A stretch of DNA of 27,704 nucleotides from a virus: positions 1-27,704 of IMG/VR virus record IMGVR_UViG_3300046011_001614. One strand, given 5' to 3'. A model generated the notes under the pieces. It saw only the letters and a program-made list of their open reading frames with translations, was not told where the DNA came from and searched no databases. A program made the translations under genes and the position numbers. Below are positions 1-27,704 of the stretch, in pieces (position 1 is the first letter of the stretch; each line of letters begins with the position of its first letter).

Positions 1-638
1 GGGATCAAGTTCCATTAGATGAAGTTGGATCTAAATGTTCAATCAAAATTCCATACAAAGATAGATTCGTTACATTAACAAGTCAAGTATCTAATGTAAA
101 TGGTTGTATCGAATTGATTGAAACAAGAATTGTACATTCTATCGATGAGATGATTGAACATTTTGAACATAATCTGAAATTGGGATTAGAAGGTTCTGTT
201 GTCAAAAATCCAAATGGATTCTGGGAAGATAAGACAAGCAAAGACCAAGTGAAATTGAAATTGGAAGTTGATTCAATTGAACTTGAAGTCATTGGATTCA
301 AAGAAGGTAAAGGTAAGAACGCAAATACATTTGGTTCAATTATCTGTCAATCATCTTGCGGTCAATTGAAAGTTGCTATCTCGGGAATGCCTGACAACAA
401 ACGAATGGAAATCCATAAGAAACGTGATGAAATGATTGGTTCCATTATTTCTGTCAAAGCAAATGCAATCACAGAACCAAATAAAGGTAATCCATTGTAT
501 TCTTTATTCTTGCCTAGATTCGAAGAAGAACGATATGATAAGAACACTGCTGATAGTCTTGATGAAATTCAATTGAAATTTGAAAGTGCTATCTCAGACA
601 TTAAAGATAAATTGTTGAAACAATATAAAGGTAAATGA
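1..638 (+). CDS. 30: ATP-dependent DNA ligase, C-terminal part (T4 gp30-like), 5' end outside window
   Basis: The frame is open from the left edge (first complete codon at base 3) to TGA at 636-638, giving about 211 residues. It seals nicks during phage replication and recombination. Ligase motif IV is visible as LEGSVVK, followed by NGFWEDKTSKDQVKLK, whose KLK fits motif V at the end of the adenylation domain. The rest reads like the OB-fold domain, with a close counterpart to the T4 ligase segment FILESECGKIKV (here GSIICQSSCGQLKV). The catalytic lysine and N-terminal domain lie outside the window. The next gene starts 1 nt after the stop, so the two are probably cotranscribed. Family assignment is secure; the true start cannot be seen. 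Confidence 0.9.
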   Translation, partial: DQVPLDEVGSKCSIKIPYKDRFVTLTSQVSNVNGCIELIETRIVHSIDEMIEHFEHNLKLGLEGSVVKNPNGFWEDKTSKDQVKLKLEVDSIELEVIGFKEGKGKNANTFGSIICQSSCGQLKVAISGMPDNKRMEIHKKRDEMIGSIISVKANAITEPNKGNPLYSLFLPRFEEERYDKNTADSLDEIQLKFESAISDIKDKLLKQYKGK

Positions 639-639
639 T

Positions 640-1128
640 ATGCCAAACGTTATAACAGATCTGGAAATTAAACAGTTTGTTAAATCAATAATGAGCTGTA
701 GTATTAACGATATCGAATCTGTATCCAAGAAATGGTGTGACGATGTTAATACCAAACAAATTGTAGTTGACCTTGGTAAGAAAGAACTTAATGACTTATG
801 GAAATATGTTATACAACATACAAATTGGGACAGATATCTAAGTTCCATTGAATTTAAAGATGTTATACAGAAATGGCAATTGACTCAACAATTCGATTCA
901 ATCGATAAAGCAGAAGAACGACATACAATTGAACCAAAACAAATTTGGAATCATAATGAATTTAATACAGACCATGAAATTGTATCCGTAGGCGAAATTG
1001 TATCCGTAGGCAAATCGTTTTTGAATGTACAAGAAGATATATTTGATTGCGTTACATATAAAACGTCTGAATTCGATGCAACCGTTAAATTAGATTATTT
1101 CCTAAGGAATTTCAAGAGAAAATCTTGA
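640..1128 (+). CDS. Hypothetical protein (162 aa)
   Basis: Not recognised. It is an acidic, soluble-looking protein with no signal peptide or membrane segment. The ATG follows the ligase TGA by one base, so translation is probably coupled to ligase. Around residues 113-124 the peptide GEIVSV occurs twice in tandem because of an exact 18-bp direct duplication at 976-993 and 994-1011, which suggests recent slippage and a tolerant linker. The Trp-rich middle (DLWKYVIQHTNWDRYL, then a further KW) may be a small helical fold. It is the last gene before the sigma70-type promoter at 1130-1158. No function is proposed. Confidence 0.75.
   Translation: MPNVITDLEIKQFVKSIMSCSINDIESVSKKWCDDVNTKQIVVDLGKKELNDLWKYVIQHTNWDRYLSSIEFKDVIQKWQLTQQFDSIDKAEERHTIEPKQIWNHNEFNTDHEIVSVGEIVSVGKSFLNVQEDIFDCVTYKTSEFDATVKLDYFLRNFKRKS
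976..1011 (+). repeat. Exact 18-bp tandem duplication inside a gene
   Basis: GAAATTGTATCCGTAGGC occurs twice back to back (976-993 and 994-1011). It keeps frame and adds six residues to the hypothetical protein of 640-1128. Confidence 0.9.
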
Positions 1129-1129
1129 A

Positions 1130-1158
1130 TTGACTTAGATACAAATAATCATTATAAT
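1130..1158 (+). promoter_or_regulatory. Consensus sigma70-type promoter upstream of gene 55
   Basis: TTGACT at 1130-1135 and TATAAT at 1153-1158 are separated by 17 nt, which is near-ideal for host sigma70. It lies in the 113-nt gap before the gp55 gene. It differs from the TTTCG(A/T) promoters elsewhere in the window. Transcription would start near 1165, leaving a leader of about 75 nt. Confidence 0.8.
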
Positions 1159-1241
1159 GTGTTGTAGAATTATCGTTTAAATCATCCATCTTAAATCAAC
1201 AAATAAATGGATAAAATCAATGTAATTATCGGAGAACTATC

Positions 1242-1889
1242 TTGACAGAAGAAACAAACCAAGTGACGCCAGAAGAAATTCAAAAACGAGAATATGTCAA
1301 CAAGGAAGAATTATACAATTCAATTGTTGAACGTAAGCGACTAATTAAAGAAGCAGAACTTGATGGTAAACCAAAACCAGCGATTACTCGATACCAAGCA
1401 GAATGTATCATTAAGATTGCTCACAAATATGTCAACAGACCTGGATTCTTTAGCTATTCATTTAAAGATGAAATGATTCAAGACGCTATCTTAAATGGTA
1501 TCAAGTATTTCGATTCATTCGATCCAGAACGTTCTACTCAACCGTTTTCATATATCACGGCATCCGTTCATAATACATTTGTACAACGTATTTTGAAGGA
1601 ACGAAAACAGACTTACGTTAGACAACAATTAATTAAGAATGTTGATTTGTCTTCTATCCTCGAATCAGAAACTGATAATCAAGATATTGTAACAGAATAT
1701 GTTGAAATCATTAAAGGGTATCAACAATCTGATTATTCAGAGTATTATGAAAAGAAGATTAAAGAGAAAGTCGTCAAGGAACATCGAAATGCATTAATGG
1801 ATTTCCTGGATGAACCTAATACAACAATTCAAGAAATCCCTGAATTGGAATTAGATGAATCTGAAATTGAAAAATTATTACAGGAATAA
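1242..1889 (+). CDS. 55: RNA polymerase sigma factor for late transcription (T4 gp55-like)
   Basis: This is a 215-residue phage sigma factor expected to bind host core RNA polymerase and recognise TATAAATA-type late promoters, several of which occur in this window. The sigma region 2-like core matches T4 gp55: EEMxQDAI-type helix (residues 80-90), then GIKYFDSFDPER, FSYITASVHNTFVQRILKERK. T4 gp55 has the same pattern ([38 protein letters not shown]). The acidic C-terminus (ELELDESEIEKLLQE) would correspond to the sliding-clamp-binding tail. The start is TTG at 1242, supported by GGAG at 1231-1234; no in-frame ATG lies upstream. It is driven by the sigma70-type promoter at 1130-1158. Confidence 0.93.
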   Translation: MTEETNQVTPEEIQKREYVNKEELYNSIVERKRLIKEAELDGKPKPAITRYQAECIIKIAHKYVNRPGFFSYSFKDEMIQDAILNGIKYFDSFDPERSTQPFSYITASVHNTFVQRILKERKQTYVRQQLIKNVDLSSILESETDNQDIVTEYVEIIKGYQQSDYSEYYEKKIKEKVVKEHRNALMDFLDEPNTTIQEIPELELDESEIEKLLQE

Positions 1890-1890
1890 C

Positions 1891-2142
1891 ATGAAAACCA
1901 TTATTGTAAGTTCAAACAAATTGTTATTGAGTAACGGTAAAATTGTAATCTCTATCTTAGAATCATTGGACCTTAAAACTATTACAGAAATGATTGATTA
2001 TATTGTAGATAACAATTTTGATTATTCATCTTATACAATTTTTGCCAATCATAAATCAAGAGGTGTTGTATTCCATATGAAAAATAAAGATAATGTTGAA
2101 TTAACATTTACTGATAACGTAGCAACCATCGAGATTAAATAA
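1891..2142 (+). CDS. Small hypothetical protein (83 aa)
   Basis: Not recognised. The ATG at 1891 follows the gp55 stop by one base, with CAGGA just upstream as ribosome site; a TTG further upstream in frame lies within gp55 and is not needed. The predicted product alternates short beta-like stretches and a helix and ends in a beta-like segment (NVELTFTDNVATIEIK). It is the first of three consecutive 83-105-aa genes between gp55 and gp47 with similar size and composition, possibly distant paralogues. Its stop overlaps the next ATG (TAATG). Confidence 0.7.
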   Translation: MKTIIVSSNKLLLSNGKIVISILESLDLKTITEMIDYIVDNNFDYSSYTIFANHKSRGVVFHMKNKDNVELTFTDNVATIEIK

Positions 2143-2459
2143 TGGACATTGAAATTAAAGGTGATGTAAATTTAATCAATAGAACTACCCCAGAAATTGA
2201 TTTTCTAGCTAGAACTTTCGATGACAAAGAATTTATCTTTGAACTCAGAAGAAATCATAATGAAGAAATGTTATCTGATTGGTTGACAAAATGGTTCAAT
2301 TCATTAGATAAAACGACATTCCAAAACATTGAAATGTATAAAATTGAAAATGCTGGTATTTTCGTAACCAAAATGAAAGCAATCACAAAATTGGATGTAA
2401 AAATTAAAATTCGAATTGGATATAGTTCAATCAGAATCAATATCAAACAAGGTAATTAA
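2142..2459 (+). CDS. Small hypothetical protein (105 aa), possible paralogue of the next gene
   Basis: Not recognised. The ATG shares one base with the preceding stop, implying translational coupling. The N-terminus IEIKGDVNLI followed by a D-rich stretch and (T)FDDKEFIFEL resembles the next protein (IELNGDSDSI ... IFDNDTLKFG). Both continue with a Trp/Asp helix and end in alternating basic/hydrophobic strands (DVKIKIRIGYSSIRINIK). No signal peptide, membrane segment or catalytic motif is visible. The paralogy is read by eye and is weak. Confidence 0.7.
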   Translation: MDIEIKGDVNLINRTTPEIDFLARTFDDKEFIFELRRNHNEEMLSDWLTKWFNSLDKTTFQNIEMYKIENAGIFVTKMKAITKLDVKIKIRIGYSSIRINIKQGN

Positions 2460-2462
2460 TAC

Positions 2463-2744
2463 ATGATTAAAATAGAATTAAATGGGGATTCGGATTCAAT
2501 TAAAGGCGACAAATATGTAATCGATAAAATTATTACAATTTTTGACAACGATACGTTAAAATTTGGTTCATATGATTTCGAAGATACATTTGATAAATTT
2601 TGGAATGTTGATTCCATGATTCATTCTTATCAGTTAATGTTATTAGATTCTCATTATGAATTTGAACTAAAGACATACAACAAACATAAAATCAAATGTA
2701 CTCTGGTTCCAGATAAACTTAAAATCGAGGTTGTCGATGGATAA
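2463..2744 (+). CDS. Small hypothetical protein (93 aa)
   Basis: Not recognised. It starts at an ATG 3 nt after the previous stop and ends inside the gp47 start region (8-nt overlap with ATG 2737), so it is cotranslated with the recombination nuclease. It is an acidic protein with an N-terminal strand pattern (MIKIELNGDSDSI) like its upstream neighbour, an FDKFWNVDSMIHSYQL helix, and a C-terminal strand pair. Its position suggests an accessory role to gp46/47, but nothing in the sequence shows it. Confidence 0.7.
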   Translation: MIKIELNGDSDSIKGDKYVIDKIITIFDNDTLKFGSYDFEDTFDKFWNVDSMIHSYQLMLLDSHYEFELKTYNKHKIKCTLVPDKLKIEVVDG

Positions 2745-3801
2745 AGTTATTATACTTGGTGATTTACATTACGGTGCAAGAAACAATTCCATTGTATTCC
2801 ATAGACAAATGGATCTGTTTGCCAATAATGTTTTAATTCCATACATGAATGAACATAATATCAAAACCATCTTCCAATTAGGAGATTGTTGGGACATTAG
2901 AAAGAACGTCAATTTTCTTACATTATATGAAGCCAAAAACAACTTCTTTGATAAATTAAAGGAAAATGATATTACATTTCATACTCTAGCTGGTAATCAT
3001 GATAGTTACTTCAGGGAAACATTGGAAATCAATTCCTCTAACCTCTTGTTAAGAGAATATGATAACGTAATTGTATATGATAAACCTATTACAATAGAAT
3101 ATAACGGAACTCCTATTGATATCATTCCATGGGTCTGCGCAGATAATCGAAATGATGTTAATACAATTTTACAAGAAAGTCCCAGTAAATTGTGCTTCGG
3201 ACATTTTGAATTTTCTGGTTTCCCGATGTACAAGGGAGTAGAGAGTCATGGTGGAGTGACTGTTGATACATTTTATAAGAAATACGATTTAATTGAAACA
3301 GGACATTTCCATACGCAATCTGAAAATGGCAACGTACATTATACAGGAACTCCGTTAGAATTCACATGGAGTGATTTTAATGACCAGAAATACTTCCATG
3401 TACTTGATATTAAAACACTTGATAGACTGTCTATACCAAATCCATATAAAGTATTTGCCAGAATTGAATATGATGATTCAAACACTGATTATACAAAAGA
3501 ATCAGTTGCTGAGTATTCTGGGAAATATGTTAAAGTTATTGTAATCAATAAGAAAGACTTATATGCATATGATACATTCATGAAAAGATTGTATTCTGCA
3601 GGGTGTAATGATATTAAAGTCATGGAAGATCTAACTGAATACCAAGAAGGAATAATCGATGAGAAGATTGATTTGACGGATACAAGAGTAATCATGAGTA
3701 ATTACGTTGATTCCATTGATTCAAAATGCGATAAACAAAAAATCAAAAATCTATTATCGGGATTGTTTAATGAAGCAATTAATGTATCTGACAAAGGATG
3801 A
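2737..3801 (+). CDS. 47: Recombination endonuclease subunit gp47 (Mre11/SbcD-like)
   Basis: This is a metallophosphoesterase-fold nuclease subunit that works with gp46 in DNA end resection for recombination-dependent replication. All phosphodiesterase motifs are present: GDLHYG (8-13), GDCWD (49-53), GNHD (86-89), GHFEF near 155 and GHFHT near 190. The C-terminal third is the expected capping/ATPase-binding region. Length is 354 residues, close to T4 gp47. I chose ATG 2737 over the in-frame TTG at 2731 because GAGG at 2727-2730 is correctly spaced for it. The stop overlaps the start of the homing-endonuclease gene that separates it from gp46. Confidence 0.95.
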   Translation: MDKVIILGDLHYGARNNSIVFHRQMDLFANNVLIPYMNEHNIKTIFQLGDCWDIRKNVNFLTLYEAKNNFFDKLKENDITFHTLAGNHDSYFRETLEINSSNLLLREYDNVIVYDKPITIEYNGTPIDIIPWVCADNRNDVNTILQESPSKLCFGHFEFSGFPMYKGVESHGGVTVDTFYKKYDLIETGHFHTQSENGNVHYTGTPLEFTWSDFNDQKYFHVLDIKTLDRLSIPNPYKVFARIEYDDSNTDYTKESVAEYSGKYVKVIVINKKDLYAYDTFMKRLYSAGCNDIKVMEDLTEYQEGIIDEKIDLTDTRVIMSNYVDSIDSKCDKQKIKNLLSGLFNEAINVSDKG

Positions 3802-3806
3802 TGTAT

Positions 3807-4571
3807 ATGATTTTGAGTGAAAAACGGCCCAGAAGTTTTGAAGATAAAATAAACAATGCATTAGATGAAGTTTCTAATATCGAACCATCGTTAAGAGAAA
3901 AATTATTCATTGAAATTTCAGAATTGCATACAATTAATGATGTATCAAAAATTATATTATTGATACGTTCTAAAATCGGAATCAATAAATCTGTTAGTAG
4001 AAACGGTATAGATTATTGGATTTTTCGAGGTTGGAGTTTATTAGAAGCAACCACTAAATGTAATGCATATAAAAGAGAAAATCCTCGTAACATTAAATCT
4101 GCATTTGGTAAAGAACATTGGATTGAAAAAGGATTCACAGAGGAAGAAGCAGAATATATGAGAAATTCAAAACGTCCAATACGTAAAGAATATTGGATGG
4201 AAAAAGGATTTTCTGAAGAAGAATCTGTTAAATTGGCTCTTGATAAAAAACAATCCAATAATAAAAAAGGTGCTAAAAATTCAAAATTGAAGTCTGAATC
4301 TAAAACTGATATTGAAAAGAAGATGGCAAATTTCTACAACGTTGAATTCTGGTTGGTTAGAGGATATACTGAAGAAGAATCTTTAATTAAAATTAAAGAA
4401 ATGGATTGTTCGTTTAATTTAGAAAAATGTAAATTGAAACACGGGGACGAAGAAGGATACATAGTATGGAAGAATCGCCAAGAACGTTGGCAGGAAACTA
4501 TGAAATCAAAACCCAAGATGAAATTGACAGAATCAATAAAGCCAAAGGTGTTTCTTATGAGAATTATATAA
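3807..4571 (+). CDS. Homing endonuclease, N-terminal fragment (frameshifted)
   Basis: Residues 1 to about 236 look like the DNA-recognition half of a phage freestanding homing endonuclease. Short helical repeats of pattern W-x2-[KR]-G-[FWY]-[ST]-x-EE occur four times (FRGWSLLEA, EKGFTEEEA, EKGFSEEES, VRGYTEEES). They are followed by C-x10-KHGDEEGYIVWKNRQERWQ, a motif seen in Vsr-like phage endonucleases. After CCC at 4512-4514 the frame degrades and ends at 4571, while the -1 frame (next feature) continues the same domain. ATG 3807 has AAAGGA nine nt upstream; ATGs at 3798 and 3801 are also in frame but too close to it. It overlaps gp47 or abuts it directly. Probably a decayed or frameshifted gene. 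Confidence 0.7.
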   Translation: MILSEKRPRSFEDKINNALDEVSNIEPSLREKLFIEISELHTINDVSKIILLIRSKIGINKSVSRNGIDYWIFRGWSLLEATTKCNAYKRENPRNIKSAFGKEHWIEKGFTEEEAEYMRNSKRPIRKEYWMEKGFSEEESVKLALDKKQSNNKKGAKNSKLKSESKTDIEKKMANFYNVEFWLVRGYTEEESLIKIKEMDCSFNLEKCKLKHGDEEGYIVWKNRQERWQETMKSKPKMKLTESIKPKVFLMRII

Positions 4572-5182
4572 TTTCTGGTCATACCCATGAAGAAGCTATT
4601 GAAAAATGTGTGAAGTATTATACAAACAAAAATTGTACATATGCATTGAGTAAAGAGCAATTAATTGACGTTATATCTAAAGATTTTGAAGATTATCCAG
4701 AATATGAATTCTTTGCGTTATCTAAATTGGAAGAAAAATATACATCGCCTCAATTTTTATGCGGTTGGTCTTTAGATTGTAATTTTTCTGAATTTATATT
4801 GGATAATTTTAAAACTGCCAGACATTATAATACAATGTACGAATCAAATATCCGCACCAATTATTATAACATGTTAAAATTAGATAATGATTCTATATTA
4901 CGATCTTCATTAGAAATTTATTTTTATTATTTGTTAGTTCACAAATTCAATAAAAAATTAGACATAGATTTTGAAGTGGAGAAAACATATAAAGGAACTT
5001 CATATAGATGTGATTTCTACTTAAAGGAAAAAGATTTGTATATAGAAATTTGCGGTAAAGGTGAATCTGGGGATTACGCCGATCATATGAATTTTAAACA
5101 TCGAACATTCGGATCTGTATTGTTATGGAAAACTAAAGAGTATTATTCTTACTTGGAAAGTTTATATGGAGATAATGTATGA
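4466..5182 (+). CDS. Homing endonuclease, C-terminal nuclease fragment (Vsr/PD-(D/E)XK-like)
   Basis: True homology begins near 4514, where this frame reads QDEIDRINKAKGVSYENYI and another GHTHEEA-type repeat, continuing the upstream fragment. The C-terminal ~90 residues look like a Vsr/PD-(D/E)XK nuclease: SLEIYFYYLL, then YRCDFYL and LYIEICG, supplying the D and E of the active site, then KHRTFGSVLLW. Removing the upstream start and restoring one base gives a single protein of about 458 residues. The stop TGA overlaps the gp46 ATG (ATGA). The ATG at 4466 lies in the wrong frame of the intact part and is probably not a real start. A translated fragment without the recognition half is unlikely to home. 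Confidence 0.7.
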   Translation: MEESPRTLAGNYEIKTQDEIDRINKAKGVSYENYIISGHTHEEAIEKCVKYYTNKNCTYALSKEQLIDVISKDFEDYPEYEFFALSKLEEKYTSPQFLCGWSLDCNFSEFILDNFKTARHYNTMYESNIRTNYYNMLKLDNDSILRSSLEIYFYYLLVHKFNKKLDIDFEVEKTYKGTSYRCDFYLKEKDLYIEICGKGESGDYADHMNFKHRTFGSVLLWKTKEYYSYLESLYGDNV

Positions 5183-6894
5183 TTACATTTCATAAAGTAA
5201 GATGGAAGAATTTATTATCTACTGGTAATAATTTTACAGAAATAAGATTAGATGCACAAACAACAACACTTTCCATGGGTCTCAACGGATCAGGCAAAAC
5301 TACTTTTTGTGATGCTATCACATTCGCGTTGTTCGGAGTCGCATATAGGAACATCCCAAAAGGACAATTAATAAATTCTGTTAATCAGAAGGCATTATTG
5401 GTTGAGATTGAATTTTCAGAAGCTGGTGTAAGATATTTGGTTCGTAGAGGTATGAAACCAAACATATTTGAAATTTATCAGAATGATGTATTGTTAAATC
5501 AAGAATCAGCCGTTAAAGATTATCAGACAATCCTTGAACAACAGATTCTGAAGATGAATCGTAAGACATTCTGTCAGGTTGTAATCTTGGGTGCTTCATC
5601 TTACATTCCATTCATGTTATTGTCTTCATCTCAACGACGAGAAATTGTGGAAGATATCCTTGACATCAGGATCTTCTCTATTATGAATACATTGTTGAAG
5701 GAACAATCCCAGAAGACCAAAGAAGAAATCAAATACATTGATACCAATTTGACGTTGGCAAAGAATAAAGTTGAATCTCAACAGAAGATTATCAAACACC
5801 TTGAGACCAACAAACAATCTGAGATTGATTTTATCCAAGCCAAAATTGATGAACATGAGATATCTAATACCAAGAAGAAAAATGTATTAAGTTTGATGTT
5901 GAATGAAATTGAAACAAAGAGATTGTTGATTGTGGATAAAGAATCATTATCCACCAAATATACAAATCTGAATAATTCAATTAGAAAAATCAAACATGAG
6001 ATTGATTCGTTATCAAAATCAAAGAACTTCTTCACGGATAATCAAGAATGTGAATTATGTAAACAGGAAATCACTCATGAACATTCTGGTTCAATCCTAA
6101 AAACATTATCCGAATCGGTTGCTATTTTAAATGAATCGTTATATAATTTTAATGTTGAATTTGAAACGGTTGACAAACAACTTAATGAATTGTTATCCGT
6201 CGAAACTTTGATTGGTAGATTAACTTCTGAAAAATCTAAACTTGAAACTGAAATCAAATTTGAAGATAATCAGATTCAGAAATTCAACAAAGATTTACAG
6301 GATGCTGCGGGTTCTGTTGGTGATATTGATAAAGAAAAATCATTGTTGAAAGAATTGGTTGATGCGGCTATCTCTTGGATTAACAGAAAGAATGAATTAC
6401 TTGAGAAAGCATCTATCGAAGAAGCTGGTCTAATGTTATTGAAAGATGGAGGCATTAAATCTTCTATCATCAAAGAATATATACCAGCAATGAATAACAT
6501 TATCAACAAGTATTTACATATCATGGATTTCTATGTTGGGTTTACGTTGGATGAGAATTTCAATGAGACCATCAAATCAAGATATAGAGATACAATGACA
6601 TTCTCAAACTTCTCGGAAGGTGAGAAATTCAGAATCAATATTGCGTTGTTGTTCTGCTGGAGAGAAATTGCTAGATTGAAGAATTCAGCTAACACTAATC
6701 TATTGATATTGGATGAAGTGTTAGATGCATCATTGGATGCTGAAGGTAATGAATTCATCCTTAATCTATTGAAGGAATTGAAGGGTTCAAACATTTTTGT
6801 AATCTCTCATAATCCAGCAAACGTTGAAAAGATACCGAATGTAATTAAATTTGAAAAACGTAATGACTTCTCCGTCATCGTTAATGATGAATAA
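5179..6894 (+). CDS. 46: Recombination endonuclease subunit gp46 (Rad50/SbcC-like ATPase)
   Basis: ABC-type ATPase partner of gp47 for DNA end processing. Walker A GLNGSGKT is at residues 34-41. A coiled-coil arm runs through the middle with a zinc hook CELC at 291-294. The ABC signature FSEGEKFRIN is near 477, Walker B LLILDEVLD near 508, and the H-loop ISHNP near 540. Length 571 matches T4 gp46 (560). The start overlaps the preceding TGA and has GGAG at 5168-5171. Separation from gene 47 by an endonuclease gene is the odd feature; both subunits themselves look intact. Confidence 0.95.
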   Translation: MITFHKVRWKNLLSTGNNFTEIRLDAQTTTLSMGLNGSGKTTFCDAITFALFGVAYRNIPKGQLINSVNQKALLVEIEFSEAGVRYLVRRGMKPNIFEIYQNDVLLNQESAVKDYQTILEQQILKMNRKTFCQVVILGASSYIPFMLLSSSQRREIVEDILDIRIFSIMNTLLKEQSQKTKEEIKYIDTNLTLAKNKVESQQKIIKHLETNKQSEIDFIQAKIDEHEISNTKKKNVLSLMLNEIETKRLLIVDKESLSTKYTNLNNSIRKIKHEIDSLSKSKNFFTDNQECELCKQEITHEHSGSILKTLSESVAILNESLYNFNVEFETVDKQLNELLSVETLIGRLTSEKSKLETEIKFEDNQIQKFNKDLQDAAGSVGDIDKEKSLLKELVDAAISWINRKNELLEKASIEEAGLMLLKDGGIKSSIIKEYIPAMNNIINKYLHIMDFYVGFTLDENFNETIKSRYRDTMTFSNFSEGEKFRINIALLFCWREIARLKNSANTNLLILDEVLDASLDAEGNEFILNLLKELKGSNIFVISHNPANVEKIPNVIKFEKRNDFSVIVNDE

Positions 6895-6918
6895 ACAATT
6901 TTAAAATAAGGAAACAAA

Positions 6919-7329
6919 ATGAAAAAGTTGGTGTTAGTTGTATCAATCGCATCATTGTTGGTTGCTTGTTCTGATAACAAACAAAATCAGAATTATCAAC
7001 AACCGTATCCACAACAAGCTGCTCCTGCATATATTCAACAACCAGTTGTCCAACCTCAGGTGGTTGCCTCTCCGGCTCCTGTTGTTGTAAATCAACAAGA
7101 TAACACGATGATGAATATGGCGACTGGTGCGTTATTGGGTCATGTAATTTCAAACGCAATGACTTCTAATGATAGACCAGTAGAAAGAGTTGTTGAACAT
7201 AAAACTGTTATCATTGATAATCGTCAACCGAATGTTCCCACCCCCAACAAATTACTCCCACTACACAATCAGTTGCTCCAGTACAACCAATTCCAACTGT
7301 TGTCCCTAAAACATCTGCAATGGATATGA
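6919..7329 (+). CDS. Predicted outer-membrane lipoprotein, N-terminal fragment (frameshifted)
   Basis: Starts with a lipoprotein signal peptide: MKKLVLVVSIASLLVAC, lipobox LVAC with Cys17 as the lipidated residue, then a Gln/Pro/Val-rich low-complexity linker. MMNMATGALLGHVISNAM near 70-90 resembles a small Gly-zipper helix. AAGGAAAC precedes the ATG. After the C-run at 7241-7245 this frame becomes unnatural and ends at 7329, whereas the -1 frame continues with matching Pro/Thr/Gln-rich composition (PQQITPTTQSVAPVQPIPTV). The intact gene would therefore run 6919-7502, about 194 residues. It would sit in the host envelope; exclusion or lysis-related roles are only guesses. Confidence 0.7.
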   Translation: MKKLVLVVSIASLLVACSDNKQNQNYQQPYPQQAAPAYIQQPVVQPQVVASPAPVVVNQQDNTMMNMATGALLGHVISNAMTSNDRPVERVVEHKTVIIDNRQPNVPTPNKLLPLHNQLLQYNQFQLLSLKHLQWI

Positions 7330-7502
7330 ATAAATTGAGTCAATCTGCCTCTTATAAACCACCATCAAGTGTACAGACAGTCGCTTCGGTTGTTCCAGTT
7401 AAATCTGGTATGGATATGACAAAACTATCTTCAACATCTAAACCGACTGTTTCATTGAATAAGAAACCTTCAATGGATATGAATAAATTGTCTAAAAAAT
7501 AA
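7320..7502 (+). CDS. Lipoprotein C-terminal fragment with MDM(N/T)KLS repeats
   Basis: This frame is open from the C-run at about 7245 through TAA 7500-7502. It is best read as the C-terminal 85 residues of the lipoprotein begun at 6919, restored by one inserted base. The peptide MDM(N/T)KLS occurs three times (near 7320, 7410 and 7473), separated by Ser/Pro/Lys-rich spacers, so it is a short repeat domain. The ATG at 7320 is itself inside the first repeat and has no clear ribosome site, which argues against it being an independent gene. Confidence 0.6.
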   Translation: MDMNKLSQSASYKPPSSVQTVASVVPVKSGMDMTKLSSTSKPTVSLNKKPSMDMNKLSKK

Positions 7503-7505
7503 TTC

Positions 7506-7533
7506 TTTCGATTTGACGGATAACCTTTATAAT
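7506..7533 (+). promoter_or_regulatory. Phage promoter, TTTCGA-N16-TATAAT class (copy 1)
   Basis: TTTCGA 7506-7511, 16-nt spacer, TATAAT 7528-7533, then AGAATTCAAGTT. Nearly identical over about 50 bp to the copy at 8403-8430. A TTGACG at 7513-7518 is only 9 nt from the -10 box and so is not the -35 element. It drives the small genes from 7574. Confidence 0.75.
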
Positions 7534-7573
7534 AGAATTCAAGTTTGTTAATTTTATTTTTAGAGGTTATTTT

Positions 7574-7747
7574 ATGTGTGTTATTAAATATAATGGTAAA
7601 AGATATTCAATTGAAGACGTTGATGGTGTTAAGGTTAATCTAAGTGTTCAAGTTGGAAATCAACCAAAGAAATTGTTGGATGTATTTGATTCTGTACAAC
7701 AAGCATTTGAACACATCCAATCAAAATATGGATTGGTGTCGTTATGA
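7574..7747 (+). CDS. Small hypothetical protein (57 aa)
   Basis: An ATG at 7574 preceded by AGAGG (7562-7566) opens a 57-residue frame beginning MCVIKYNGKRYSIEDVDGVK and ending at TGA 7745-7747, overlapping the next ATG (ATGA). It follows the TTTCGA-class promoter directly with good spacing, which supports it as real despite its size. The N-terminus suggests a small beta-rich fold; no function recognised. Confidence 0.65.
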   Translation: MCVIKYNGKRYSIEDVDGVKVNLSVQVGNQPKKLLDVFDSVQQAFEHIQSKYGLVSL

Positions 7748-7935
7748 CCAGAAATGAATACAAATCGTTAAGAAGTAAATACAGATTTGAAAGAAGTAAC
7801 GGTATGGATGATTGTTTTCAAGATTCTAATGTATTGATGATGGGGCAATTTAATCCAATTAAACAAAAAGTGATGTCAACAAAATTGTTTTATGCGTTAG
7901 TTGACTATTTTATTTTCAAAACATTTAAAGGATGA
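7744..7935 (+). CDS. Small hypothetical protein (63 aa)
   Basis: Not recognised. A basic small protein whose start overlaps the upstream stop (ATGA) and whose stop lies 4 nt before the next ATG, so it is the middle member of a three-gene operon. Arg/Lys-rich N-terminus (TRNEYKSLRSKYRFERSNG) and aromatic C-terminus (KLFYALVDYFIFKTF). Could be a host-directed early protein on the basis of promoter class only. Confidence 0.6.
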   Translation: MTRNEYKSLRSKYRFERSNGMDDCFQDSNVLMMGQFNPIKQKVMSTKLFYALVDYFIFKTFKG

Positions 7936-7939
7936 TTTT

Positions 7940-8392
7940 ATGAGTGATACGTATAGTTTTGGTAACGCAGATTTCTCTTTGAATAACGACAGAGTTGAAA
8001 TCGAACAAGAACTTGAATATGGGTCGGCAATTTCGTCGTTCCATATAAATGAAATTGATGAAGTCATCGATATGTTGAATACATTTAAGAAAGATTATCG
8101 ACGCAATAAACGTTCTGTATTAGAATCTAAGATTGTCGAATTACAGAATGAATTGAACGCATTATCATCTTCTTATCTTGGTGCGTTAAAAATAGATGAT
8201 AAAGTGTTTGTTAAAGATTTTGATGATCCAACATGGTCAATTAGATATTTTGCTGGATTAACATGCGATGGTAGACCAACTGCATACACGTATGGGGATA
8301 AATCAGATTCAAAGGATCCTACTACATTTCCATGGGATGAATGTATTCGTTGGGAAGATATAACAGACGATATGATTATTGACGATGAATAG
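7940..8392 (+). CDS. Hypothetical protein (150 aa)
   Basis: Not recognised. The start ATG 7940 has AAAGGA at 7927-7932; an in-frame TTG further upstream lies inside the preceding gene and is rejected. The N-terminal half is acidic with a coiled-coil-like helix (SVLESKIVELQNELNALSSSYLG). The C-terminal half has KIDDKVFVKDFDDPTWSIRYFAG, then FPWDECIRWEDI, like small phage proteins that resemble a beta-barrel of the form 'V-x-V-x-D...W..RYF'. No catalytic motif is visible. Last gene of its operon; a second promoter copy follows immediately. Confidence 0.7.
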   Translation: MSDTYSFGNADFSLNNDRVEIEQELEYGSAISSFHINEIDEVIDMLNTFKKDYRRNKRSVLESKIVELQNELNALSSSYLGALKIDDKVFVKDFDDPTWSIRYFAGLTCDGRPTAYTYGDKSDSKDPTTFPWDECIRWEDITDDMIIDDE

Positions 8393-8402
8393 AAAATAAT
8401 TC

Positions 8403-8430
8403 TTTCGAAATCTATAACAACCTTTATAAT
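8403..8430 (+). promoter_or_regulatory. Phage promoter, TTTCGA-N16-TATAAT class (copy 2)
   Basis: TTTCGA 8403-8408, 16 nt, TATAAT 8425-8430, followed by the same AGAATTCAAGTT and GTTAATTTTA as copy 1. The shared stretch extends from AATAATTCTTTCGA through the initial transcribed region, so the two promoters are probably a duplication. It drives 8475 and probably onward. Confidence 0.75.
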
Positions 8431-8474
8431 AGAATTCAAGTTAGTTAATTTTAAATTCTATTTGAGAGGTTGTT

Positions 8475-8714
8475 ATGTTATTCTTCATTATCGCATCTAT
8501 GATTAAATCTGGTGTATTAGATTCAATCTTCATTAAAACTTCTATTTCAAAAACATTAAAAGTTTTAAGAGAACAAATGCATTTGATTCAAGAAGTTAAT
8601 ATTTATTCAATGGACAAATCAGATGAAACAAAATATGTAATCGCGGTTTCATCTGATACAGAAGAAGTTAAATTCGTCATTGATTTCAACGACAAAAACA
8701 TTTACATGATGTAA
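8475..8714 (+). CDS. Small hypothetical protein with hydrophobic N-terminus (79 aa)
   Basis: Not recognised. GAGAGG at 8464-8469 supports ATG 8475. The first ~20 residues (MLFFIIASMIKSGVLDSIFI) are hydrophobic and could be a weak membrane anchor; the remainder is a soluble alpha/beta-looking segment with TKYVIAVSSDTEEVKFVIDF. First gene after promoter copy 2. Confidence 0.65.
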   Translation: MLFFIIASMIKSGVLDSIFIKTSISKTLKVLREQMHLIQEVNIYSMDKSDETKYVIAVSSDTEEVKFVIDFNDKNIYMM

Positions 8715-8758
8715 TTTTTACATTAAGTAATTTAACACAAACAATTTTATGAGGAAAC

Positions 8759-8989
8759 ATGTCTAGGTCTAAAAAATTAACCGAGAAACTAAAATGGATG
8801 GCAACTGTTGTGTCGTTGTTTGGTGCCATCCTAACTTCAGTCGGTTTGACTCCATTAAACATTATTGTATTGAACATTGGTTCGTTATTGTTCACCATCT
8901 GGGCTCTAAGGATTAAAGATAAAGCCATGATAACAGTTAATGCTGGGATGTTAACAATTTACGGATTTGGTACAATGTTAAACATTTAA
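8759..8989 (+). CDS. Small integral membrane protein (76 aa)
   Basis: After a basic cytoplasmic start (MSRSKKLTEKLKW) three hydrophobic segments are visible: about 14-32 (MATVVSLFGAILTSVGL), 33-50 (NIIVLNIGSLLFTIWAL) and 57-74. The topology suggests a three-helix inner-membrane protein. Similar small membrane proteins occur in other T4-like phages, but no function is known to me. GAGGAAAC precedes the ATG. It could alter the host envelope or metabolite transport; that is speculation. Confidence 0.7.
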   Translation: MSRSKKLTEKLKWMATVVSLFGAILTSVGLTPLNIIVLNIGSLLFTIWALRIKDKAMITVNAGMLTIYGFGTMLNI

Positions 8990-9003
8990 CAAAAGGATAA
9001 ACA

Positions 9004-9423
9004 ATGTCGTTAGATTTAACACAAGAAGAAACAATTGATTCAACTGAAGAAAAGAAAACTCCTAAATCCGTTAAGAGTAAAATTTCACCAAAAGAAGAAA
9101 CGGTTGAAATCAAAGAAGAACAATATTTGGATAATAAACAAATCATTGCCATTGATGGTATTTTGTATGAAATCATTCAAAATGATGAATTGATGACATG
9201 GCATGATTCTATAACGAATTCTGTTAATTTGAATGCTGTGTTGCCGACAAAAGAAACATTATTGATGATTTTATCTTCTAAGGAAAAATGGATTAAAGAA
9301 GGTTGGTATTGGTCTTCTACGTTATCTGATAGAGAAGTTTGGATTCAGAATTATATTGATTCTAAACGTAAATCTGTACCAAAATCTGATAAATGTAAAT
9401 CAATCTATCTTAAACAAATTTAA
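9004..9423 (+). CDS. Protein with a possible DUF1566/Lcl-type C-terminal domain (139 aa)
   Basis: The N-terminal ~40 residues are a charged Glu/Lys/Ser linker. The rest contains AIDGILYEII, LNAVLPTKETLLMIL and GWYWSSTLSDREVW. The combination 'LPTxEEL ... YWSST ... W' is characteristic of the DUF1566 (Lcl C-terminal) fold, which is found in secreted lectin-like proteins and in phage tail-associated proteins. The usual Cys and Arg-Val terminal features are absent, so the match is partial. The ATG 9004 follows AAAGGA. Role unknown. Confidence 0.65.
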   Translation: MSLDLTQEETIDSTEEKKTPKSVKSKISPKEETVEIKEEQYLDNKQIIAIDGILYEIIQNDELMTWHDSITNSVNLNAVLPTKETLLMILSSKEKWIKEGWYWSSTLSDREVWIQNYIDSKRKSVPKSDKCKSIYLKQI

Positions 9424-9427
9424 ACAT

Positions 9428-9676
9428 ATGCCATTCTATACGTTTAAAAATGTTAATACTGAAGAGATTACAGAGAAGTTTATGTCAATCTCATCATTAG
9501 ATGATTTCAAACAATCTAATCCAGATTTACAAGTTGTTATTTCGGGTGGGATGGGTTTGATTGATTCTCATAAATTAGATGCATCCAGAAAGAAAGATAA
9601 TGGATTTAAGGAAGTCCTCCAAAAGATTCATTCAAGAACTCCTGGATCCGTTCTAAACAGAACATCTAATATATAA
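9428..9676 (+). CDS. Small FmdB-like conserved T4-type protein without zinc cysteines (82 aa)
   Basis: It begins MPFYTFKNVNTEEITEKFMSI, then LDDFKQSNPDL and GFKEVLQKIHSRTPGS. This is the pattern of a small protein widespread in T4-like phages and related to the FmdB zinc-ribbon family (MPxYxFxC...), but without the cysteine pairs that bind zinc. ATG 9428 is chosen; the frame extends upstream but overlaps the preceding gene and lacks a better start. No biochemical role is known to me. Confidence 0.65.
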   Translation: MPFYTFKNVNTEEITEKFMSISSLDDFKQSNPDLQVVISGGMGLIDSHKLDASRKKDNGFKEVLQKIHSRTPGSVLNRTSNI

Positions 9677-9706
9677 TGACATATGTAAATTTTAATTGAG
9701 AACATA

Positions 9707-10357
9707 ATGTTTAATCATATACATCATGAATTACCACAGGCTGATAGAATTGTAATCAATGGTTCTAGATTCTATCAAACTTCTAATGGTAAAAGATATC
9801 CAAGTGTAACATCAGTGACAAGTTATGCTTCTCGACAATCGATAAATGAATGGAGGGAAAAAGTTGGTGAAGTAGAAGCCGATAAGATTTCTTCAAGAGC
9901 ATCTAATCGGGGAACAAGAATTCATTCTTTATGTGAAGATTATATTAACAACAAAGAAGTTATTCCATCTGATTTTGATACAGAAAATTGGAATCGTTTT
10001 AAACCCATTTTACACGACATTGATAATGTACATGGTTTAGAATTAAGATTATTTTCTGATTTATTGGAAGTAGCTGGAACTGCCGATTGTATTGGTGAAT
10101 ATAAAGGAGTTTTATCTGTAATTGATTTTAAAACTTCTGGTAAATTAAAACGTAAGGAATGGATTACAAATTATTTTCAACAGTGTGCATTTTATGGATT
10201 ATCATTTAGGGAATTAACAGGAATCAACATTAAGCAAATTGTTGTGTTAATCGCAGTCGACGATGAAGAACCTCAAATCTTTATTGAACCGATTCTCCCT
10301 TGGATAGCGTCCGCTAAAGAATGTAGAGAACATTATAGATTATCTACAGGAATTTAA
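9707..10357 (+). CDS. PD-(D/E)XK exonuclease (RecB/MGME1-like)
   Basis: A 216-residue nuclease of the family common in T4-like phages. Visible motifs are RGTRIHSLCEDYI (68-80), with the conserved His near 73; VAGTADCIGEY (122-131), with D127; VIDFKTSG (138-145), supplying D140 and K142; and YFQQCAFYG (156-164), with the QxxxY motif. Together these form a complete Mg-dependent exonuclease site. It probably processes ends of host or phage DNA. The start is ATG 9707 with a weak GAG upstream; it stands alone, followed by a hairpin-rich gap. Confidence 0.88.
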   Translation: MFNHIHHELPQADRIVINGSRFYQTSNGKRYPSVTSVTSYASRQSINEWREKVGEVEADKISSRASNRGTRIHSLCEDYINNKEVIPSDFDTENWNRFKPILHDIDNVHGLELRLFSDLLEVAGTADCIGEYKGVLSVIDFKTSGKLKRKEWITNYFQQCAFYGLSFRELTGINIKQIVVLIAVDDEEPQIFIEPILPWIASAKECREHYRLSTGI

Positions 10358-10368
10358 TGTAAAATGCA

Positions 10369-10445
10369 CCTTGTCCAAATCGCAGCAAAGAGTTAAGATA
10401 TAACGCTGATTTGGAAAGTATATTAACATAGATGTACGTTAATAT
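10369..10445 (+). other. Two inverted repeats in a 111-nt non-coding gap (possible attenuator or small RNA)
   Basis: An imperfect hairpin pairs CCAAATC-g-CAGC (about 10374-10385) with GCTGATTTGG (about 10405-10414). A perfect one pairs ATATTAAC 10420-10427 with GTTAATAT 10438-10445 around a 10-nt loop. Neither has a T-run, so they do not look like simple terminators. They sit between the exonuclease gene and the exported hydrolase. They do not fold as a tRNA (no T-loop GTTCRA motif). Confidence 0.45.
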
Positions 10446-10468
10446 GCGCCAAAAAAGGAACGCAAATT

Positions 10469-10951
10469 ATGCTTATAAAGATTCTAGCTACTATTCTAAT
10501 CTCATTTTTATCCATGAGTAATATTGTTCATGGTAAATCTAACGGACACAATGTTATCTCTTTTGAACAAAAAGAAATAAATTGTCTTGGTGAAGCAATT
10601 TACAGAGAAGCAAGAGGTGAACCTGTAACGGGTATGGCTTCTGTTGGTCTTGTGGTAATGAATAGAGTGAAATCTGAGAAATTTCCAAACTCAGTTTGTG
10701 AAGTGACTCATCAAAAAACGAATGGTATGTGTCAATTCTCTTATGCTTGTATGAAGAATCTACCAAAAATAAAAGAATCTGAAAAATTCAATTCGTTTTA
10801 CATGGCAAAAATGATTTACCGTAATCAGGTTAAAGACATTACTCGAGGTTCAACCTTCTTTGATATGGGTAGAATGTCTCACAACAAAAAGATGCATATA
10901 TCTAAATCAATTAAAGTTGGTCCACACCAATTTTATAAAGAACGGGTTTAA
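10469..10951 (+). CDS. Exported SleB-type cell-wall hydrolase, candidate endolysin
   Basis: The N-terminus is a Sec signal (MLIKILATILISFLSMSNIVHG) with likely cleavage near residue 22; a signal-arrest-release anchor is an alternative. The domain matches the SleB/Hydrolase_2 family: CLGEAIYREARGEP (39-52) with catalytic Glu42, then GLVVMNRV and FPNSVCEVTHQ, MCQFSYAC. It would cleave peptidoglycan in the periplasm. A signal sequence lets an endolysin be exported without a holin, and none is seen nearby. The upstream hairpins could control timing. Length 160 is normal for the minimal domain. Confidence 0.85.
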   Translation: MLIKILATILISFLSMSNIVHGKSNGHNVISFEQKEINCLGEAIYREARGEPVTGMASVGLVVMNRVKSEKFPNSVCEVTHQKTNGMCQFSYACMKNLPKIKESEKFNSFYMAKMIYRNQVKDITRGSTFFDMGRMSHNKKMHISKSIKVGPHQFYKERV

Positions 10952-10954
10952 GAG

Positions 10955-10982
10955 TTTCGTTAAGATTAAAATGTAGTATAAT
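10955..10982 (+). promoter_or_regulatory. Phage promoter, TTTCGT-N16-TATAAT class (copy 3)
   Basis: TTTCGT 10955-10960, 16-nt spacer, TATAAT 10977-10982. It begins right after the SleB-gene stop and drives the operon with 10996, gp33, gp59 and gp32. The AGGAG ribosome site follows within 3 nt of the -10 box, so the leader would be only a few bases, and an additional upstream start may exist. Confidence 0.65.
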
Positions 10983-10995
10983 AAAGGAGTTGTAT

Positions 10996-11178
10996 ATGAG
11001 AACACCAATTACAATAAATTCATTTGAAACTACAAAGAATAATGAAAAAGCTGTAGTTCATGTAGTTTTATGTGATGATGGTTCGATGTGGCAAATACTT
11101 GGTAATATCCGTGGAGTAACAACGGATTCTGTCTGGACTAGAATACCAGATATCCCTCAAGAACAACAAAAGGTTTAA
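10996..11178 (+). CDS. Small hypothetical protein (60 aa)
   Basis: Not recognised. ATG 10996 has AGGAG at 10985-10989, so the in-frame TTG at 10990 is rejected. The sequence MRTPITINSFETTKNNEKAV with VVLCDDGSMWQILGNIRG and VWTRIPDIP suggests a small all-beta protein; similar short 'CDDGSMW..........W..IPDIPQ' proteins are common next to replication genes in phages. It is the first gene of the gp33-gp59-gp32 operon. Confidence 0.65.
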   Translation: MRTPITINSFETTKNNEKAVVHVVLCDDGSMWQILGNIRGVTTDSVWTRIPDIPQEQQKV

Positions 11179-11179
11179 A

Positions 11180-11395
11180 ATGTTTAATACAATCAACGAG
11201 TTCTCAATCTTCATTGAATCGAAAGCCAAAGAAATGAAGATTTCAATCATTGATACAATTTTAGAATATTGTGAAGAACATCTACTTGAAATAACGGATA
11301 TTACTCCAATGTTAAATCGTTCTATCAAAGATAAAATAGAACAAGAATATATTGATTCTGGTATGTTACCCAGAAAAACAACTATTGAGTTATAA
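11180..11395 (+). CDS. 33: Late transcription co-activator (T4 gp33-like)
   Basis: A 71-residue protein with the pattern of gp33 in T4-like phages: an N-terminal helix (FSIFIESKAKEMKISIIDTILEYCEEH), LEITDITPMLNRSIKDKIEQEYID, and a C-terminal MLPRKTTIEL. gp33 bridges RNA polymerase beta-flap and the sliding clamp in late transcription. Identification rests on this pattern and on its place directly before gp59 and gp32 (T4 has 32, 59 and 33 together). It is shorter than T4 gp33 (112). It would act with gp55 encoded at 1242. Confidence 0.75.
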   Translation: MFNTINEFSIFIESKAKEMKISIIDTILEYCEEHLLEITDITPMLNRSIKDKIEQEYIDSGMLPRKTTIEL

Positions 11396-11396
11396 C

Positions 11397-11990
11397 ATGA
11401 ATGGATTTTCCTTATATTGCTATCATCATTCAATAAAATTACATTTCACCAAAGAAAAATATAACATCTTTACCCATAACGGTAAATCAAATTGTTCTTA
11501 TGAATCTTACTTGAAACGTAATGATTATAAAATATATGAAGCAGCTGGTAAATACTTCAAAACTGATATTGAAGCAATTCAATTCATTGCGGCAAACGTT
11601 GCTTATGGTAACGTAAATTTTATCTACGACTTAGACAAATCTGTTGACAATTATTTGATGTTCCTGAAAAGAAAACAATCAATAACTCACACATTCAAAG
11701 AGGATATAGATAAAATAGAGCTTGAAATAGATAAATTGAATAATCCTGATGTAAATTTATTTGATTTCTCTAAGAAAGCTCTACCTTTAATTTGGAATAT
11801 GTATCTATGTAATCAAATTACAACGGAAACTTTAAACATTCTAAATAACATTAATGGATTCTTAAATGATGTCAATTTAAAACAATTCGACAAAGATATC
11901 TTACGAATTAAAAAGTTCAACGGATTCTTTGATATGAATATCGATAAAATGTCAATCATCTATACAAATTCATTGTTAAATCGCGTCTAA
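11397..11990 (+). CDS. 59: Replicative helicase loader (T4 gp59-like)
   Basis: 197 residues from ATG 11397, which follows the gp33 stop by one base. It loads gp41 helicase onto gp32-covered forks. Similarity to T4 gp59 is visible in the N-terminal part: FTKEKYNIFTHNGK, YLKRNDYKIYEAAGKYF, then EAIQFIAANVAYG. The C-terminal half is all helical and Lys/Asn rich. Its position between gp33 and gp32, as in the T4 cluster, strengthens the call. The in-frame start upstream at 11352 lies in gp33 and is rejected. Confidence 0.85.
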   Translation: MNGFSLYCYHHSIKLHFTKEKYNIFTHNGKSNCSYESYLKRNDYKIYEAAGKYFKTDIEAIQFIAANVAYGNVNFIYDLDKSVDNYLMFLKRKQSITHTFKEDIDKIELEIDKLNNPDVNLFDFSKKALPLIWNMYLCNQITTETLNILNNINGFLNDVNLKQFDKDILRIKKFNGFFDMNIDKMSIIYTNSLLNRV

Positions 11991-12021
11991 AATAACTTTT
12001 TTAAAATCACAGGAATAAAAT

Positions 12022-12945
12022 ATGAACATTGAATCTTTACGTAAAATGCGCAACGCTGACTTCTCTACAATCACAGCTGAATTAGAAAAAATTGTATCTC
12101 CATCAACAAATCGTTCTGACGATGATGAACGTTATTGGAAACCAACTCGTGATAAAGTTGGTAACGGTTCTGCTGAAATTCGTTTCTTACCTCGTTTGGA
12201 AGGTGATGATTTACCTTGGGTTCGTGTTTATTCTCACGCATTTAAAGGCCCAACAGGTAAATGGTATATTGAAAATTCATTAACTACAATCGGTCAAGAC
12301 GATCCAGTTGGTAAAATCAATCAAGATCTTTGGAACACTGGTTTAGAATCAGATAAAAATAAAGCTCGTGACCAAAAACGTAGAACGTCGTTTATCGCAA
12401 ATGTATACATTGTTAATGATCCAGCTAATCCAGATAACAATGGTACTGTACGTTTATTCAAATTTGGTAAAAAGATTTTTGATAAAATCATGGATAAAGC
12501 CAAACCGGCATTTGCCGAAGATAAAAGTGTAAATGTATTTGATTTGTGGGATGGAGCAAACTTTAAATTACGTGTGAAAAACGTTGAAGGATTCCCAAAT
12601 TATGACCAATCATTCTTTGATTCTCAATCTGAATTATTGGGCGGTGATGAAAACAAATTATTATCTGTTATTCAAAAACAACACCCACTTCGTGAATTCT
12701 TGGATCCTAAGAATTTCAAATCGTTTGAAGAATTATCTCGTAAGGTTAATTCTGTGTTGTATCCTAATCAACAACAAGAAACTCCAACAGCTGCATCTAT
12801 GACTGAAAGTTATAAAGCACCAGAAATTAAATCTGCTACTCCGTCATTTGAATCTAAAATGCCATCTACCCCGAATCCAATGAGTTCTGGTGATGAAGAG
12901 ACTGACCTCATGTCGTACTTTAATTCATTAGCTTCTGATTTATAA
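12022..12945 (+). CDS. 32: Single-stranded DNA-binding protein gp32
   Basis: 307 residues. The core reads as the gp32 family: KVGNGSAEIRFLPRL, HAFKGPTGKWYIENSL, KRRTSFIANVYIVNDPANPDNNG, RLFKFGKKIFDKI, FKLRVKNVEGFPNYD. It ends in an acidic flexible tail (GDEETDLMSYFNSLASDL) used for protein contacts. In T4 gp32 the zinc site is H-x12-C-x9-C-x2-C; here all three cysteines are missing (NSLTTIGQDDPVGK... in their place), as in cyanophage gp32 to my knowledge. AGGA precedes ATG. It is the last gene of its operon and ends at a strong terminator. Confidence 0.95.
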   Translation: MNIESLRKMRNADFSTITAELEKIVSPSTNRSDDDERYWKPTRDKVGNGSAEIRFLPRLEGDDLPWVRVYSHAFKGPTGKWYIENSLTTIGQDDPVGKINQDLWNTGLESDKNKARDQKRRTSFIANVYIVNDPANPDNNGTVRLFKFGKKIFDKIMDKAKPAFAEDKSVNVFDLWDGANFKLRVKNVEGFPNYDQSFFDSQSELLGGDENKLLSVIQKQHPLREFLDPKNFKSFEELSRKVNSVLYPNQQQETPTAASMTESYKAPEIKSATPSFESKMPSTPNPMSSGDEETDLMSYFNSLASDL

Positions 12946-12971
12946 CAAGTTTTTTGATGTAAAATAAACTG

Positions 12972-13006
12972 ATGGAATAGTTCTTAATTGAACTATTCCA
13001 TTTTTT
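12972..13006 (+). terminator. Intrinsic terminator after gene 32
   Basis: Stem ATGGAATAGTTC 12972-12983 pairs perfectly with GAACTATTCCAT 12990-13001 around a TTAATT loop; T-run 13001-13006. Isolates the gp32 operon from the PEP-CTERM gene. Confidence 0.9.
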
Positions 13007-13026
13007 GTAGATAAAAATATGCATCT

Positions 13027-13034
13027 TATAAATA
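13027..13034 (+). promoter_or_regulatory. Late promoter TATAAATA for the PEP-CTERM gene
   Basis: Exact T4 late consensus TATAAATA, 23 nt before ATG 13058. The match to the window's own gp55/gp33 and the constant 22-24-nt spacing at other late sites support it. Confidence 0.85.
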
Positions 13035-13057
13035 TCTACAACAACAGGAGAAATTAA

Positions 13058-13915
13058 ATGAAAAAATTATTACTAGGAATGATGTTAATTGGTTCAATCA
13101 ATTATGCATCAGCTAATACGGTCAATGGGGTTTATTGGAATCCAACAGATGGTTCTGATTTAACTATTGATGGTGGGTTATTTGAAACCATAGCAGGACA
13201 TGTAGGTGACCATATCGTTGGTTATGGTGAAGTGAACAAATTCAACGGAAGATACCAAAATGAATTTTGTCCTGGATGCGAATTAACATATACATTTTCT
13301 TATCAAATGTTATCGTCTAGTTCCAATGCAGTGACATATGATGGTTCTAATACGTATTTCAAAACATTTGAACAAGTATGGAATGGAACATCTATTGATT
13401 ATATTAACAATTCGTTTTTGATAGGTTCTGGTGATAAACGGTCATTTTTCCCCACTATCAATCCATTAGAATATACATTTACGTTTGGTGATGGTATTGT
13501 TGAATTTTTTGCCGATTCAACTCCAGATTTCACTGAAAATGCGCCAACACTTGCTTCGGCTTCTGATGGTATTAGTTTCTTGAAATTAAAAAGTAATGGA
13601 TTATTGAGAGGGACTGGATATGATATTTTTAATCCAGGCGCAATTTACGGATCTGGTTCGGGATTCTTGGATGCAGTTTCCGGTTCAGCGTTTGAATTTT
13701 TCAATACAAATTCAATGAATGGTGCAGATTTACAATTTACGTCATCTTTCCATATCAATAATTCGGCAAGAGAATCTGATTATCTATTGGGAGGAACCGT
13801 TCATGTAACAGGTGATACGGTCGACGTACCAGAACCTTCTTCTATTCTAATTTTCTTGTCTGGAATCTTAGGGGTGTTCTATTTTGTATCCAATACCAGA
13901 AATATGGTAGCTTAA
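13058..13915 (+). CDS. Secreted PEP-CTERM domain protein of phage origin
   Basis: 285 residues. A Sec signal peptide (MKKLLLGMMLIGSINYASA) opens it, with cleavage after ASA. The mature part is Gly/Ser/Asn/Phe-rich with no recognised catalytic motif (one CPGC pair near 72). The C-terminus is a PEP-CTERM sorting signal: VPEPSS (257-262), a hydrophobic helix ILIFLSGILGVFYFVS, and a short tail with one Arg. In bacteria such proteins are recognised by exosortase and delivered to the cell surface. A late promoter lies just upstream and a terminator on each side, so it is a self-contained cassette. Likely role is modification of the infected cell's surface or the virion; both are inference. Host must carry exosortase for sorting. 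Confidence 0.85.
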   Translation: MKKLLLGMMLIGSINYASANTVNGVYWNPTDGSDLTIDGGLFETIAGHVGDHIVGYGEVNKFNGRYQNEFCPGCELTYTFSYQMLSSSSNAVTYDGSNTYFKTFEQVWNGTSIDYINNSFLIGSGDKRSFFPTINPLEYTFTFGDGIVEFFADSTPDFTENAPTLASASDGISFLKLKSNGLLRGTGYDIFNPGAIYGSGSGFLDAVSGSAFEFFNTNSMNGADLQFTSSFHINNSARESDYLLGGTVHVTGDTVDVPEPSSILIFLSGILGVFYFVSNTRNMVA

Positions 13916-13921
13916 ATTATT

Positions 13922-13957
13922 AAATCCAATTTAGATTAAATTCTAAATTGGATTTTT
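13922..13957 (+). terminator. Intrinsic terminator after the PEP-CTERM gene
   Basis: Stem AAATCCAATTTAG 13922-13934 pairs with CTAAATTGGATTT 13943-13955 around an 8-nt loop; T-run 13953-13957. Confidence 0.88.
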
Positions 13958-14114
13958 ATTGGATAAAATTTCATACGCAATTTATAATCCTCATAATTTG
14001 TTAATTACGGACGATTTAAGATGTTTTAATTAAATGTTAATGTAACTGTACAACATTATATTGAATCCGTCTTAAAACAACAAATTTCCATGTTTAAATT
14101 GATTTTAAAATATC

Positions 14115-14142
14115 TTTCGAAACATCGAATACTCGTTATAAT
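14115..14142 (+). promoter_or_regulatory. Phage promoter, TTTCGA-N16-TATAAT class (copy 4)
   Basis: TTTCGA 14115-14120, 16-nt spacer, TATAAT 14137-14142, then AGATCTCA. It precedes 14177 by a short leader with GAGGAA ribosome site. The 157 nt before it hold no gene. Confidence 0.75.
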
Positions 14143-14176
14143 AGATCTCAATACAAATTTATTATGAGGAATTAAA

Positions 14177-14455
14177 ATGGCAACTTACCTAACATCCAAA
14201 CGTCAATTTGACAAATTGAATGAATTTGAACGTAAAGATGTTCAACAAATTTTAGACAACTTCTTACATAAATCTCATACATTCGTTTCCATTGAATTGA
14301 GAAAACCTCCAAAAGGTATTCAGATGTCGGTTGTTTATGGATCGTTGGGTATTTGCGAATTTAATATGAAAGAATATATAAGAATGAATAGTAAAATCGT
14401 TAAACAATCGGTTGCCGTTGAAACCGTTAAATCTTGGTTAAATGAAAAAGGATAA
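14177..14455 (+). CDS. Hypothetical protein (92 aa)
   Basis: Not recognised. GAGGAATT precedes ATG. Sequence MATYLTSKRQFDKLNEFERKDV with a C-terminal helix (VAVETVKSWLNEKG) looks like a small alpha/beta cytosolic protein; strand-like pieces are HTFVSIELRKPPKGIQMSVVYGS. First gene of the operon with the ADP-ribosylglycohydrolase, with a 3-nt gap, from promoter copy 4. Confidence 0.7.
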   Translation: MATYLTSKRQFDKLNEFERKDVQQILDNFLHKSHTFVSIELRKPPKGIQMSVVYGSLGICEFNMKEYIRMNSKIVKQSVAVETVKSWLNEKG

Positions 14456-14458
14456 ATT

Positions 14459-15256
14459 ATGATTGGTGCTGTAATTGGAGACGTAATAGGATCCGTCTAT
14501 GAGTTCGATAATGTAAAGACAAAAGAGTTTGAATTATTTCAAAAGGATTCAATATACACAGATGATTCTGTATTAACATTTGCTATAGCAAAATCTATCT
14601 TGGATGAAGAATCTTATATTGATAATGTAAAGGATTTCGGTAGAAGATATTCGGACGCCGGATATGGTGGTATGTTTAAACAATGGTTGTTCTCCGAAGA
14701 CGTTGAACCATATAACAGTTACGGTAATGGTTCGGCAATGCGAGTGTCATCAGTTGGATTCTTATTTGATACCATAGAAGATGTTTTATATCAAGCTGAA
14801 TTATCCGCTGCGATTACCCATAATCACCAAGAAGGAATCAAAGGTGCTCAAGCAACTGCTCTTTCGATCTTCTTGGCAAGAACGGGTAATTCTAAGGAAC
14901 AAATCAAACATGAAATTGAAACTCGATTTGGATATGATTTAAACAGAACATTGGATGAAATCAGACCAACATATAAATTCAATGAAACATGTCAGAAGAC
15001 TGTCCCTGAATCAATCATATCTTTCCTTGAATCGACAGATTTCGAAGATGCCATTAGAAACGCAATTAGTCTAGGTGGAGACAGCGATACATTAGCTTGT
15101 ATCTGCGGTGGTATAGCGGAAGCATTTTATGGGGAGATTCCTGATTATATCTTATCGGAAACATTGATTAGATTACCGCAAGAATTTATTGATATTTTAA
15201 ATTTATTTGATGATAAAGTGTATAAATACAATAAATCAAATAAGGAATCGCAATGA
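14459..15256 (+). CDS. ADP-ribosylglycohydrolase (DraG/ARH family)
   Basis: 265 residues; hydrolyses ADP-ribose-protein or related N-glycosidic bonds using two Mg ions. Motifs in order: GAVIGDVIGSVYEF (3-16), TDDSVLT (34-40) with metal-binding Asp35/Asp36, NGSAMRVSSVGF near 90-101, THNHQEGIKGAQATA near 120, and GGDSDTLACICGG (206-218) with Asp208/Asp210. The set is complete, so the enzyme should be active. Phage homologues may undo host or defence-associated ADP-ribosylation, or manage NAD metabolites. AAAGGA precedes ATG 14459; the stop overlaps the next ATG (ATGA). An internal late promoter near its 3' end serves the next gene. Confidence 0.93.
   Translation: MIGAVIGDVIGSVYEFDNVKTKEFELFQKDSIYTDDSVLTFAIAKSILDEESYIDNVKDFGRRYSDAGYGGMFKQWLFSEDVEPYNSYGNGSAMRVSSVGFLFDTIEDVLYQAELSAAITHNHQEGIKGAQATALSIFLARTGNSKEQIKHEIETRFGYDLNRTLDEIRPTYKFNETCQKTVPESIISFLESTDFEDAIRNAISLGGDSDTLACICGGIAEAFYGEIPDYILSETLIRLPQEFIDILNLFDDKVYKYNKSNKESQ
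15221..15228 (+). promoter_or_regulatory. Late promoter TATAAATA inside the 3' end of the ARH gene
   Basis: Exact TATAAATA, 24 nt before ATG 15253. Same spacing as at 13027. Being inside a coding region weakens it slightly, but the reading-frame constraint there (VYKYN) is modest. Confidence 0.75.
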
Positions 15257-15485
15257 AAACATTTAAAGAATTCCATGAATTGGTCATGGAATCACTCAAC
15301 CGATTGATGTAGATAAATTGGAAGAAGCTGTTAAGATGACTGACAAATATCTACAATCAACTGTTAAACGATTGATGATTAATCTAACCAAGTTGGACCC
15401 AACCAATCAAGTTGATTCTGCATCTTATTACAAATTAGCAAAAATGTTAAATGATAACTTAACTGAATTGTTAAGTCGCAAATAA
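15253..15485 (+). pseudogene. Small late protein MKTFKEF..., apparently frameshifted (about 76 aa if restored)
   Basis: The ATG 15253 overlaps the ARH stop, with a late promoter upstream. It encodes MKTFKEFHELVMES, then a stop at 15310-15312. The -1 frame beginning at about 15294 reads TQPIDVDKLEEAVKMTDKYL, then TVKRLMINLTKLD and ends NDNLTELLSRK at TAA 15483-15485, so the two parts look like one small helical protein missing one base near 15291-15296. The MKxFxxF start is common in T4-like virion proteins. A start at ATG 15336 without ribosome site is a poor alternative. It could be real decay or consensus error. Confidence 0.65.
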
Positions 15486-15493
15486 AATGTATT

Positions 15494-15529
15494 AAAAATC
15501 CCAGAGTGAATTAACGCTCTGGGATTTTT
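15494..15529. terminator. Bidirectional terminator between converging operons
   Basis: AAAAATCCCAGAG 15494-15506 pairs perfectly with CTCTGGGATTTTT 15517-15529, loop 10 nt. A-run on one side and T-run on the other serve + transcription from the left and - transcription from the NlpC/P60 gene. Confidence 0.92.
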
Positions 15530-15534
15530 ATTGT

Positions 15535-16017
15535 TTAAAATTTAACAATTCCTTCTTCTAAAATATGGAGTTTCAATTCATAAATCATTTTATCAAATAG
15601 TTCACCAGGAGATAATTTGGTTTCATCTAATTTAAAACATTTCGATACAAATTCTGAACATATCTCACCAGAATAATCTTTAACTTTAATTTGTACACCA
15701 AATCGCCTCAACAATGATTTAACACCAACAGCAATGAAATCCATGTATCCATATCTAACTGGAGAAATCATGGGAATAATATTGTCTTTATGTTGATTCC
15801 ATAAAATAGATGTATCAACAATTGTGTATCTTCTGTTTTCGTAATTAGACATAAAATTCATATTTCTATTGGATCCCATTGTTGATTCCAAAATGAATTT
15901 ACCATCATCAGAAATTATCCCAACATGTATATATTCACTACCACTAAACGTTTTTATTATCAAATCCAATAATTTGTAATCCCCGTCTTTGAAGAAAATT
16001 GTTTGACCTGTTTTCAT
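15535..16017 (-). CDS. Permuted NlpC/P60 (YiiX/YebB-like) papain-fold enzyme
   Basis: 160 residues. EYIHVGIISDDG carries the catalytic His (H31) near the N-terminus, and GEICSEFVSKCF the catalytic Cys (C120) near the C-terminus, the permuted order of the YiiX/YebB branch. Members hydrolyse amide bonds in peptidoglycan peptides or acyl bonds in lipids. It is the last gene of the structural operon, downstream of the tape measure, so it may be tail-associated wall degradation at entry. No signal peptide. Start ATG 16015-16017, 3 nt after the tape measure stop. Confidence 0.82.
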   Translation of the reverse strand: MKTGQTIFFKDGDYKLLDLIIKTFSGSEYIHVGIISDDGKFILESTMGSNRNMNFMSNYENRRYTIVDTSILWNQHKDNIIPMISPVRYGYMDFIAVGVKSLLRRFGVQIKVKDYSGEICSEFVSKCFKLDETKLSPGELFDKMIYELKLHILEEGIVKF

Positions 16018-16020
16018 AAT

Positions 16021-19000
16021 CTATCCATTAAAATTAAATCTGTTTTGAAAATAATTCAATACAGTGTTATCATCGTTCTTAACTGTCTTGGAGATAACAG
16101 TCGTTGAATTATTGTTAACATTGGTTGGCGCGTTGACTATATTATTACCATTTGATACATTATTTTTATTGGTATTCTCTAATCTAGCGGTTTCCGTTTT
16201 CGCTGAATTTTCATATAATGCGTTAGAAATATCTCTTATCGGTTTTTCTGGCGTTTTGAAAAGAGCTTGCCCAATAGGTTCAATCTTAGTGACATCTATT
16301 GGTAACTTTGTTTCAATAGACATATTAGATAATGTATCTGTTATGCTTGAATTAACAATTGGTATTATCTTAGAGGGTTCAATACGTTCTCCGTTAATTG
16401 TAACATCTGGTATTATATTATTAAGGAGTTCTTCTGCTTTATTATCAATAGAAGAAGGAATATCCATTATCGGATTAATAATATCATCAATTGGTTTTGT
16501 AACAGATTGAATGTTTTGATTGACGATATTCTTCACTTCATTTATCGGATTACCAATCAACGGGTCTATTTGATTTGCTAATTGAACTACTTCATCTATT
16601 GGATTATCATTTATTGTTACAACAGGTTCAGGAATAGATACTTCATTTGGTGGTAATGGAGTTTCCACCGTAACAGGAACTTGTTGAATCACACCCACCG
16701 GTTTAACAATAGGTTCTTCTGATTTCAAATTTGGAAATTCAGATTCAACAGAAGGTATTGTTGATTCATTTATTGTTACAACAGGTTCAGGAATAGATAC
16801 TTCATTTGGTGGTAATGGAGTTTCTTTAGATTGTTCCTGTTTAATTTGTTCTACTGGTTTAGATTGAACATCATTTAACGGAGCTTTGCTAAGAGATGTT
16901 AAATCGATTTCTGGTTTAGAGAATTCAGGAACAGGTTCTATCTTGTTTTCTATTTTAACAGGTTCAATCTTTGGTATTTCTTTATTTTCAGGTTCTACTG
17001 GTTTTGGTTCTTCCGATTTACCGTTAATGAATTTCGTTGCTTCTTCTTCGACATTCTTTTTGATTTCGGTCATTCGTTCACCAACCAATGGATCTGACAT
17101 TGGTGAAATACCATACACATCTTCATAAACATCATTTGCCAATAATGCGATTGCCGCAGGTACAGCAGTGGCAACTGAACCTAAACCAGATACGGCAGCC
17201 AATCCTGCTCCAGCGATATCTCCTTTTACCAATCTACTGATACCTTCCCCAACACCTAATGCAGCACCAATCAATGGAATAGATTTACCCAACATCCCGC
17301 CCATGGCAGCAGGTAATCTTTTGGCAATAGAGGTTCCAATCAATGCAGAAGCACTTCCTTTCAATTTATTTCCAACACCGCCCAATACTTTACCGCCAAC
17401 AGATTTAACTACTCCACCCATCTTACCAACAACTGTTGATTCCTTTACTCCATTAACAACATTAGACGCTAAATTTCCAATAGAAGAACCAGCAACCATG
17501 GCAGCAGTAGCTCCACCAATCGCCTTTACTCCAGTTGATAATGGTTTGAATTTACCTCCGATTTTGGAGGCAATATCTTTTGTTGATTTTCCAAAGGATT
17601 TAGCTTTGTTCTTTAATTTACCACCTTCTTTCTTAGCGTTACCACCAAACAACCCACCCAATAATGATGTATCGGATTCTTCTTTCTCATTGACCCCAAA
17701 TTTACCCATTTTCAACAATTTGAAAATTTCTGTTTGAACATTCAATTGATTTTGTAATACATCAAATGTTTTGGATTTCTGTAAATTATCTTCAATTTGA
17801 GATTCGGAAACTTCATTCGATATATTAGTTGATTCTTTAGAGGTTTCTTTAATTGAATCAGATAACGATTTGATTTCATCTTGTGTATTGGAAACGACAG
17901 TTGTTATCTTAGAGGACTCTTTAATTGAATCAGATAACGATTTGATTTCATCTTGTGTATTGGAAACGACAGTTGTTATCTTAGAGGTTTCTTTAATTGA
18001 ATCAGATAATGATTTATTTTCATCTTGAACTTTAGATTCAACAGTTGTTATCTTAGAGGACTCTTTAATTGAATCAGATAATGATTTGATTTCATCTTGA
18101 ACTTTAGATTCAACAGTTTCCTTTTTAATTGGAGATTCAACTGGAGTCGATTGAGATGGAATATCTTTAACTGGCTCTTCTTTGACAAATGTTTTATCCG
18201 TATCCTCTATCTGTTTTCTTAGAGAGGAAAGTTCTTCAGATAATGTTTTAAACACTTCATTGGATTCATCCGTTTTTGGTAAATCTTTAAATGTATTAAG
18301 TTTATCAAACAATTCATTGTATGATTGTTTCATATTCAATAACATTTTGGATTCTTTAATTAGATCTTTCTCAACATCAGAACGTTTTTTATCTTTCAAT
18401 AATTCTGGATTTTGTTCTATTGCTTGTTGTGCATATTCTAAATGAGTTTCTTTTACATTTTGTGATTGTAATAATACATCTTTCAAACCAACAATGTCCG
18501 CAAGTTTCTGTATATTTTCATTGGACCCAAACGACAATCCTTTTGTACCAATTTGTTTTATCACAGAAGAGGTTTTGAATTCATTATATCTTGGATCTTC
18601 TTTTACATTATACTTTGGGTTGATTCGTTTAGCTTCTTTAATGTAATCTTTGAACGATTCTCTATTGGATAGATATTTTCCTAATTTTGAATCTTCTTTT
18701 ACACCAATAACATTTGTTGCGAATTTCTTTAATGAAGAAAGATTACCAATTGCTGATTTTTTAAACAATGATGAGATTACATTATCCGATTTATCAACAT
18801 CATATTTACCAGAAGGTTTATTTGTTGGTTGTTCTTTTGGTTTTGATTCTGGTGCGTTATCTTTCAAAACGGGTTTCGATTCAATTCTATCTTTAATCTC
18901 AGATAACAAATCTATCATCTTCATGGAATTGTTGAATTGTTTCTCTTCCGCGAACCTTTCTTCAAATTGAATTTCTTTATCGGATTTACCGCCTGAAAAT

Positions 19001-19122
19001 CTATTTGTTTCGTTTAATGAGATTTCTATATATTGTATCGCATCGGCAATAGTCGTTGTGTTATCATCTAATGACGATAAATGTTGTAATTGTTTCTTTA
19101 GTATGGAATCGATACTAGACAT
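16021..19122 (-). CDS. 29: Tape measure protein (T4 gp29-position)
   Basis: 1033 residues. It lies after the gp26/gp51 chaperone-type pair, the position of tape measure genes in tailed phages. Composition fits: a charged helical N-terminal third, a 4x24-residue repeat block, a Gly/Ala-rich hydrophobic segment about 500-680 (GGATAAMVAGSSIGNLASNV, GAALGVGEGIS) and a Pro/Glu/Ile-rich C-terminal region, ending Asn-rich. It is longer than T4 gp29 (590). At roughly 1.5 A per residue it would predict a tail near 150-160 nm, but the low-complexity regions make this unreliable. Start ATG 19120-19122 overlaps the gp51 gene's end. Sequence homology to gp29 is not visible; call is by context and form. 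Confidence 0.78.
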   Translation of the reverse strand: MSSIDSILKKQLQHLSSLDDNTTTIADAIQYIEISLNETNRFSGGKSDKEIQFEERFAEEKQFNNSMKMIDLLSEIKDRIESKPVLKDNAPESKPKEQPTNKPSGKYDVDKSDNVISSLFKKSAIGNLSSLKKFATNVIGVKEDSKLGKYLSNRESFKDYIKEAKRINPKYNVKEDPRYNEFKTSSVIKQIGTKGLSFGSNENIQKLADIVGLKDVLLQSQNVKETHLEYAQQAIEQNPELLKDKKRSDVEKDLIKESKMLLNMKQSYNELFDKLNTFKDLPKTDESNEVFKTLSEELSSLRKQIEDTDKTFVKEEPVKDIPSQSTPVESPIKKETVESKVQDEIKSLSDSIKESSKITTVESKVQDENKSLSDSIKETSKITTVVSNTQDEIKSLSDSIKESSKITTVVSNTQDEIKSLSDSIKETSKESTNISNEVSESQIEDNLQKSKTFDVLQNQLNVQTEIFKLLKMGKFGVNEKEESDTSLLGGLFGGNAKKEGGKLKNKAKSFGKSTKDIASKIGGKFKPLSTGVKAIGGATAAMVAGSSIGNLASNVVNGVKESTVVGKMGGVVKSVGGKVLGGVGNKLKGSASALIGTSIAKRLPAAMGGMLGKSIPLIGAALGVGEGISRLVKGDIAGAGLAAVSGLGSVATAVPAAIALLANDVYEDVYGISPMSDPLVGERMTEIKKNVEEEATKFINGKSEEPKPVEPENKEIPKIEPVKIENKIEPVPEFSKPEIDLTSLSKAPLNDVQSKPVEQIKQEQSKETPLPPNEVSIPEPVVTINESTIPSVESEFPNLKSEEPIVKPVGVIQQVPVTVETPLPPNEVSIPEPVVTINDNPIDEVVQLANQIDPLIGNPINEVKNIVNQNIQSVTKPIDDIINPIMDIPSSIDNKAEELLNNIIPDVTINGERIEPSKIIPIVNSSITDTLSNMSIETKLPIDVTKIEPIGQALFKTPEKPIRDISNALYENSAKTETARLENTNKNNVSNGNNIVNAPTNVNNNSTTVISKTVKNDDNTVLNYFQNRFNFNG
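16609..16824 (-). repeat. 57-bp exact direct repeat within the tape measure gene (two copies)
   Basis: Identical 57-bp blocks at 16609-16665 and 16768-16824, spacing 159 bp, encode ETPLPPNEVSIPEPVVTIN in both places in the tape measure C-terminal region. Identity at DNA level implies recent duplication. Confidence 0.85.
17836..18121 (-). repeat. Tandem 72-bp repeat block (4 copies, 24 aa each) in the tape measure gene
   Basis: Protein unit is of the type VxSxxQDEIKSLSDSIKE(S/T)SKITT; four copies in a row. The two 3'-most copies on the minus strand are almost identical at DNA level (period 72 bp, e.g. 17881 and 17953). Predicted long helix, so copy number may scale tail length. Confidence 0.85.
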
Positions 19123-19303
19123 TATTCTTTCCTTTCTTTAATCGGTCTTGTTCTTCTTTTAAATGATTCATCAATAAAGAAACATACACTTCGCGTTCAA
19201 ATGGTAACATTGTCTCTATGTCATATAGACTATAATTATGATGTTGCATTAAAGAGAAATTCATCTTATAATGATTCATCAAATTATCATGACATAGAGC
19301 CAT
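19115..19303 (-). CDS. 51: gp51-like baseplate hub assembly protein, possible frameshift partner of gp26
   Basis: 62 residues: MALCHDNLMNHYKMNF, then YSLYDIETMLPFEREVYVSLLMNHLKEEQDR. The pattern (Y-S-L-E-D-I-x-x-M-x-P-x-E-R-x-V-Y) matches small proteins annotated as gp51 in other T4-like phages, by recollection; T4 gp51 is much longer (249), so homology is not proven. ATG 19301-19303 shares one base with the gp26 stop (TAATG). Directly upstream in gene 26 sits T TTT TTT, whose -1 frame enters this gene. Either coupling or a programmed frameshift would make the protein. Confidence 0.6.
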   Translation of the reverse strand: MALCHDNLMNHYKMNFSLMQHHNYSLYDIETMLPFEREVYVSLLMNHLKEEQDRLKKGKNNV

Positions 19304-20022
19304 TAAAAAAAATGTTCAATACCTTCCATAACTTTATCATGAACCAATCCACATTTAGGGCATGTATATTTCACTGATTGTGATAGTTTAGGCATCGTCT
19401 GGAAGAATAACATAATCTTTGTTAACATATCATCAGTCATATCTTCAACAAATTGAGATAATTCAATTTTCCATTTATCATCTGGTGTATTTTCTTGTCT
19501 GTATAATTCAGAATCATCATAGATATAATCAATGGAATCGATAATCATATCAAACGCTAATTGATAATCTTCTGTTTCCAAATCATTGAATTTCTTTAAG
19601 ATAGCGAATGATGGATACTTCATTACGATACCAACATCATCAAATAATGGGATACGTTTTGAATGATTTTCATTTTTAACAATTTTGATATTTGTTAAAT
19701 TAAATGAAACCTTCACTCTGGCTTTCTCATCATCACATTCATCACAAGCAAAAATCAATTCCGATATTTCACCAACACTCTTAGATCTTATCTGTAAAAA
19801 TAAGTATTCAACATCAAAGATTGCCAATTTATAATCTAACTTGGTTACAAGGCAATTATCGACGATATCCGTAATTGTATCCAACATAACATCTTGGTCT
19901 TCAGATTGTTGAGCCAATAATAGATTCTTCTCGTCCTTCACGGTAAATGGTTTGAATTTAACGGTTTCTTCTGTTGAAGGTAAGATTGTTGTATAAATTG
20001 GTAAATTAACTTTTGGTAACAT
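19303..20022 (-). CDS. 26: Baseplate hub subunit gp26 (T4 baseplate family)
   Basis: 239 residues, starting MLPKVNLPIYTTILPSTEET. The call follows the T4 gp26 family (PF12322 type) found in this place in T4-like phages. Two CxxC pairs, CDEC (C93, C96) and CPKCG (C221, C224), suggest a zinc site. It precedes gp51 and the tape measure. The start overlaps the end of gp16 by 17 nt. The gene ends in eight T residues (CAT-TTT-TTT-TAA), giving a canonical slippery heptamer just before the stop. Confidence 0.8.
   Translation of the reverse strand: MLPKVNLPIYTTILPSTEETVKFKPFTVKDEKNLLLAQQSEDQDVMLDTITDIVDNCLVTKLDYKLAIFDVEYLFLQIRSKSVGEISELIFACDECDDEKARVKVSFNLTNIKIVKNENHSKRIPLFDDVGIVMKYPSFAILKKFNDLETEDYQLAFDMIIDSIDYIYDDSELYRQENTPDDKWKIELSQFVEDMTDDMLTKIMLFFQTMPKLSQSVKYTCPKCGLVHDKVMEGIEHFF
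19306..19312 (-). promoter_or_regulatory. Putative -1 programmed frameshift site T TTT TTT at the end of gene 26
   Basis: On the minus strand the 0 frame reads CAT TTT TTT TAA. A -1 slip on T TTT TTT makes the next codons TTA ATG GCT, which is exactly the gp51 frame. The product would be a gp26-Leu-gp51 fusion of about 302 residues. The same heptamer class is used in several phage tail-chaperone pairs. The overlapping start TAATG is an alternative explanation. Confidence 0.55.
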
Positions 20023-20482
20023 TTTTCATTCCCATTTGTTCAATGATATTATTCAAGTCGGCTGTAGTGCCGACAAACATAGTGTTATTCGTAACGGTTG
20101 CTGCTGGAGTATTAGTTGGTTGAGACACTTCTTTCTTCTTGACACTATCGTCCAAGTATTGGCGTTTTTGATGAAGACTTAAAATCTGTGAATTCATCTC
20201 AGTCAATTGTTTCATAATGGTTGCAGCAACTTCAAATGATTTTGGTTGTTCAGATTCCCTTGCTATATGAATTGCGTCTTCTAATAGGTCAGTTCCTTGA
20301 CTTAACAATTCATACATGTTGCGTCTGACTTGGTCAAAATCTTTCTCTTTTTGTTCTTCTGTTCCTAATTCAACAATTGGAACAATAGATGATTCCTTAT
20401 ATTCCACTGTTGTGATTTCACCTTCAATAGGTTCTTCTTCTAAATTGAATATCTTGGACATATTATCACTCAATTTACTCAT
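20006..20482 (-). CDS. 16: Small terminase subunit (T4 gp16-like)
   Basis: 158 residues. Homology to T4 gp16 is visible: FDQVRRNMYELL (T4: YGVVRRNMHFQ), then FEVAATIMKQLTEMNSQILSLHQK (T4: [23 protein letters not shown]), and the terminal NNTMFVGTTADLNNIIEQMG (T4: NATVFMGSPTELMDEIG). It recognises the DNA end for packaging and activates the large terminase gp17. Oddly, it sits within a baseplate/tail operon rather than beside gp17. Cotranscribed with gp26, overlapping by 17 nt. Confidence 0.88.
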   Translation of the reverse strand: MSKLSDNMSKIFNLEEEPIEGEITTVEYKESSIVPIVELGTEEQKEKDFDQVRRNMYELLSQGTDLLEDAIHIARESEQPKSFEVAATIMKQLTEMNSQILSLHQKRQYLDDSVKKKEVSQPTNTPAATVTNNTMFVGTTADLNNIIEQMGMKNVTKS

Positions 20483-20494
20483 GTTGTAATATCC

Positions 20495-21106
20495 TTATCG
20501 TTTAGACGCATCCGAAATTGGATCTATTGTATAGTATTTGTATGTCATTGTGACGGGCATCTCCGCGAATCCTTCTGAATCATAAGATAACGTCATTTCA
20601 CCTAATGTCTTAGGATAACATTCATGTAACGTCAATTTAAATCGTTCATTGGTTGTCCTACCTAAACGTTCCATTGAAGATTTAGACGCACCATCATTTA
20701 CGGTGATAGTTATTGTTGCGATATAATTATCATAGTATTCTTGTACTCTGGTTTTAGTGTTGATTATACCACCAATCCAGTTTTCAAAGAATCGTTTAAT
20801 CTTTAAATCAATATCCATCATAAATGTTAATGTTAAATTATCAAATGCTCTTTGATACGGAACTTCTCTGTTCTCACCAAACGTGGCAACTTCATTAGTC
20901 AATAAATTAGTGCCTGGTAAAGACGTTGCTTTACAGTACATCATATATTTCCCATCCAATGGATCCGCAATTTGTTTAACATTACCGCCTGGATCTTTAA
21001 AGATTTTCGGGGGATTTACAATATCAACATCATAATGACTTGATTTACTCAACCCTTCATTTTTGGTCAATGAAATGAATTCGTCTAATGTATTTCTAGA
21101 TGACAT
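20495..21106 (-). CDS. Tail-tube-fold protein (gp19/gp54 family)
   Basis: 203 residues. YMMYCKATSLPGTNLL (T4 gp19: CKATALPAGI), DNLTLTFMMDIDLKIKRFFENWIGGI, KLTLHECYPKTLGEMTLSYDSEG and MPVTMTYKYY match the tail tube fold. Given its place beside hub genes it may be the tube initiator (gp54-like) rather than the main tube gp19, which normally lies near the sheath; T4 gp54 is longer (320). I leave the symbol open. ATG immediately follows the preceding TAA. Confidence 0.8.
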   Translation of the reverse strand: MSSRNTLDEFISLTKNEGLSKSSHYDVDIVNPPKIFKDPGGNVKQIADPLDGKYMMYCKATSLPGTNLLTNEVATFGENREVPYQRAFDNLTLTFMMDIDLKIKRFFENWIGGIINTKTRVQEYYDNYIATITITVNDGASKSSMERLGRTTNERFKLTLHECYPKTLGEMTLSYDSEGFAEMPVTMTYKYYTIDPISDASKR

Positions 21107-21922
21107 TTAGTAACTCCATACTTGTTTTGCCGTAGCTCCCGTAAATAGCTCGTTTGGTAAGAGTACCGAGACTATCCAATTATCAGAATGAATCTTTTTC
21201 AACGGAGTTCTTAAATGTGAATACAAATATCTATGTACACATTTTTCAAATTTCTTATGATGTGCCATTTTTTGTAATAGATTATATGATAATTTCAATT
21301 TGGTACTAACATCTGTTCTTTTACTTACAGCAATAGATTGTAATTCATCAAGTAAGATTATCCTGTCTTTATAATGGACGTAATGGAAGTTGATGCCGAT
21401 AAATCCATCTGGTAGGATTCTGAACGGAAATACCAACGGAAATTTATCCCAGTAAGGTAAAATGTCTTTATGTTTGGCATCATAATAGAAAGAATACATA
21501 ACACCAATTTCTGGTTTTAATGTGGTAGTGCCTCTTACGGACGCATCATTAGAACTTGCCAATTTTTTAACTTCAGAATTGAACCAAGCCTTTGATTGTT
21601 TTCTTAATTCAGAAATCTCGTATGAACTTGCTCTGGACAATTTATCTTTAATTGTTCTTTGTTGTTCTTTACGTTCTGGTGTTGGTTTCTTTTCAACAGG
21701 TTTGATTGGTTCTTCTTTTGGAAGTTCCTTAGTTGGTTTTAATCTAACTTTGACTTTCTTTGCTGGTATTGATTTTGGTGTTTCTTTGGGTTCTTCTTTT
21801 GGAACCTTTAATCTAACTTTTAATTTTGGAGTAGGAGGAACTTGTTTTGGTTCTTCTTTTGGAGTTTCCTTCGGTGTCTTTAATTTGATTTTTAATTTTG
21901 GTTTTGTTTCTTGTTCGTTCAT
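21107..21922 (-). CDS. Conserved T4-like protein in the gp2 position, Lys/Pro-rich N-terminus (271 aa)
   Basis: The N-terminal ~85 residues carry three rough 25-residue repeats of type (K)PKLK(I/V)(K/R)LK(T/V)PKE(E/T)PK, basic and disordered. The globular part (110-271) has a well conserved feel: GVMYSFYYDAKHKDILPYWDKFPLVFPFR, GFIGINFHYVHYKDRIILLDEL, ending TAKQVWSY, a family I have seen in T4-like cyanophages without assured function. Its strand and place next to gp4 equal that of T4 gene 2 (DNA end protector, 274 aa), so gp2-like is an attractive but unproven name. Stop/start coupling with gp4 (ATGA). Confidence 0.65.
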   Translation of the reverse strand: MNEQETKPKLKIKLKTPKETPKEEPKQVPPTPKLKVRLKVPKEEPKETPKSIPAKKVKVRLKPTKELPKEEPIKPVEKKPTPERKEQQRTIKDKLSRASSYEISELRKQSKAWFNSEVKKLASSNDASVRGTTTLKPEIGVMYSFYYDAKHKDILPYWDKFPLVFPFRILPDGFIGINFHYVHYKDRIILLDELQSIAVSKRTDVSTKLKLSYNLLQKMAHHKKFEKCVHRYLYSHLRTPLKKIHSDNWIVSVLLPNELFTGATAKQVWSY

Positions 21923-22359
21923 TTGATTCCCAATTCATATTCTGTTAAGACAATAAATTCGTATCCTCTAACTTTACACCATTTATCCGCAGCTTCCCAT
22001 TTAGACATATTCACCGCGTACACTTCCGTTTCTCGAATAAACGTCTTTCTTCTTCTACTGTTTGATGGATTTGCTTGAGAATGTGGTTTAATTTCAACAA
22101 GGTAGGTTTTAACACCTTCTTTTGTTTTAATTGTCATTAGATTGTCTGGAAAATATCTATGCATCTTACCGTCTAATGGTGAAATATAGGGTATACAAAA
22201 TGATTCAGACGACCAACTAATTACATTTGGATTTGAATCTACCCATTTACAAAAACGTCGTTCCCAAGAAGACCTTAAAATAATGGTAGACGGATCTCCA
22301 GCGTATTTTTCTGGATGTATTGGATTCCATTTAACTGGTTTAGGATATTTCTTTGCCAT
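21919..22359 (-). CDS. 4: Head completion nuclease-fold protein (T4 gp4)
   Basis: 146 residues. Matches T4 gp4 in WNPIHPEKYAGDPSTIILRSSWERRFCKW, ISWSSESFCIPYISPLDGKMHRYFPD, and YLVEIKPH. The PD...(V)EIK residues (D72, E89, K91) form a PD-(D/E)XK-type site. In T4 gp4 finishes heads before tail joining. First gene of the minus-strand structural operon, right behind a late promoter; AAGGAAG precedes ATG 22357-22359. Confidence 0.92.
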   Translation of the reverse strand: MAKKYPKPVKWNPIHPEKYAGDPSTIILRSSWERRFCKWVDSNPNVISWSSESFCIPYISPLDGKMHRYFPDNLMTIKTKEGVKTYLVEIKPHSQANPSNSRRRKTFIRETEVYAVNMSKWEAADKWCKVRGYEFIVLTEYELGIK

Positions 22360-22381
22360 TGATTCTTCCTTGTTTTATTGT

Positions 22382-22389
22382 TATTTATG
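22382..22389 (-). promoter_or_regulatory. Late promoter CATAAATA for the minus-strand structural operon
   Basis: Minus strand reads CATAAATA, one mismatch to TATAAATA. Distance to the gp4 ATG is 22 nt, equal to the other late sites. Confidence 0.7.
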
Positions 22390-22390
22390 T

Positions 22391-22398
22391 ATTAAATA
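22391..22398 (+). promoter_or_regulatory. Probable late promoter ATTAAATA for the gp48 operon
   Basis: ATTAAATA keeps the TAAATA core and lies 24 nt before ATG 22423. It is back-to-back with the minus-strand late site in a 63-nt gap. Confidence 0.55.
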
Positions 22399-22422
22399 AT
22401 ACAAAACAAGAGGATATAACGA

Positions 22423-23451
22423 ATGCCGACATTACAACAGAGACGTTCCAATAAACAGTATTCAACTATTGGTTCCAAGACACAATTAATTGGTACAGAA
22501 GGTTCTAAATATAACATATCTTCTTATGTATATCCAATGGACATGCAGAATCCAGAAGAATATGGTGATAATTACGTTGTATTTTATGTTAATGTACAAG
22601 AGAATTCTAAATTTGTACAAACAAAAAACATAGTGGAAGATGCGTTGAGAGTTCCAAAAACTATATCTCAAATTGCTAATTCTAGTATCGCAAGAGATAT
22701 TCTAAAGGCAATTAATCTATTGGACGCAAATACGCCAAAGGAAGAAGAAAAAACTACATCAGCTGATGCATCCAAAGATACAAAGGCTGCCGTTGATGGG
22801 GTTCAAGCCAGTAACACAAAAGATAAGACTAATACAACAAAACGTATATCGGATGCTGTAATTTTACATATGCCCGTAGCTTTACAAGTTAGATACTCCG
22901 TGAATTATGACGAGATTGATTTAACTAAATTGACATTTGGATTGAATTTGATAGATCCTAACAGAGCAAATTCAATGGCAGGTACTGTTTCCACGGCAAA
23001 GGATATGTATTTGTTGAATAAGGATGATAAATTTAAAGCAGTGATGAATACCACCGTCAATCCAAAAACAGAATTGATTTTCAAATCTGTTGATTTACGT
23101 CAATTTTCATTTTCATATAGATTTGCTCCGAAAAATGAAGCAGAAGCAGAAAATGTATTACGTATCATTGATTTATTCAAGACTCATATGCATCCATCAT
23201 ATAAAGATGCTGATGGGTTCTTGTATATATTCCCTTCCGAATTTGATGTACAGTATTATTCAGGAACAGGTGAAAACACTGCATTACATAAACATACATC
23301 TTGCGTCTTGACTGGTATGACTGTTGATTATACACCAAATGGTTCTTTCAGTACATTTGCGGACGGAACTCCAACTCAGATTAACCTTACTTTGGATTTC
23401 AAAGAATTAACAACTTTGGATAGCGGTTCAATTTCAGATTACGGATTCTAA
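22423..23451 (+). CDS. 48: Baseplate-tail tube cap (T4 gp48-like)
   Basis: 342 residues. The C-terminal half has tail-tube-like fold hallmarks: FSFSYRFAPKNEAEAENVLRIIDLFKTHMHP, then FLYIFPSEFDVQYYSG, and CVLTGMTVDYTPNGSFSTFADG ending TQINLTLDFKELTTL. This is the pattern of gp48 in T4-like phages, which caps the baseplate and starts the tube. The N-terminal region has a low-complexity Lys/Thr/Ala insert near 104-140. Start ATG 22423 with GAGGA. First gene of the rightward baseplate operon. Confidence 0.85.
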   Translation: MPTLQQRRSNKQYSTIGSKTQLIGTEGSKYNISSYVYPMDMQNPEEYGDNYVVFYVNVQENSKFVQTKNIVEDALRVPKTISQIANSSIARDILKAINLLDANTPKEEEKTTSADASKDTKAAVDGVQASNTKDKTNTTKRISDAVILHMPVALQVRYSVNYDEIDLTKLTFGLNLIDPNRANSMAGTVSTAKDMYLLNKDDKFKAVMNTTVNPKTELIFKSVDLRQFSFSYRFAPKNEAEAENVLRIIDLFKTHMHPSYKDADGFLYIFPSEFDVQYYSGTGENTALHKHTSCVLTGMTVDYTPNGSFSTFADGTPTQINLTLDFKELTTLDSGSISDYGF

Positions 23452-23452
23452 A

Positions 23453-24034
23453 ATGTATTTTACAAATTTCAACAAAATAGATTATCCGTTTGTTAATCCA
23501 GACGGAACAGTCAAAACAATTAACATTATTGATATATCAAAAAATGTTAGAATACGAAAATTGATGGAAGCTAATGTAACTACGTTCGAAGACTATACAA
23601 TCCAGAACGACGATACACCAGAAATTGTTTCCGAGAAATTATATGGATCTCCTTATTACCATTGGGTATTGATGTTGGTCAATTTCAAATTTCATTATCT
23701 AAACGATTTCCCGATTTCATCAAAATCATTATTCAAATACGTAACGGATACATATGGTTCTGGTAAAGAATACGACACGCATCATTATGAACAAACAATC
23801 AATGACATTAGATTAATCATAGATCCACCAGAAGAAGTCATCAAACCAATTGATGAGAATTCCCCGACGTATCAAGAAGATTTACAAAATTATAATTTGT
23901 ATATTGATTTCATATCGAATCATAGAGTGACCAATTTAGACCACGAAACATTCTTAAACGATGAAAAAAGGAAAATCAAAGTGATTCCAAAAGTCGTTAT
24001 TGATTCGATTATACAAGAGATGAATGCATTATGA
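23453..24034 (+). CDS. 53: Baseplate wedge protein gp53
   Basis: 193 residues. YFTNFNKIDYPFVNPDG, a DDTPEIVSEKLYGSPYYHWVLMLVN (T4: ANAIYGNPQLYWVLLMCN) and the C-terminal KIKVIPKVVIDSIIQEM (T4: RQIKIIAKSDINSFMNDL) match. T4 gp53 also has 196 residues. It belongs to the wedge of the baseplate. It starts 1 nt after the gp48 stop and its end overlaps the next ATG (ATGA region). Confidence 0.92.
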   Translation: MYFTNFNKIDYPFVNPDGTVKTINIIDISKNVRIRKLMEANVTTFEDYTIQNDDTPEIVSEKLYGSPYYHWVLMLVNFKFHYLNDFPISSKSLFKYVTDTYGSGKEYDTHHYEQTINDIRLIIDPPEEVIKPIDENSPTYQEDLQNYNLYIDFISNHRVTNLDHETFLNDEKRKIKVIPKVVIDSIIQEMNAL

Positions 24035-25371
24035 TTAGTAATCATGAATTAAAAAGTGCGGGTGAGATTCAGGTCAAGAAATCTTATCTGATTACAAAAG
24101 ATAATGATTTTGTTGATATACAGAATCAAGTGATTTCATATAACATTTACGAGGATCTATTTTCTCCATTTATAACTGGTAATATCGTTATCCAAGATCC
24201 TCTTAGTATGATTGCTAATTTACCAATCATCGGCGAAGAGTTCTTGGAATTACTATTTGTTACGCCTGAATTAGACCAGAAGAAAGATTCCATATCTGGT
24301 AAATTTGCGATCTATAAGATAACAGATTATGAATATCTTCAGAATAGATTAGTTGGATATGTTATACATTTTGTATCCAAAGAAGCAATCATCGATCTTA
24401 ATGTTAAGATATCTAAGAAATTTGATGATAAATCTATATCACATATTGCTTCTGATATTCTAAAGATGTATTCGACGTTCCAAGGTAAACCAGACGAAGT
24501 TACAGAAGAACAATTGAGTAGATTCAACATAGAAGAAACCCAAAATGGACATACGTATATTTCAAATTATTGGAGTCCAGTTAAGAATCTTAATTACCTC
24601 GCGGAACACGCTATAACCAAAAATAGAACATTACCAGATGGAACTGTTGTTCCTGGAACTCCTTCTTATCTATTCTTTGAAAATAAAAATGGATTGAATT
24701 TTATATCGTTGGAATCATTGTATATGGGGGATTCAACCAGAACATTCACATATAATGATTTCAATAGAAATTTCTCGTCAGACGGTAGTTCCACTAGAGA
24801 TATTGAACGTAATTATTCAAATGTAATTGAGTTGAAAATCATTGAAGCATTTAATTACATGGATAGAATTAGAGGTGGTGCATTTACATCAAATTTGAAT
24901 GTATATAATCTTACAACGAAAACGTATAAATCTTTCAATTATGATTACAAAGACCATTATGATGAAAGTATTCGATTGAATCCGTTTTCTTCTGTATCCA
25001 AAAAGGTAATATCAACCAATCAATCTTGTATGATTAATGTTCCTAAGATGAATGGAATATATTCGGGTAGTCTTCATAACATTTCTAATTCTAATGTTAT
25101 ACAAAAACGAATGTCTATAATGTCATTGGCGCATTCCATGAGAGTTCAGATTACCGTTTATGGTAGAACTGATTACACCGTTGGACAGAAAGTTACATTA
25201 GATCTATATAGAGAAGAACCAACATATCAAGACGATATGGATCTGAAAGATAATACATTAAGTGGTAATTATATTATAGGATCGTTGAGGCATTTCATCG
25301 ATAGAACATATCATGAATGTGTAATGGAATTGATTAAAGATTCATCAATTGTAAATTTGAATAGAGGATAG
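24031..25371 (+). CDS. 27: Baseplate central hub (gp27-like)
   Basis: 446 residues. The N-terminal part (GEIQVKKSYLITKDNDFVDIQNQVISYNIYEDLFSPFITGNIVIQDP) has the pattern of hub proteins whose first domain is tube-like. Later pieces, YWSPVKNLNYLAEHAI, SYLFFENKNGLNFISLESL, and the C-terminal YTVGQKVTLDL...GNYIIGSLRHFIDRTYHECVMELIKDS, match gp27-type hubs. It binds the gp5 OB fold next door. T4 gp27 has 391. Overlaps gp53 (ATGA). Confidence 0.82.
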   Translation: MISNHELKSAGEIQVKKSYLITKDNDFVDIQNQVISYNIYEDLFSPFITGNIVIQDPLSMIANLPIIGEEFLELLFVTPELDQKKDSISGKFAIYKITDYEYLQNRLVGYVIHFVSKEAIIDLNVKISKKFDDKSISHIASDILKMYSTFQGKPDEVTEEQLSRFNIEETQNGHTYISNYWSPVKNLNYLAEHAITKNRTLPDGTVVPGTPSYLFFENKNGLNFISLESLYMGDSTRTFTYNDFNRNFSSDGSSTRDIERNYSNVIELKIIEAFNYMDRIRGGAFTSNLNVYNLTTKTYKSFNYDYKDHYDESIRLNPFSSVSKKVISTNQSCMINVPKMNGIYSGSLHNISNSNVIQKRMSIMSLAHSMRVQITVYGRTDYTVGQKVTLDLYREEPTYQDDMDLKDNTLSGNYIIGSLRHFIDRTYHECVMELIKDSSIVNLNRG

Positions 25372-25374
25372 ATT

Positions 25375-26178
25375 GTGGGAAGATTATATACTGGAGTTGT
25401 TGAGGATAGACTAGATCCTCTTCAATTAGGTAGGGTGAGAGTAAGGATTCATGGTAATATGACATCCAATAAGAAAGAATTATCAACAGAAGATTTACCT
25501 TGGAGTCCTGTGATGGGATCCGTCTATTCGGCTTCTATATCAGGATTAGGGCATGCTCCAGTTGGTATTGTACCTGGAACTACAATTGTCGGTCAATACT
25601 TGGATGATTATGAACAACAATTTCTGGTGATGGGAACATTATATGGAATATCCATGACCAAATCTGCTGAATCTATTTCTGAGATGACAGGAGGTGTTGT
25701 ATTTACAGACGGAGAAGGATTATTGGATTCAACTATTGGTATCGTTGGATCTGCGTTGGATTTAATGATAGATTCGTCTGCTGCCGAAAATCTAGGTATA
25801 CCAAAAAATGATGAACAATCAAATGAGACTCTTCTTGAATTCTATAAAATGGTACAAGTTCCTATAACAGAATTAGATACCATATACGAAATAAGAGCAA
25901 CATCCGATTTAGATAATTCTGGTGTAGTTTATTTTACTGGTAAATTCGATACCAATTTGAATAAATTTATATTCTATATGAACGAACCGTCGAAATGGGA
26001 TAATGTTGATTCTGAAATGTTCTCAAATATAAATCCATCCGATGAAACAGATACCAAAAAATATATGTACTTTTTGTATTCAGAAAATCCACCGTTAGTT
26101 ACAGACCATCCTGAATCTGATGTTGCATTGAATTTCTTCGATACAAATTTACCACCGAATAAAATGGTACAAGGATAA
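25375..26178 (+). CDS. 5: gp5 N-terminal OB-fold protein, separate gene with extra C-terminal domain
   Basis: 267 residues from GTG 25375 (AGAGGA 7 nt upstream). YTGVVEDRLDPLQLGRVRVRIHG and LPWSPVMGSVYSASISGLGHAPVGIVPGTTIVGQYLDD, then FLVMGTLYGI, match the OB-fold of T4 gp5 (WFVGVVEDRMDPLKLGRVRVRV). After ~100 residues there is a ~165-residue region, acidic, of unknown fold (GVVYFTGKFDTNLNKFIFYMNE, KKYMYFLYSE) not in T4 gp5. The lysozyme and needle are on the following gene, so gp5 is split into two chains. The OB fold sits on the gp27 hub. Confidence 0.9.
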   Translation: MGRLYTGVVEDRLDPLQLGRVRVRIHGNMTSNKKELSTEDLPWSPVMGSVYSASISGLGHAPVGIVPGTTIVGQYLDDYEQQFLVMGTLYGISMTKSAESISEMTGGVVFTDGEGLLDSTIGIVGSALDLMIDSSAAENLGIPKNDEQSNETLLEFYKMVQVPITELDTIYEIRATSDLDNSGVVYFTGKFDTNLNKFIFYMNEPSKWDNVDSEMFSNINPSDETDTKKYMYFLYSENPPLVTDHPESDVALNFFDTNLPPNKMVQG

Positions 26179-26181
26179 TCC

Positions 26182-27704
26182 ATGACAATAAACACAGATA
26201 CTTTACCAAAAGGATTGTATGTACCAAAACGATATGCAAAACAATCTAATATCAAACAGATTCAATTAGCCAATGTCAAAAGATTAGTTATTGCGTTAGA
26301 GGAAGCTGGTGTAACAAATGATGTATGTCAAGCTGCTGTATTAGGGATTTGTTCTGTTGAATCGGGATTTCTTCCTATTGAAGAATTGTATTCTGGTAAC
26401 GATAAACAAGCGTATTTTACTCAACAATATTGTACAAGGAAAGGATTACCTGCGTCTCAATGGATTTACTATGGTAAAGGTATTATACAATTAACGGGTC
26501 TGGCTACATATAAAGATACAACAAAATGGTACAAGATAATCTACAAGGAAGATCCAGGAATTATCGAGGATCCGTTTAAAGTAATGAAAGATGATATGAT
26601 GATGAAAATTGTTGTATCTTTCCTATTCATGAAATTACCAAAATTAAGAGATATCCAATCATCACCCGATATTTTCACTATCATACAACAAAAGGTTAAT
26701 AGTGGAACCAAAGATAAACATTTCTCCGAGAAACGTCAACGATATGAATTCTTCAAGTCGTTAGGTTCCGGTCCAAAACCGACAACAGAAGGTCTTGCTT
26801 CTTTACCTCAAGTTAAAGAAGCATCAATGCCTCCAGAATATTCTCCTGTTACGCCTAAACCATCATACAAAGATTCTGGTAACACCGAACCCCAAAGAAC
26901 TGATTCTGAAATATCAAAAGAACCTGCTCATAAACAAGAAGCATTCAGGGAAAATAGAGATGCCAATTTTTCTGAAATTGGATTTACAGATCCACAAGGT
27001 AAATATCCTCTAAGAGAATACATGAATGAATCTGACGTCAATAGATTATCAAGAGGTGTGTTAAGAAGGACTTGTATTGAATTTAAAGATTCAATTAGAA
27101 ATGTTGGTATAGATCTACCATTTGGGAAGGAATATGAACAACCAAAATGTCCTATTTCGGCTCAATATCCATTTAATAAAGTAACGGAAACAGAATCTGG
27201 ACATGTAATTGAATTAGATGATACACCAGGTAATGAACGTACACATTATTTCCATAGATCTGGTACATTCACCGAAATTGATGCCAATGGTACTACAGTT
27301 AATCAAATCATTGGTGATAATTATTCTATAATGGAAAGGAATGGATATGTTTATGTCAAAGGATCTTGTAATCTAACGGTAGAAGGACAAATTAACATTA
27401 AATGTAATTCAGATGTTAATTTAGAAGTCAATGGTGATGCAAATTGCGCTTTCCATAATGATGTCACGGTTGGTGTAGCAAACGATTTAAATTTTAATGT
27501 TGGTAACAATTTCAATCTTTCTATTGGTGGAGATTATAACCTAGAAACTGGAACTGTTGATAACAATCCAAAAGATACCAAAGAAGAAGATAAAGTGTAT
27601 GGTGGATTTACGTATCGTTCGAAAGGTATACTCGGATTTGAATCTTCCGCTGGTATTTTCTTTAAATCTGGTAAAGATATAACATCATCTTCTTCTGGCG
27701 TTCT
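26182..27704 (+). CDS. gp5 lysozyme-needle part: GH19-like lysozyme plus triple beta-helix, open at right edge
   Basis: At least 507 residues, open to the window end, with no stop. Residues ~30-200 resemble GH19 lysozymes: GICSVESGF with candidate Glu60, YYGKGIIQLTGLATYK (97-111). T4 lysozyme (GH24) is not seen. A Pro-rich linker (about 200-260) precedes the segment FTDPQGKYPLREYMNESDVNRL, and the gp5C needle entry TETESGHVIELDDTPGNERTHYF (T4: METESGHIQEFDDTPGQERYRL). Then come 8-residue repeats of V-x-V-x-G type (GSCNLTVEGQ, VNLEVNGDAN). Start ATG 26182, 3 nt after the previous stop. It punctures the envelope during injection. Confidence 0.88.
   Translation, partial: MTINTDTLPKGLYVPKRYAKQSNIKQIQLANVKRLVIALEEAGVTNDVCQAAVLGICSVESGFLPIEELYSGNDKQAYFTQQYCTRKGLPASQWIYYGKGIIQLTGLATYKDTTKWYKIIYKEDPGIIEDPFKVMKDDMMMKIVVSFLFMKLPKLRDIQSSPDIFTIIQQKVNSGTKDKHFSEKRQRYEFFKSLGSGPKPTTEGLASLPQVKEASMPPEYSPVTPKPSYKDSGNTEPQRTDSEISKEPAHKQEAFRENRDANFSEIGFTDPQGKYPLREYMNESDVNRLSRGVLRRTCIEFKDSIRNVGIDLPFGKEYEQPKCPISAQYPFNKVTETESGHVIELDDTPGNERTHYFHRSGTFTEIDANGTTVNQIIGDNYSIMERNGYVYVKGSCNLTVEGQINIKCNSDVNLEVNGDANCAFHNDVTVGVANDLNFNVGNNFNLSIGGDYNLETGTVDNNPKDTKEEDKVYGGFTYRSKGILGFESSAGIFFKSGKDITSSSSGV

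Follow-up and report, generated by a model that had tools for sequence, protein, structure and literature searches.

Results and Discussion

The 27,704-nucleotide stretch of viral DNA analysed here (the window) carries a gene whose 285-residue product, on the basis of whole-length homology, belongs to a bacterial family of PEP-CTERM proteins marked by the motif FCPGCELT. The gene stands behind an exact late-type promoter element in the genome of a large, T4-like phage, in an island absent from the inspected relatives, and its product ends in a tail with a single basic residue. Whether the protein would reach the cell surface through an exosortase of the host is a question on which we consider the evidence evenly balanced. 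The features of the locus are as follows.

12971-13002, plus strand: intrinsic terminator that follows gp32 and isolates the cassette on its upstream side (listed by the terminator scanner; -17.8 kcal/mol)
13027-13034, plus strand: T4-type late promoter element TATAAATA, exact, 24-31 nt before the ATG
13046-13050, plus strand: ribosome-binding site AGGAG (read from the sequence)
13058-13915, plus strand: ORF for a phage-borne protein of 285 aa in the FCPGCELT PEP-CTERM family
13058-13114, plus strand: residues 1-19, a predicted Sec signal peptide (judged by eye and from alignment with homologue N-termini)
13265-13288, plus strand: family motif FCPGCELT, residues 70-77 (sequence and alignment)
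13328-13468, plus strand: insertion within the body, specific to the phage protein and covering about residues 91-137 (alignment; model confidence is low there)
13826-13837, plus strand: VPEP motif, residues 257-260 (profile match and alignment)
13838-13912, plus strand: hydrophobic helix at the C-terminus, then the short tail SNTRNMVA, in which a single residue is basic (AlphaFold model and K/R count)
13922-13955, plus strand: probable terminator, an A+T-rich stem-loop with a T-rich stretch after it (-16.1 kcal/mol; absent from the scanner's list)

Assignment to the FCPGCELT family

The original prediction, of a PEP-CTERM protein in a phage, is supported by whole-length homology to a bacterial PEP-CTERM family together with the phage-borne record. 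Its description of the two ends of the protein also holds: the N-terminus (MKKLLLGMMLIGSINYASA, then N) is Sec-like as judged by eye and typical in alignment with the homologues, and VPEPSS begins at residue 257, with the AlphaFold model placing the hydrophobic helix at residues 261-284, so that the PEP motif followed by a transmembrane helix expected of PEP-CTERM sorting-domain proteins is present. Profile searches, proposed at the outset as a check, divided: NCBIfam TIGR02595 was matched at the borderline (16.0 bits for a cut-off of 16, E 0.017; 20.4 bits in a genome-frame search), and the score against Pfam PF07589 (15.9 bits) fell below the gathering score of 20.7. The PEP-CTERM profile score by itself is weak evidence, and chance is excluded because the homology to bacterial PEP-CTERM proteins extends over the whole length, the HMM alone being insufficient.

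A degenerate pattern, FCPGCELT[FY], run against 84,980 species genomes, matched 27 stretches, all of them from Proteobacteria by record title; the family occurs in Gamma- and Betaproteobacteria. By blastp the phage protein matched each of the 31 bacterial ORFs from these stretches (weakest E 2e-5, the E-values applying to a set of 32 sequences), with the best homologue, 36.7% identical over 240 aa (E 4e-45), in Gammaproteobacteria bacterium F7, the genome that was also best in a whole-genome search with the phage protein (E 2.9e-25). Three of the ORFs (L109, L111 and L118) are cut by the end of the locus; the remaining 28 are complete, and all 28 end in a PEP-CTERM-like tail. In an alignment (A2) of 28 rows, comprising the phage protein and 27 homologues with some fragments and near copies omitted, identities to the phage protein are 25-39%, and the phage protein keeps 18/18 columns that are invariant among the homologues and 29/32 that are at least 90% conserved. 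Since most homologues were fetched by way of FCPGCELT, the conservation of that motif among them is partly circular, and columns outside it were counted separately: here the phage protein keeps all 11 invariant columns, 8 of which precede the PEP tail, and 21 of the 24 that are at least 90% conserved. A quick tree groups it with the homologues of G1419, F7 and G421 at 87% SH-aLRT, on a long end branch (1.71) and without resolution inside the group. Patterns and profile found this family in no further virus of IMG/VR, phage isolates held no match to the 285-aa protein, and a genome-wide scan with its peptides, leaving out FCPGCELT, found no relative.

Predicted structure

AlphaFold, supplied with the 28 rows, gave a model of the 285-aa protein with pLDDT 78.9 and pTM 0.72, in which strands run through the body and the insertion is poor. 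Foldseek returned no match to this model at E<=1e-3, and a search by sequence for a solved relative found none (best E 0.47). In VIA-align the top match was the DUF3224 protein 2q03_B (Z 10.0, rmsd 2.8, 117 aligned), with cyclase and Diels-Alderase barrels at Z 8-9.6 and outer-membrane barrels at about 8.4. We take from these matches that the body is predicted to be a small beta-barrel, and nothing more specific.

Genomic location

The window is 99.99% identical to positions 106904-134604 of a 234,735-bp virus record (G001) with a 127-bp terminal repeat. Its genes include gp32 (phrog_224), a gp47-like gene (phrog_100), gp46, a gp55-like late sigma factor (phrog_234), a helicase loader, the tape measure (phrog_167) and the baseplate hub (phrog_150). 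Because the PEP gene lies in a terminally repeated record of this length among gp32, gp46/47, late sigma and tail genes, it is phage-borne and not contamination. Its carrier is a large T4-like phage. The whole record contains one PEP-CTERM match.

Elsewhere in this genome, a cell wall hydrolase gene (PF07486; window 10469-10951), with a signal-like N-terminus, lies upstream of gp32 and has a 45% identical homologue in L016, a locus of a gp32 relative, and self matches reveal a tandem repeat of about 72 bp within the tape-measure gene (window 17827-18118). The large terminase (G001 74002-75981, minus strand; L007:14002-15981) falls into two pieces in tblastn and has, by eye, an intein-like insert, CVTGETIV...YYSNGVISHNC, in its ATPase part.

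For relatives of the phage, 80 loci carrying gp32 relatives were fetched and nine inspected. In eight of these nine, gp32 runs straight into a large convergent ORF with no PEP island between; this ORF occupies the place of the tape measure, although only that of L028 is matched by the window's gene in blastp, and in seven of the eight it precedes a gene homologous to the baseplate hub gene of the window, the locus L025 ending before that point. The ninth, L016, has other genes at the gp32 junction. A pattern search found no PEP tail near gp32 in any of the 80 loci, and whole records for 50 of the 80 loci, many of them fragments, gave no PEP-CTERM match at E<=0.05 in a search that does match in G001. 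The PEP gene is absent at the same place in the relatives inspected, as a phage moron should be. Its island also holds a 92-aa protein, an ADP-ribosylglycohydrolase (PF03747, phrog_6572; window 14459-15256) and, at 15535-16017 on the minus strand, a weak match to the C92 permuted papain-like amidases, under Pfam's cut-off; the last of these, at the end of the minus-strand tail genes, also matches phrog_1128, of the moron class.

Late-type promoter and terminators

As anticipated, the gene has its own exact promoter element. The genome has 11 copies of TATAAATA, against 28-36 predicted by Markov models (36 being the second-order value), and four of the 11, the PEP gene's included, stand 20-50 nt before a start on the same strand (binomial p 7e-5, for an interval picked after the sites had been seen and with gene calls taken as the longest ORF). 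The related count for NATAAATA is 39 in the genome, of which 16 fall in windows 10-70 nt before starts against 1.7 expected; it precedes 21919-22359, the gene that opens the minus-strand series of tail genes in the window, baseplate hub and tape measure among them. Judged by these positions, the TATAAATA before the PEP gene fits the late promoters of the phage. The claim of a stand-alone late cassette is supported in the sense of a late-type gene in a variable spot, the former from the positions of TATAAATA and NATAAATA and the latter from the gp32 relatives. The further claim, that the cassette sits between two intrinsic terminators, stands for the upstream side; the downstream stem is a probable terminator, absent from the scanner's list because it is too A+T-rich.

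These data bear on the notion that the gene is a functionless passenger, recently acquired, which we regard as highly improbable. That this is the only phage with the FCPGCELT family found in IMG/VR would suit such an origin, as would a whole GC somewhat above the phage mean (0.350 vs 0.321, with 19 of 158 phage genes higher). Its GC3, however, is phage-like (0.238 vs a mean of 0.249), the ORF is intact and keeps the invariant columns on a long branch, and the late promoter is of phage type.

Abnormal C-terminal tail

The tail after the helix had been said to contain one Arg, fewer than usual, and the comparison confirms this: the last 12 residues hold one K/R in the phage protein against 3-5 in 28 of 28 complete homologues, which were not selected by their tails and so provide a fair comparison. 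The basic cluster that follows the helix in PEP-CTERM sorting-domain proteins is lacking. Weaker comparisons, the sets having been chosen by tails, give 3-5 K/R for 21 PEP-CTERM tails from five genomes (30 loci fetched, 21 yielding a tail by rule, some from the same family) and at least three for each of 20 phage-borne PEP-CTERM tails; L203, from a second IMG/VR pattern, has two.

Loss of the cluster is the main point against a plain reading of the protein as an exosortase substrate. Either the host exosortase does without it, or the protein is retained for a longer time or has ceased to be processed. Also to be counted against surface delivery are the PF07589 score below its threshold and the TIGR02595 score barely at it, the divergence and insertion, and a whole GC on the high side. 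Were exosortase recognition to have gone with the cluster, the protein would be a plain inner-membrane anchor whose periplasmic barrel acts in place, for example against the entry of a second phage's DNA. We think this possible, if rather unlikely: the single basic residue, where every complete homologue has at least three, the weak HMM scores and the long branch speak for it, but a pure anchor needs no P-E-P, and both P-E-P and helix have been kept despite divergence to 25-39% identity. It is quite improbable that the protein is a decoy or titrant, that is, a poorly processed substrate that would occupy the exosortase late, loosen the matrix and help progeny to leave aggregates. A late-type promoter and a substrate-like motif with an abnormal tail are what such a decoy would have, but it needs only the tail, and the body has been conserved too: of the 11/11 invariant columns kept beyond the motif, 8 precede the PEP tail.

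Exosortase and the host

An exosortase (PF09721) scored above cut-off in 26 of 26 family-bearing genomes found by the motif (26 of the 27 motif loci were used, the 27th lying on a contig already included) and in all ten further family-bearing genomes, which were found by protein search, giving 36/36 in total. The best homologue, in F7, lies about 14 kb from the exosortase gene xrtA, among genes that we read as EPS genes. The G421 homologue adjoins two TPR proteins, a sensor kinase and a response regulator, which we take to be PrsT-, PrsK- and PrsR-like (a PrsT/PrsK/PrsR neighbourhood), and the exosortase of G421 is on another contig. Because exosortase is present in all the family-bearing genomes searched and the F7 and G421 homologues have these neighbourhoods, the phage gene is assigned by family to the proteins of exosortase systems. 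In the 234,735-bp phage record itself the exosortase model, which matches in the family-bearing bacterial genomes, found no match.

Assignment of a host through phage marker genes was attempted and abandoned, as their nearest relatives, by the tool's ranking, disagree and no host was found: gp46 is nearest to Methylophilales phage Melnitz (43.6%), gp32 and terminase to Pelagibacter phage HTVC008M (47.2% and 43.9%) and gp23 to Synechococcus phage S-WAM1 (61.0%). Searches at E<=1e-10 detected the PEP family in 8 of 301 genomes from the order holding G421 and the Methylobacter genome G077 (10/301 at 1e-6), in 2 of 369 genomes of a class sample, and in 1/399 and 1/293 genomes of two further samples (2 at 1e-8 in the second), the centre genomes being counted in every tally. 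There is no more than a hint here of a methanotroph-like host.

Relationship to PepA

All rows of the 28-row alignment except the phage protein match the PepA model NF033554 at E<=0.01. Four homologues scanned singly score 42-60 bits (best 59.6), below the curated cut-off of 80, and the phage protein itself gave no match to the model, so we do not file it as PepA. That the homologue matches might be purely an effect of the tail was considered and overturned: a first set of tail-less sequences (the phage protein, four homologues and three other phage-borne proteins) gave 0/8, and 4/10 tail-less bodies in a second set match NF033554, making 4 of 14 homologue bodies (0/4 and 4/10) at 28-35 bits, one of the four being L118, a fragment without a tail. 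The FCPGCELT family is probably a remote relative of PepA, as far as profile matches tell. The G421 homologue adjoins a gene that we read as PrsT-like, as pepA is placed with prsT in Aquincola.

The relevant passages of PMC9850573 place pepA upstream of prsT in Aquincola and report that PepA overexpression there raised bound and lowered soluble exopolysaccharide. By analogy, the phage protein might act as a matrix glue that retains exopolysaccharide and holds cells together, an effect that could protect the infected cell or leave new hosts close to the burst; we judge it unlikely that the surface protein holds exopolysaccharide on the cell in this way, and the proposal, a special case of surface delivery, shares part of the probability given to that. 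The overexpression result, the remote PepA relationship of the homologue bodies and the EPS-type genes near homologues speak for it, and the second tail-less set raised our estimate slightly, but the phage protein has no NF033554 match and no singly scanned homologue reaches 80 bits.

Other phage-borne PEP-CTERM proteins

It had been suggested that phage-borne PEP-CTERM proteins are undescribed, which proved too strong: at least 23 other IMG/VR contigs carry them, and PMC11003980, in the part concerned, reports viral genes acquired from cells in the family TIGR03118, described with a putative exosortase interaction domain. A search for homologues in other phages accordingly gave PEP-CTERM proteins in general, on these 23 further contigs, and none of the same family in IMG/VR or phage isolates. 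The contigs were matched by the pattern PEPxxLALLGLGL, and 23/23 pass TIGR02595; as IMG/VR contigs may include host DNA, the count is a guide. Twenty of the proteins were extracted (L133, L140 and L149 were missed by the regular expression) and form 8 blastp clusters, all of them separate from the 285-aa protein of the window. Phage isolates held no match to two of these other proteins. A second pattern gave nine stretches, with a PEP tail in L201, L203, L204, L205 (two genes) and L206; L204 has a portal gene on the contig, and the two genes of L205 (4857-6549) are adjacent, in a contig region of 24% GC.

Several of these genes lie among head and packaging genes. In L141 the PEP-CTERM gene (1150-1899) is directly behind that for the major head protein, with portal and terminase before; in L133 (1910-2545) it lies between terminase and portal, in the packaging module, and in L149 (5508-6143) in the packaging module with a head maturation protease; in L155 it just precedes the terminase, and in L140 it is near terminase and portal. 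L136 has a portal gene on the contig and L135 phage replication initiation, and L138 has head morphogenesis, with the PEP gene at the extreme contig end, where it may belong to flanking host DNA. By PHROGs matches of chosen genes, contigs with a hallmark gene occur in 4 of the 8 clusters; the single gene tested on each of L139 and L147 gave no match, L142 and L143 gave weak or non-structural matches and L146 families of unknown function, and L134 was left out of this check. We tentatively suggest, at rather less than even confidence, that tailed phages of exosortase-bearing bacteria have repeatedly acquired substrates, several expressed with head and packaging genes, so that the host enzyme decorates the infected cell late. 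On this view such genes were acquired separately several times, perhaps nine or more, and the gene of the T4-like phage would be one instance.

Proposed mechanism and comparison with known systems

On the reading that we prefer, the PEP gene would be a moron, a surface-protein gene taken from an exosortase-bearing proteobacterium and now driven by a late promoter of the phage, at the variable point where gp32 meets the convergent tail operon. Its transcription, late in infection, would fall to the phage sigma factor; host Sec would export the product, which the PEP-CTERM-like tail would retain in the inner membrane until the exosortase of the host, the phage having none, delivered it to the exopolysaccharide layer or the outer surface. 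At that site the predicted small beta-barrel body might alter the matrix or a surface receptor. That it keeps other phages or progeny off the dying cell is a doubtful proposition.

Work on exosortase sorting has so far treated it as a concern of the host, in the formation of biofilms and flocs. Should phages use it, infected cells would gain new surfaces, the phage genes would be natural tests of substrate function, and the behaviour of phages in flocs and biofilms would become easier to approach. Where PMC12642866, PMC8399692, PMC9239080 and PMC4886054 speak of PEP-CTERM genes, the passages concern host genes; in the open-access papers searched, we found no such route described for any phage, the passage in PMC11003980 apart. 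The TIGR03118 viral genes of that paper, in the part concerned, resemble the phage protein in their exosortase-related tail but are of another family, with neither anatomy nor mechanism given there.

PEP-CTERM/exosortase substrates (TIGR02595, PF07589; the FCPGCELT family) share with the phage protein the whole body, PEP motif and C-terminal helix, and a signal peptide that in the phage protein is predicted. Unlike its bacterial counterparts in the FCPGCELT family, the phage protein is phage-encoded, has a late-type promoter and an insertion of about 45 residues, and is without the basic cluster. Flocculation-associated PepA (NF033554) bears the same kind of sorting signal, and its model weakly matches some tail-less homologue bodies; the phage protein differs in giving no such match, and the four singly scanned homologues stay below 80 bits. 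The surface-modifying morons of phages include lipoproteins and inner-membrane exclusion proteins, and we know of none that uses a host exosortase for delivery, as the PEP protein would. Like the PEP gene, such morons are single-gene cassettes with their own promoter that are absent in relatives.
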